DNA of 64,000 nt from Gamarada debralockiae (Eukaryota; Ascomycota; Leotiomycetes; Helotiales; Hyphodiscaceae), in assembly GCA_002803225.1 (NCBI GenBank), contig NXFV01000959.1, positions 22,269 to 86,268 on the forward strand, given 5' to 3'. The notes beneath the pieces are model-generated. The model was not told the DNA's origin and searched no databases. It was given only the letters and a program-made list of their open reading frames with translations. Below, piece after piece: positions 1 through 64,000 of this stretch. Position numbers and translations under genes: made by a program. Each line of letters opens with the position of its first letter. Position 1 is the first letter of the stretch.

Positions 1-667
1 TGCAATACGTTACAAATGAACTTGTGAACTAGATATGACCTCATAGAGCTCCGGAGTCTGAGACCGCGAGTGCAGGTCTTGTCCACCTTACTAAACCCCT
101 ACCAGGCGATGGGGAACACGCGAACGAAACAATAGAATATTGGTTTCTCGGATCTAAGCCCCTAAAAGGCCGAGCTTGAATAATGAAGTTTGATGAGCCA
201 CATTGGGAACGCTGAATACCTCGCCCATGAGGAGTTATGAGAAAATGTGATATTGATATGCGCAGAGTCCAGAGATGTTCTGTCTCGTCAGATCCAGTGT
301 AGACAGTGCTTTGAAAGCAGGGGACGGATCCTTCTCAAATGGTGTTGGGAGTAACTCAGTCGGATCTGAGCTGTGACACAATATGCCGGCGGATGGGATG
401 CTGGAAGAACACTCCAGATTCTGAGGTTGTGCCACTAGTTTCCAATAGTCACTAGCCCTGAACATTCCGTGGTACCATATATATTTAGGCCCATAGGATT
501 TCATGCGACACGTTAATTATCGCACGTGTTGATGGACAGCGCTTGTCCGGAGGCCGATAAAGCTAATAGCGGTCAATGCTAGACTCTTGGTGTCACACCT
601 GGCTGACATGCCATAAATTCAAATAACGCCTTCCAACAACTTATTCCACACTACCTTCTTGTTCATA

Positions 668-1531
668 ATGTACGGCTTGACAAACATCGACGAACTGAAC
701 GAAGAACCATTTTTGCATCAAGGCGGGCACCCTGCAATGACTTCTCCAAACTTCTCGGAAATTGACGATCCTTTGTGGATCGCGATGATCGAAATCCACG
801 GGGGCCTGGTGAGTCAATCTGCCGCACGATCCCGAAATTCGAGATCTTCAACTCCTTTGACATAACTGATATGCATGTAGTACCTCGAGCATAATGATGT
901 AGTTTTCGCACTTGACGTCTCGATATCCGACATCCAAGAAGCGAAGTCGCCAGGAACAACGAGGACAGAATTCGTAAGCCCTGACCGTCCCGATCAGTGT
1001 CCATTCGACCATGACTGACAGCCTAAAGGATGAAAATGCTTGGTTCATCCCCGCGATGTTCTTAAAAGTCGACATGAGCTCTGTAAGTGGCCGACGTCCA
1101 ATTCGTTGTACTTAGATCCTCGAATCCAGTGCGACTTGCAAACAACGCTGAAAGACACTGAGAGCCGAAATATATCTTAGAATTCGTAAGCTTACGTCCG
1201 TTGTGATCTTCGTGCTCACGATTTCCAGGACCATACACTCGGTGCTCCAGTGGACGAAGATGATCCAAAAAACAACGGCGGTTCGAAGGACGACCCTCCT
1301 CCAGATACGGTATGTCCTCTTAGACCCTCTTCAACTTCTACCTCCAAGAATACACCCAGAGATCAGTACAAAGGGTCCTTTCCAAGGATATTTTCTATTT
1401 GTGGCTGGGTGAATTGGGAAGTAGCCAATCACCACCGCCGCGCCACCTTGTGGCTGATTTATCCCAATGCTGTACATCAGGACTTCCAGTACAACCAGAG
1501 ACTACCGTCACAGTACAAGGCTCAGAGCTAA
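668..1531 (+). CDS. Uncharacterised four-exon protein (196 aa)
   Basis: I do not recognise this gene. A coherent model is exons 668-808, 881-973, 1029-1082 and 1229-1531. Every exon is a multiple of three, and every intron has a good donor (GTGAGT, GTAAGC, GTAAGT) and an AG acceptor. The first intron has an ACTGAT-like branch site and the second a GACTGAC-like one. The product would have 196 residues: an acidic N-terminal half containing the piece ALDVSISDIQEAKSPG, then a proline- and asparagine-rich stretch, then a tryptophan-containing C-terminus. I see no signal peptide or membrane segment. Four consistent phase-0 introns are hard to get by chance, which argues for a real gene or a recently dead one. 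The surrounding DNA is decayed, so it could also be a relic. Confidence 0.4.
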
Positions 1532-3790
1532 CAATTGTATAGTCATATGGCGGCAGATAATTGACATCTCTGCCTTCCACCAAAAAGTGAGGAATAGCTT
1601 TCTATTCATATGCCCTATTCTCGAAATCAGGCTCTTTCGGAACAATTGTTCAGATCATGCCCCTGCGGACACCTTCCCAGTTCGGTCGCCGAACGCATTC
1701 TCATTGGCCGAGGTCCGAGGGGTTTTCAGATCCCGACTTCACCGTTGTTCCCCCGTCCAATCTTCGCTCGTCCTACCAGACATGGTTATATCCAATTGCC
1801 TTTTTGGTGCTGACCAGATATCTAGTTTGATGATCTTTCGTGTGGGCCTCATATCAGCATGGTGTTTCTGGGTTTTGGCGTCATGTGGAAGAACACACTG
1901 CCCGTTTCCCTCGTGAATCATGCATCACATGTTTTGCAAACTGAGCCCGTTCTACATATTCTTGCCTGTGGAAGGGTTTTTCATTTTATAGTATTTGATT
2001 CAGGAGCAATGGGTTCTCAATTTTGACTTGCCAATTTTGTAGGTAGAGCGCACAGACAGAATCATCAAATATTTCTCTGGGGCGCAAACACTTCTCGCAT
2101 TGCCTTCTATGCCAAAATTATAGGCCTTTGGAAAAGATGATATATCACAGGTAATTCGACGTCGGAATCTCGACATGGACATTTTCCATTTCCGTCTTTG
2201 GACTTGGGCTGTTGCCTATGCGCTAATCATCAACCCAATGCGTCCGATGTCTTGCACTTGCCTTTGGAAGAGAAGGGACGAAGAGTTTTCGTGGGAAAAT
2301 GAAAGCACAATGAACATCATTAGCATGAGTACAAAGGCAGGCGCAATTGAAATTCGCCCCTTCTCAGGAATACCAAAATTCCCTAAATCTCTATAAACGC
2401 GCGAATTTATAACTATACCAAAACTTATTAAAACGCCCTTAAGTCAAGCACAGTAAAAGAATAGAAGTATATTTATCTTTTGGTAGTTTTTTATGTTCTA
2501 GAATTATTAGTTCCATTTTAAAATCAATTGTCTTTAAGGCCCTTTTTTAGAGTCTGGCTTAAATTTTGAAGCTGGACAATTTTCAATTGCGGCGCTGTAT
2601 TATCATGTGAGCCCTGGCACGTGAGTAAAACGGACCGAAAACTTTAGTATTTTGTTATATGCCACCTGTAACTATAATAGTAAAACTACTTTAATTCGAG
2701 CGAATTAAATGTAATCCTATTGTTATTTACTAGTATTGTAAGTCTATATAGGGAAGGTTCAACTTTCTTTCTTTCCTTTTTTTCTTTACAATTAAAAATC
2801 AAAGCAAACTACGGACTGCAACTATACTTGTTATCGACTGTAAATAGATAAATGACCCTTACAGACTCCCAAGCATGGCCAATTTGGCCTAGAACGTTCT
2901 CGCGGCTTTTACTGTAAGATATTTCTCTTCTTCGCTCTTACTTTTAGACTAAGCAGATACTAACGGACCGGGCTGCCCCCGCTTCCACTTCAAATGGTCG
3001 AGATCGCATTGAACTTAAGTGGGCATCTGCTGGGTGTAAAGAAATTTTGCGATATAATGAGAAAATCCCTGGGCAGAATAGCATTATTTTGTTTTATTTT
3101 TTGCTTAATTATTATTTTTTCTTTCCTGTGGGCATGTTTAGCCAGCCTCAAGGTATCTGCCATTCAGGTCGCTCTTCAACTGTCTCGTCCACTTCAGCAC
3201 AACGTTTATTTGACCATGTTACACAAGAACTCCTAGCAAATGGTGCACTTTGGATGACTTTCCAAAGTGGCTATTTGAAGAATTTTGATAAAGGGAGGAT
3301 GAGAGCGACCAATAAGGTACGTGTTGCTCCGACCCAACCAGAGTATCATTCTTCGGATGGCTTGTGGATCAGGCCTGAAAGCTATTCAGACGTGGGATAA
3401 GTTGATGTGGTGCAGTTAGATACTCTTCAACTAGCACTGTGGTTGTATTGAATTTTTTTCAGAATCGAAAATCTACAGGAAAAGGTCCAAGAAGAGTCAA
3501 AATATGAAAATCTTTTCGGTAGCGTTGGTCCGGCTTTCCCAAAACGGATTCGGTGGCTGATTGAGGGGTAAACAGGGGCTTGAAATGAACCTCAGCTTTA
3601 GAGCTGTACGGAGGTACGGAGACAATTTCACCTTCCATCTTCTGATACCATTGATCTCATATCCTTTCGCAATGTTTTGTTTTTGAATGATTTTCTGTTC
3701 ATAACAGCTTCATTTAGCGTGTTTTTGCGACTCTTTTGACGCGTCCTGGTTTTAGTCACTGCCAACGAAAGCTCCGCAAAGCCAGCAGCG
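1532..3790. other. Gene-poor, decayed, AT-rich stretch
   Basis: No convincing gene is visible. Roughly 2396-2850 is strikingly AT-rich and contains a TATATAGGG stretch followed by a pyrimidine tract, which recalls an LTR promoter, but no terminal repeat pair was found. An open frame at 3047-3400 shows no recognisable domain; its first part is a run of T-rich codons. A 54-base piece at 2162-2215 matches the 3' end of the gene at 9652-10847 (listed separately). The rest looks like a mosaic of old insertions next to the P450 gene. Confidence 0.4.
2162..2215 (+). repeat. Relic resembling the 3' end of the STAND-like gene
   Basis: By eye these bases align with 10787-10839 at about 47 of 54 positions, with one single-base insertion; most differences are transitions. 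At 10787-10839 the segment encodes the last residues before the stop codon of the STAND-type N-terminal gene. Here the extra base shifts the frame. The similarity fades on both sides, so only a fragment remains. Confidence 0.55.
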
Positions 3791-5457
3791 ATGGAGATCT
3801 TACAAAGAATCCTCGACGTGTTCGGAGAACACAGGTCACTCATAATCGTGTCTGTCATCATTACGGCTCTATTTATTGCCGCGAAACCGTTATTCAGCGT
3901 CAAATATGACCCCCGCGAGCCTCCCATCATCTCACATCCAATCCCTTTCATCGGTCACGTTATCGGAATGTTTAGACTTGGCGCCAGGTATTTCGACTTC
4001 ATCAAGTACGTCCTTCCGTTTCTTTTCAATCTCAATCCTATTAATCCGCGAGCCACTCTTTCTGACCCTCCCGCAGCCAAGAACACAACTACCCAATCTA
4101 CACTCTCCCAACCCTCACAGGCCGAACCTACATCATCACCTCACCAGCGCTCGCAGCAATTATCCAGCGTACCTCCAAGTCCACTTCATTCTACTCCGCC
4201 ATCCTGGAAGTGACGAAACGTCTTAGCGCGTTCGATAAGCCAACCATGGACATCATCTTGACGAACGCGAACGGCGACCAAGGAGATTTTGGACTCATGC
4301 CCGAATCGCATGACATGATTGCTAGCGTTCTCGGACCCGGTCCAACATTAAACGGCATCATCAAGCTCCAGCTTGAGATTTTCACCGAGACCCTGGGAAA
4401 ATTGAACCCCAAAGATGGTGAAGTTGTTGATTTGCTCGAATGGCTCCGAGAGCAGTTCACCATGGGAAACGCGCGCACAATGTACGGGCCCGAAAACTTA
4501 TTCGCCATACACCCGGAGCTAATCAAGGATTTCTGGGTTTTCGAAAAAGGCATGTTCGGTCTGCTCGCCGATATCCTTCCCTCCATCTTCGCTCGCAAGG
4601 CATACCTAGCCCGCAAAAGAATCTTCGCGGGGTTGGTTGAGTATGTGAAGAAAGAGCGGTATAAGAAAGCGAGTTCGATGATCCAGCAAAGAGTTGCGAT
4701 TAATTTGAAACATGGGATTACCCCAGAGATGACGGGACATTGTGAACTGATTATGCTTTTCGCGATTGTTGGGAATGCGATCCCAACCTCGTTTTGGTTG
4801 TTGGCGAATCTGTTTTCGAGACCTGAGTTGCTTGCTGAAGTGAGAGGAGAGATTGAGAAGGCTGTTACGGTGGTGAAAGGAGATAGTGGGAAGGAAATCA
4901 GGGCCATCCATGTTGATACGTTGAAGTCTGTCGCGCCTGTGCTGACGTCCTGCTTTCGGGAGACGCTCCGCATGGCTGCGAATCTCACTTCCGTGAGGTG
5001 GATATTGGAAGACACGATGATCGCGGATAAGTACCTTCTCAAGAAGGACTCAATTGTTCAGGTTGCTAGCGGAGTCATTCATATGGATGAGGAGATCTGG
5101 GGCGCAGATGCGGGCGAATTCAACCCTCGCAGATTCGTAACAGCGACCGAGAATGCGTCGGACAAGACCGCCACGGCACCGCTTCCGAAGAATGTGCCGT
5201 CAGCAGCCTTCCGAGCCTTTGGGGGTGGGAGCGTCATTTGCCCCGGTCGACACTTCGCTCAGAGCGAAATCGTTGGATTTGTAGCTGCGGTTGTGATGGG
5301 GTTTGATTTTGAGAGGCCAGGTGGTGGGGTGATAGAGTTGCCAGAGAGGAATAATGAGGTGATTCCGTTGGCTGTGATGAAACCGAAGGATGAGTGCAAC
5401 GTTGTGATAACAAGGAGAAAAGGGATGGAGGGTGTGAAGTGGGAGCTTGAACTATGA
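3791..5457 (+). CDS. Cytochrome P450 monooxygenase
   Basis: Two exons, 3791-4005 and 4077-5457, give 531 residues. The 71-bp intron has a GTACGT donor and a CCCGCAG acceptor, and the join is in frame. Residues about 15-37 form a hydrophobic N-terminal anchor (RSLIIVSVIITALFIAA), so the enzyme should sit in the ER membrane. The I-helix region is around residues 290-310. The ExxR motif is ETLR at 367-370. A PERF-like NPRRF precedes the haem loop FGGGSVICPGRHFA, whose Cys460 should ligate the iron. Such enzymes hydroxylate or epoxidise small lipophilic substrates using NADPH-P450 reductase. Overall character suggests the CYP7/CYP8-like (group IV) fungal enzymes, which is family knowledge rather than proof. 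The substrate is unknown. It converges with the NmrA-like gene on its right. Confidence 0.93.
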
Positions 5458-6021
5458 GACTGTATTCCTGAAAATAGAGGGTGCGACGCTAGTCGAGAGA
5501 ACAATTCAAAGTGTGCTTTTGAATGAAAGTCAATCCCCAGAAGTGTCACTGAGATGTACCATAAAAGGGGCTCGCAGAGACAGAGTTTCTGCTAACGACA
5601 AGTAGAACGAGCTTGTTGGCAATCAGAGCGTTGCGACTTTAGCCACAAAAGGATAAGTACTACAGCCATAATTGTGTACCCCACAAGAGGTTCAAAAGTT
5701 TCACTGGGAACCTGACTTCAGGCAGGAATTTCGCAGTGTTTGGTTTTCACAATAGTTTTTTGTTAACAGCAGCTTATCGACAACGAAAACTCAGCACGAC
5801 AGGAATGAAGCTTTCAAAATCACCTGCTTAGTCTAAGAAATTCGCGCCAGGGACACAGTATTTCTTACTTTGTCGCCAAGGAATGTGTTCGTTTCCCTCA
5901 GTTCCACAATTCTAACCGTACAATGCACCTCTCGTTCAATGCTTCATCGCACCATAGAACTTCTCCCAATCAAACACACATTTCCAGAAGCCCAATCTTC
6001 CTTTCACGAAGCCACTCGCTC
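5458..6021. other. Convergent 3' intergenic region
   Basis: About 560 bases lie between the stop codons of the P450 (+) and the NmrA-like gene (-). It should hold both polyadenylation regions. I see no gene, repeat or RNA in it. Confidence 0.5.
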
Positions 6022-6945
6022 TCACTTCAAATTCCTCACCATCCACCCCCTCACATCCTCAACTTCAATGCCCTTTTTGACATTAAACGTCACCTCCTTA
6101 TCCCAATAACAGCCCTTTCCCTCCGCAAAAACAACCCTATACTTACCCACAAAATTCTCCGGGTCCCTCCTCAACTCCTCTTTCAACGCTTCTACTGTCC
6201 AAACCTCCCTCTGCACCTTCTTCCCCAGCACCTCATCCACTAAGTCCGCCATTTCCCCATAAGAGATGGTTTCCCCAGCAATGTAGACGACTTCGTTTTT
6301 GAAAGGCGGATTAGTCTCAAAAACGATCGCTGCTGTGAGTTTCCCGATGTCTTCAGGCGTAGTCAAAGTAACTTTGTTCTCCCATCCACCCAAAGCCCTC
6401 ACGATTCCCTCACCATTTTGATACTCGAGATCCACGACGCCAAAATAATCCTCGAACAAAAAACTCGTAAACATGCCCGTAGAAACAATGATCCATTCCG
6501 TCTCCTTCTGACCCCTCAACAAATCCCTAACATCCAACTGCTCATCAAATAGTGTCTGCGCGCTTCCTCTCCCAATGACATCATAATCGACGCCAAATTG
6601 CCAGGGAATATATCGTTTCACACCAGCTTGAAGGACAGCTTGAGCGATCTTGACCTGGGAGCCAGGACCGGATGCAAAGCCTAGGCAGGAGATAATTAGG
6701 TCGTAGGGTTTGAAGAGGGAGACGAGGTCAGGGATAGTGGAGGTTGCGATATCGCCAGGTACAAGTGAGATATTGAGGTTTTGGAGGGTTTTGTGTTCGG
6801 CAGCTTTGGAGCTTGATGGTGATGAGATGGTTGACTGGCGCAGAAGAACGGAGATTTTGGTTGTAGATGGAGCTTGTTTGGCAAGAGAGGTGAGCATTGC
6901 CATGCCCAGCTCTCCGGCACCGAGAACGAGGATGCTGGCTGCCAT
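6022..6945 (-). CDS. NmrA-like / isoflavone-reductase-like NAD(P)-binding protein
   Basis: A single 307-residue exon. The N-terminus ASILVLGAGELGMAML carries the GxGxxG dinucleotide-binding loop of an NmrA-type Rossmann fold right after the start. The central piece QFGVDYDVIGRGSAQ and the downstream TSLSxDIG-like block TLTTPEDIGKLTAAI are typical of the PCBER/isoflavone reductase/NmrA group. No signal peptide or membrane span is seen, so it is expected in the cytosol. Members are either NADPH-dependent reductases of aromatic compounds or redox-sensing regulators; the sequence does not tell which. It shares strand with HIS7 upstream (about 250 bp apart) and converges with the P450, so a common pathway with the P450 is possible but not shown. 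Confidence 0.88.
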   Translation of the reverse strand: MAASILVLGAGELGMAMLTSLAKQAPSTTKISVLLRQSTISSPSSSKAAEHKTLQNLNISLVPGDIATSTIPDLVSLFKPYDLIISCLGFASGPGSQVKIAQAVLQAGVKRYIPWQFGVDYDVIGRGSAQTLFDEQLDVRDLLRGQKETEWIIVSTGMFTSFLFEDYFGVVDLEYQNGEGIVRALGGWENKVTLTTPEDIGKLTAAIVFETNPPFKNEVVYIAGETISYGEMADLVDEVLGKKVQREVWTVEALKEELRRDPENFVGKYRVVFAEGKGCYWDKEVTFNVKKGIEVEDVRGWMVRNLK

Positions 6946-7193
6946 TATTGATGGATTTGGGGAAGTACCTAAGTTAGAGAGGGAGTACTTTTGATAGATA
7001 TAGAGAGCAGACCGTTAAATAAACTTCTGTATCTCCGCACACGGAGCACCGAGTATCATTACACAAAGGGGAACTTGGCGCTCTGCAAAACACGTAAGGC
7101 TGACAAATAGACTCGGACAAAGACAGTCACGTGAAGTTGAGAGTCACCCAAGATCATAACGTGCAGCAGCAAGATGACAAAGTCTTTGTCTAT

Positions 7194-8932
7194 TCACAGT
7201 TCGCTCTCAAACTGCCTGACCATCTGTCCCTTCTCTGCGAGAAATTCCTTCACTTGCTTGACAGTGTACTCGCCCCGGTGAAACATCCCTGCGCCGAGAG
7301 CAGCATCTGTCTGCGTTTTCGAGAAGACTTCTTCGAAATGACCTGGGTTACCTGCTCCGCTGGAAGCAATGACTGGTATGCTGATGGCGCTCTTCACTTG
7401 ATTGATCAACTCTAGATCGAAACCGCTGTTTGTTCCGTCCTTGTCTATGCAATTCAGCAGGATTTCTCCAGCGCCCATTGCCTCCACTGCCTTCACCAGC
7501 TCTACCACATCCATATCCCGCGTTTCTCGCCCCCCTTTGATAGTGCATGCATACCAACATGCTTGCTCGCCATTCGGACCGGGGTATTTCGTTTGGATGG
7601 TGTTGTGTTTCGTCTCGGCCGGCTTTGAAATATAAACTCTCTTCGGATCCACGCTAACAACCACAGCTTGATTTCCGTACGCGGCTGATATCTGCTCAAT
7701 GGCTGTATTTCCAAATAATTGTTTTCCACCAGCATAGTACTCCTCCGCTGCAGTCACAGCATCTGACCCTATCGACACCTTGTCTGCGCCGCTCTTGAAA
7801 TACATTGTGGCGATTTCTAAAGCTGGGACTTTCGTTCCGTCTGTATCTGTAGTATCTCTAATTCCTCCGCCGATTGTAAGCGGTACGAAGACCGTTTCTG
7901 ATGTCCTTCGCAGAATCTCCAGCATAGGTAGATCTGCTAGCGGGCAGTCCCGGAAGCTTGTGATATTGAGAAATGTGACTTCGTCTGCTCCTTGCTCGTA
8001 GTATTTCCTCGCCATTTCCACGGGCTTGCCAAGATTTCGGACATGGCCTCCTGCTGACTTTTCTCGTACATCGTATTGATCGCCTTTTGTCACGACAAGA
8101 TCTCCTTGGTCGTTAGTTCGAACGTCTAAGCATGCAATGACCCTTCGTGTCAAGCCTTCCTTTGCTGCTTGTAATCCTGCTTCCACTCCAGACTCTTGTA
8201 GGGACTCGCCATCCAGAAATGCCTTTATAACTCTCAAACCAGCAACTCCGCTCTTTTCTGGATGAAACTGGGTAGCCAGAATGTTCCCCTTCGCCACAGC
8301 ACCCACGAATTCCTCATCTCCATATCTTGCCGTCGCGACAGTCCAGCCCTGGTTCTCAAGGGCCCCTTCCCTGTATGGTACCTTGTATGAGTGGACGTAA
8401 TAATATTTCGAGCTGGGTCGTAATCCATAAACTTGCTTATTTGATGTATTCGCGCTATTCCATCCAATGTGCGGGACTGATTTCGAGCTGTTGTCAAATC
8501 TATCGAGCTTGCCTTTGATGAGACCTAGTCCTGGGACTGCTGGGTTTTCTGCAGATCCTTCGAACAATACTTGCAATCCTACGCAGATTCCCATAAATGG
8601 CTTTCCTGATTCGATGTGTTTTCGTATTGCGGGAAGGTAACCAGCGGAGGAGAATTGTGTCATGCAGTGGCCGAAGTGGCCGACGCCGGGAAGGATGAGT
8701 TTCTGCGAATAAAGAGTTAGCTAACGCTTTTCTAAATCCTCAGAGTTTCGAAGATAGGTAATTATAGTCTGCAAATATCCCTCTAGGTCCAATTGTACAG
8801 CTCACTCACATCTGCTCTCTCGACATCTTGTGGACTTCTGATCCACTCCACATTGTATCCCACTTTCTCGATGGCATTGACCAAGCTTCGCACATTACCT
8901 GCGACATAATCGAGCAGATATACCTTCGGCAT
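7194..8932 (-). CDS. HIS7: Imidazole glycerol phosphate synthase (HisH-HisF fusion)
   Basis: Two exons on the minus strand, 8932-8810 and 8702-7194, give 543 residues, about the usual length of fungal HIS7. The start [17 protein letters not shown] is the conserved HisH beginning. The glutamine amidotransferase half has the nucleophile Cys81 in [12 protein letters not shown] and the partners His188 and Glu190 in [10 protein letters not shown]. The cyclase half starts near residue 225 with [11 protein letters not shown] and ends with the phosphate-binding [18 protein letters not shown]. The enzyme turns PRFAR plus glutamine-derived ammonia into imidazole glycerol phosphate and AICAR in histidine synthesis, in the cytosol. 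The intron has a GTGAGT donor and a CAG acceptor. A perfect TGAGTCA lies about 76 bp upstream of the start codon. Confidence 0.97.
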
Positions 8933-9651
8933 CTTTACTTCTTTGAAGGCATAGAATGGCGAGAATTACTACGAACTTTGAATTGGACAAGATCTGTTGA
9001 CGCGAAGTGAGTCAACACTGAAATTTTTGGCGGTGCAACTGCGCTGTCCCGCAATTTCTGCCAAATATGACCGCCTTCCGACTTTTTGTTCCAAACGTTC
9101 AAACGAACTTCTTCATTCACGCACCAACCTCACTCGAATCCCGCCAATTAGTGTTCACGGACACTCCCCTTTCCTCCCCAAATGCGTAAGAACTTCAATA
9201 GATATACCCCGCACATTCAAGAGCATTGGCTCCCCGTCTGCTTCCCCAAATCTGCCTGATGTAGGGCGCATTTTTCAGGCTCGCCCAGCCTCATCTTCTA
9301 ATTAGGTGTCGTGACTAGCCCTAATTCTCGCAGGCAATAAAGTAAATCGTCTTTCCTCTCTTATCGTGCCATTTCTATTTGTTCTCTTTTTGACTTCTTT
9401 CTGAATACTTTCATATCCTCGACCCATATAACTTACTATATCTTCTAGGTGCTGCTCAGCCCCCCAAAATGAGGGTTTGCTAATTCCGGTACGGTACGAC
9501 AACGAGCTGATGACAAGGCCTCAGGCTCACGGACCTTTCACCCTAGTTGGGCGGCCGCATCAAAGAAGGCTGCCCAACCTCGAACCGAGCCTTGCGTTAG
9601 AAAGCTTTCGTTTTACAGTAAAAACAATCAACTCCACTGACGACCTCGAGT
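8933..9651. other. Divergent intergenic region HIS7 / STAND-like gene
   Basis: About 720 bases between two divergent start codons. Apart from the TGAGTCA site near HIS7 I see no motif, repeat or gene. Confidence 0.5.
9008..9014. promoter_or_regulatory. Gcn4/CPC1-type TGAGTCA site upstream of HIS7
   Basis: TGAGTCA is the palindromic bZIP site read by Gcn4 in yeast and CPC1/CpcA in filamentous fungi. It lies 76 bp before the HIS7 start codon, a normal distance for cross-pathway control of amino-acid genes. Function is inferred from position and known biology. Confidence 0.7.
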
Positions 9652-10847
9652 ATGTCGTTCGGCTGGTCCGCTGGCGACATTGCCGCGGCAATCAGCTTGT
9701 TGGTTGAAGTTGTGCAGGCACTTGACAGCGTTCATGGGGCCGCGAACAACTGTCGGGAAGGTATCGTATTCCTCAACAGACTCATCCATACCCTCGAGCC
9801 TTTGAAAACCTTCACGGATATTGATGCAAGCCCTACATTCAAAGACGAGATCTGCAGGGAAATCGACGCCATCAAAATACCTGTTGAAGAGTTCCTGGCA
9901 ATCGTCGTGAAGTACGAGTCAAGTCTAGGGCCAATGGCCCAGAACGGGCATTACCGTCATGTGGGAAGGAAACTCCAGTGGCACTATTCAGAGGCTAGGA
10001 AGCTAGAGAAACTAGAGAAGAAGATTGGAAATTATATGCGGACCTTGGATATCCTTCTTCAGCGCCTAACAACGTAAGTTATCGGTGACATGATACGGAA
10101 GGGTAATGTCATAAGAAACCAAACTGATAAGTTGACAGCGACATTATATCCTCCACCCAGAAGAGTTTACCAGAAAGCCTACGTGCAATCTTCACGGAGG
10201 TTTTAGATGGCCGACTCCGATCCGCCTTTCGGGATGATCTCAGACCGTTGGAGGCAAACATGTTGGCTTTAAGAGAAGAACTTTCTCAAAATCATCAAGC
10301 CTTAATCGGCTATCTCGGAAAGAACATGCTTGTTACTTCCGCATTAGACACAATCTTAGAAACCATTATGGAGTCGAAAACCAAAAGGCAGGCCGAAATC
10401 TTGGAAAGCCCTAGATTAAGGGATATTTCTGACTCTCCACACATTGCTGAGAGCGATGACGCCTATACAGCAGCCCAGTTACAACCGGACGTCTCCAGAC
10501 TGGATGTACAAGGTCTGTACTTGCCGGATGCAGCTTGCATCTACCATGCCAGTCAATTTCGCCCCGAAAAAAGAGTTAACACAAAACTACGATGGTGGTG
10601 GATGGAATCCAGATCAAGCTTTCTTTGGATACAAGAGCCGCTGGGTAACAGATCCGCGTCGCTTATCAGTACCGGAGTCTTGATTGCAGCTCAACTAGCA
10701 AAAATACCAGTGATACGACTTTGCTGCGTGGATGAATGCAGACCAAAAGCCCGGATATCGACATCTTTTGAACGGCTCATCCAATATCGGAATCTTGACA
10801 TGAGCAATTTCCATTCCGTCTTTGGACCTGAGCTGTTGCTGCTCTAG
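9652..10847 (+). CDS. STAND/NLR-type N-terminal helical protein, short form (376 aa)
   Basis: Exons 9652-10073 and 10139-10847 join in frame across a 65-bp GTAAGT...CAG intron. The start SFGWSAGDIAAAISLLVEVV is the characteristic amphipathic helix opening of the helical N-terminal domains found on many fungal STAND/NACHT and ankyrin proteins. A charged helical stretch (ARKLEKLEKKIGNYM) follows near residue 125. Residues about 240-376 contain a WWW motif and SFLWIQEPLGNRSASL, which resemble the region of longer relatives where an NTPase-like core begins, but I see no Walker A or B. At 376 residues it is short for the group, so it may be a naturally truncated or adaptor-like member. A 54-base relic of its 3' end lies at 2162-2215. 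Confidence 0.6.
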
Positions 10848-11300
10848 CCTGAGCTGTGGGTGAGACCAACTTAAATCAGGCTAAGCAACTTAGCAAGTGA
10901 TCCGAGGGGAGCCTAGCCTAGTATCCCTTCGAATGTGAGTTTACAAGCGCCTTGGCAATGTCGCGTACCGACCAATTAACACATAATTGAGTATCAAGGC
11001 TGCTAATGAAGCCTGCCTTGCATTCAACCTCGAGGCCAAGGCTCATTTTAAATTTCAATTATTATTATGGCGTTCGATCCCAGCAATCTACAATCAATTT
11101 TTGAAATCTCAAGCTTCATCGTGACTCGCAGCATCGTGATTTTCAATACAGTACATTTCTACTGCGCAGCCAGAATCTCACAGTCAAAACGAGTTGCAGC
11201 GTAGGACAGACAGTAGACTTTGATACCATTGCTCCTGCCTCACCTACAAATCAACAATTTACCTCGAATATATCTGTGACGAGTCAGAGATTCGCCCACT
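10848..11300. other. Intergenic region upstream of the HET gene
   Basis: About 450 bases holding the 3' end of the STAND-like gene and the promoter of the HET gene. No clear motif is seen. Confidence 0.45.
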
Positions 11301-13259
11301 ATGTTGAATTACCAACCTCTTAATTTCACGACCTTCGAATTCCGGCTTTTGAAAGTGCTACCCACTCAGGCCGGAGACGACAATAGCACCATCCGCTGCT
11401 CCCTTGACCACAGCTCCTTGATTGAGCCTCCCGAGTATCACGCTCTCTCTTATTGCTGGGGAGACCCGGAAATCACGACAAGTATTATAGTTAACGGGGA
11501 ATCCATGCAAGTCACCACGAACCTCGACGCTGCTCTCCGGGAACTCAGATCCCAACATTTGACGACGCTTTGGGTGGACGCATTGTGCATCAATCAGGAG
11601 GACGTGACTGAGCGAGGACTCCAAGTCACACGTATGGGGTTAACATACTCCAGGGCGGAGGAGGTGATAGTGTGGCTTGGAGAAGAAGCCGATGACTCTG
11701 CAAGTGTCATGGTTTGCCTGAACGAAGCGTCTAAAGGGAAGTCCTTCGATTTGGTGCCACCCATCGTCAAGCCCGCCATCTTGGCATTGCTACGGCGGCC
11801 GTTCTGGAGACGGGTTTGGATCATCCAAGAAGTTTCGAAATCCCGAAAACTTAGGGTTTTCTGTGGGGCTTATAACGTTGATTGGGAACAAATGTACGAC
11901 GTTCTTACAGCTTGGAAACTTGTTCCCCCTGTGATCAAGGCACTCCAGAGATTTCGATCAGTGGAGCAGTTCAATGTGGATATAAACCGCCCAGAGCTCA
12001 TCAAAGGGCTTTTCGAAACTATTCACAGTCTGTCAACCGACCCCCGTGACAAAATATATGCGATTTTGGGACTATGTTCGGACGGACCGTATCTTGTTCA
12101 GAGTCCAAATTATGTGCAACCCCCTGAAAGGATATACTTTGATCTTCTCATGGCGCTTATATCAAGAAATCCAAAATTAAACTACATGGCCCGACAAATA
12201 TCCACAAGCAGTACTTTGCTGGTCAGTAGTATTCCTCATCCAGACTGGACAATGATAACCCACGGAATTCCATTCTGGACTTTGAATGCATTGCTCGTTA
12301 AACAAGTAGAACCCATAACTGGATTTTATATAGATCCTATGGCTTCTAAATTTTTCCCTGTATCTCGCCGTGTTAGAACAATCGGATTAGAAGAGTTTCC
12401 ATCCCTCTCATTTTCTGGATTACACGCATCGGTAGTCGTCATAGATTCGATATTACAACTCCCAAATGGCCAATACAATAGCCCAGATAGCAGCGACGCT
12501 ACAGCCAACCTGCCAGAAGCGAGTAATGCTGACGCACGACATGTGATGACATGTTTTGGGAATGCTCTGTTACTACATCACTCCAGCAGCGGAAAGTGCG
12601 CCTCTTTTCAATCGCCACGTCAACGGAAAAGGAGCCCATTCATTCATCCATTGTTGGTGGCATGTGCCTTGACATATTTGTGCACAAGATCCAGTTCGAG
12701 TGACGACTTCGACGACAAACCCGGCAGTACGCTCGCTTTCTCTGACTGGTACAAAAACAACGGATCTCTCAAGTTTTGTGGAGAGAAGTTAGAGATGTGG
12801 GCGAGGGTCTACTCCCAAAGTTCCGAGTACAAATTCGAGGCCTTTCCACTACTTTACCTTGGACGTGTCAAAGGAAGAATCCGGGACGTCGTTCTGGAGA
12901 TATCACTCCTCATGATAGAAGGAATCCAGTGGGCAAAAAAACACAAACTTTGTCTTGCGACGGGTCAGAAGGCGAAGGTTATTCAGCTCGTGCCTTGCGA
13001 AGTGATGCAAGGAGACCTACTTTGTCGGATCCGATACAGCTGGGCGCCAATTTTCATTCGGCCGGAAGGTAATAGGGGCTATCAGTTTGTTTCATTCAGT
13101 AGGGCATCTCCATGGCTCTGTAGAAAAAAATATGACTATATTCGAAATTTCTTCAACCGGAAGGTGAAGATAGATATGTGGGATTGGGTAAATGGGGTTG
13201 TTAAATCTGACCACGGAGAACAGGAGGAAAAGAAGTGGGAAACAATTACAATGTATTAA
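11301..13259 (+). CDS. HET-domain (heterokaryon incompatibility) protein
   Basis: A single exon of 652 residues. The HET domain covers about residues 40-185 with all three blocks: YHALSYCWGDP at 46-56, LWVDALCINQED at 90-101, and the later PFWRRVWIIQEV before VFCG. The TDPRDKIYAILGL-type block follows near residue 245. The C-terminal half is variable, as usual. HET domains are related to TIR domains and act as death effectors when non-self is detected after hyphal fusion, so the protein probably acts in the cytosol in allorecognition. No extra domain such as NACHT or WD repeats is visible, so it belongs to the common HET-only class. The frame is undamaged, in contrast to the broken HET gene at 28141-30575. 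Confidence 0.93.
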   Translation: MLNYQPLNFTTFEFRLLKVLPTQAGDDNSTIRCSLDHSSLIEPPEYHALSYCWGDPEITTSIIVNGESMQVTTNLDAALRELRSQHLTTLWVDALCINQEDVTERGLQVTRMGLTYSRAEEVIVWLGEEADDSASVMVCLNEASKGKSFDLVPPIVKPAILALLRRPFWRRVWIIQEVSKSRKLRVFCGAYNVDWEQMYDVLTAWKLVPPVIKALQRFRSVEQFNVDINRPELIKGLFETIHSLSTDPRDKIYAILGLCSDGPYLVQSPNYVQPPERIYFDLLMALISRNPKLNYMARQISTSSTLLVSSIPHPDWTMITHGIPFWTLNALLVKQVEPITGFYIDPMASKFFPVSRRVRTIGLEEFPSLSFSGLHASVVVIDSILQLPNGQYNSPDSSDATANLPEASNADARHVMTCFGNALLLHHSSSGKCASFQSPRQRKRSPFIHPLLVACALTYLCTRSSSSDDFDDKPGSTLAFSDWYKNNGSLKFCGEKLEMWARVYSQSSEYKFEAFPLLYLGRVKGRIRDVVLEISLLMIEGIQWAKKHKLCLATGQKAKVIQLVPCEVMQGDLLCRIRYSWAPIFIRPEGNRGYQFVSFSRASPWLCRKKYDYIRNFFNRKVKIDMWDWVNGVVKSDHGEQEEKKWETITMY

Positions 13260-14119
13260 AATCCTACGCAACTATTTATAATAGTATTATAAAAGAAATA
13301 AGAGCAGTTTAATATAAGTACCTTTAATTAATATCTGTTTGTTTAGATCCTGTCGTTTATAGTATGCTTTTGGTACTCATAGTGTACAGATTTCTATGTA
13401 CGCGGATGTACAGTACACATCTAGATATAAATAACAAAGAGGGGCAATTTTAGAGTAATAAGAGAGAGATCGGCGAGATAGATGAAGAGAGGCGAGAGAA
13501 GGAGAGAGAGGAAATATTTAGAGGTAAGAAGGAGACGACTATGTACAGAGTACGAAGCGCTAGGCCAAATACACCGAGGGATATAAACTATACTGAAGTA
13601 TAATATAGATAAGGTCCCTGTATATGTCACAGCTCTCACCAATTGGAATTATGTTTAAGCCTATAAGCTCTATACTATGATATATCTAAAGAGAGAAGAA
13701 AGCTACGAGGGAAGATTCTAAGTAAGTAAAAGGCGGCGCTAGGGGAGCACGTGGCTACTCTAACAATATGGGCATTTCTGTAGTGTATGGAGATAAGTAG
13801 ACGGGAACAACTGTTCATGGATGAGTTCTAGCTAGAAGAGGTTATGAATGTACAGTGGTAACAGATTTCGTACCCCTGGCTAAGTGAAGGGTGGCGCTTT
13901 CGGGCCCCTCGTTAAAAGTTGACGGTTTTTAATGAGATGCATCAACAGGGTGAGCAGACCTGAGCCGTGCATGAGTCAGCAAAGGCGGCGCAAGTCATGT
14001 GAGCCTCAGTGTCGAGATTCTGGCGTTGGAACTGCTCATCAAATTAGTTGATTTATCTGCTTGCCATCAAGCTCAATCAGCCTTTACGAGTCACGCTGAC
14101 TTCATCTCATCACGTTTTT
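13260..14119. other. AT-rich, purine-biased non-coding stretch
   Basis: No gene is supported. About 13430-13640 is a long purine-rich (GA) tract, and TATA-rich pieces lie around it. It probably represents decayed DNA between the HET gene and the pseudogenes to its right. Confidence 0.45.
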
Positions 14120-14438
14120 ATAGCTCGACCAAAGTGTAGACACTCTACCACTGGTACTCGACCTTCTTAGAGATCATATCTCTCTAGATTCCGCACCTCT
14201 AACCTGTCAGATCGACTGGTTCCATACATTAGAAGACAGATGCAACGCGTCCTTGACAACATACCTAAAGGAACTCTTGAGAATATTGCGTTCATCTAGC
14301 AATGTTTCTATGGGTCAGTCCATGGCCGTGAAACTCTTGATAACGCCTGGCCAATCTTTGGTTCTCGAAGTTTTTAAGCCTGAAGAAAAGCTGGAAGCCA
14401 CAAATCCTACGGAAGAGCATTATTGTTCGATAGTATGA
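14120..14438 (+). pseudogene. Orphan C-terminal coding fragment
   Basis: An open frame of about 106 codons ends with TGA at 14438 but has no plausible start upstream. Its composition looks protein-like (helical, leucine-rich, including KELLRILRSSSNVSMGQ). I cannot name the family. It is probably the last exon of a lost gene. It lies next to the AAA pseudogene but on the opposite strand. Confidence 0.3.
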
Positions 14439-14729
14439 GCTTTAGCTCAGATACCACATGGTACTAGAGTACTGTGAAACTTTTGTTGTCGAGTGGCGTA
14501 GGAATGTCTTTCTATTTTCCCGGAATTCAGGCAGGCATCTGAGCACCAACCTCATATTCTCAACCTGTTATAGCTTGGAAGACGAACTTTCCACTGTCAT
14601 TTGGGCAGATCCAATCCCACGCATAGTATCATGGCATACTTCTCTAGAAACTCGATTTCAAATTGCGGTCCCTCCGCAGGCCTTCATTCAGCGCTCGCTC
14701 TTCTAGTATAAACACCCTCCTCTTTTCAA

Positions 14730-17046
14730 TCACTCTCTGAAAGTGGTCTGGCATACTTCTACAAAGTCTGCATAGCCATCTGGAGAAGCATTATCTGCAT
14801 CGTTTGCGGCAAGAGCAATGGCGGTTTGGAGTGCTGGAGGAAGAAGTTGAACACGTTATCTGACTGCGACAAGCTAACATGCTCTGAAAAGAGTCTAGGT
14901 GGCACCAACCATTCCTGGTCTCTCGACCATTCAGCTCCAACTTCCCCAGGGTCTCATCTGTACAAACAAAAAATTTGCCCGTTCGGTTACGGATATATCT
15001 CTCCTCTCTTTCTTCAATTTTTCCAAAAAAAAATTGTTCCAGATACGTCGACGTGCTTCTTCGCTTAGAGTCTCGTACCCGATTGCGATCTGTATCCGCG
15101 ATAGAAATGCATCATCGATTTCTCCTAGCCGATTGATAGTCTCACTATGCCAGTAAAGGATTATCTCGGACACATAAAAGATCTAGCTCACTAAGAATAG
15201 CATTCCCGTGTAATATTTCATCGTGCGAAGGAAAACCAGCTGATATCAGCATAATCAGCTGCTTATTGCCTACTCATGTGAACAGCCTCACCTGACAGTA
15301 GGCCGCTTCTCTGCAAGCTATTACCCTTTCTTCTTTCCAGAAAAACATCTGCCTCATCGATGAGCATTATAGCGCGCCCCCCCCCTTCTTCCTTTCTCTT
15401 TTCAAAATTGGCTGCTAAGCTGAACCACTTTGTCATCGTTTGTTCTATGTGCATATCGGGAATGTTAGAAACGGTCAACGCAAGTAGAGGCCACCGAGTA
15501 TACTCGGCAATGCATTCTACTAACATCAGTTAAAAGGAGCTATTCAGAGCTCAGTGCTATCCTACCAACTGTGTAGGTTTTCCCAGTCCCTGGACGGCCT
15601 AAAGGAAGAATTTAGCAAGCTGCTCATATTCTTAGGTCTCATTTCGTACCATTCAGCAAGAAAACTTGGCCTTCACCCTTGTCTTGGAAAAATCAGCTGC
15701 CCAGACCTTTGTGGGTCTTTGCTGTTTCTACGGCGAGATAGAGCTTTGAGAGCGCTAATGTCGTCCCTTCTGAAGGAAGTACGAGGTGACTCATGGCATC
15801 TAATGGCTCACTAGGCCACTTACATTCCTTGATAGAGCCGATATCGAAAGTTACTGCGTTGACATGATAAGCCTTTTATGGTCTTCATAGCAAACACAAG
15901 CGAGCTGAGGGACTTACTCCAAAGTTTCTCCTTCGGAGCAAAACCTTTGATGCTATTGGCAGAAGAAAGTAATGTTGACTACTCAAATCTGGGTTTGAAT
16001 TCGGATTCACGTTGTTGTATTCCCCCACTTCAATTCTCCACCGTCCAACGGCTCTCTCGGACGATGGTAGTTGTATGTATAATCTCTATCGTCATCGTTG
16101 TCCTCACTCTCAGAACCCTGTTCGTATATGATTGGCGGAGGCGGTACATATGGAGGTCGTGAATAGAGCTCGAAACCTCTTGAATCAACCATGATTTGGC
16201 CATCGTACTAATCAAATATTAATCAGTTTAGTACACTATGGTGTAATATATAATTGGTTGCCAATGGAGACTTCCTTTTAGTAGTCCCTGTATAGCTCAT
16301 ATGAGCCGGGGATTTCCCGATGGAGCTCATAGTACTGCCGACCTCTGATCCGCAAGGTCTCCCGAGTTTTATTGCCGTCAAGTCCACCAAGAAATTTGCT
16401 CGGAAAGACACTCAGAGAGATGATAGATGATCTCTCGCTCACCCTGATATTCAAGAATAGAATATTTGTGGCTCTCACGAAACACACTTTGACCTCTATA
16501 TGCAAGGTTCCAGACAGTCACAATCCATCGATTGTATCGATCTCTGCGATTTTCCGATCTCACAGCCGCCCCTTAAAAATTCTGAGCGTTCTCTTTATGT
16601 TTTATGGACTGAATAACGTACCCCGTATGCTTTCTGTTCACCTTCCTACAAACATCTTCGCTAGGCCTGAAGAAAAGGCAAAGCATTGCATAAATTGTCA
16701 CAGGCTGCGGTTGTAGGTACCTTTGCAGTTCGGCCTCAATGTCTTGGTGGTACTGCGGGGCGAGGTACTTCAAGAGAACCTCAATATCGTGCGCGGTATC
16801 TTTGTCGCAAGTCTCGTCTTGGTTGTGGGGGGCCTGAAGATGAGTGTCGTCCGTCTTGTTTGATATAGGCCTGTCGCTGGTGTATGTATCTTTGAAAGCT
16901 TGAAGTTCGTGATAGTGATGCATCAAGACTTCTTCACGCAAACCCAATCTGTCTCTTCTCGATAGAAACGGGCAGGGCAATGTACTCGTATACAACAGCA
17001 TATTATTTACCTCGGAAGTATCATCGATAATGGTTTGTGCCTCCAT
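14730..17046 (-). pseudogene. Broken AAA+ ATPase with DUF7025-type N-terminus
   Basis: On the minus strand a whole gene can be traced, but it is interrupted. From 17046 the frame encodes a DUF7025-like region ending in GYVIQSIKHKENAQN, then meets an in-frame TAA (16573-16575) and resumes in the same frame with WIVTVWNLAYRG. A 7-bp duplication near 16430 then shifts the frame before SLSVFPSKFLGG. Next come GQIMVDSRGFELYSRPPYV, Walker A GRPGTGKT (15599-15576), an apparently proper small intron, ECIAEYTRWPLLALTV, Walker B IMLIDEADVFLERR, another frame break, LRTMKYYTGMLFL, and sensor-region RLGEIDDAFLSRIQIAIGY. The C-terminus ends at a TGA at 14730. The family is the common fungal AAA group related to BCS1/26S-type ATPases. 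The breaks make a working protein unlikely, though sequencing error at single sites cannot be excluded. Confidence 0.75.
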
Positions 17047-17236
17047 CTAAATGGTGTGCTGTTGTCGGGAACCATAAGTGGGGGTTGACGCCAGATAACG
17101 CCCTCTTCCCCACAATTAGTGGCATTCTTCTGTTGGGGCTTGGGACTGTACGACGGGATATCTTCATCTTTTGTAGATAATAACCCAGGCCAGACAGTAC
17201 CCGAACGCCAAAAACCCATTATCAGCACCGAACAAG

Positions 17237-18309
17237 ATGGCTCCAATCGCACTCTTGCCTGAGACCGAAGTCGAGGCAGTCCCTGTCACGAAAATCGCAG
17301 CGTACAGGTATGCATCGTTTTGGAGCCCTTGTTGGGCTTTGGCTGACTTGAACATCTTCACAGTCCAAATCCAAAACACACTGACTGGTATGCCGACTTG
17401 CAAGCCAACGGGTACGCAGTTGTCAAAAATGCGATTCCGTACGATCGAGCAGCTGCATATCAGCAAAAGGCTTTCAACTGGATCACATCATTCGGAACAG
17501 ACCTGGACATGTCCAACCCAGATACTTGGATCAAGTCCAACCTCCCCATCCAAAGCAAAATCAACACTTTCCACTTCTACGGTGTCGTCCACGAGAAATT
17601 CGTTTGGGATGCTCGCATGGAGTCTGGAGTTCTCGAAGCATTTGAGTCTTTGTGGGGAACCGAGGAACTTCTCGTCAGTTTCGACAGTCTCAACATCACG
17701 TTTCCGAACCGCAAAGATGTTCCAAGAAAACCTGCTTGGGAACACATCGATCAAAGCCCGTTGAGGAGAGGATTGCATTGCGTACAGGGCATTATCAGCC
17801 TGTCGAGTTCTGGGCCTGAGGATGGTGGTTTGATGGTCTACCCAGGCTCACACAAGCTCAATGATGAATTCTTCGATACACAGACAGACAAGTCAACATG
17901 GGATCCGTTGGACCGCTACATGTTTTCTTCCGAACAGCTGTCCTGGTTTGCGGCTCGAGGAATCCAGCCGCACAAAGTGTGCGCTGAGCCCGGAGATCTG
18001 ATTCTGTGGGATAGTCGAACAGTCCATTATGGAGCTGAGCCGACAGAGCAGAGCAGCACGATTCGCACTGCAATATATGCCGCATACACTCCTGCGAAGT
18101 TTGCGAGCAAAGAGGCATTGGAGACGAAGGCGAAGATCTTCAAGGAGTATGGGGGAACAACACATTGGCCGCATGATAATATCAGGATTCGGAAAAATGA
18201 GGCGTTGTTTGAGGACGGAACACTGGACCCAAGGGATAGGAAGGAGCCTTTGGAGAAACCAGAGATGAGTGATAAGTTACTGAAATTGGCGGGCGTTATG
18301 CCATATTGA
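17237..18309 (+). CDS. Phytanoyl-CoA dioxygenase (PhyH) family protein
   Basis: Exons 17237-17307 and 17364-18309 give 338 residues; the 56-bp intron has GTATGC, a GCTGACTT branch site and TTCACAG. The fold is the Fe(II)/2-oxoglutarate double-stranded beta helix. His151 and Asp153 in the HID of WEHIDQSP and distal His245 in WDSRTVHYGAEP should bind iron, and the arginine in STIRTAIYAAY may bind 2-oxoglutarate. All three metal ligands are present, so it should be active. Such fungal enzymes hydroxylate lipids or secondary metabolites; the substrate cannot be read from sequence. I see no clear N-terminal signal, and the C-terminus (AGVMPY) is not a standard PTS1. It is intact between two pseudogenes and diverges from the dead AAA gene across 190 bp. 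Confidence 0.88.
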
Positions 18310-18698
18310 AGTGTAATTTCTGCGTAGTTGAAATAGAAACACCTTCCACCAAACACAAATCGAAGCCTGCGATGGGAATTGGGCATTATTGCGACGGATG
18401 CATTTGCGACCCTTGAATGGTGAAGCCCGGCATCCACCTTGCCCCAATCTTCAGAACATATAAGGCGAAGAGCTGTCCATGGATCAGACAACAATGAAAA
18501 CTAAAATCACATCTTCCTATGATATGATATGATGATATGGGTCACAAGCGAACCGCTTGTGAAAGCTGTGCTGCGATAAAGACGAGTAGTAACAAGGGTG
18601 GGGCCATGCTCACGATGCATAAGTAAGTTCGCAAATCAGAATCTCGTACCCCTCTTAGCCAAATCATAGATGCACTTGGGCCATTGTTGATTGTGGAA
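18310..18698. other. Intergenic region
   Basis: About 390 bases between the PhyH-like gene and the dead Zn2Cys6 gene. It includes a small TATGA-type microsatellite near 18517-18540. Nothing else is seen. Confidence 0.45.
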
Positions 18699-20458
18699 AT
18701 GCTGAATCGGATTGAAGGATTCGACCTCTCATGCTGTCACGGATCCGAACGAAGCGTGCTGAGCTGGCCAGAGACCCCTGTCGGCCAGTCGCGAACCAGG
18801 AGAGGACATGAACGGTCATATAATGGCTGTATCAACTGCTTGAAAAGGTACGTCAATCGGAGAGCCCATTGAATCTCCAAAAAAGGCTGCTCTTACCAAG
18901 GACATAATCGCGACTAGTTGACTGATCACCGACAGACGAAAGAAATGCGATGAGTAGATGCCGGGGTATGGAGATTGCTTGCGTTTGAGACTTGAATGCC
19001 AATGGTGCCCAAAACGTACAGAGAGAGTCCTCTCTTCAGACCAACGGCAGGAGCCATTTCGAACCGACGACTCTCCACAACATCCCTCAACCTCTCGAAG
19101 TTGTAGTCCAGCGGCAGCGTTCCTAGATTGGATCAATCTCATAGAACCAGACAGGTCGTAGGACTTGAACAAGGATCTTTCGAAGAGCAGTACCATGATC
19201 GTTTCGCCAGTACTCCGTAACGAGCCCGAGACTCCCAACCTTACTACCAGTGACAGCTCTGAACAAGCTAACTGGAGTCACAGAATCTTTGAGCCATTGG
19301 TCAATTGGTGAAAAGCATCTACCAAATCATTTCCTGCGAGCAGTGTCACGAGCTATAGTGGTGATGGACGACGGTGCAAACCCATTCCTTCTTCACTTCG
19401 TGCCTTTGGCTTTGAATTATGAGCCAGTAAGACACGCAATTATTGCTCTTGCGTCATGGCACTTGGCGAAGGTTTACCCGGACTTTGAAGTGACGTGATG
19501 AGATACATGAGTTTGGCTTTGCAGGGTCTGAAGGCCGATCTCTATTTATCTAATCGAATTGAAAGTGCGCTTGCAACGGCACTCTTGCTATGCCTTCTCA
19601 AGGTAGGTCGGTCCTTTAGAACGAACAGAAAACGACGCTGACTTGTCAAGATATGCGAGGGCAAATCAAGGAGATGGCTCCTAAATCTACATGGTGCAGC
19701 AGCACTCATCTCCCGGTCCACGCCAGTGCAAGGCAAGTCTCCTATAAGTTTCTTATACGATCTATACGAATTTCTATGTTGCGTCACAGGTTTGACTTCG
19801 GTTGAGAAGACGATGCTTGAGGCCAGTGTTCCTGCGAGACTAGTTGCCAGAGGCAATATTTCTGAGAGCCAACAAATTCATCCACTTTATGGTATCGCCG
19901 AATGTCTCTACCAAGCACTAAACCGCATCAACCAACTAGCCGCTGATCGCACTTCTAGACGGATAAGACTGAAGCCAGTGACAGGTTTTGCAATCAGCAA
20001 ATGAGATCGAGCTCTCACTGCAAGCATGGACGCCATCCGAGGTCTCTGGCGATCATCGGGATCACCAAGACTTGACTGCCGTAGCAATGGCAATCCAATT
20101 GGCTGCCATCATGCAGCTCCATCAAGTCATCACAGAAGGGCATGACACTGGCCACCCCAAAGTAGACAGCTACTGACAAAATACTGTCTGCGCTGTCTAT
20201 CATCCGCCCAGGTTCCAAAACCGAAGCGCACATTTTGATCCCATTATTCATGGTGGGCGTTGGAAGTGTTTCCCAAGGCAAATAGGCTGACCATGGAGTA
20301 CAGACTGAAGGCCATGGAAACAACGTCGGGGTTAGGAAATATCTTCGATGCTCACAGGTTGTTGGATACTGTCTAACAGAAAATGAACGATAGACAGCGA
20401 GTCGTTAGATTGGGAGGTTTTGATGAAAGTTGACGTCCCGGGCGTAGTCTTGCTGTAG
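18699..20458 (+). pseudogene. Dead Zn2Cys6 transcription factor with fungal regulatory domain
   Basis: The first exon (18699-18847) ends in NGCINCLKR. A GTACGT...CCGACAG intron leads to RKKCDE, which runs straight into a TAG. Beyond the stop the zinc cluster continues as GDCLRLRLECQWC, but the fourth cysteine is a tyrosine (TAT). Both lesions (TAG for an expected CAG, TAT for TGT) are C:G to T:A transitions, the RIP direction. Further down, pieces of the fungal_trans_2-like domain appear in changing frames: PFLLHFVPLALNYEPVRHA, SLALQGLKADL, SANEIELSLQAWTPSEV, ILSALSIIRPGSKTEAHIL, LTMEYRLKAMETTSGLGN and DWEVLMKVDVPGVVLL before a stop at 20458. It was a DNA-binding pathway regulator and cannot make a full protein now. 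Confidence 0.8.
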
Positions 20459-20589
20459 GATATCGACCAATCTAGAATCGTTCATACAAAGCCAACCCGC
20501 TGCAAAGCTCAGTGACCCACTCCCAAATATAAATTGATCGATGCAGTTTCCGACAAAATGGGTATCTTTGATTTCTGAGAACTTCCAAA

Positions 20590-21777
20590 TTAATACAAAG
20601 TTTGCTTCTCAAGATGGATTAAGCCATTAGCAGGCTATATCAAGTCAGCGTGGGATTCCACCAAAGTCTAAGGTAACTGACCGGAATGAACTGTCGCAAT
20701 CGCACACCAGCCTCCTTGAACACAGCTGCAGTCTCCGAATCCATGCTATAGCCTTGGCTGTAAACCACCTCACTGACTCCAACTTGAGCGATCTTGATAC
20801 TACAAGTCAAGCATGGACAAGTGTCGCAGTAGAGAATTGAACCCTCCCTGATGCGTTCTCTGCCTGCTTCCAGGAGCGCGTTTTCCTCTGCATGAAGGCA
20901 CAGACATGTTCCCAAGCCAACACCAGAGCCTTGACCTTCGTTGCAGCGAGGACATCCTCCCTCTCCACAATTCTTCAATCCCCGTGGCGTACCATTGTAT
21001 CCGGTGCTGATGACGCGTTTTTCTCGAACGAGCACACACCCAACTCTCCTCTTCATGCAATTGCATCGTTGAGCGGCCAAGGATGCCAATTGCATAAAGT
21101 ATTGATCCCAACTCGGCCGCAATCTATCCTCATTTGTAAGGTCCAACTTTCCCAGTGTTGCATACAGATGTGCGAGGTCGGAAGATGTATTGAGAAGTCG
21201 GACTGTGGCTCGAGATATGAGAGGGAGGAGACCAGTATCCGGGGAGTAAAGATGCTCGTCTGATTTAAGAAGGAATTCTTCGAGCGTGAGACTTTGTGAT
21301 GTGGAGTGAGACTTTTGTAGTCGGGCTTGGAAACGTCTCCATCGAACACTAACCGGCGCGTCGACGCTGATTAGAATGAAGAATGGGCGGCGGAGGAGTT
21401 TATCAAGGATTTCCTCGGTATGGATGTCGGTTGTAACCCATCGTTCTCGCCATTGTTTCGTGACGAAGTCAAGCAGGTCATCTGCAGTGTCGAAGGAGTG
21501 GGTTTTCGGGGAGGGTTTCGTTTTGCCGTTGACATATGGGATTATATGCGTCAATTTCGCATATTCTTCCTCTTCTTTGACTCCAGATGTGCCATTGGTC
21601 TCCATAAAATCTCCATTCGCGTTGTCTCGTCGAAGGTAGAGGTGAGTGAAGCCATGATGCTCTGCTAGATACTCTGCGATGGTCCGCTTCCCAGCACAAA
21701 TTCCTGATCCGTATTAGAGTCTGGAAGGAATTGTAGGAGAAGAAGATTTTCTTACCTCCACACAGCCCGATTAACAT
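20590..21777 (-). CDS. DCD1: Deoxycytidylate (dCMP) deaminase
   Basis: Three minus-strand exons, 21777-21756, 21703-20682 and 20634-20590, give 362 residues. The tiny first exon and the second join as MLIGLCGGICAGKRTIAEYL, a P-loop-like N-terminal extension typical of fungal DCD1. The last intron (GTCAGT, CTGACTT branch, TATAG) adds a short tail and avoids a read-through into non-conserved residues. The deaminase domain has the zinc-binding His278 and catalytic Glu280 in LHAEENALLEAG, and the zinc cysteines Cys305 and Cys308 in CPCLTC. It converts dCMP to dUMP, the precursor for thymidylate synthase. An ACGCGT box 57 bp upstream of the start fits S-phase expression. It diverges from ATG7 across 395 bp. 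Confidence 0.94.
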
Positions 21778-21833
21778 CTTTCTCGAGTTTCTCCGTTGTT
21801 TAAAGATTGGCGTACTCAGGGGAACACCAGCAA

Positions 21834-21839
21834 ACGCGT
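21834..21839. promoter_or_regulatory. MCB (ACGCGT) box upstream of dCMP deaminase
   Basis: ACGCGT is the MluI cell-cycle box bound by MBF-type complexes that switch on DNA-synthesis genes at G1/S. It lies 57 bp before the DCD1 start codon, and a second CpG-rich core (TCGCGCGTT) follows within 15 bp. ATG7 starts 334 bp on the other side, so DCD1 is the more likely target. Confidence 0.6.
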
Positions 21840-22172
21840 TATCGCGCGTTGAGGCTGTCCGGAAATATATTTATCCAGATTCCGGCCAGGCACCACCCGT
21901 GTGTAGCCATCCGTCCACCTCAGGCGACCAACTCGTCATTCAACATGACAACCCCACATGACTCTTTCTCTCCGAACAGAACCAAAAATATTCACGAGAC
22001 TGATAACTAGCAGACGCCAGTCACGAAAGAAATCTCTCAGAACCTCACAAGAGCCCAACATCAAAGCTCTCTGATAAATCAACAGAGAATATCTCCCCGT
22101 GCTATTCCACTCTTTCGGCAATTCTGACACTACACTTTGCCTTGCCACGACGGAGCACTTGCTGTCGCTGAA

Positions 22173-24437
22173 ATGGCCTTGAAATTCGCTCCATTTGGCT
22201 CTGAGATCGAGTTGCCATTTTATACAGCTCTTTCGCAATCCAAGATCGATCATGACAAGCTCGATGATTCTGCTCGGACTGTCCTTGGCTTGTACGAGCC
22301 TCGTGCGACCTCATCTCCAGATGAGAGCTGTCGCATGCGGGTTTTGGGAAATGCGCTGACGAGTGACGAGTGAGTCGAAGTCTATGGTTTTAGAGGACAG
22401 AGAGATACTGACTTGGTCGCAGTGTCCCATCAAATAATATCCGGGCCGAGGGAAAGATAAAGAATGTCAACACGATTGAGGATTTCAAGAATATTGACAA
22501 GGCAGCCATGCTTCAAACAGCCGCCAAACAGGTATGCACTCATTTCCGCTTGGCCATAGTCAAATGCTGACTTTCAAAGATCTGGGACGCCATTAATGAC
22601 GGCACCATTTATTCTATCCCTTCTCTACTCTCCTCTTTTACCATAATTTCATTTGCCAACTTGAAGAAGTACACGTTTACGTACTGGTTTGCTTTTCCTG
22701 CCCTTCATTCTGAGCCTGTCTGGAAGCGAGTCGAGTCTTCAAATCCAGAAGAGTTGACTGGAAAGGAGACCACCGCACTGGTTGATGAGGTTGGCACCTG
22801 GAGATATGGCACTGACAACCGCGAGCATGGGTTTTTCTTGGCCAAGAAAGTTCGTCAATCTTCTACTGAAGATGACCGCCCCAAGACCCCTGGTACACCT
22901 GGCAATGAGTTGGGCTACAAATGGGTTGTTGGTTCCCTTCGTGCATTCGAAACTGGTTTCTTTAACGGCGTCGACCCAGCGGACCAATTTGTTTGTTTTG
23001 TTGACCCCTCTACTTATCCTGAAAATCCAGGCTGGATGCTTCGAAATTTGCTTGTGCTGATCCGACGAAGATACAAGTTGAGCAAGGTGCAAATTCTATG
23101 TTACAGAGACGTTCAATCGAAGCGACATGAGGCCAGAAGTCGAATTCTTCATTTGGAGACAGAGGAAGATGCGAATAGCACCGAGACGACTGAGATGCCG
23201 AAGGTAACTGGATGGGAGCGCAATAGCATTGGAAAGCTGAGCCCAAAGGTCACGAATTTGGCCCAATATATGGATCCTCAACTCTTAGCAGATCAGTCAG
23301 TCGATTTGAATCTGAAGCTCATGAAGTGGCGAATCGCTCCAGATTTAGATCTCGACAAGATCAAAGAAACGAAATGTCTTCTTCTTGGTGCTGGAACGCT
23401 GGGCACGTTCGTTTCACGAGGTCTTATGGCATGGGGTGTACGGAAGATCACATTTATCGACAACGCGACAGTTTCATTCTCAAATCCCGTGCGGCAGCCA
23501 TTATTCGATTTTAAAGATTGTCTCGACGGAGGCGCAAAGAAAGCGTACAGGGCAGCGGAGGCTTTGCAAGAGATCTACCCTGGAGTTGACAGTACTGGGC
23601 ATGTTATGTCAGTTCCGATGCTTGGGCATCCCATCACAGACGAAGCCAGCACAAGATTGGATTTTGAGACGCTTCAAAAGCTGATTGATGACCATGATGC
23701 AGTTTTCCTTCTCATGGACACGCGCGAGAGTCGATGGCTTCCGACAGTGATGGGGAAGGCAGCTGGAAAGATTGTTATGAACGCAGCGTTAGGATTTGAC
23801 ACTTACGTGGTCATGCGACATGGAGTGGCAGCAGCTGACGGTGGTGCAGCAGCTTTGGGTTGCTATTTCTGCAACGATGTTGTAGCTCCTGGAGACGTAT
23901 GTTACCCCTCTCCCTTGACCGTAGAAATTGCTAACTTGAAAATAGTCTGTCAAAGATTTGACCCTCGACCAGCAGTGCACTGTGACTCGTCCAGGAATCG
24001 CACCCATAGCCTCAGCTCTCCTCGTCGAACTCTTGGTATCCATCTTGCAACATCCACTTGGAGCTCAAGCTCCGGCTCCAAAGACATCCACGAACCAACA
24101 GTCATCATCAGTCCAGTACGAGCGCGATCCTCCAACCCATCCTCTTGGTCTCGTCCCCCATCAAATCCGAGGGTTCCTTTCAAATTTCAACAATATGCTC
24201 ATTAGTGGACAGTCATATGACTGCTGCTCGGCATGTTCTCCGAAGATAGTTGAGGCATATAAGAAGGGTGGATGGGAGTTCATCAAAAAGGCTTTGACGG
24301 AGAAAGATTACGTTACCGAACTCAGTGGACTGGCAGAGGTGCAGCGTGCTGCGGAGGCTGCTGCGAATGATGTTGAATGGGACAGCGAGCCAGGTATGGA
24401 GGATGGCGATGACGAGGGAGAGGGAGAACTTCTTTGA
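22173..24437 (+). CDS. ATG7: Autophagy E1-like activating enzyme Atg7
   Basis: Four exons, 22173-22369, 22423-22531, 22580-23896 and 23946-24437, give 704 residues, within the family's range. An in-frame ATG 36 bases upstream was not chosen because the conserved Atg7 start is the short form ([17 protein letters not shown]). The N-terminal domain that grips the E2 enzymes spans about residues 1-340. The adenylation domain has the nucleotide loop GAGTLG at 372-377, followed by [20 protein letters not shown]. The catalytic cysteine is Cys552 in [11 protein letters not shown]. The C-terminus is acidic. Atg7 activates Atg8 and Atg12 in the cytosol and passes them to Atg3 and Atg10, allowing autophagosome formation. 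Confidence 0.97.
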
Positions 24438-24905
24438 TACTTTCAATCATTGTACAATAACGATTTGGGCGCGGAACGTTGGGTTTCAAGTTGGCGTTAC
24501 AGGAAGGGCATATGCGTGAGGTGGATCTGGAGGATGGAGGATGGAGGATGAGGTACGGAGGTAGGCGGCATTTCAAACATTATGGCTGGACATTGCCAAG
24601 GCGGCGCTAGGTAGTTTAGAAGCGGCAATCTGGATTGGCAAATGATTTCTGTATGAGCACCTCACCCGTCCTGTCTCGTGTTTAGTCACATGACTGAAAA
24701 GAGCGCCACCCCCGATTCGGCTAGCAGCGGGAATGGCCGCTAATTTCGAGCTCTCAATCCAAGGTTCGAAAATATCAATAGCTTCAAACCAGTTCAATTG
24801 CAATCCACGACATGAATTCGTTCGTCTCGCCCCTCTTCCCCACCCATATCATCACTCAAATAACACAAGGCCATAGTTACTGTACATAATACCCTTTTCC
24901 CAACC
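24438..24905. other. Intergenic region with a GGAGGAT mini-repeat
   Basis: About 470 bases between ATG7 and the PPR gene. GGAGGAT is repeated three times in tandem at 24529-24549. The rest should hold the ATG7 3' end and the next promoter; no other motif stands out. Confidence 0.45.
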
Positions 24906-27347
24906 ATGCGCTCCCAATTAACGCGCAGCGTCTTCCGACGCCTTCTCTCGAACGAACCCCTCGTCTTCCAATGTCCTACTCGATCCTCCCTTCGTCCTCA
25001 TCCTCGATATGGCTTACTACGAACTCCGGTGCGGAGGACACTGTTTGGGTTCTCGAGGAAGCCGCCTAGAGAACCGAGGGAGCCTGAGATTGCCCCTGGG
25101 TTGAGCAAGATGTTAGATTTGAATTTGATGGATAAAATTGGTGCAAGGCCCCCTCCGCCTACGGAATTGGTCCAGGCGTGGAATACTTTCTTCGGGCATA
25201 AGGTTTCCAAGAAGGAGGGTATGAATAACCTACAAGCGCAGCACGTCGTGCGGACCTTCAAATATTTGCAGAGGGCCAGTGCAGAGCCCAGCGCAGAGGA
25301 AGGGCTTTCAGTAGATGCCTTGAGAAATGCGCTGGCCGTCACAAGAATGATGCCTGATGGGAGTAGAGATACACACGTTGAACTTGCCAGATTGTTGTTC
25401 TGGGAGCTTTCAAAGAGGGCTGATGGCACCGAACTTCATCATGTTGGGCACGCAAATGTCAAGAACTTCGCTACAGTATTAGCAGAGTCAGGACACTCGA
25501 ATGAGGCTAGGGACATCGCAGTGCAGTACTCGGCAATTCCTCCCGATGCAGAGTGGTTCGCTTCTTCGAAGGCTTCTTCGAAGGAGAACCTAAAGAAGAC
25601 GAAAAGCTTACTTTGGAAACTCGTCATAACAGGCTACGCGAAGGAAGAGAACGAGGCAGAGCTTCTGAAGACTGGCGAAATGTTGGAAGGTTTTGGATGT
25701 GAGAATTTTTATCATCAGATCATGACGACGTTTTATGCTTCGAGAAATGATGTTCCAAACACCAAGAAGTGGTACAACATCATAGCTGCGAATGCCGTTC
25801 CAAGTCCGACTACGATGTCCGCAATGCTCAGGTTCAGCATCCGCAATAATGAATTAGATTGGTGCAAGATGGTGTTCCGCGAGGTTCTGGATAGGAATCC
25901 AACCAAACTTACGTGGGACATCCTCTTTCAGTGGGCAGCTGGAGCTTTGGGTAAAGGGGTTGAAGACGTAGAACGCATGATAGAAGTCATGATTCGACAC
26001 AACTCCGACGACAACAGCATGCGCCCCGACGTGGAGACCATAAATGGACTCGTCGAACTTGCCATGTCTTCAAACGACCCGTACCTCGCCGAACGTTATA
26101 TAGCCCTGGGAATGAAATACGGCATCCAACCAAACGCCCAGACATTCCTCCTCCAGCTGAACTACCGAGTGTCAGCTGGTGACTTGACTGGCGCCCAAGC
26201 CGCTTACGATGCTCTCCAATCCGAAGAAGTCATCAATAATTCTGATCTCCCCGCAATCAACAAGTACATCCGCGCTCTCTGCGCTTCAAAAGCCAATCAC
26301 TACGACCGTGTTGTATCTATATGTTCTGACCTCGATGAACGCAATGTACGTCTCGAACCCGATACCGTCTCCGCAATCTGTATGATGTACCTCTCACGCG
26401 GCGAACACAATGATGTACTGGACACCCTCCAAGCCAACGTCTTCCACTATACACTCGCCGAAAGAGCTTCCATCCTCAACACCTTCGTCGCCTACTGTTT
26501 AGACCACAAGAATAACACAACAAATGTCTGGGAAGCATATAACATCTTCCGCCACGTCTTCCAAGAAACACCCATCGAGATCCGGACAAAAATCATGAAC
26601 GAATTCTTCGCACGCAAAAGGAGCGACATGGCATGTCATGTGTTCGGGCACATGCGTCAACATATTCGCAAAGAATTTCGCCCAGTCCTTGACACCTACA
26701 TTGATTGCTTCCGTGGTATAGCTCGATGTAACGATAAAGAATCCCTCGAAATGGTGCATAATATGTTCAAAATGGATTCCTCGATCGAGCCAAATACCAA
26801 GCTGTATAACAGTCTTATGATGGCGTATACGCAATGCGATGAAAGTGACCGAGCGCTGGATTTTTGGGATGATATCACGAATTCGAGAGAAGGGCCTTCG
26901 TATGAGTCGCTAGAACTTGTCTTTAAGGCGTGTCAAGAACAGCCATTTGGTGATCGAACGGCGAGGGAGATTTGGAGCAAGATGCGACGTATGGAGATTG
27001 AAGTTACGAGAGAAGTTTTTGTCGCTTATGTTGGTGCTCTGGCGGGACAAGGCAAGATAGAGGAGGCACAGGAAATGGTGGAGAATGCTGAGAAGGATTT
27101 GGGGTTGAAGCCAGACGTTCTCACGTAAGTGAACCTCTCCGTATTGCTGATGAGCGCGAAGCTGACGTTCTTGGACAGGATCGGAACATTTTATAACGCA
27201 CTGCCTGGGCAGAACCGCAAAGATCTCGTCGAACAATGGGCGAAGGATACGTATCCCAATGTTTGGACTGAACTCGAAAAACTTGGGCAAAGAACGATGA
27301 AGGAGGGACACAGGATGTTTAATATGAAGAAGTTGATCAAAGCTTAA
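24906..27347 (+). CDS. Mitochondrial PPR protein, CIA84-like (complex I assembly)
   Basis: Exons 24906-27124 and 27179-27347 (54-bp intron with GTAAGT, GCTGACG branch, GACAG) give 795 residues. The N-terminus is rich in arginine, serine and leucine without acidic residues for about 50 positions (MRSQLTRSVFRRLLSNEPL), a classic mitochondrial presequence. The body is a chain of 35-residue helical hairpins of pentatricopeptide type, for example LYNSLMMAYTQCDESDRALDF near residue 640 and PSYESLELVFKACQEQ after it. Architecture, length and overall look fit fungal CIA84, a complex I intermediate-associated protein needed for membrane-arm assembly. That specific name rests on recognition and should be read as likely rather than proven; another mitochondrial PPR protein is the alternative. 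Confidence 0.75.
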
Positions 27348-28140
27348 TAGAAGGAGAGGGATGTATATTATGTATATATACGATGTTCATGGCATACAGG
27401 ATACTTCTTCATCCAAATAAGACCGCGACTATAGGACGCACAACCCTTTCTACGATCAGTCGTTCACTCTGTGTGAGCTGTTCAAGTGAGCTCAAGGAGA
27501 CATGCCAATCCGCCTGCAAGCCGTAGGTGTCTGGATTGCTGGAGACAACTTCGTATGCATCCACATTTCTCGGTGGTACCGTTCTATCATACCGGTAGTC
27601 GAGATATCTCCGTCACGTACTGTTGACCAGCTCCAGGGCCCGCCAAACTCCGTCGAAGAGCGTCGAAGCTGGGGAAGACGTATTCCTGTTTTTATCCATG
27701 TTCAGATTAGGGGTGAGGTTGGGCTCCATTACTGTTGCGGTACTTCCTTGGGCTGCGTCAAAGGCTCAACCGTACCCGAGAACATCAAGACGTATTCGTA
27801 TCTATATCTGTATCTTGATTAGTTAATACACGTCCAGGAGTCTGGAACCAAGTCGCTGCAAGTTAAGGTGCCTCCTGGACTGGCATACTGACGGATTAAT
27901 CTGTCACCGACTCTCTCGTCCCGCATTATCTGAAAGACGTACGCTTTTGTGAGGCGGGTGTGTCGTTTTCCCGGGCCCCTGTGCTTCCCATTAGAATCCA
28001 ACCTTCTTTGTCGGACTACTGACAATTCTTCTTCTTGGATATTTTAGCGTTTGGGTCCGATAGGTGATGTAAAACAAAGGCCTTCCAATTTTTATGCCTA
28101 TCTAGATTGTACCTTTTCTGAAACACGTTACAATGTGACT
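27348..28140. other. Gene-free stretch
   Basis: About 790 bases. Open frames here have no protein-like composition or family resemblance. It marks the change from the conserved housekeeping block to the decayed HET region. Confidence 0.45.
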
Positions 28141-30575
28141 TAGATTGGGAGGGGAACGGGAAGTCAGCTCGAGCATTCGAATGCTTCTCCCAGATTGGGA
28201 AACTCCATGGCTCTGGGTGGACACCCGAGACCTTGCATTATGCAGAGCAACGGGTAAGAGAAATCATGCTAGCAGGTGTGTCTTAGCTCCCCACTCCAAG
28301 TTTTGTCTTTTCCCTAAGAATGTTGTATTGTAGAGGGTATCATCGGATTCCAAGTAATGTTCCGCGAGGTTTTCGGGCGGCCGGCGCGCCTGGACAATCC
28401 AGGAAGTGACGCTTCCGAATCCTGACAACGTGGTATTCTTTTGTGGATCTAAATATATCCCTTACACTCATCTCTAAGTAGCTTTCTCAGTTCTATTCTC
28501 ATCTGGCGTTATGAACGGGTTTCTTGCTACGATCGAAGATGCACTCGCTCTCTAGCTTTACCTATCTAGCACTACCTATCTAGCACTCTGGACGCCAAAC
28601 GGGAACGGCCCCTAACAAATAACCACGTTACGGGCTCAGGATCCTTCTCAATGGCCAAAACCTTGCACTTTTGCGCAAGAAGAAAGTTAAGGATCTAAGA
28701 GATAAGATTTTTGTGCTCCACGGTATACTTGAAGGACTCAGTGTGAGATTGCCTGCACCGGACTATATGAAGCCGGCTGACGGCGTATTCAAAGATGCGG
28801 CCAAAGCGAGTTTTTTCTACGATAATAATGTTAACCTCTTAAGCTATCTAGCCCTAGGTCAAAGTCACGAGCAAAAGGACTTTGATTCCCGCGCCTGCCT
28901 TCGATTGCACAATTCACTTACCAGAGCACCATGTGGATGCTACGCTTCCAGACAAACGGCGGTGTCGTAGTAATATAGAAGCAGCACCGGAACGCTTAAC
29001 AGCAGAAGAATACAAAAGACTACCATCATGGGCTCTGAACCTATCCTTGGATGGCCCTGGTAACTGGTTGACTGGCCAACTGGATGGAATATTGAATTCC
29101 TTGAGCTCCCACAGCAGCAACATTTCTTTATTAACTCCAGATGTCTGTGTTCAAGCAGCTAGTAGTCTAGGATGCCAGCAACCTGAACATCCGGTCTGGG
29201 AATAAAGCAATAGTGTTGCTCGGCACACTTTTTGGGAACCGTTGGGCCCAAACCGCTGGATAGAACACCGAAATACCACCATACCCGATTCATGCACACT
29301 CTTCCGAAGCACAAAATTATCCAAATCGACATTCCGCTTATCGCCGGAGCAGAATAGCATACGCGCGTCTGGAAAAGTAATTGATACTATTCCTGATTCC
29401 GACATAGTTGTTAGCGTTGCAATGCTTGAAGAACCATTCTGGCTATATCTTATCTACGGTACGAACTTGAGCAATTCTTCCTTCCACGCCGTCTTCGAAC
29501 AACCCATCCGGCCGATCGCCTTCGCAGTACTGAAGAGTATAGCTTTTGATGTCGCACTGAGTCTCGTCGCTATTCAGCACAGTGCAGGCGTTTCCGCGTC
29601 CCTCTCGCTAGTTAACAGACCTTCGACCGACATCCTTAAGAAAAAGAACGTGAATTTAGTTGAGCATCTCCAATATCTCGCGTACAGTCCATCTAGTCAT
29701 TTAGAAGCTTTATCTCTCGTCTGGTTTGAGGGCATTATAGACGTGCTGTATGTAGTGCGAGCGCTCGCCGTTGCCGTTGGAACCATTCCAGATGCGCAAT
29801 TCTATAGCACTGCCGTCGTTATGGTGGGTTTATACATAGTGAGGGTGATTAGGAGTACAAGGCTTCAAATAAAGTAGGATAAGAACCCGGATAGCTCAAA
29901 TTTTGGAGACGAGTTTGAGCTGTTTCCGCGGAAATCGATGGTGTTCTCTATGGCGAGACTTCTTACGATTCTTCACGGCGGTGGACGAATCCTTCGGTCG
30001 CTATATCAGCCCCTCTTACCTCATACTTTTAGCCTTCGGGAGGTTTTCTTATTTTAAGCGCATTTTTGAGTATGGTATTGGGTCTTATGTTCAGTTTCTT
30101 GCTCTCATCCTAGGAAAATCATTTTTCTTTAACGCGGCTAGCAAAGGGGTGCTCGGCCACTCCGCCTCGTTTGGGAATTCGTTTGTCTCCTCATAGCCCT
30201 GAACATATGGCTCCTTCTTTGGCCATTCAGGTGTGTCTTCATATTTTCTTCGATATTTGAAAACCCAAGATCTTGTGGCTCCGTAGTGCTTCGTTTCTTC
30301 GGGATGTAATGTCGAGTCTGGTATACGATCCGTCTGGAATCAACGTAATGGAAAAAGACTCCTTTACCACGCAGAGCGGTAGAACTGGAAGTTCATCAGC
30401 AAGAACTCGAGAGAGAGACGTTGTTGCGTTAGTTGCTGGACTTCGATGGCCGTTGATCTTAAGATCAGCTGATGACAAATTCAAAGTTGTGAATATTGCT
30501 TACGTACATGGAATCATGCAAGGGGAAGCTTGGCCTGACCAAGAATGTGATCTAGAGGAGATTGGACTTGTCTAA
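28141..30575 (+). pseudogene. Decayed HET-domain gene
   Basis: Pieces of a HET protein appear in order on the plus strand but in different frames. LWVDTRD near 28220 recalls the LWVDAICIN block. WTIQEVTLPNPDNVVFFCG at about 28390-28447 is the second HET block. LRDKIFVLHGILEGL and APDYMKPADGVFKDAAKAS near 28690-28810 match the RDKVFALLGL and DYxKxxxEVFxD blocks. The open piece 29242-29877 has the usual variable middle with VRASGKVID-like SIRASGKVIDTI. Finally 30273-30575 gives VVALVAGLRWPLILRS and VNIAYVHGIMQGEAWP before a stop, the standard C-terminus of this family. Frameshifts, stops and missing joins rule out a working protein. It is a second, dead copy of the HET type found intact at 11301-13259, though not a close duplicate. 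Confidence 0.8.
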
Positions 30576-31711
30576 ATTTATGTACTGTAGAAAGGTCTAT
30601 CTCCTGGTTAGAAAGCTAGCAAGCAAATCACATATTTTAATTAGCCTAGAATGTCAATAATGACTCCTTTTCTCTGTATTTCTTGGGCCAGATTCCAGAA
30701 TACTTGAATTTCTTAGATCTATGCTAAAGATACTAACACAAAAGAGGGAAGGCCATGAACAATATTCTTCTTCTAGGTTCAGAATAAAATGAACCTATCT
30801 TTATATTATACTACCTTAACTTGATATGCATTGGAAGATTATCTTTCAGAACAGCAGTCAACTTATACGTTTGATAATACTACTTTCCCGACCTCGGACC
30901 ACTCTTTGTATCTGCCTTGTTACCTTATTCGTAACTTACATAATTATAACCTTCCAGCATCACGAGGATCCGCCGATCCAGGTTATATGACAATGAAGAA
31001 GAAGAATACAAAGGGCGAGAACAGCACCCAGTTGTTGCTATCTCCATATATCCTTGAGCCAGCTCCATTCCTTTCGTTAATGTTGAGGTTGGTATTATAG
31101 AAGACGTGGGTTCCGGGGAAGGTGTCGTTGACGTTGAGCTTGGTGTTATATAACATAGGCGTACCGAAGAAGGTCCATCGGGCATATTGAGCGTATTGAA
31201 CACGAGGTAGTAGGAGCGGCTAGTGGCCGAAGGGTGATAACGCTTGAGGACGGCTGCTATGATAAGTCAAAATCAAGTGGGATGGCTCGCTACCTGTTAA
31301 CGCCCATGGATATGCCCTGAGAGGTGACAACTCGAAACGTTAGGTAGTCAAGCGTAGGCAGAAGGGAAGCGAGAAAGCGCCGCCCAGGAAACCAGCAAAG
31401 AAGAACTAATAAGTTATGGACTAACGGAAGAGCGTCTGCTGGGGAAGGGCGAGGATTACGCAGAATTGAGAAATAGTCACTATTAATGGTTGGGCAAGTC
31501 TCGTTGTCATTTGACAGGACTAGACGGTTGAACATCAGAATAATACAATTCATCTCTTCTGTTAGATGTGCAGCACACATTGTAATTTTCGTGGCTGTTC
31601 TTGCACGAAAAACTTCCGAGAAGATAGAGATAGTATATTACTTCTCATTTCTATGTCCTCTCACGCAGTTCCCGAGAGAAAACCAAGCAGCTAGTCTTAT
31701 TACATCAAAGG
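30576..31711. other. AT-rich gene-free stretch beside the CHAT gene
   Basis: About 1.1 kb with many TATA-rich and A/T-run segments, mostly at 30600-30960, and no supported gene. It separates the dead HET gene from the stop codon of the CHAT/STAND gene. Confidence 0.45.
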
Positions 31712-34700
31712 CTAGCTCAGATTTGATTGCAAGCCTGAGAAAACCTGATCAAAAATCTGGGGAATAACATGCTTATCAAGCTCCAGCCTCCTGAGTACTT
31801 TTTGAGGAATCATCTCACAAAGTTCCTTGGGTACATTCCTTAACATCTCAATCATGACTAGAGAATTTTGAACCGCGGAAAGAAAATCGCCCTCTCCAAA
31901 GAATTGTATATATTTGGCCCTTTGGATCTCTGCCTCATAGAACCACTTATAGGCTCGTTCCACTTCCAGATGTTGAGGCAGTAGCCACGGTAGTGTTGCC
32001 ATGGCATCAGAATGATCATACCGCTGCAAGAGATGCACCACAGTCTTGAGAGCAAGTCGAGGGCGTCTAGATTCTCCAAAGTGGCGGTGCAGTGTCCTGA
32101 ACTGGTTCCAGTCTGTGAAATCCCGCGCGAAAAATCTACCAAGATTCGTTTCAATTGGCTCGTTGAATGAACCTGGGCTTTCAAGTCTCCGCATGGTTTT
32201 AATTTCCGTCAAAGCTTGAGCATAGTCTTCAGTGTTAAAGGCAGCCTGCCACGTATGGAAATGTTGTTGCCAGATCAAGCTTTTAAAGTTGTTGCGTGTA
32301 GGTTGGACGAGGCAATCCGGTATTCCGGGATAGTTGCCAGCCTCGTAATCCCGAAGTATGGATTCGATCATCGTGATCGCATCCGCATAGCGACCTTCTT
32401 CCACGGCCTGGCCCGCAGTCATCAGAACGTTGATGAAGTCCCGGGAGCTCAAAAGCATTTGCCGCTTCCCCGACATGTTCTTGAATGGTATGCCAGGTAA
32501 GAGTGTGGGATCATCAATCTCTTCAAGTTTGTCCAATGTTTCTATAGCCTTCTCGAAGTCTCCTTCTAGTAACGCTTGCTGGTGTTGTTGGATAAGATTC
32601 CCAAACTGTTTGCCAAGCTCCAGAAGTTTCGCTTTTCCTCCCGGCTTTTGTGCATATTCGCGATATTGCCCTAGCAGATCCTTGAAGTGCCTCTTTGGTG
32701 GTTTCTCAAATTTTTGCCCAACAACCTGCTCCGACTTCTTTCTTTGTGCTGTCTCGTACAAACTTTCTGCTTGCGAGTGGTAGTATCCATTCTCTGGCAC
32801 CCGAAACTCCGAGCTTTTGATGTCTGCCAAGAAGGTTTCATTCATCTCCGGGGTTTCGCCAAGCCCCGCAACAGAGGTGCACAGTTGAAGCATTTGATAC
32901 GTGGTCTCGGATTGCTTCTTTAGCTCTAACATCTGGTTGAGATCTTCTGCATATGCTTCATCTGTCCGATAAATTCCAATCAAAGAATTTTGTAACTCTA
33001 TGGACGACTCAAAGTTCCGTTCCTCCATAGCTTGGGCCAAAAGAGCTTTGTAATGCTTGATAGCCTCTACTCGATTTCGAACGCTCAATGAATTTTCCAG
33101 CTCTGCACTTCTAGTAGTAGAATCTAAATCCTGAGAGTAGCCGATCCAGTCGGTGGAAAGATCGTGCTTAATAGAATTGATGTCTAGTCCACTGAAACTC
33201 TTTCCAGCCAGCTCTGCAGGACCCGTTCCATTTTTAATTGACTCTTGTACCTCGGCTATATCGGCCTTCATGTCTCTCCTTCGGATGAAGTTCTCGATCT
33301 GGGAAGTGCGCTGCTGCAAGCTTGGGATATGTTCAGCGATTTGATCCCAGGTCACAGATTCGATGTCCACTAGGGATGGCAGTCCCTCCAGCCCAGATAT
33401 TGCACTACGAAAGGTTGAACATTCCGCCAATGACTTCGAACCTTGCGAGAAATCGGCTGAGTCGCGGTACATCATAGCTAACGAAACGGCGCCAACGAGA
33501 TCTTTATCTTTGAGCAGCTCGTCGTCCGTTTTGTCTATCATGTCAAAGGTGAGTAGAGAGAACTCCTTAGCTCGCTTGGTAGGAAGAGTTGAAATTATCA
33601 AGTGCGCAGATGTGAGGTAATTCCCAGCCGATATCATCAGCAACAGAGCTCGAACGTCTGTCGGAATTATACGGCGGGAAATGAATCTTCTGACGAAGGT
33701 TTCGTATTGTTTGGCCAAAAGCGCTGTCTCATCAACGGACAGGAACCACATCCCGGCGCAGCCGTACATCTGCAAAGAATATGGCCAAAAATCCAGGCAA
33801 ATGAGCTCTTTCCCCAGTGAGCAGAGTCTTAAACAAGTGATGATATTGTAGAATGCTGGCTTCAGGACTTCCTCGAAGCCTCTGAATTTCCCAGCCTCAG
33901 CTGTTGTTCTCATAAATTTGTCCAAGTTTCGGCTTGATATCCCGCTGAAGAATAGCCGAGTGAACCATGGTACAGATACATCTGGCATTGAGTCTTGGTC
34001 GGACTCCAGCGCCCAACGAAGAGGTCCCGAGAGCATCACCCTTGCAGAGGTAAATATGCAACGTCCCGCGAGGGTGAATAATGGGTGCATGTGTTCAACA
34101 AATCCTTGGCCGTCTAGGGAAAAATAGCCCCTATCGACCCCAAAATCTAATGCCTCAGCAATTACATGTTCCTGAGCCGCCTCTACCAACGTGTTTAAAA
34201 CTTTCTTCGAGCATCCTTGATGCCAATAGAGAACCAAGGCTGCGAAGACGTTGGCATAAATCGGCGGCAGTCGTCCAGAAATACTGGAAAAGAACATATC
34301 TCGTCTCAGAAACGAGCTTTCATTTGATGTAACAGGCCAAACTCCCGAAAATTTGTGGAAGAGAATTTGTTGGAACAGTTCCTTCCAAGGATGGCCCTGA
34401 GACGCAGTCGCTCGTAGAACTGTATGAATGGCAAGTGGGTTGCATTGAAGTATGTTGAGGACTTGTGACAAGACGTCTTCGTCTTCATGTCCCCACTGAC
34501 TTCTGTCAACACCGTTGTCTCCAAGTAGATTGTGGGCAAACTCTATCGCGTCAGGAAGGGACAAGCCGTTCAATTCATAACGGGGGAATGTAGGCAGGTC
34601 TGGGAAGTGCTTCTTCCACCAGTCATCGTCGTTCCTTCTCCCTACGAGAACGAGTTTGAGGGCTTCTTCTTCGTTGTCTGATCTGATGCTAATAATGTCT

Positions 34701-36460
34701 TTTATTAAGGTCATCAGAGCGAATCTTGTTCTTTCAGACCACCGACCATGATCGGTCATCTCATTCACATCCGAGTGGCTTGCTTCCAATTTGTCCAAAA
34801 CGATAACTTGGTAATCGTCCCTAAGTTCCGCTAACGTGGATCGATACTCGGTCTCGTCTTTCCCAATAACGCATGATGTTGACTGATTCGGCCTGCCACC
34901 TAACAACTGCTGAAGAAGCGTTTCGGGAGTATCAGTTCTACCCAGGTGAAGTGATGAACAGTCCACATGGAGTGTCTTTTCAAATAGCCCAGTTTCTTCC
35001 CAGCAGCGAAGAAGGTGGTGAATGAATGCTGTCTTGCCAACGCCAGCAGGTCCTGACAGTCCAGTAATGTTTGATCCAAGGAATATTGTTTCGAAGCGGA
35101 GTACGTCAAAACCTCGTCCAACTAGAGGAGAAGAGGTTGTAAGTTTGTCTTTAGAGACCGTCGCTAGTACAGGAGCTTCGATCTGGAAATCCTTGTCTGG
35201 AATGCCGGAGATCTGAAGCTCCACGTCTTTCCCACTGGCGTAGACTACCGGTACTATCCAGTCCTCTAGCGGTCGGTTGATGGCGAAACGAGCGTCTCGG
35301 TTCGGCGAGCAACGCAGCTGTTCCCGAGCATCTCGCACGGCAATCGAAAAAGGCTTGCCACTGGCGATGAGAGATTCGTAAAAGCAGCGCATGAACTCTG
35401 TGCAAGTGCTGCTGAGGATTTTGTAGGCCATAGCTAGCACATTCTGAACACCGGCCTTAGTGAACGTTCTCGCTATATTTGCCTCGTCTCCTTTGTTTGC
35501 CTTGGCAGACTCGCAAGCGTTGAGTACGGCAATTCTAATGTTGTGCTTCCGCAGCAGATCCGCGACGGCTCCAGCTCGTGTAGCGATCAATGTACCGTTC
35601 CCTTTTCTTGATTGGAATTTCAGAAAAGCCGCAGTGGTACCTTTATCTTCCTCCTTCTCACCGGGAACATCAACTACTCCGTGTACGTCGAAATGAATAA
35701 TGTGGATATCACCGTTGCGTCGAAGGCTGGATCTTTCATCCAAGTGCTTCTTCAAAGCCTGGAATGAGCCTGGACGAACTACCTCGATGTTAAGTCGAAA
35801 GGCGGCACCTCGAGTCTCGAGGTCCCTTTTGAGTGTTTGCATGCTGTGGAATACCAGGTTCGGATCTACCTCGCCTTCACCCCTCCCGATAAGTTTGCGC
35901 GAAACGACGAGGAGGATGTTCACCGCAGGTACTCCTCGTGACCAAGACTCGACTCGCTTAATAGAAAGAATTGAAGTTTCCTTTTGAGGAATGATACGTC
36001 GCACTGTTGTCCGTATATTGAGGTTCTTCCAAAGTCGGGGATACTCAAGAACTTCCCAGTGCAGCCGATGGACGGTATTTGACGAGACTGCATTTGAGTC
36101 TTCCGTGTCTTCGACAATGTCTATCTCAAGGACTTTGTGTTTAGGGCTTGTGGGACCCGTTAACCTCCTCCATACTCGGCAGAGATGAAGCTGATCAAAC
36201 AAGCTATCGGCATAGGAGTTGAGCGACTCTGCCGCAACGTCTGCTCTGTCTTTCTCGAAGGGTGATTTGTGAAGGTAATCTTCCAGATACCAGCGGCATT
36301 CATCCTCATCGGCCTCGGAGAACGGATCCAACAATGTAACCTTCCTGGCAAAGCAGGCGCCTCCAAGATAGACAGTAACTTCCCATCCGGATGAGGCCGC
36401 CTTAAATTGCCGCACAAGTATCCTTAGATGATGGGTTGGACTTCTAGAGGATTCTGCCAT
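31712..36460 (-). CDS. CHAT protease - STAND NTPase - helical repeat protein (NLR-like)
   Basis: One uninterrupted frame of 1582 residues. Residues 1-170 are an N-terminal region. Residues about 175-410 form a CHAT (caspase-like) domain: strand VNILLVVSRK, catalytic His260 in IIHFDVHG, and catalytic Cys316 at the end of strand RIAVLNACESA. Residues about 440-720 are a STAND/NB-ARC-like ATPase with Walker A GPAGVGKT at 470-477, Walker B YQVIVLDKLEA near 550-560, a sensor-like LKLVLVGRR and the CNPLAI motif that matches GxPLA. The remaining 850 residues are all-helical with TPR-like pairs such as HYKALLAQAMEERNFESSIE. This is the layout of a NOD-like receptor whose effector is a protease. It is head to head with the gasdermin-like gene, the probable substrate. 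No signal or membrane segment is visible, so it should be cytosolic. Confidence 0.88.
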   Translation of the reverse strand: MAESSRSPTHHLRILVRQFKAASSGWEVTVYLGGACFARKVTLLDPFSEADEDECRWYLEDYLHKSPFEKDRADVAAESLNSYADSLFDQLHLCRVWRRLTGPTSPKHKVLEIDIVEDTEDSNAVSSNTVHRLHWEVLEYPRLWKNLNIRTTVRRIIPQKETSILSIKRVESWSRGVPAVNILLVVSRKLIGRGEGEVDPNLVFHSMQTLKRDLETRGAAFRLNIEVVRPGSFQALKKHLDERSSLRRNGDIHIIHFDVHGVVDVPGEKEEDKGTTAAFLKFQSRKGNGTLIATRAGAVADLLRKHNIRIAVLNACESAKANKGDEANIARTFTKAGVQNVLAMAYKILSSTCTEFMRCFYESLIASGKPFSIAVRDAREQLRCSPNRDARFAINRPLEDWIVPVVYASGKDVELQISGIPDKDFQIEAPVLATVSKDKLTTSSPLVGRGFDVLRFETIFLGSNITGLSGPAGVGKTAFIHHLLRCWEETGLFEKTLHVDCSSLHLGRTDTPETLLQQLLGGRPNQSTSCVIGKDETEYRSTLAELRDDYQVIVLDKLEASHSDVNEMTDHGRWSERTRFALMTLIKDIISIRSDNEEEALKLVLVGRRNDDDWWKKHFPDLPTFPRYELNGLSLPDAIEFAHNLLGDNGVDRSQWGHEDEDVLSQVLNILQCNPLAIHTVLRATASQGHPWKELFQQILFHKFSGVWPVTSNESSFLRRDMFFSSISGRLPPIYANVFAALVLYWHQGCSKKVLNTLVEAAQEHVIAEALDFGVDRGYFSLDGQGFVEHMHPLFTLAGRCIFTSARVMLSGPLRWALESDQDSMPDVSVPWFTRLFFSGISSRNLDKFMRTTAEAGKFRGFEEVLKPAFYNIITCLRLCSLGKELICLDFWPYSLQMYGCAGMWFLSVDETALLAKQYETFVRRFISRRIIPTDVRALLLMISAGNYLTSAHLIISTLPTKRAKEFSLLTFDMIDKTDDELLKDKDLVGAVSLAMMYRDSADFSQGSKSLAECSTFRSAISGLEGLPSLVDIESVTWDQIAEHIPSLQQRTSQIENFIRRRDMKADIAEVQESIKNGTGPAELAGKSFSGLDINSIKHDLSTDWIGYSQDLDSTTRSAELENSLSVRNRVEAIKHYKALLAQAMEERNFESSIELQNSLIGIYRTDEAYAEDLNQMLELKKQSETTYQMLQLCTSVAGLGETPEMNETFLADIKSSEFRVPENGYYHSQAESLYETAQRKKSEQVVGQKFEKPPKRHFKDLLGQYREYAQKPGGKAKLLELGKQFGNLIQQHQQALLEGDFEKAIETLDKLEEIDDPTLLPGIPFKNMSGKRQMLLSSRDFINVLMTAGQAVEEGRYADAITMIESILRDYEAGNYPGIPDCLVQPTRNNFKSLIWQQHFHTWQAAFNTEDYAQALTEIKTMRRLESPGSFNEPIETNLGRFFARDFTDWNQFRTLHRHFGESRRPRLALKTVVHLLQRYDHSDAMATLPWLLPQHLEVERAYKWFYEAEIQRAKYIQFFGEGDFLSAVQNSLVMIEMLRNVPKELCEMIPQKVLRRLELDKHVIPQIFDQVFSGLQSNLS

Positions 36461-36946
36461 TGCTATAGCAAAACGAGACGGATAGTGTTTGCGATGTAAT
36501 CAGGCAGATGGACTGTGACGAGATGGGCATTTCATGCCGACTTGCCGCAACAAGCTCCAGGAGGACTATTTAGAACCCGGCATTTCTCGAGATGCTCAAT
36601 AACTTTCAGAAGTAACCATGCACTGGTTTGTAGGTGATTGTTTCGAGGTGGAAGGCCTTGAGATGTCGAAGCTGTGTACGTTGACGTTGACATCTGACCG
36701 ATTTCAGCTTCAGCGCTAATTTTGTGGCGTACTCAGCTGCTGAGCTTGAACTAATAGCCTCTCAACAAGTTTCACGCCGCTGCGTGACCCCTGCCAAGAA
36801 CGGCTCGCAGAGAGAAGATACCAACTATTTATAGCATCGTATAGTATTTTTTTGGCGTGACCTTTGGTAGCGTTCCCAGCCTTGTTTCCTCACCCCAAAA
36901 TTCCACGACTGGCGACAGACACATAACACCAACAGGACATTGCAGG
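36461..36946. promoter_or_regulatory. Shared divergent promoter of the CHAT and gasdermin genes
   Basis: A 486-bp region lies between two divergent start codons, short enough to be a common control region. A TATA-like TATTTATAG lies about 120 bp before the gasdermin start. I found no obvious palindrome or repeated operator. Confidence 0.55.
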
Positions 36947-37828
36947 ATGCCGGGCCGCCACTTCGTCCTCGACGAACCCGCTTCGGAAAGCAATGCTGGA
37001 AGGTTGATTGGTCGTGTTGTCCTAGATATCACATCGCCTCTCAGGGCATTCGCACCGAGAGAGGCTGCTGAAGGTACACCGGCGGGCCGTAACCCTCAAG
37101 ACATCATCCCGAATATTTTGCCTATTCCACAATCGTCCACAAACAGGAAGGATTTCATCCAGAATAATGTTTCGGGCGAGGGTCGAACCGGCCTCACGGA
37201 CTTCTTTGGCTTCAACATCACCAGAACCGAGGAAGAGAAATTGACCTTAAAAAGCAAGGTGGTCAAGCAATATTCATTGGAACAGACCAAGGATGTCTTC
37301 GACGAACTGATGAGAGACCATTCATATAACAGCGAGGTTCGACAGTTTCTGAAGGAGCACAGAATCCGGAAAGCATATTTTGTTGTGGGATTCATAACGA
37401 CAGAAGGCTCAGTCTGGACCCGCGAGCGGATGCGAGGAAATTCGGCCGGAATCAAAGGCCAACTCCCATTGTCTACCGCCGCCCTTGGACCAATTACTGG
37501 ACCTGATCTGAGCATGAAACTGTCTACGTCAGACAACAAGGTTCGAGAACAGAAGTTTTCGTCGAAGGAACCTCTGATATTCGCGGTTGCTTATGATGTC
37601 GTCAAATTGAAGAAGAGGTTCGATAAAACCGTCCCAGGATATTTCAGAGATGATGTGGTCCTGGGACCGGTGAAATATGTCAAGTCAAAGCATCTGGTGA
37701 TGGGACGAGATGAGGATGAAATTATCGAGGAGGAAGAAGATTCGGAGGAGGATGTTGAGCTTGATGGTGGTTTGGATTTGAAAGATCTTGGTTCTGGGTG
37801 GGATGGACTGAGTTTTAATGTGGTGTAA
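36947..37828 (+). CDS. Gasdermin-like pore-forming cell-death protein
   Basis: One exon of 293 residues. The open frame extends upstream, but 36947 is the first ATG and has an A at -3. Features that resemble the fungal gasdermins (HET-Q1/RCD-1 group) are the start FVLDEPASESNAGRLIG followed by VVLDI, the block KAYFVVGFITTEGSVWTRER at 142-161, FAVAYDVVKLK at 212-222, and VKYVKSKHLVMG at 242-253. After these comes a strongly acidic tail (about 254-280) and a short end. In characterised fungal gasdermins, removal of a short C-terminal piece by a neighbouring protease frees the N-terminal part to make membrane pores and kill the cell. The gene diverges from the CHAT/STAND protease gene across 486 bp, the expected partnership. 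The family call is by recognition; a structure or profile search would settle it. Confidence 0.75.
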   Translation: MPGRHFVLDEPASESNAGRLIGRVVLDITSPLRAFAPREAAEGTPAGRNPQDIIPNILPIPQSSTNRKDFIQNNVSGEGRTGLTDFFGFNITRTEEEKLTLKSKVVKQYSLEQTKDVFDELMRDHSYNSEVRQFLKEHRIRKAYFVVGFITTEGSVWTRERMRGNSAGIKGQLPLSTAALGPITGPDLSMKLSTSDNKVREQKFSSKEPLIFAVAYDVVKLKKRFDKTVPGYFRDDVVLGPVKYVKSKHLVMGRDEDEIIEEEEDSEEDVELDGGLDLKDLGSGWDGLSFNVV

Positions 37829-40061
37829 GACGGCATGACCACAGGGTGTTCACGAATACGGGTTTAGGAGCAGTCGCAGTTATGTGGTGGTGAGTGCAAT
37901 GCCAAATGTGAAGGTGCAGGGTACTACGGAGTACATTTTATAGCGAGCGGAGATTCAAATTGGCCAACAACCTTCGAAACCCCCACCGCTATTCGCTACA
38001 TTCCCAAAACAGCCCAAGAAATTTGGCAAAATCCGCGCGAAGAAAAAGCAACAACTAAACGCTCTCCCTCGGTTCGCTCCAATCCAAGTACGGAAGTCGA
38101 ATCCCATCCGTTTTATAATCTCCCCCATATCCTCCATCCTAACCATCTTCTTCATAATTTGACTGATGCACCATCACACTCCTATTCAGCAGTATAAACT
38201 CTCCCCTTTCTCCCACCACAAAGCAGCAAACTCCCCATGGAAGCAGCCTGCCTAATACACACCGTAGAAACTAGAGATCCAATATATGTCATTGTGTCGA
38301 TATCGCTATCCTGCGGGGACTGAGCCGCCTGGGGAGTTTAAATAAAGTTTTATGGCATTTCCTGGGGCGTAGGATTCGAGGTGGCGCGACGGTGGCGGAT
38401 AGGGCGTTGATTACTCGCCGTTGAGGCAGATAATGCGGTCTTGTAGGAGCTTGAAAAAGATGCCTGATGTGCGCCAGTATCCTCCGTGGATTATCAGCAT
38501 CAGGGAAGTATCTGCAGGGCAATTCAGCTTACATTGGTCTCAGTAGTGTATGGCACAGGGGTCCAAGATTTCAGCCGTTCTGCTCCTGAGGGCACTGAGG
38601 AGAAACATCATATGCTTTTGCGGACCGCATTACGAGCAGGCACCCGCAATACCTTCATTGTGATCATCTTGAATGCAAGTGGATTTGTGTTGCTGTTACC
38701 TGATCATGATGTCGTCAACGTCGAAGCTGGGAGTCGCGATTGAAGATGCGCAACTCGCTTCTTTCATCTCGGACCGAAACTTTTCACCCAGCCACCAACA
38801 CCACATTTTTGTACATAGAGTAAAACCTGGATATAAGAATAGGCCCGGGACCGGACTTTGTATTCTTATATAAGAGGATATTCTTGGCAAAAGTGGTGGT
38901 CCTTACCCCAAAAAAAACCCTGCGGGCATGCCACGATATCACCTCCAACTGCAACGATAATACTGATATCTTAGTCACTCTGGTCGGATGCTTGGAATTA
39001 ACCTGCGGCTTTCAAGGTGGAGCGGATTTGATGCCTTGGGAATGCAAGTGGAGATTTCAACGTTGGACGTAGGCAATGTAGGTAAGTTAAGGAGGAGGAA
39101 GGTCAGCAGCAATGAGAATGTTGCCTACAACGACAGTTCCTTCAAATAGAGGAGAAACTCATCCCAGAATATAAAGCCTCCTACTGTATGTCTTCATAAC
39201 CACTCGGAAAGTAGACCTCTTAGCGCACTTTGGCGTACCAAAACAACTTCAGATAACAACCTCAAGATACTCTTCAGAGACAATTATGAAGCCGTACGAG
39301 ATAATTTGACCGATACAATGCTATTTGGAATACTAGGCAGGATATTTCGAAGGGGCGGGATGCGACGCGGAAGTGAAGACGACCGAGAGAGGGGCAAGAT
39401 TACGGAGGAGGAATAGCGACGAGGAGAAAGCGATTAATGACAACATTCCCACGAACAAGAATCGTATTTCCACCACCCAAGAACTCAATATCTCTCTATA
39501 ACCTAACGATTCATGATCACAGAATTCGCACCCCAGAACCAGCTCAGGAACATACCTCAGCGACATTTCTCCAGCCCCGGGATCACGTAGCTGCGTGTGC
39601 TCGGCTGCGGCATATAGTCTAGCTCTGGCTACACATTGATCTAACACTCCGAAGAACTTTATACTCTGAACTGCAGGTACGACAAGCGCCCAGAGAGATG
39701 TCGTTGGCACTTACCGTTCGCACTGTGGTTGATGTACGGTCACTTGAGAATCGAGTGAGGAACGAAACCAAGGAAGTATTTTCATGCATCAGTATCATTT
39801 ATCTCTCTCTGGATGACTATGAGAAGCGCAAACTATGAAGGTATGGAAGGGAATTCGTAATTTATCAATCGTCAGAAAGCCACCCCGTATGAAAAATCGC
39901 AGAAACAAAGTGTGAACAAAGGAAACTCGTGAGGGTGTTTCAATCGTGACCCATATCCATCCAGACTATCCCATCCCATCCTATTTCCAACCATCAAGCC
40001 CATCCAATTAACCGTCCAAAGAGCATCCAGTTGTCAATCCAAAGAAGCTCCACCCAACGAA
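37829..40061. other. Long gene-poor region after the gasdermin gene
   Basis: About 2.2 kb without a supported gene. An open minus frame at 39333-39710 has no recognisable domain. A transposon-end-like sequence lies at 38817-38895. The rightmost 150 bases hold the 3' region of the DUF3824 gene with a CCATCC-rich tract near 39950. Confidence 0.45.
38817..38895. repeat. Possible pogo/Fot1-type transposon end
   Basis: The stretch AGTAAAACCTGGATATAAGA followed by a GGGACCGG core and then a partly inverted TATTCTTATATAAGA resembles the terminal repeats of Tc1-mariner/pogo (Fot1-like) elements. No matching inverted end and no transposase were found nearby, so it would be a relic. Confidence 0.3.
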
Positions 40062-43000
40062 CTAATCCCTCCGTTTCCTCCTAGAAGACGATTCCCTAAC
40101 ATCAGAACTACTTCCACCACCAAGAGCAGCACCCAACCCACCACTTTGAATCAGTCCCCCCAAAAGATCCTTCCAACTTTTCTTCCCGTCAACTACGTCC
40201 CCAAAATCATGCATGATTATCTCCACCATCTCTCCCTGTCCGCCAGTACCTGCACCACCACCTCTCGTCCCATCCAGTGGCCTGCCGTGCTTGTCGAACC
40301 TCGGTGGTAGTTCCTCGATATCACTTGAAGAAGTAGGGGATGGCGAGCGCGAAAGGTTACGGTGGCGTCTGCGATGCTTGGAGGGTTGGTTGGGCCGATC
40401 AGAAGATGGGTCAGAGTTACGTCTGCGGCGCCGTCGACGTTTGTGGCCTGTAACTTCATCGTCGTCTTCTCTGTCTCTGTTGTGATGATGGTGGTGATGG
40501 TGGTGTTCTCTGTCCTCTCGCGAGGGATCATCGTAGACTTGATCGTCGGCATAGTCGTTAGGCGGTAGGTAAGTACTTGCGGATGTAGGAGGCGTGGGAT
40601 TAGATTTCGAGGTGTGGATTCGATCGAGACGGCGAGAAGAGGTGGGTGAGAGGGGAGCGAACTGGACTGATTTGTTGTGTGGCCGTTCTTCACTGGGCGA
40701 GAGGGGTGAGATAGAGCGAGAAGAGGGAGGCGTCATGGATGCGGCTGGGGAGGGAGGCGATGGGGCGCGGCGGGTTGGAGGGATGGTAGCGGGATCGGGG
40801 TTTATACGGCCTGTCCAGGCCATGTCAGTGTTATGTTTCTTGTCGACATTAATACAACTTTCAAGAGAGACTAGAACAAGAGAAACGCACCCTCGTCACG
40901 CAAATGCTCATTTGGTTCAAGAGGTGCCGTCGGCGGCGGAGGAAAATACGGTACCTCGCCAGCATTCCGCGCCGTATTCGGTACAGGAACAGGGATAACA
41001 GGAGGAACGGGGGCCGCGGTCTGAGGAGGTATGTTTGCACTCACATTATCGCCCGTTGCTCTTGGCGGGGGGTAGCCATATGGATCATGAGAGGCCGCTG
41101 GGCCAGGCTGGGCCGCATAATCTTGCGGATTGTAAGGCGGGATGGGAGGCTCATTAATGTGAGTCGTGGACTGGTTTGGATGCTGTGTGAAGCTTGGTCC
41201 AGCTGCTGCCATAGGCGGGGGCGCAAATTGGTTCGTTTCGGGGTAATAGGAGCCACCTGAGGCATGAGGTGGAGAAGGAGAGTAGTTATCATCGTAGTGA
41301 TCATTTGCGTAGTAGTTTTCTGGAGGAGGCTCTTCTTCGTAGCCTGGTTGTTGTCGTTAGAATACGGTACAGGACGTCGTGAATAACAAACAGGTGCTTG
41401 AAATGAATTTACAAATGAAATACATGAGATACTGCATCATCTAGGAATCAGATTTGACAACCGCTTTGACAGCGATGCCCTGATTGATGATGCAGATCGA
41501 GAGCGGGAACGAGATCTCGAGTGCTGGGGGTCCTCACGTCTCCGTTCGCGCTCGCGCTCGCGCTCACGCTCCGCCTCCTTTTTCTCCTTCCGCTTCCTGT
41601 ATTTATGAACACCAATAGCTGTGGCGCCCGCGGCCGCAGCAGCTCCAGCTAAATCCCTAACCCTGCTTCGGCTTCGGCTTCGTGAACGATGTCTTCGATC
41701 GTCTGAACTTGAGGAGGAATGGCGTCTACGGCGTGAACGGCTTCGGCTTGATGATCGATTCGCACCGTAAGCTGCGCCAGCTCCGGCTGCACCAGCAGCG
41801 AGAGCGGGATCGTAGTCATAGCCACGATAGGTGGTCGTCTGCTGATGTGTGTATACTGGTTCAGTACCGTATTGAACCATTCCTAACTCTGGGTCAACTC
41901 CAGGATCAGAATAAGCACCTGTAGATCTGGCTCTAGACCTGCTTCTTCTTCGCTCTCTCTTAGCACGTGCCTCGTCCTCTTGATCCTCCTTTGCCTTGCG
42001 ATTCTCGTATAATCCAGCAACGGCTGCTCCTGCGAGACCAGCGCCCGCGATTTCTGCACCGGTTCTTAAGCGTGAGCGAGATCGTTCTCCACTACGCTTT
42101 CGAGACTTGTTTCGGAAGTGTTCAACGACTCCTGCGACTGCTGCTGTTGCGGCGCCAGCTTTGGCCATTTGTGCAGCTCGGTGTTTTGCATCATGTCTAC
42201 TCTTGCTACGAGGCCGATCAGAGTCGTAATCATCATCATAGCCACCAGGACTGCGACGTCTTGAAATGCTTCGAGTCCGACTGCGACCTCTGCCCATCTC
42301 TTCGTTGTTTGATTTGCGATTTTGGGCGTATTTGACAGCAGCAGCCGCAGCAATACCAGCAACTGCAAGTCCAAGAGCGGTCTTGACTTTAGAGTGAGAG
42401 TGCCGGCTGCTTGATCTTGATCTGCTCCTGTCCTCATGTCTCTCGCGATATCGACTCCTAGCTCTTGTGACTACTTCTGTGCCAATGGCACCAAGAGCAG
42501 CACCGCCGAGAACGTTTCTTCCGCGATGTTCAGGTGCATTTCCAGTCTTGTCTCTGTGATTTGCCAGCAAAGCAGCGACACCAGCACCAGCCAAGGCGCC
42601 TTCAGCAAGATGTCTCTTGTGATGTGGGCTATGGCTTCGTTCCTCGGATCTCTTGATAATTCTCCGCTTCACGACATAGTCTGAACCATCGCTGTATTCT
42701 CCATCACTAACTGAATCTCGGGGACGAACTTCTCTACGATCGTACGCAGCGATCGCAAAGTCGTCTTCTCGTCTTGGCCCAATATCTCGGACATCTCGTC
42801 GATAGTAGTATTCATCCTCCTCTCTTCTTGGCTCTGGTCGCGTCTCTTGTTGAACTTCTGCTCGTCGGATAACCTGAAAGCCTTGCTCCTCGCGAGGGGG
42901 GAGAACGATAGGAGGTGGTGGCGGGGCTTCTTGTACGATAATCTTCTGTGGTTCTGGCGCTCGCTGTCGAATGATAATCGGTTGTGGAGGAGGTTCAGGG

Positions 43001-43554
43001 CGATCGTAGTACTCAGTCTCTCTCTGATATCTCTCAAGCTCATATGGTTCCTCCCGACGAGGTTCTTCACGGCGCTCAACACGCTTCTCGATCGTGACAT
43101 CGGTTTCCCGGACGTCCCGCGTCGATTCCCAGGGTCTACTGTCTCTTCGGTCCCAAGGTCTCGCAGACTCAGGTTCGCGCTCTCGATCCCGCTCGTAAAC
43201 CACGGTTCGTGTTCGTTCTCGCTCTGGTTCGCGGATGGGTTCTCGCTCGACATATCTCTCGACGACAGTTGATCGTGGGCGGATGTCGATGGAAGATCGT
43301 GGTCGTTCGGGTTCGACGAAGCGCTCAACTCGTCGGTCTACTTCGATGCGCTCCCCTCGAGGTAATTCTAGGCGTGCAGTACGGCGGTCCTCTTCGACTT
43401 CCTCGACTCGGCTGGGCGTTACACGGTAACGTTGGACAGTGCGATAGGCACTTCCGCCAGCTCGTGAACGTCCGTAAGATGAACGTTCATCATCGGATGA
43501 GTAATCGTCGCGATCGCGGTAGGAACTGCGCACAACTCTTGTAACTTCAGGCAT
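40062..43554 (-). CDS. DUF3824-type low-complexity protein (1072 aa)
   Basis: Minus exons 43554-41538, 41343-40891 and 40810-40062. The first join uses a GTGAGG donor before the apparent stop, giving RERRR followed by YEEEPPPENYY; the second uses GTGCGT and GGACAG. The first 250 residues are Arg/Glu/Asp-rich with RSSYRDRDDY at the start. Residues about 320-660 hold repeated small helical units of the type GAEIAGAGLAGAAVAGLYEN alternating with RS-rich linkers, the DUF3824 pattern. Next is a proline-rich stretch and then a run of eight histidines. The end KKSWKDLLGGLIQSGGLGAAL looks conserved. Function of the family is unknown; the RS/RE composition suggests a scaffold or RNA/membrane-associated role. 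Confidence is high for the gene and moderate for the family name. Confidence 0.8.
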
Positions 43555-45284
43555 TTTGAAGTGGTATTATTGATCTGTGTGCGATGTTGAGTATACCCGT
43601 AGGCTGAGGTGTTTGTTGGGGTTTTAGAAGTTGCTGTCAGCTGGTCGTTGAACGTGATAATCCAAAAAGGTGGGGTCGACGTCGAGATTTGTATGCTGAT
43701 GGTCCAAGCCCAAAGCCTTGTGCCAAGCCTCTTCAGTTGCCCCTCTCTCACCGAGGTAGGTAGAAAGCTGACTACGTAAACGCTTAGATGAGTCGATTTC
43801 TGCTCCCTTTTCCCCAGCCCTACGCCAAGTTGCGCAAGTCTATCTTGTGATGGGCCAGTGGGAAGATTGCGTGTGGTGGTCGTTACAAAGCAGCAATTGG
43901 ATGCCGAGTTGCTCTCTTGGGGGGATACGATTGGAGGTGCGGGAAGTCGGATGCGCACGAGGTGAAGATTGTTGCGTCAGATGGCAAGCAAGTGTACTGA
44001 AGTATTTGTCTCTTCGAGTACGAGGCTAGCCGGTACTTTGCTACGGGATTTGATGAAGGTTTTTTGTAACTCGGTGACGGGCGGAATGGAATCGGAATTG
44101 TTGAGGTCTTGGAAGAGTAATCCAGATGTACGGGTTGTGCAGTGCCAAGACCGTCAGGAATTCAATCCGACTTCAGTCCGTCTTGACGGAATCTTGGATG
44201 TTTTTATGAGTTGAGCAGAATTGACACGTCGCAATGCCTGGTCCGGTCTGCACAGCGCACAGGTTGAAAAAACCTGAGATGGAATTCTGTTTGGCTGTGA
44301 TATTACTCTGGTCCCTCGTTTCTACCCTTCCAGCCCCCCCATTTTTCTGGAAGCGTTTGGCATCAAAGTCCCAAGCTGAAGAACCCCTGCCCGATCCGAC
44401 CAAGTTTGGTTTGGCGCCCAATCTGAGAGCGATGACGTATTTCAAGACTCACCTTCGTCAACCTTCGAATTTCTTCATTCAGCAGAGCCGCATTCCATCC
44501 GTCATAAATACTCCGCCACATAAAATGACTCCTGATCATCAACGCCCGCCTTATATGAATCTCTGTAGCCACTCCAGCGGTCAGTTTGAAGAAAAGGGTG
44601 TGACGGAACTCGGGAGGTGAGCTGAGAAACATGTGCCTCATGGTTGCGCACCATCCCACCAAACAGCTGTTTCAGCTCGGAAGCGGCCGCATTCACTACG
44701 GCCCCGCATGAACTCAGCCTTCACCCCAGGCTCCACTTCACTTCATCAATCCCACTCCGAACTCACAGCCTCACTTCTCGAATGCCGCGAGCGGACTCCA
44801 GAACTCAATTATCTTCACAGTGCCAATCAGATTTCACAGTTGCCATGGCACGATGAGGCTGTGAAGGATTCTTTGCATTGCAGAGCTTATCTTAACGTCT
44901 GCCTAAAGCACAAACGATAGGAAAGCCAGCCCCCCAGAACTCCATGCTAGCTCACAAGGCTGTCCAGTCACAAGAGAAATCGCTCCATGATCCCCATATT
45001 GCATGCATACAACTCGTTTGAAATTGCCAGAACCATCCACTACCCATCTACTCGGTCGAGAAAGCTCCAATGAGAAGCCATCCCAAGGACTTTCCAGATC
45101 TCAGGCAACGAGGCGGACGACGAGGCGATTTAGCCTCTACAATATGGGATGGTAGAAGTGCATCACAAAACGGCACAACTCATTCTACAGATGCTTAGCC
45201 TCGATCTCGTGATACGCAATGCCTGTGAAAGTTTCTGAGTGAGCAATTGTTCCAAAGGGTTGAGAGATTAGAGCTAAGTGGGTT
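43555..45284. other. Gene-free region
   Basis: About 1.7 kb. Several short open frames on both strands have no family resemblance and overlap one another. It should contain the promoter of the DUF3824 gene (right of 43554) and the 3' end of the next gene. Confidence 0.45.
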
Positions 45285-47204
45285 CTATGAGTTTCGAAAG
45301 AGGCGCTTCTGCATCAAGTATCCACGTGCCCAAGTTTCCATGTCCTCCCACGAGGCAGTTGCAAGAGCCGCACTGTCAGCCGCAAGTTCAAGCATGGTGT
45401 GGGCGAAAGCCTCGCTAGCATCCTCGTGAATCTTTTGAAATTGCTTGATATCCTTTGCTGGGAACAAATCGTACTCATCGCGAGAGTGGAGTCCCTCTCT
45501 GACGATGTTGGCATGCGACCAGAACAAGTTGTCATGCAAGTGTCGACTGCGAGTTTGTTAGTCGGGCACGTCTAATGACTTCCAATCATTGAATTACGTT
45601 TGTCGGTCAGAGTTGATCAGCTTATCCAAAGCCCGGGCACGTTCAGCCTCGAGGTAACTCTTCGGGCCACTCGCAGAACTCGCAGTTCCTTCCGGCTTGA
45701 ATACTTCAGTTTTTAATTGTGTGGCCGCCTGGAGCGACATGCTCGCCTTGCTCTTGGTCTTGCCCTTGCCCGATGCCTTTCTCAGTTGCCTGTTCTTACC
45801 TTGAAGGGCGCGGGCTTGAGCCTCAACGTCGTGTTCCGCCTTCATAGCAAGAGCCTGTCTGAGGTTGCGGATCTCCTCTGCTTGGGCATCGAGGGCTGCT
45901 TGCATGGTCTTCATGGTTGAGATATCGGGATCATTAGCGTTGCCTTGCGGATATGCGTCGTCGTCGATGGTCAGCTGCAGTCCGTAGCCCTTGTGGGCAC
46001 GAGTGCGCTCATCCTTGGCATCGCGAACCAGCTTCTGCAGGATGGCTGGAAGGCGGGAATCATATGGGTCAAGAACTGGCTTTGCTTGGTGGTAGTTGAT
46101 ATTGCCAAGCTCTTCAACCTCAACTTTGGTCTCGGATCGTTGAGAATTGCCGAGCGATTCGCTATTGGAAGGCTTGAATGCAACAGAGGGCTTGCCAACC
46201 TTGATATCTTCACCCGATTCGGATGACTCGGCATAGGGAAATCGAACCTTCGGATAACCCATCTCCTTCAGAGCATGGCCTCTACCAGACAGACCCGGCG
46301 CCTCCTCCAGCACACCAGACTTGTCAAACCAACCAGCGTCCAAGCCATCAAATTGTCTCATAATTCTATTGAACTTATACTCGTCGATGGTGCCCTTCTC
46401 CAACGCCTTCGCACCAATATCTTGGAAGAGAACTCGATTGCATCGATACTTGTCTTCCTCCGTATAGACATCGAAAATGGTTTGTTGCTCTGACTCCGGC
46501 TTAGCCTTAGCTTGCTTTCCAAGCGCAGACTCCCAGCCCTTCTCTCTGAAGCCGGTTAGGTCCTTGTCGTCAAGCTCGATGAGGCGGAGACGTTCGTCAC
46601 GCGGCAGACTTCCAAAACCCAAGGCATAGCCAATAAGTGCTATCTCACGAGTAAGACAGACTCGACCAGCAGCTTCGAGCGCCTTCTCGCGAGTATCGAT
46701 ATCCTGCTTGATCGCCGCCATGGCCGGGATGATCAGATTGTCGTGCGTGATCAAGAAACCCCGAGCGTATGTCTTGCAAACGTCATATCCCTGCTTGGCA
46801 CTACCCTTCATCAGTACCTCGAGCGTGCGATCGATGACTGGCTCCCTATCCCAAGCCATTAGCAAGTGCTCCTATTCCCGAGACTCGAAGTAACTCACTG
46901 GCCCCGAGGCTCGCTGTTCAAAACCCGCGCCATGTTTTCGAGGTCCATCTTGTCTTCCTCTTCCTTGTACTTGTCCTTGGCTGACTGCTTCAGGTGGTGT
47001 TTCTTCAACGATTCTTCGAGTTCGAATCGCGAGGTTGTAGATACAAATGCTGCAGAGAGTTTCTCGTATTGTGTGGGAGAATTCGAAGGTGAGGCTACGA
47101 TCTCTGTCAGTATTGATTGTTTGTGGGCCGAGCGATGTCCCCTGGCGAAATACGAACGGAAAAGACTTACCCCTAGTGGCCGACGTTTCCCCTCTTGACT
47201 CCAT
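45285..47204 (-). CDS. Uncharacterised coiled-coil protein (582 aa)
   Basis: I do not recognise this family. Four minus exons join in frame: 47204-47171, 47103-46899, 46845-45598 and 45546-45285. Donors are GTAAGT, GTGAGT and GTAATT; acceptors follow CTGACAG, GATAG and CGCAG, and the last intron has a GACTAACA branch site. The C-terminal exon avoids an early stop right after the third exon. Residues about 60-77 are very charged (KKHHLKQSAKDKYKEEEDKM). Residues 80-230 form a globular helical region (IDRTLEVLMKGSAKQGYDV). A coiled coil covers about 394-430, followed by a basic patch (RKASGKGKTKSK). The last 80 residues are helical. No signal peptide or membrane segment is seen, so it is probably a cytosolic or nuclear structural protein. 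Confidence 0.75.
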
Positions 47205-48929
47205 GGTCACTCAGGTGGACTTGTTGATTGTTGTTGGAAGATGTTTACGTTGGAGGTTGTTTGGGGAAACAAAAAATAAATTTACCCCATACATATTAAA
47301 AAGGGAAGGGATTCTGCCAGTGAAAATCGCTTTGGAGAGAGAAAGGGCTTAGTCCTCGTGCTAGTCTCGTGATTAAGCGGAAACGCATGGAATATGGTAC
47401 TTAGTGGCTCGTTTCAAGACCTAGAATTCACTAAGTGGTGCTTTGATCTTAACCATGTCCCGTATTTTTAATTGCTCTAAGGTTTTGAACAGTTCATAAT
47501 ATGTTATGTGGGTGCTGTTCTTGGATGTTCAAATTGGTTCAGGAGAAGAAAGGGGCAGGTCACCTGATCGGCTAATTGGACTGTGATGTTGTTGGGAGAA
47601 GGTGCGTTATTGTTCATTGTTGAGATGTTGGGGTAGGTATCATGCTGTTCAGTGAAGAACTTGTTCAAGTTGTTTGGGAAGTCATTGTGAAATTTGGGGC
47701 GACATCATGGTCAAGTGACTTAGGGTAGTGGCTAGGCCCTGAGCACCTACTTCTCTAGCTCCACAGCGCAACTGGATAGGACAATTGCAAAGCACATGGC
47801 ATGAAATCTCATATTATTGTTATCATCTAGTTAATTAGTATCATCTGAGAATCTAGGAATACATGGCTTTCCGTTCAGAATCAATTGCATTTGTCCCTCG
47901 ATTTTAATAGCAGCTTGGAGGGCAGGTGAAAGTTCTTCTAAGTCGTCTGAAGTTCCCAGCTATTCGCGCAAGTTGAGCGATTACAAGGGAGTGTTCTTCG
48001 CTGACGTTTCCCCAATAGAATCCTGCTCCTTGATTGAAAGTTTTTAATCTGAATAAATTGCGCAGCATGTTTCTTGTCCTAGCTGTCTAGACATTGCATG
48101 GGAACGACAAGCACGTCTGCAGTTTAGCAAAAAGCATTGGAAATGCCTCGCTCTTGTTGCAACTCTACAGTTTCTGTCCTATTCTGAATTTTCAAGCTAG
48201 AGCTCAGAGGACCAGCTTGGAAAGTTGTTTCTGGTCTTTCTTTATCTTCGTTTGCACTCGGAGAACTTCTTCATTACCCAGCCCCGCCTCCCTTCCTCGC
48301 TTCGCGAATTCAGTATTTTCGCTTACTATTTCCCTCTATAAGAAAATTAGCAAAAAAAAATATGCTTTGCGTTTGGTTTCAACAACACTCTCAAACTTCA
48401 AGGGACGTAGGGATAACTCACCCGATTCAATCCTTTCAGCTCTTCGGCAGCTGCGCCGGACGTTTGGTTGGTCTCACGGGCAGAGAAGGTGTTGGTGCGG
48501 TGCTTGATGTGGGCGATATAATTTGCCAATACCGGGTTGCTTGGCATGATGCTGGTCTGTGGACGATATGGCAGCGGGAACTTCCCGTTTGCTGCCCCGT
48601 TTTATTCTCTATTAGCTGTTTTATTCAAGTTCATATTATTGAAGGGCGAAGGGCCCCTTCTAGTGCCCGAGCTCGGAGGTACTGGGGAGCCGAAGTGAAT
48701 ATGCCGTGGTGGTTGATCTCCTGAATGACCTTGCCGCTGAACCGTAAGTAATCGAGTTGGTTATTCGTTGTCTCTAACTGAACGTAGTTAACAAAGAATT
48801 CACTCAAGTGAAAGCGATTCAGAGCATGATTTGAGACCAAAGCAAACTTTTTTGAAGAAAAGGTGTTATACCACGGTAATGTTCACGTTCTCCAACCTTA
48901 CGCGCACGTGACCAACGCCGCCTTTGCTT
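47205..48929. other. Gene-free region
   Basis: About 1.7 kb without a supported gene. An open plus frame at 48094-48507 looks non-coding in composition. The first 100 bases should hold the promoter of the coiled-coil gene. Confidence 0.4.
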
Positions 48930-49168
48930 AGGCTCGGCTTAGGCCCGGCTCAGATCTACCTAGGTCTACTCAGGTCTACTTAGGTTTACCTAGGTCTCCT
49001 TATAAAGGCGAGCCCGAGATAACGCCAGGAATTATATTGTAATAGAATTTATAGTGTAAGACAGACGAGTTCTTTCAGTGATTTCGCTAATTGTAGCAGC
49101 CTAGCCAGCTATTCATAGCTTGATCAAGATAAAACCAGCAATAAAGTCTCCACCTATATCTTGTTATA
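48930..49168. repeat. 10-bp tandem repeat and LTR-like sequence
   Basis: Seven imperfect units of about 10 bp (consensus AGGTCTACTT) run from about 48930 to 49001. They are followed by TATAAAGGCGAG, a TATA-like box, and then by A/T-rich sequence ending near a polyadenylation-like AATAAAG at 49139. The arrangement of repeat block, TATA box and AATAAA within 200 bp resembles an LTR of a Ty3-type element. No second copy, primer-binding site or gag/pol is visible. The sequence runs straight into the stop codon of the oxidase gene. Confidence 0.4.
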
Positions 49169-50879
49169 TTAAATATCTAGCTTGAATCCACCAACGCATC
49201 CGCTTTGGAAGAGGCCATCTGGGTCATACTTCCGGCTAGTCTCCCGCATGAGCTTCAAGTTTTCTTCGCCGCAACCTTCATAGGGCCGCTGCCACTCCAT
49301 GCAATAATTCATGAACCTGTACGGGTGGTCCGACTGCCTAGCTGCTGCAACCGCATTTATCTGCTCTAGGGTGTGGCGGATAGTCGACCGGACTAACTCG
49401 TCGTCTTTGGCCTTGGCCCATGTGACGGAGCATCCGATGATGATCAATGGCTCAGTACAACCCTCGAGGCCGAGAACATTCGGGTAGCCCTTATTCATCC
49501 ATCCAGGTAAGATCGCTTGGAAGGTAAAGGGAAACAGCAGGCCGTTCACGTGCCGTAGCTTGGTCGTAGTCTGACAGAAAATGGCGTAGGCGGCCGTCAT
49601 GGTTTCGGAATCGTTGCGGATAGTTGTCGTGCCCTGCATATGGCGGGTGCCAGCTGGTGCGGTACGGCCGATCTGTTCGACGGCGCTTGTGTGGCTCTGC
49701 ACTTTAGAGCTGCGGTAGAAGCTCCACAGTGAGGTAAACCCCGTTTTTTTCCAGTGAACCGGCCACTTTTTGTCCTCCGGGGCCTTCGTGTACACAAGAT
49801 TGAGGACGATGAGCTGCAGGCCAATGCTCTGGATGTAGACAAAGGAGAGTATTGGGCCAGCGGCGTTCTCATCAAACGCGCCGGGCTGGCTAGAACTCGC
49901 GTGCTCGAGGTAGTTATGATAAGCCTTCAGTGCCTTTGCATGCTGGAACGCTGCTGGTGCGAACATCTGCCCAACCCAAAGCGGCGCGGAAGGCAGGCTA
50001 CGCAGCGTGAAACGAGTGACGATACCAAAGTTGTTAGAACCGCCCTTCAATACTTGCCACAGCTCCGGATGCACTGAGGCCGAAGCCGTCACAACGCTTC
50101 CACTGGCGAGTACGACCTCGTAGCTCACGGCATTAGAGCAGACGAAGCCAAACCTGGGAGAGTAGAACGATATTCCGCCTTTGATTCCACATTATTAGTA
50201 CTAGTCACATTATAAGATCGATAGCAATCTTACCTTGCAAGGTTAGCCCGCCTACGCCAACTGGCGAGCTTCTCCCTCCCATCACAACCAGTCCTTTCTC
50301 ATCTAGTGCTTTGTACACGTCGATCCACTTAGCACCCGTTCCGACGGTCACAGTGGATCCATCGACAGCGGGCGTCACCTCACAAAACAAGCTGAGATCA
50401 ACTACGACGCCATCCTGCACCGTTGCCGCCCCGAGACCTGGATTGGCACCTCCGCTCCTGACGGCGAAGAACCCGGTGATTGGGGCTCCGGCCTGGCTGC
50501 GGCTGTCATGCTCCCGTTTCAAGATTGCAATCGCCTTGCCGAGCTGCTGTGCGTCGCGAGGGCGTACGATGCAGGCTGGAATGATCTCGCGATTCTGCTG
50601 AGCCCAGCTATAATCTATAGCCTGCCGGAAGGCCGCGACATCAGCCTGTAGGATAACGCAGCTAGGAAGTTCCGCAATAAGACTTTGAATGTATTTAGGG
50701 AGCTGCTCGGGTGGCACGCTCGCCAACAGGTGCGGCTTTGTCGCGGGCTGCTGCCCGTTCGACGCCTGACTTTGGCGCAGCATGAGGATTGAAGTCAAAA
50801 CGACGAAAGCAGCTACCGTGTACGAGTAGAAAATCTGCGAGATCATGATCGTATACTGTGAGGCATGCCAGCAGCACAA
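49169..50879 (-). CDS. FAD-linked oxidoreductase (berberine-bridge/6-hydroxynicotine oxidase type)
   Basis: Exons 50879-50234 and 50178-49169 (55-bp intron, GTAAGA, CAAAG) give 551 residues; a later ATG at 50846 would give 540 and starts right before the hydrophobic stretch YTVAAFVVLTSILML. That stretch is a signal peptide or anchor. The FAD_binding_4 domain spans about residues 95-270 with IPACIVRPRDAQQL, FAVRSGGANPGLG and GGLTLQGGISFYSPRFG. The C-terminal MEWQRPYEGCGEENL and YDPDGLFQ segments close the fold, as in BBE-type enzymes. The usual RSGGH is RSGGA, so the histidine that bonds FAD covalently is missing, as is the second-site cysteine; FAD would be held non-covalently. Substrate unknown. 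It lies between LTR-like DNA and a dead Tc1/mariner element, which hints at an accessory or transferred gene. Confidence 0.87.
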
Positions 50880-51231
50880 GAGTATGTTTTATGTTTGGTA
50901 ATGCTTGAGACTGAAGGTTGAAAGGAGTCCTGCGAGGGAACATGTTGCTTCTCATTGGCTAGGTCACCGAGACAGCCAATAAAAGCCGCGATCAGAAATG
51001 GGCTCTCAAATGAATCCTTGACCGTTTTCGCCAGTGACAGCCGAGGAGTCGAAACAGGTCGCCCCTGTCCACCGTAAGCTTGCTCCTTGGCTCACTTACT
51101 CAGCCTAGTTCAGGTTTGGCTCACCCAGAGCTTAGGCTATACAGTAGGTAACATTAATAATCCGTGCATTTGCGCGAAAACACGAAAAATCGCGTGTTTC
51201 TCCTCTAATACTTTCACTTCAACACACTAAA
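50880..51231. other. Intergenic region upstream of the oxidase gene
   Basis: About 350 bases between the oxidase start codon and the transposase relic. It has some pieces (TTGGCTCAC, GCTTAGGCT) similar in flavour to the repeat block at 48930, but no clean inverted repeat. Confidence 0.35.
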
Positions 51232-52060
51232 ATGTATATACAACGTCGCCCTCTAGGCGTTATGAATTCCAATATTACTCCTTATAATGATCTTTCTTTC
51301 TATATAAGAGGCAAAATAGTTGGGAAGACCGAGGAAGGCAAGACGCCTCCACAAATCACAAGAGGGCTTGGAATCCCCAAATCTACTATTCGCAACACTA
51401 TTTTCCTTGACCTATCGTGTGATGAAGGTACCTCGAGAGCACGTCCTGGTCGGCCAGACAAATATTTAGATCGTTTTAAACGGAACCTTATTAGCTTCGT
51501 AGAAAGGAGCCCAAGGTATTAATGGCCAAGATCCGGAAGCATATGGGCATCAAAATCTCTAATGGAGCTATTACTCGGATTCTCAAGGCAGTAGACATCT
51601 GGCATTGGAAGTGCAAGAAACGTCTATACCTTACTAATAAAGTAGCTACAAAAACGCTTGCTTAGTGTCTTGTGTGAAAGGATTAAATAGTTTTAGACTT
51701 TATGAAATATATATTCTCGTACAAGTGTTTTGCAGAACGCGGGGCTAGTAGGACACAAGAATGGGCATAGTATCAACCAGCTTAAAGATAAAGTAGAGAG
51801 ATGGTCACAACATACAAGAAGAGGAAGGATATCTTAGTGATAGTCTAGGCTGCTATTTGGTGGAAGGATAGTAAGGTTCACAAGTCAGAATTATATATTT
51901 TCGAACGGGATTGGGAGTCTAAGAAGCATGGGTATATTATAAACTCTTACCTCGATGTTCTTAGCGACTAATTACCTAGAATTTAAGAACTAGGCATAGT
52001 TTTCATCCAAGACAACACCCTAATCTATTGTGCTAACAAGACGAAGGAATGGTTTAGAGA
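51232..52060 (+). mobile_element. Dead Tc1/mariner-type transposase
   Basis: From 51232 a frame encodes a helix-turn-helix start (RGKIVGKTEEGKTPPQITRG, then LGIPKSTIRNTI) and stops at 51522. Later pieces in shifted frames match the DDE catalytic part: EMVTTYKKRKDILVIV, ELYIFERDWESKKHGYI, NSYLDVL and FIQDNTLIYCANKTKEWF, the last being the second-aspartate block. Many stops interrupt it, several of TAG/TAA type as expected from C-to-T change. Terminal inverted repeats were not identified. It is a relic incapable of moving itself. Confidence 0.8.
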
Positions 52061-53257
52061 TATATGCACCCTAAGCGTTCTGAAGCCATGAGTTCTCCGG
52101 TCAACGTTAGCCCGACTCCAGTCAATATCCACCACACCAAGTGCACAACCAGCATTCTAGTTGGCGATCCTTTCAAGTTCGGTCCAACCTCAACCAGACA
52201 CGCTACTACTACGATCCATGCCAGCCATGTTCCTGGTAGTGTGTGTGCTTTTGAGACTGTCAATAGATTCGGTGGTGGACCTGTTGTTCACCACTACGGT
52301 CACTGCCTAAGAGACAAAGACTGTGGATGTAGTTAAGTGCTCACCACAACAGGGTATTTACTAGATAGACCTTCGCGGAGTATTTAAACCGTTGGGGGCG
52401 TTTGGACGATTGCTTTTCTCTTATATTTCGTGGATGATTTTCTAGTGGATAAATGCATGGCATGGCGTGATTTCAGTGATGGGTTTGCTTTGAGTGATTC
52501 TATTTCATGGATGGAGTGCGGGCGTTTAGATACATGGATGCATGCATGGGTAGCGGGATACTGAATTCTAGTACAATGTGATGATTCTCTATGAAGCTTT
52601 TACCAAGTTTTGGAATGCGTGTGATTTGGTGAACGATTGATTACTGGCCCAGCGTGAAAGCCTAGCAGTGATGATACAAATGTAGGACCTAGGAAATTGC
52701 TGTAGTCCTTTAAATTACTCATATTTAGCACACAACTGACTTCGACGAGGAAGTCTGACGGCAGTCTAGCAGTTCCCAATATGTCAGGCTAATGGAGCAA
52801 TTGAATTGAGTAACGAGCAAACGCAGGGGCCAAAAGACCATGAAGCAGAGTCAAGCTGCAAAACACGATAATAGGGTTTAGCATTTACTGAAGAAAGTAT
52901 CAAGAGGTTGCTTGCTGCAATCTGAACAGGTGGTAGGAGGTGGACCATTGTGAGGGGGACGAACAAAGATAATAGCAAGAGAGCCTTGGCAACAGGAAGC
53001 TAGAACTAGAGGATTGAGGTGCTCTCGCATTATGGCACTTACTGGTGATAGCATGGCGAGGGTTGAGGAGCTCACTCCTTGATGCAAAACTGCTTCATGT
53101 GATGCGAAACCCGTTTGTGGTCTGACTCTATTCATGAAATGTGGTATCAAAACTCCCTCCCAATGCACTCCCTCTTTTGGTCCCTTCCAAACGCCGCTGC
53201 AATGCAAATTTTCTTGGAACACTCGTCATAATATATCCACAAATCCCTCAAGCACTT
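52061..53257. other. Gene-poor region
   Basis: About 1.2 kb. An open plus frame at 52064-52336 begins inside the transposase relic and has no recognisable domain. The rest shows no gene. It should include the 3' region of IMP3 at its right end. Confidence 0.4.
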
Positions 53258-53875
53258 TTACAGCAAATCAAAGTCATCCAGCTTCTCCCGATACCTCAAA
53301 ATATTCCTCTTAATCTTTGATCCATCGACCCAAGTAACAAAGTCCTCCATGGCCCTCGACACGAGAAATGCCGTATCTGTAATCGGCTCCGTTCCCACTC
53401 TGACATGCCCTTGCTCAATCAATTTAGTGGCCCCTAGTATATTCTCACACATTCGTAGTCTAGTCATCACGACTGGCAGTCTTCGTCGACAGAAGGCAGA
53501 AACGGAAACTTTGCGCTCGACTTCGGAGAGCTTGGCGGTTGAGGCAGTAGAAGGGAGAATGCCCATGTCGTGGAGCTTGGAGAGAAGAAGTTTTTCGTGC
53601 TTGAGACGGAATGAAGAATCGGGTGGAAGAGCGGCGAGGCGGTGGGCTAGTTGTTTGAGGCTCTGCAAATGGAATTAGCAAACTTTTCTCATGAATTGAC
53701 CTAGCGAAAGAAGACGTTCCCCAGAGAGACGGTTGTACTTCTGGTAATCCCCAGGTTTTTGGATGTTGTATCGTCGAATGACATCGGCATCTCGATGCTT
53801 GTTGTCGCCTGCATAGGTGGTGAAATCGACTTTTCGAAGGAGCTTTTGCTCGTGATGCTTGAGTTTGCGGACCAT
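53258..53875 (-). CDS. IMP3: U3 snoRNP protein Imp3 (S4-domain)
   Basis: The minus frame from 53875 begins [20 protein letters not shown] and continues with [20 protein letters not shown] and YNRL, the conserved Imp3 N-terminus. After an interruption the protein resumes at about 53665 with [38 protein letters not shown], the S4 RNA-binding motif ([19 protein letters not shown]) and the end [15 protein letters not shown]. Imp3 binds U3 snoRNA and helps pre-rRNA processing in the small-subunit processome in the nucleolus. The intron is odd: the two parts are in the same frame with a TAA between, and an in-frame join needs removal of 57 bases starting GAACGT. No canonical GT donor gives the conserved join (see findings). 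A small STA duplication is seen before KLSE. Confidence 0.88.
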
Positions 53876-54011
53876 ATTGGCTTTACTTATTCTTTCCTGG
53901 TCTGGAGAAAGTCGAAATAATTTCTAGACTGGATTGGCTTTATTTATTCTTTCCTGGTCGTCCTTTTCAAGTTTTGCCATGGAGGAGAAAGTCGAAATAA
54001 TTTCTAGACGG
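53876..54011. repeat. Direct duplication in the IMP3/RSM18 promoter
   Basis: The sequence ATTGGCTTTA(C/T)TTATTCTT and its continuation occur at 53876-53902 and again at 53933-53959. Both are followed by a shared GGAGAAAGTCGAAATAATTT block (ending near 53932 and 54011). The second copy has 23 extra bases between the two shared parts. Copy 1 abuts the IMP3 start codon, so the duplication lies in the divergent promoter/5' UTR. Confidence 0.85.
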
Positions 54012-54104
54012 ATCGGCCAATCATTTCGCCGGCGCTAAGAAATTAGCATCGATCTCGAGGAGCACGCCTCTAATCGAGACATCCTAAGAGCGATTGAAGA
54101 CGAG

Positions 54105-55016
54105 ATGGCGCCTCCACGACTACAATGCCTCAATGCGTCGAGGCAGGCTATAAATAAGGGCAGAGGAATGAGAGCTATGTTCTCAACCTCGCAACCCAGA
54201 AAAGCTGGTTCGTTCCTTACCTTCTTCTAATCCATCAGCTAACAGGCAATAGAAGGCGACCGTCCTCGAGTATCCCCCGCAGATCTCCTCGCCTCGATCG
54301 GTGGTGATACCCTCCCTTCGCGATCCCCTCCCCAAGGCCGCGATCCTTTCGAAAATTCCTTCAAGCTCCCCCAACACAACCGCACAACACTACCGCGGAC
54401 AGCTCCCACCCCTGGCAACTCAGCCGCAACAATCGGTGTGCAGAGACTCATTGCCCAAGCGAAGAACAGAGATGCTGCACGTCAAGCGGCGAACCGAGGG
54501 TCTGGCCAGCTGTCCATGAGCAGCGCAGATGAGTTGGCGAAACATAAAATGGGCCAAGATTTGAGTAAACAGATTACGAGAAGGTGGAAGGAGGGCGATG
54601 TTTATGCACCTCATGATTTGAGTGAGGTCGAGATGGCGAAGTGGAAGAATAGAGGGAGGCCGTTGTACGATGTTTTTGATGTTCTGGACTTCAAGCCTGC
54701 CGAGCATTACAGGGTTTGTGATTCCCCTTCCGGAATGCTATGTGAATTGTGCGTACAGAGATCGGGGGGAGTTGGGCTAACTGTTGTTTACTTGCAGAAT
54801 TTCTCAATCATGTCCGAATATATGACACCGATGGGAAGGATCAAGCATTCCAACGAAACAGGTCTTCGACCGGTCAACCAGAGACGGATTGCGAGGGCTA
54901 TTAGGCGGAGCATTGGTATGGGCATGATGCCTAGTGTTCATCGACATCCAGAAATCTTGCAGAAGATGGCGATGAGGAATGAGCAGATGAGTCCTCTCAT
55001 GAGGGGCCCTATGTGA
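54105..55016 (+). CDS. RSM18: Mitochondrial small-subunit ribosomal protein bS18m
   Basis: Exons 54105-54207, 54253-54713 and 54798-55016 join in frame to 260 residues. The start at 54105 gives a good presequence (MAPPRLQCLNASRQAINKGR) with arginines, serines and no early acidic residue. The S18 domain runs from about residue 140 with VYAPHDLSEVEMAKWKNRGR and PLYDVFDVLDFKPAEHYR, then NFSIMSEYMTPMGRIKHSNE and TGLRPVNQRRIARAIRRSIG, matching the bacterial S18 core that binds 16S-type rRNA in the platform. The first intron is only 45 bp (branch GCTAACAG, acceptor AATAG); the second has a weak GTTTGT donor. The gene diverges from IMP3, pairing a cytosolic and a mitochondrial ribosome factor. Confidence 0.88.
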
Positions 55017-55662
55017 TAAAAAGTAGAGTGGTTGTATTATAAAGTTCGAAGGCGTATAGACAATGTATCATATCACAAAGGGCGGGTTGAAACATGGAAC
55101 GTGTGCGTGAGAGTGTATTGAAGTCAAATACCCTAGTCCAGGATGAACTCAACATTTTGCAAGGCAAAAGACGAGGTAAACCCCGTAAATGGGGAGATCA
55201 TCTCGTCCGAATTGCCTTCAAATAGTATCTCTGTTGCCTACCTGAAATTGAAGGATTCTGAAAGCGCATTGCGAAACCGCTCCATTGTACGGCCGCCTGC
55301 CAGCTTGCACTGCACCTGCAGATCAGTTTCGAGCCAACGAAATGTATGTGAATGATTTTCTCCATGATCACAAAGCTGCTACTTGATCGACTACCTTCAA
55401 GCGATCAAGTGCTTCGGCGTGTGTAACTCTGGTCTTTACCAACACGGCGAATGGTCAGCTCCAGGGAAAAGAGTTTCTTTCATTTGAGGTATTTGCGATT
55501 AGCTGAGTGTTTGTCGTTGTCGATGTAGTTGTTGAAGCCCGGACTATGACGTGTTTCGATTTTGAGAAGGGTTTCTGAAAAATGTATTGAACAGACTTAA
55601 TAATATGTTTCAAACTCCAAAAATTTCCTAGTTTATGTGAATCCTTAACTCAATAGCGTCAT
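55017..55662. other. Intergenic region
   Basis: About 650 bases between RSM18 and the C2H2 gene. On the minus strand a short piece (LAGGRTMERFRNALSESFNF near 55270) looks protein-like, but no start, splice chain or family could be found; it may be a lost exon. Confidence 0.35.
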
Positions 55663-56704
55663 CTATTCATCTTCTCTGCTAGCACCATCTGCTCTATCGC
55701 CGTCTGAAGTTTCCTGACAGCTATGGGTGATCTTCATATGCCTCCCCAAATTGTCCTTCCTTGTATACGCCTTGCCACAAGTCGGGTGGGGGCAAGGGAG
55801 ATACTCTTTCTCAACTCCATGACGTCCCTTCAGGTGGCGATTGAGATCTCGTTGGCGACCAAAAGACTTGCCACACTCGGAAGTTGGGCAAGGGAATGGT
55901 TTGGTATGGTAATTGGTGTGTTTCCTATTTTGTTGCATTGAATTAAGAATTAAAAATCTGGCATTCGCTTTCTTTTTGATTGGAAGGGATAGCTTACTTC
56001 AAGTCACCCATGCGAGGAAAGGTTCGTAGACATTCTGCACAGATGTATTTTCCTGGTGCGGATCCACTGAGAGCTGTCGAAGGGGACCGGAAGCCGGGAC
56101 GGAGACAATTTGGCATCTTTGCTGCGACTTCCCCTCCAAGTCGGGAAGCCAGTGGACATGCTTGACATGCAGCATGATGATTAACATTAATGCCGTTGAC
56201 GACATCGAGTGATGGGCTTAGCTCGTGGTCACAACCAAGAGCGGAAGTCTCCTTAGAGTCCCCGAGATCTGCTTGTCGTGGGCCGTTTTGAGCCCCATCG
56301 ACATACGACATTAATATCAAGTCGCGAGCAGCGAAAGTTTGCTGGCCAAGCAACGCTCCAGTGAATTCGGAGATCTTGTCTGAGCCTAGCGTCTCAATCG
56401 GTAAATCCACATTTCCAAGCAATGTGGAGGCCTTCGAGACAGCTTCTTTCTCTTGGCTATCTTCTGAGTCAAAATACAGTTGTTCCAGCAAAAGAAGTTC
56501 GCTGTCGAGGGTGTCGTCGAATGGTTCCATCATCGTGGAAGGGGCGCAAGTGGCAAAGTCGACGTTCTCCGGGAAAGTATTGGCTGAAGATGGTTTAATC
56601 ATCTCGGAGGGATCCATAGGTAGTCCTAAGGTTGCTTGAGTTGTCCACTGCTGGATCTCCTCAAAGCAGAGACTGTCCTCAAATCCTGTGTTTGGGTGGT
56701 TCAT
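55663..56704 (-). CDS. C2H2 zinc-finger protein
   Basis: Minus exons 56704-55998 and 55924-55663 give 322 residues. The intron (GTAAGC to AATAG) falls inside the first finger and joins RMGDLK to KHTNYHTKPF in frame, completing C-X2-C-X12-H-X3-H. The N-terminal 215 residues are acidic and Ser/Thr/Leu-rich (DDTLDSELLLLEQLYFDSED), like an activation region. Three fingers follow: CAECLRTFPRMGDLK with the joined HTNYH, CPTSECGKSFGRQRDLNRHL, and CPHPTCGKAYTRKDNLGRHM. The last two are TFIIIA-like with C-X4-C spacing. It is probably a nuclear transcription factor with unknown targets. Confidence 0.87.
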
Positions 56705-56759
56705 AGTACATTCTGGCTCGCTCTTCTGCTTTGTGAAATTAATATTCTAGTCAGGACAA

Positions 56760-58951
56760 TTATTTAGCATTTAAAAAGAAACATAAAGCGATAATCGCAA
56801 AGATTGGCACGTAAGAGTAGCTGTCATTCATTAAAAGTCCTTCAACTCTCACGTACAATGGAGCAGGCTCGTACCAGACTGAGTTGAAAATGCTCACCTT
56901 AATCCATTCCATTAGAAACTTGTATACATCCTGCATTCTCTTGTTTGTTTGACAAACATTACCAAAGTCGCGCCTTGATAGGTACTGAGCGATCCCCGCA
57001 TGAATTTCTATGGGAAGGCTTCCGAGATGGAGCGTATCATGACAATCGAATTCCGGACGACTTGTGACTACCATTGGCAGAACGTCGCACTCATCATTGC
57101 CACCTCTGGCATTGACCAGTTTCACCGAGTCTTGAGAGGCAAGCCCTATTCTCGAAATATTGTCTGCGGCCGCAATATGATCTTCTTGCTCCATATCTTT
57201 CCGCATCACTGTCTCAATCTGATTCTCAAGTAGCCCATAGAATTCAGCGACTGCAAAGTCAAGGTGACCCATTTCTTTCTCTGGGAAGAGAGGTCCGTGA
57301 CCCATTTCTTTCTCTGGGAAGAGAGGTCCGTGAGCGTTGACGGGCGCTGCATCGAGAGGAGGCAATCGATATTGTGATTCTGCGTGGCCTGCAAGCACAG
57401 TCTCGAATGGCGATGGCAAGGATTCCTGAGGATAGGCTTTTGAGTACCAGTGATGCGCAACACTTGTCCATACTTTTCTCTCGCGAATATCACCGTCTTC
57501 CATCGCTATTCTATATCGCTTAAGGTCACCTAAACACTCTATCCAAGTTTCCTCAAACTCAGGAACCGTTTCATACGGAAGGGCCATCATGGAGTAAGCG
57601 AGATAAATGAATGCCTGCATATGGTCTAATGAATCCGTGTCTTAGCAACTCGAGAAATGAATGAATACCATGGCGCCACATTCGGGCTGGCATTGCGTAT
57701 TTACTGGCGAGTCTTCGTAGTGCTGGAGACGGAGATGGGTATTGAGATGCAAGGAAGAGAGCATGGTGCTCCTGCAACAACATACGATGTAGGGCTATTA
57801 AGGCTTGCGATTGCTCGTTGTTGCACTTTGGTTGAGAGAAAGTGCTCTCTCGCGAGGCTCGCGCATCCACTTCAATGCATTTCGCTTCAACCATTACAAG
57901 ACCAGCGTAAATACCTCTGACTTCGGCAACCAGCTGCTCTTGCGAGATTGGTCGCGTCTCTGGCAGTAACCTAATGCGGCTATCCGCTGGCGGTGATGTC
58001 GCGTCAGTATTGTCTGCAGAAGTCTTTCGTCGCTTTTTCCTTCGTTCGCTCTCGTCTTTGCCCAGGCCAAGAGAGAGTGCTGTGGCTACAGCCAGCCGAA
58101 CAAAATTAGGTAGTTGTCTTCTCCATTTGGCAGTGGGCCATTTAGGTGAAACACCATGACTGTGGTATAGCCAGTCGCTGCCTTTCATTTCTTTTCTCAA
58201 ATGTTCACCAGAGAGATCCGATACGGCCGGGTCTGAGAATCCTAAGAGAAATTCATCAGGGTTAGGGTCAAAGCGACGCTTCCCGGTAGAGCTACTCGGA
58301 GGTGGCTTGTATCCGCTATCGCCATTCCCAGTTGTAAAGTTGTATTCATCTCGATCTGGATTTGTATTCGTTCGTTCATCTTTGGGTTGTAGTTCAAATG
58401 ATGCAGACCTGTTCGTTGACAGTCTTTCTTCAGCAGCAAATATCTCTGGCAGAATATCACCAGCTCCGTCTTCAATGTCGCTCTCTAGGAAGTTTGTGAA
58501 AAGGGCGTTGCCTGCAGGCAATGACCATTCAGGATCAGGCACAGTCTGATCCTCTTCGTTCGAGTCTATGGATTGACTATGGAATGGAAGTCCCTGGTCG
58601 CAAGAAAAGAGAGTATCTTGCCGCTGGAGTTCATCTTGAGCATCCCAGGAGATCCAATCTTCGAAGATCACCTCGTTCGCCACATTTTGCTCTGCAATGG
58701 ATATTGTTTCCGCAAGGCTTAGTGCCAAGGCTCTCGTCGAGGTCAATGGTACTTCCGTTATCCTGAAGGAGTCAGACTGGATAACACAGGGCCCAAAATC
58801 TGGTTACTCACCCAGGGTATGTTGCAGCGGCGGTAGTATAATTTACTGAGATAAGAGGTTGAAGGGATGATATAGCGAGTGCGGCAACTGCGACTACAGG
58901 GGAAAGCCCAGCGGTGGCCACCACCGCCACTATCAATTGATAAGACGCCAT
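56760..58951 (-). pseudogene. Frameshifted Est1-type/F-box-like protein gene
   Basis: Exon 1 (58951-58812) encodes a hydrophobic start (QLIVAVVATAGLSPVVAVAA). A GTGAGT...TTCAG intron leads to a long frame whose end, FLASQYPSPSPALRRLASKY then ARMWRHGIHSFLELLRH, is a strongly conserved block of fungal proteins often labelled Est1-type. At about 57625 the frame breaks, and the conserved continuation HMQAFIYLAYSMMALPYETV and WIECLGDLKRYRIA is in another frame; roughly seven bases seem lost. The second part ends with a tandem 11-residue repeat, an F-box-like LPIEIHAGIAQYLSRRDF and a hydrophobic end (YVPIFAIIALCFFLNAK). The C-terminal part differs from the usual family end, so this may also be a chimera. 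If the break is a sequencing error the gene would be intact. Confidence 0.6.
57264..57329. repeat. In-frame 33-bp tandem duplication
   Basis: Two identical 33-bp copies (57264-57296 and 57297-57329) encode GPLFPEKEMGH twice in the gene at 56760-58951. Perfect identity means it is recent. Confidence 0.9.
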
Positions 58952-59535
58952 TGTCAACTAGAAAATGGCTGAAGCCTGAGAGAACGACATTAATGATCTC
59001 AAGAAAAGATGATCTAGATCTCACAGGAAAATATCAAATGCGAAATTGCGAGCTTGATAATTGTCGGCATTTAATGCTGAGGCCGCAAGGCTGTGAGGCC
59101 CCCTTTGTTTTACGAGCCACTAAAATAATATTGGCTACGGCTATCGACAAGTATCACAGGAGCTGAACGCGAACAGCCAATCATTTGAACCCCTCTCGGT
59201 GAAGAAGGAAACCCAGTTGGCTTTGGAATTCCTCATCGCACTCGGCTGCGTAATGGTCATTGGTACATCGCCAAAGCCTCGATCTTCTGCCAAAACTGTC
59301 CTTTCAAATTCTTTACCTATTGATTCTGAATCTGTGCATACGGAAGCACAGGCGGCTTTCATAGACCTTTGCCTCCAAGCTGTACAACAACATTCGTCAG
59401 CATAATTTTCATTATCGTAAGGAGCAGAGAAGGGGCGGGTAGGGGAACTTTCACATTACCCAAGAGTACGTCCTTGACAATGACATCTACCAGAGCTACG
59501 AAACCTTGTCAGCCATTGCCACAACTTTTTCGTTT
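58952..59535. other. Intergenic region
   Basis: About 580 bases between the Est1/F-box-like gene and the dead lipase. The small plus frame at 59199-59405 has no recognisable family. Confidence 0.4.
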
Positions 59536-60420
59536 CTACGTCCACATTATGGGATAGGCCTCGACTGACCTCCCATTCATATTTGGCGCAATCAGCTGAT
59601 CACGAATACTGCTCGGCATCTTCGATACATCAGCAATCCCACCATGAGATAGCGCATCCAGCGCAAATGCAAAGGCTGGACCGTTGACGGGCATCAGCAA
59701 GTGGTCGGGGTCTGCAGCGGGCAGATGGACTGGATTGAGATTGAAGTCGCGCCTGGGAGGTCGGCGTTCTCTTTTGCAGAAACGACGACCTCATCGGTCT
59801 AGAAATTCAATTTCGTCAGTCTCGTGGTCTTTTCTGTTATAGGTCGCAAAATGATTGTACGTATCTTAGTCCAAAAAGTCGTCGAAGGCACACAAGCTTG
59901 ACGTCCCCTATAATTCAACACAGCATCGTAAATTTCTGTTGATGGTTTGCTGCCAAACTGCTGGATCGCACTAGGGGGATCTCCCACCGCATCGCAAATA
60001 GCCTGAACATTTCGATTCCAGGGTTAAATCCGGAGCCAGTCCGGCCTACGAGCTCAGGACGTTGGGAGTTGAAGGGAAGAAACACGTGCCCGTTGGATAT
60101 TCGGATTGCCCTGAGAATGGCCGATGGCTGCGACAGGAGTCTCGGAAGCGAGGTACGTGAGGTAGTGTATATTGTATGCAACAGAGGACGAAGTGAGTTG
60201 GAGATCGCATGCTGAGCGACCTGCTGGATGGTTCACGTTGTCAGTGGACTCCGCGAGACATGACTGGAAGAAATAGGAATTAGGCATTCAACTTACGCAG
60301 ATCAACGTAGCATGGTGTATGCCCGTTTGCCGTCAACGCAGGAATATATGTACGAGCCCATGATTCTTTTCCTTATGAACCCGTGCCGAAAAAGTTGAGA
60401 GGGAATTGATTGCTCGGAGG
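59536..60420 (-). pseudogene. Dead CALB-type triacylglycerol lipase
   Basis: Minus-strand pieces follow the order of secreted lipases related to Candida antarctica lipase B. Near 60390 FGTGS is followed by a TAA and then GKESWARTYIPALTANGHTP. After a plausible GTAAGT...TTCCAG intron come VAYNIHYLTYLASETPVAAI and the nucleophile elbow GHSQG (60108-60122) with NPNIQ. A frameshift follows, then CDAVGDPPSAIQQFGSKPST, RQACVPSTTFWTK, another break, and TDEVVVSAKENADLPGATSI, LLMPVNGPAFAFALDALSH and a stop at 59536. A premature stop and at least two frameshifts prevent a working enzyme, although the serine elbow survives. Confidence 0.75.
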
Positions 60421-60767
60421 GAGGGAAGGATGATGTTAATAGCAACATCTTCGAATAGTAAAGATATAGTAATGTTTTGGAACTTGAAACGACTGAACCT
60501 TCAAGGAGTGGACAAACTGAACCTTCTGTGAGATATGTATCGAAATCATTGCCGAGATTTGGATCCGTGAATAGCTAATAGTTTGATGAAGACGAAGGTT
60601 GAGACGGAGTCAGATCGACGGATGGCTCTGCGGAATCAGATCTCTACTTTTACTTTCAGATGTATGATATGAGGAGAACCTCGAGCCATCACGAAAATTG
60701 TGCCTGCAAGCGCAACCCAGCATTTTATTATGAATGTCAATGGAGGCGAGACTGATCACATGATGGA

Positions 60768-61107
60768 TTGAATCGCAGCCGCGATTTGCTCTGTCATATG
60801 CTGCTCAATGCCGAGCGGGTACGGCTTCCACTGCAGAAAATTATCAATCTAGAATATGGAGGCTGTCGATACGGGCCACCAGACTGGTCGCATTCCGCAG
60901 ATGTGATGCGCCTAGGACCGAATTCGATCTTACGTGCAGATGGCTGCCGCTTTCCGTACCGAAGTCTTGAACGGGTATTCGGGCAATATTGAGGAGATAC
61001 TAATTAATTATGACCCGAGGTTTGAGGCCTTCGGTACTGTATTTGGTGACACGCTGCAGACTTTTGGGATGAAGGGTTGGAAGGCAGCAATATCCCTCAA
61101 TCATTGA
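60768..61107 (+). pseudogene. Uncharacterised coding remnant
   Basis: A frame with protein-like character (LNAERVRLPLQKIINLEYGG, RYGPPDWSHSADVMRLGPNS) stops at 60992. A second piece in another frame (EEILINYDPRFEAFGTVFGD, GMKGWKAAISLNH) continues to a TGA at 61107. I do not know the family. The two pieces look like one sequence broken by a frameshift or an unseen intron. Confidence 0.3.
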
Positions 61108-61928
61108 AAACATTTGAAACCCCAGCAAAAATGCCCCAGTCGTCACTCTTTATCTCGTAGGCTTCACTTCCCATCATAGATCTTTCTTCCGACGCTCTTC
61201 TGCAAGAATCCAAACGGGTTAAAGAGAATGCAAGATGAGGTTGTGCGCACAACTCAGAAATGCAAGATCTCGGAAGGATCAATAGCCAGAGGTCATACAG
61301 CATCCCGCTGTGTAACTTGGTGATGGAGGAGATGATTTCGGTCCCTGTTTTGATGATATTTGATGCTAGAAAGCCTCCCAATAACCGTAGAATTTCTAGA
61401 ATGTAGCCATCTTCTATGGTAGATCGGTCACCTTTCCTGTTCCTGACAAATGCTCTGCCATCGAATCGGGACGGCACTCTGTCAAATCCTACCCCACTTG
61501 CGCCCACAGGCTCATGTGGCCAGTAAAATGCCCTGAGAGGGGTCGTCGCCTAAGCATTGCTTCAGGATTTTGCTAGCGGCCACAAGACCCCCCGAACATT
61601 ATTTTTGAATCTTCTTCCTCGCAAAGTCAACAACTACAAACACCAACCTCAACAAGGACCGAAGTTTCTCTTCTGTCCTTTATCACCTTTTTTTGCTTTC
61701 TTCCATTTATCTCCTGTACTCGCGTGCAGTAATTCTTTGAACTTCTCTACTAAATAAGGTACGATTTTACCATTTTTTTTCTCTACACCGACCCTCTTTT
61801 GACCCCACCTCCACCTCGCCTTCAACAGCAAAATATACCCAAAATACCCCTCGCAGACCTACAACTTGCGAATACAAGCTTACAGAAATCTCCTCTCTTC
61901 CAGAAAACCCTCCATTCCTTCCAAAAAC

Positions 61929-63167
61929 ATGGATTCTTACGGCGGTGGTGGACAAGCCCGTGGCTGCTACAACTGTGAGTCTTCCCACTGCTCCTCACGT
62001 TCATTCCATACACAATGCCTCGATTCCACGCCCTTCACGTCGAAGTCTCCATCTGCGAATACCCACATATGCACGCGACCCTTCTTCGCCTCCGTTTGAG
62101 ATTGTTCCAAGTTACATACCTGCTACAAATCACCCTGGCCAATGGGAGGCGGTCTGCAGGCTGAAGGATTCGTCCCGACTGGTTACAGATTGAGAGAGAT
62201 GATCTGCAATCTTGGATTATTCCTTTTCACAACCTCATCAAGCATACGTCATGATTTCAGACCATGAGCTAACTTTTCAATTCCAGGTGGCGATGCCTCT
62301 CACCAGGTACGATTCGGCCAAAGCCAACATTTTTGACACACCGAATGTACCCTCCATACTAACACCCCACACAGGCCCGTGATTGCCCAACCAGAGGCCC
62401 GGCCAAGTGGTGAGTTACTTAACCCTGTCTTCGCTTTCTCCGTGTTAATTTGGAATAGCTACAACTGTGGTGGTGAGTGACGACAAACGACGATTCTGCT
62501 ATATGAGTGTGAGACTGATACGAACGTGCGATTGTAGGTGAAGGACACATGAGTAAGCTCTCTTGGCACAATTATTGGAAGCATTGGTTGACCATTCCTA
62601 GGCCGTGAATGCCCTGAGGGACCCAAGGACAAGACCTGCTACAAGTGCGGTCAGCCAGGCCACATCTCTCGGGACTGCCAGAACCCTGCTTCTGAGGGTG
62701 CCGGACGTGGTGGCGGAGGATTCCAGTCTGGTGGTGGATCCCAGGAGTGCTACAAGGTATGCTGCACAAGAAGGACTCTACAGGGACAGTTGCTGACATC
62801 TTGGCTCTACAGTGCTCAAAGATCGGACACATCGCTCGTAACTGCCCAGAGGCTGGCGGATACGGTGGAGGATTCGGGGGCAACCAAGGCGGATACGGTG
62901 GTGGTGGTGGTGGATTCGGCGGTGGACGTGGAGGACAAACCTGTTACTCCTGCGGTGGTTACGGACACATGTCTCGTACGATGCCTCTCACTCCTTCACT
63001 CCTGCTCGTTCTAACAACTCTCAGGTGACTGCACCCAAGGCCAAAAGTGCTACAACTGCGGCGAAGTCGGACATCTCTCCCGCGACTGCCCCTCCGAGAC
63101 CTCGTCCGAGCGAACTTGCTACAAGTGCAAGCAGCCCGGCCACGTCCAGGCTCAATGCCCCAACTAA
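61929..63167 (+). CDS. GIS2: Seven-zinc-knuckle nucleic-acid-binding protein (GIS2/CNBP type)
   Basis: Eight exons give 196 residues: 61929-61974, 62287-62306, 62375-62409, 62459-62472, 62538-62552, 62602-62756, 62813-62975 and 63025-63167. All joins are in frame, and the micro-exons are 14, 15 and 20 bases. The product has seven CCHC knuckles (C-X2-C-X4-H-X4-C), for example [42 protein letters not shown] and [14 protein letters not shown], with glycine-rich linkers between the third, fourth and fifth. Yeast Gis2 and animal CNBP bind GA-rich and G-rich mRNA and associate with polysomes and stress granules, so a translation role is expected. The first intron is long (312 bp). The 5' leader is pyrimidine-rich, common for highly expressed translation genes. 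Confidence 0.92.
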
Positions 63168-63966
63168 GTTCCCCTACAATGAATACGAACAAGACCGAAA
63201 GCGAAACGATCACGAGAGAGACGAAAAAAACGGCATCTTATATTGAGAAGAACGAACCCCGGGCATTTGGAAAGGGTGGCTTGCAGTTTATTTGAGAATT
63301 TCGACGAGCGATACGACTATGGACGAACGAGATTACTTCGATTTCGGCCTTCTTTGTATAATTGTTCCACCAACATTTCCCTTCTTTTTCATTTGTTGTC
63401 TCGCGAACTCAAAAAAATGCTGCTCTCAGGAGTCTGGCTTGCGTTGCTTCTTTGTTTTCTTTTACAAATCCACCTTTCGCTTTCCTCTCATCGGATTTCT
63501 AGACGAGATGATTGGTTGCTTGGGTTGGTGTTCTCTGGGTTTTCTCGAAAAGCGGATGCTGCGATGCTATGGTTATTCTGGTCATAACCCGAACGCAACG
63601 CGGATGGGGAAATGTTACGAGGTGATTGATGCGGTGCTCTTCTAACATGAATGTGGAAGGAGGAGATGCATAAGATTCATGCGACTACGACGAACGACAG
63701 ATGACACGTACGAGATGTCACAAAATGCGATACATAGCAGACAGTTTTATGAAATGACATGATCCTGCCACATTTTCTACTTTTGATTTTGTTCAAGTGA
63801 CTCCGGACCTCAGTAATTTGCCGTCAAGAATATTCTACAGTGCAATTAAAGTGGCACTGTCCATATTAGTATTCTCCTTTCCAACCCCACCCACCCACTT
63901 ACATGCACATCGATTCTACCATTTCATGTCTCCCGTCTACCTCTAGATCTCGCAGCTCCTTCAACC

Positions 63967-63969
<3 letters not shown>
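63168..63969. other. 3' flank of the zinc-knuckle gene
   Basis: About 800 bases after the stop codon. No supported gene is seen. Open frames at 63243-63645 are T-rich and fit a 3' UTR rather than a protein. Confidence 0.45.

Positions 63970-64000
<31 letters not shown>
63970..64000. repeat. 31-base C homopolymer at the window edge
   Basis: An unbroken run of C ends the window. A run this long at a sequence end is more likely an assembly or gap artefact than genomic sequence, although true poly-C tracts exist. Confidence 0.8.

Follow-up and report, generated by a model that had tools for sequence, protein, structure and literature searches.

Gene layout of the locus

We analysed a 64,000-nt stretch of the genome of Gamarada debralockiae (Helotiales), corresponding to positions 22,269-86,268 on the forward strand of contig NXFV01000959.1 (assembly GCA_002803225.1), which we refer to as the window. 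An earlier note had described two divergent open reading frames in it, of 1582 and 293 residues. Both were recovered where the note had placed them, as P0001 and P0002, with 486 bp between their start codons (Table 1). The start codon of P0002 is well supported because the first residue of 17 of the 24 homologues falls no more than one alignment column from this methionine.

Table 1. Features of the CHAT-NACHT/gasdermin-like gene pair, in positions of the window
Feature	Position	Strand	Details
CHAT-NACHT receptor-protease P0001	31712..36460	-	1582 aa, single unbroken frame
C-terminal fast-diverging region of P0001, residues ~700-1582, faintly TPR-like, putative sensor	31715..34363	-	weak TPR_18 and LapB matches
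NACHT-type STAND NTPase, residues 468-579	34724..35059	-	Pfam PF05729, E 2.3e-6; Walker A GPAGVGKT, Lys476
CHAT (caspase-like) domain, residues 224-389	35294..35791	-	Pfam PF12770, E 4.9e-16
Predicted catalytic His260 and Cys316 codons	35681-35683; 35513-35515	-	both invariant in 9/9 aligned sequences
Shared upstream region between the P0001 and P0002 start codons	36461..36946	.	486 bp
Gasdermin-like protein P0002	36947..37828	+	293 aa, without Cys; 24 homologues; top PDB match of profile A2 RCD-1-1, E 0.021
Putative pore-forming core, residues 1-225	36947..37621	+	profile matches inside core; net charge +7
Codon of Leu250, candidate P1 residue for CHAT cleavage	37694..37696	+	invariant in 29/29 aligned members; prokaryotic precedents
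Acidic C-terminal tail, residues 251-293	37697..37825	+	43 aa, 4.8 kDa; acidic residues 17, basic 2; putatively inhibitory

P0001 combines a CHAT domain with a NACHT NTPase

The CHAT and NACHT matches in P0001 both exceed the curated Pfam cut-offs. His260, Cys316, GPAGVGKT and CNPLAI were found at the residues given in the earlier note. The histidine and the cysteine, which we take to be the catalytic pair, are invariant in all nine aligned sequences, P0001 among them, and so are the Asn-Pro of CNPLAI and Gly470, Gly473, Gly475 and Lys476 of the Walker A motif. The caspase-like domain and the STAND NTPase claimed for this protein are thereby confirmed, and P0001 has, by sequence, a CHAT-peptidase domain with a His-Cys dyad and a NACHT NTPase with a Walker A motif. 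Furthermore, profile A4, built from seven of the ten P0001 homologues found, matches the NACHT domain of NLRP14 in the PDB (E = 3.5e-4). The C-terminal region had been claimed to consist of helical repeats, for which the signals are weak: TPR_18 in Pfam at E = 0.21, and PDB matches to TPR chains of LapB (E = 0.0092-0.19).

P0002 is related to gasdermins at the profile level

Direct searches with P0002 did not return a gasdermin. There was no Pfam or PADLOC family at E ≤ 1, NCBIfam gave two weak unrelated matches (E = 0.11 and 0.2), and phmmer against the PDB gave nothing at E ≤ 10 for P0002 or P0044. The absence of a Pfam gasdermin match, which extends to 19 further proteins scanned, would fit an alternative in which P0002 belongs to some other acidic-tailed family and adjoins P0001 by chance or for another reason.

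Profile comparison argues against this alternative. The first profile of the P0002 family, A1, from a 25-row alignment, placed RCD-1 only third in the PDB (E = 1.9); profile A2 ranked RCD-1-1 (8jyz) first of 177,635 distinct PDB sequences. Alignment A2 comprises 20 proteins and a further alignment, A5, 19, neither taking in every homologue found. In addition, hhalign aligned profile A1 with a pair of subtilisin-linked proteins encoded in this genome (E = 5.1e-5, probability 67%). Each of the two has a direct match to HET-Q1 (9uv9; E = 1.8e-5 and 1.9e-5); RCD-1-2 is matched directly by one of them (E = 8.1e-7). When A1 was aligned with single sequences by hhalign, P0044 (60.6) and P0046 (28.0) lay above all 47 decoys, whereas P0047 (20.1) and P0048 (21.5) fell within the decoy range (best of 47, 21.8), as would be expected more readily of a non-gasdermin family. 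Weak, unrelated matches to GerD and to an F-box protein (9kbd) were set aside. Moreover, members of the P0002 family in this genome are found next to protease genes of the CHAT or S8 type, in keeping with published gasdermins. We consider it very unlikely that P0002 is not a gasdermin. Judged by its family profiles, P0002 is homologous to the fungal gasdermin pore-forming domain. The gasdermin-like character claimed for it thus holds as homology to RCD-1 and HET-Q1 found by profiles, the very comparison that the earlier note had named in advance as able to refute it, and not as a direct pairwise match.

Gasdermin and CHAT genes recur as pairs in the genome

P0002 has three matches in its own genome, itself included, and all three adjoin a CHAT gene in divergent orientation. 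Both of those outside the window have one of the seven CHAT matches within 5 kb, an arrangement for which a simple area estimate gives a chance of about 3.5e-6. On the question raised earlier, whether the pair is kept together anywhere, two paralogous pairs of the same genome are thus also head-to-head. A fourth CHAT-gasdermin pair (P0048, C872) is probably present, as suggested by an HMM search in a small set of fetched loci, where the E-value of P0048 rose from 3.6e-4 for the full profile to 0.0049 once P0044 was removed and to 0.037 once the members from its own genome were removed. At three of the seven CHAT loci, no gasdermin-like frame was found at E < 1 within the stretch read.

For other species, we compared the lengths of the longest contigs listed for the homologues as a crude proxy of co-location. 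None of the 31 gasdermin homologues matched any of the 10 CHAT-protein homologues by this proxy, which is weak because it overlooks a shared contig whenever either cluster also includes a longer one, misses genes close to the ends of contigs and draws in part on searches that scored only 8000 candidates each (the CHAT-protein search and the second gasdermin search). The absence of a match is thus weak evidence against the pair being kept in other species. Two of the 10 CHAT-protein homologues are proteins of Hyaloscypha variabilis, encoded on contigs of more than 1 Mb. Scans of viral contigs and a pattern scan of a prokaryote genome collection of 84,980 species found no relatives for a synteny comparison.

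Leu250 precedes an acidic tail

By analogy with HET-Q1, the acidic tail of P0002 is a putative inhibitory piece. The residue before it, Leu250, is shared by all 29 aligned members, a count that leaves out four short homologues (P0039, P0041, P0042 and P0043; 108-148 aa) of the 31 found and keeps the incomplete homologues P0010, P0021 and P0025. Because this invariant leucine stands just before the acidic tail and prokaryotic caspase-like proteases are reported to cleave after leucine, Leu250 is a candidate cut site. By eye, alignment A5 offers no clear counterpart in the TPR-CHAT-linked proteins P0044 and P0048 or in the subtilisin-linked proteins P0046 and P0047, so that the proposal is confined to the P0002 subfamily. 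Where a fungal NLR is paired with a gasdermin, the CHAT domain might cleave the gasdermin behind a strictly conserved leucine at the edge of its acidic tail (Leu250 in P0002), a tentative suggestion to which we give somewhat less than even weight.

P0002 might also be activated without cleavage, on meeting a partner variant as RCD-1 does, with the CHAT-NLR acting on other substrates or merely modulating the response. According to the accessible text of the source, RCD-1 is activated without proteolysis (PMC12881547), and it is RCD-1 that profile A2 puts first among solved gasdermins, with HET-Q1 absent from the A2 list. Against this stand the length of P0002, which with its 43-residue acidic tail exceeds the 257 and 244 aa given for RCD-1 in the part of the literature available to us, the invariant leucine before that tail, and the recurrence of a protease gene beside the gasdermin gene. 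Activation without cleavage is therefore unlikely in our view.

A receptor-borne protease and its probable substrate

We consider it likely that P0001 and P0002 form a two-gene cell-death module, in which a NOD-like receptor cleaves the neighbouring gasdermin by means of its CHAT domain. The C-terminal region of P0001 would sense a trigger, upon which the NACHT NTPase would switch and oligomerise, thereby activating the N-terminal CHAT cysteine protease. The presumed substrate would be P0002, encoded head-to-head at a distance of 486 bp. If the linker ahead of its acidic tail were cut, most likely behind Leu250, a piece of about 4.8 kDa would be lost, and the freed core could then oligomerise into membrane pores, leading to cell death.

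As to the trigger, the pair could be an allorecognition locus involved in heterokaryon incompatibility, with alleles or idiomorphs that kill upon fusion of unlike strains, instead of a pathogen sensor. In the accessible portions of the respective reports, het-Q1/het-Q2 function in incompatibility (PMC12881547), and hetB of Aspergillus fumigatus has a CHAT protein as one of its idiomorphs (PMC11138114). The genes of P0001 and P0002 are neighbours on a single contig, whereas het-Q1 and het-Q2 are idiomorphs, and we regard a role in allorecognition as possible but rather doubtful. Such a role would bear on what triggers the pair, leaving the mechanism untouched, and is compatible with cleavage of the gasdermin by the receptor.

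Comparison with known gasdermin systems

Clave et al. are said to have described two-gene clusters of fungal CHAT-NLRs and gasdermins in 2022. About 19% of fungal gasdermin genes are found near CHAT genes. In the text accessible to us, NLRs or NLR-like proteins of fungi that carry a CHAT protease and are encoded beside gasdermin genes number in the dozens and are presented as contracted pyroptotic-like pathways (PMC10197012), and in Podospora anserina activation of a gasdermin by the TPR-bearing CHAT protease encoded next to it was demonstrated (PMC12881547). CHAT-NLR and gasdermin gene pairs in fungi are, on these partial texts, already published as a class. As far as the available parts of these accounts go, such clusters have the CHAT domain N-terminal in the NLR, adjoining a short gasdermin with a small C-terminal piece, as in P0001 and P0002, and no essential difference was found. 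The proposal that the protease is built into the receptor, linking sensing to gasdermin cleavage, is thus supported by the domains and the pairing but, going by the same portions of both reports (PMC10197012, PMC12881547), is not new. Neither the divergent orientation nor the invariance of Leu250 appears in the accessible portions of the published accounts of fungal CHAT-gasdermin pairs, and the words head-to-head, divergent and bidirectional are absent from PMC10197012. Leu250 as a candidate cut site is possibly new.

HET-Q1 of Podospora anserina, likewise a short gasdermin, sheds about 5 kDa from its C-terminus, close to the 4.8 kDa that P0002 would lose. It is likely cut at F238, according to the available text (PMC12881547); if the numbering of the 9uv9 chain is that of the protein, this residue, as given there, lies about 32 residues past the tyrosine aligned with Tyr216 of P0002, and Leu250 lies 34 past Tyr216. 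Its partner HET-Q2 is an S8 protease of the subtilisin type, and het-Q1/het-Q2 are idiomorphs, whereas P0001 is a CHAT-NLR encoded beside the gasdermin on one contig. Thus, the locus is not het-Q, although it may work like one. RCD-1 of Neurospora crassa, the best solved-structure relative by profile A2, is activated by meeting its allelic variant, without cleavage as far as the accessible source tells, whereas cleavage is proposed for P0002. The Runella bGSDM with its caspase-like protease follows the same logic of a neighbouring protease and a short gasdermin, and is cut after L247, a leucine like the candidate Leu250. Runella bGSDM is palmitoylated at a cysteine near its N-terminus, whereas P0002 has no cysteine at all, and bacterial gasdermins are reported to be cut about 20 residues from the C-terminus, compared with 43 for Leu250.

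With the receptor, the caspase-like protease and the probable pore-former contained in two genes, each one unbroken frame, the whole path could be rebuilt in yeast. The further CHAT-gasdermin and subtilisin-gasdermin pairs of the same genome offer a natural comparison of both protease types, and the invariance of Leu250 makes recognition by fungal CHAT proteases a single-residue question. If the Leu250 reading is true, the P1-leucine preference of caspase-like and CHAT proteases would have persisted across the gasdermin switches of prokaryotes and fungi despite changed tails and receptors, and the leucine would serve as a signature separating CHAT-NLR-controlled from subtilisin-controlled fungal gasdermins.

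Gene Pair and Its Surroundings

The window (C452:22269-86268), part of a 54.3 Mb assembly in 1112 contigs, carries the genes of the CHAT-NACHT protein P0001 and the gasdermin-like protein P0002 in divergent orientation. Both frames, their orientation and the spacing of 486 bp between the start codons were confirmed as claimed in the earlier note. The GC contents of the P0001 and P0002 genes (0.480 and 0.486) are close to that of the whole window (0.478); recent import is therefore not suggested by composition. The window also holds an incompatibility-type gene for a 652-residue HET-domain protein ~18 kb from the pair (PF06985, E 7.2e-30), and an ordinary housekeeping neighbor encoding an ATG7-like E1 enzyme (ATG7_N, E 5.8e-57, and ThiF). 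A cytochrome P450 frame (E 1.1e-28) is matched only from position 200 of the profile onward and thus lacks the N-terminal part; it is either preceded by an upstream exon or a fragment.

Positions of the gene pairs and neighboring features
Feature	Position	Strand or orientation	Remark
P0001 gene	window 31712-36460	-	single uninterrupted frame, 1582 codons
P0002 gene	window 36947-37828	+	frame of 293 codons
Gasdermin-like match	C1095:37821-38609	-	P0002 search, E 8.4e-42
Gasdermin-like match (P0044)	C869:5588-5944	+	P0002 search, E 0.03
C869 pair	L018:671-6310	TPR-CHAT gene -, P0044 gene +	head-to-head
C872 candidate pair	L010:3529-9988	gasdermin-like frame -, CHAT-ending frames +	weak gasdermin match
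P0046 and S8 gene	L030 / L038, C189:26838-28871	tail-to-tail	P0046 matches HET-Q1
P0047 and S8 gene	L029 / L033, C124:4313-6370	tail-to-tail	P0047 matches HET-Q1, RCD-1
CHAT-like stretch	L005 (C707:16731-17432)		9 stop codons (6 TAG, 3 TAA)
HET-domain gene	window 11301-13259	+	
ATG7-like gene	window 22661-24205	+	
Cytochrome P450 frame	window 4210-5457	+	

Domain Assignment of P0001 and P0002

Pfam placed a CHAT domain at residues 224-389 of P0001 (E 4.9e-16) and a NACHT domain at residues 468-579 (E 2.3e-6), both over the cut-off. His260 and Cys316 were invariant, together with Gly470, Gly473, Gly475, Lys476, and Asn674-Pro675, in a nine-protein alignment of P0001 with seven of ten CHAT-protein homologues and the C1095 paralogue, in agreement with the earlier reading of a CHAT domain with these two residues and a STAND NTPase. 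In the PDB, the P0001-family profile came closest to NLRP14 NACHT domains (E 3.5e-4 to 4.3e-4) and, with its C-terminal region, weakly to the TPR protein LapB (E 0.0092-0.19). The C-terminal half diverged fast in the nine-protein alignment, as would be expected if it is the sensing part. Two Hyaloscypha variabilis proteins were among the closest CHAT-NLR relatives, and the host is presumably an ascomycete of leotiomycete type.

P0002 found no match in Pfam, PADLOC, or a direct PDB search, and only two weak, unrelated ones in NCBIfam (E 0.11 and 0.2). Its homologues numbered 24 by phmmer at E <= 0.001, with seven more by profile search. Among PDB chains, RCD-1-1 came third with the 25-member family profile A1 (E 1.9). 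With the 20-member profile A2, which includes two divergent paralogues from the same genome, it took first place (E 0.021), and the best unrelated chain after it scored E 0.33. A1 also aligned with the S8-linked gasdermin-like proteins P0046 and P0047 (hhalign E 5.1e-5, probability 67%), which matched HET-Q1 (9uv9) at E 1.8e-5 and 1.9e-5, respectively; P0047 additionally matched RCD-1-2 (E 8.1e-7). When single sequences were aligned by hhalign against a background of 47 decoy ORFs (best 21.8), the family member P0045 (360), P0044 (60.6), and P0046 (28.0) exceeded all decoys, and P0047 (20.1) and the C872 candidate P0048 (21.5) fell within the decoy range. Homology of P0002 to gasdermins is thus well supported by profile comparison, bearing out the assignment of the 293-residue protein at that level.

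Recurrence of Gasdermin Pairs

Searching its own genome with P0002 returned three matches, P0002 itself and one each in C1095 and C869, each adjoining one of seven CHAT matches. By a simple area estimate, the chance that both matches outside the window fall within 5 kb of a CHAT match is ~3.5e-6. Searching in reverse from P0044 backed the C869 match (E 0.005 and 0.018), as did a profile built without P0044 (E 1.5e-11 in a small set of loci). The C1095 partner is a second CHAT protein (E 1.9e-11) with a NACHT-like domain (E 2.8e-4, under the cut-off) that shares 31% identity with P0001 across residues 12-804; this pair is head-to-head, ~340 bp apart with start codons as read. The C869 partner is a TPR-CHAT protein with C-terminal CHAT, its gene lying head-to-head at ~1.3 kb provided that translation starts at the first Met codons, and its make-up resembles the tested Podospora TPR-CHAT type. 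C872 is probably a fourth head-to-head pair: a frame weakly matching gasdermins (E 3.6e-4 to 0.037) diverges from a row of frames, presumably one gene, whose last two match CHAT. The other three CHAT loci (C422, C446, C707; 20 kb read each) held no gasdermin-like frame with E < 1. The CHAT-like stretch in C707 is probably a decayed copy.

Two of 11 contigs with S8 (subtilisin) matches, each covered for at most ~1.5 kb of flank, had a gasdermin-like neighbor; the C189 S8 gene showed upstream ankyrin-like repeats by eye. These two S8 pairs are convergent, whereas the three firm CHAT pairs are divergent.

Outside the genome, comparison of 31 gasdermin with 10 CHAT-protein homologues showed no co-location by a crude proxy using the largest contig per cluster, which masks a common contig when the cluster also holds a longer one; P0027 lay on 92.9 kb, and P0029 and P0030 on > 1 Mb. 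Scans of viral contigs and prokaryote genomes returned no relatives. The expectation that relatives keep the pair held for paralogous head-to-head pairs within the genome; for other species, the crude proxy counts weakly against it, and nothing found outside this genome offsets that result.

A Candidate Cut Site at Leu250

An alignment of P0002 and P0045 with 27 of the 31 homologues, 29 members in all, showed low conservation beyond Tyr216 (mean 0.49 for residues 225-293 vs 0.58 for 20-224); Leu250, within a short [HY]-L-[AT]-[MFL]-[GS]-like motif, was the sole fully invariant position there. The 43-residue tail after it (4.8 kDa; 3.8-7.7 kDa across members) has 17 acidic and 2 basic residues. 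HET-Q1 sheds ~5 kDa, likely cut at F238 (PMC12881547), ~32 residues past the aligned Tyr compared with 34 for Leu250, if 9uv9 chain numbering equals protein numbering. Cleavage after leucine is described for Runella gasdermin by a caspase-like protease (L247; PMC9079055) and for Csx30 by the Craspase CHAT protease (L407; PMC9729208). For bacterial gasdermins, the reported cut follows a leucine or arginine some 20 residues before the C-terminus (PMC9612521), nearer to it than Leu250. A structural role in autoinhibition would explain the invariance equally well, and by eye the CHAT-linked P0044 and P0048 have no clear equivalent of Leu250. The parts of the literature consulted did not name a site at which a fungal CHAT protease cuts its paired gasdermin, although one may still be in print.

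The profile evidence and the recurring head-to-head pairs led us to judge the first reading, a CHAT-NLR and gasdermin module, correct. The pair is real and belongs to an already published kind: dozens of fungal NLRs or NLR-like proteins with a CHAT protease beside gasdermin genes have been described as contracted pyroptotic-like pathways (PMC10197012), and in P. anserina, a TPR-bearing CHAT protease activates its gasdermin (PMC12881547). In A. fumigatus, an incompatibility gene has a CHAT protein as one of its alleles (PMC11138114). The proposed Leu250 site is the bolder part of the finding, and one that could be tested at a single residue.
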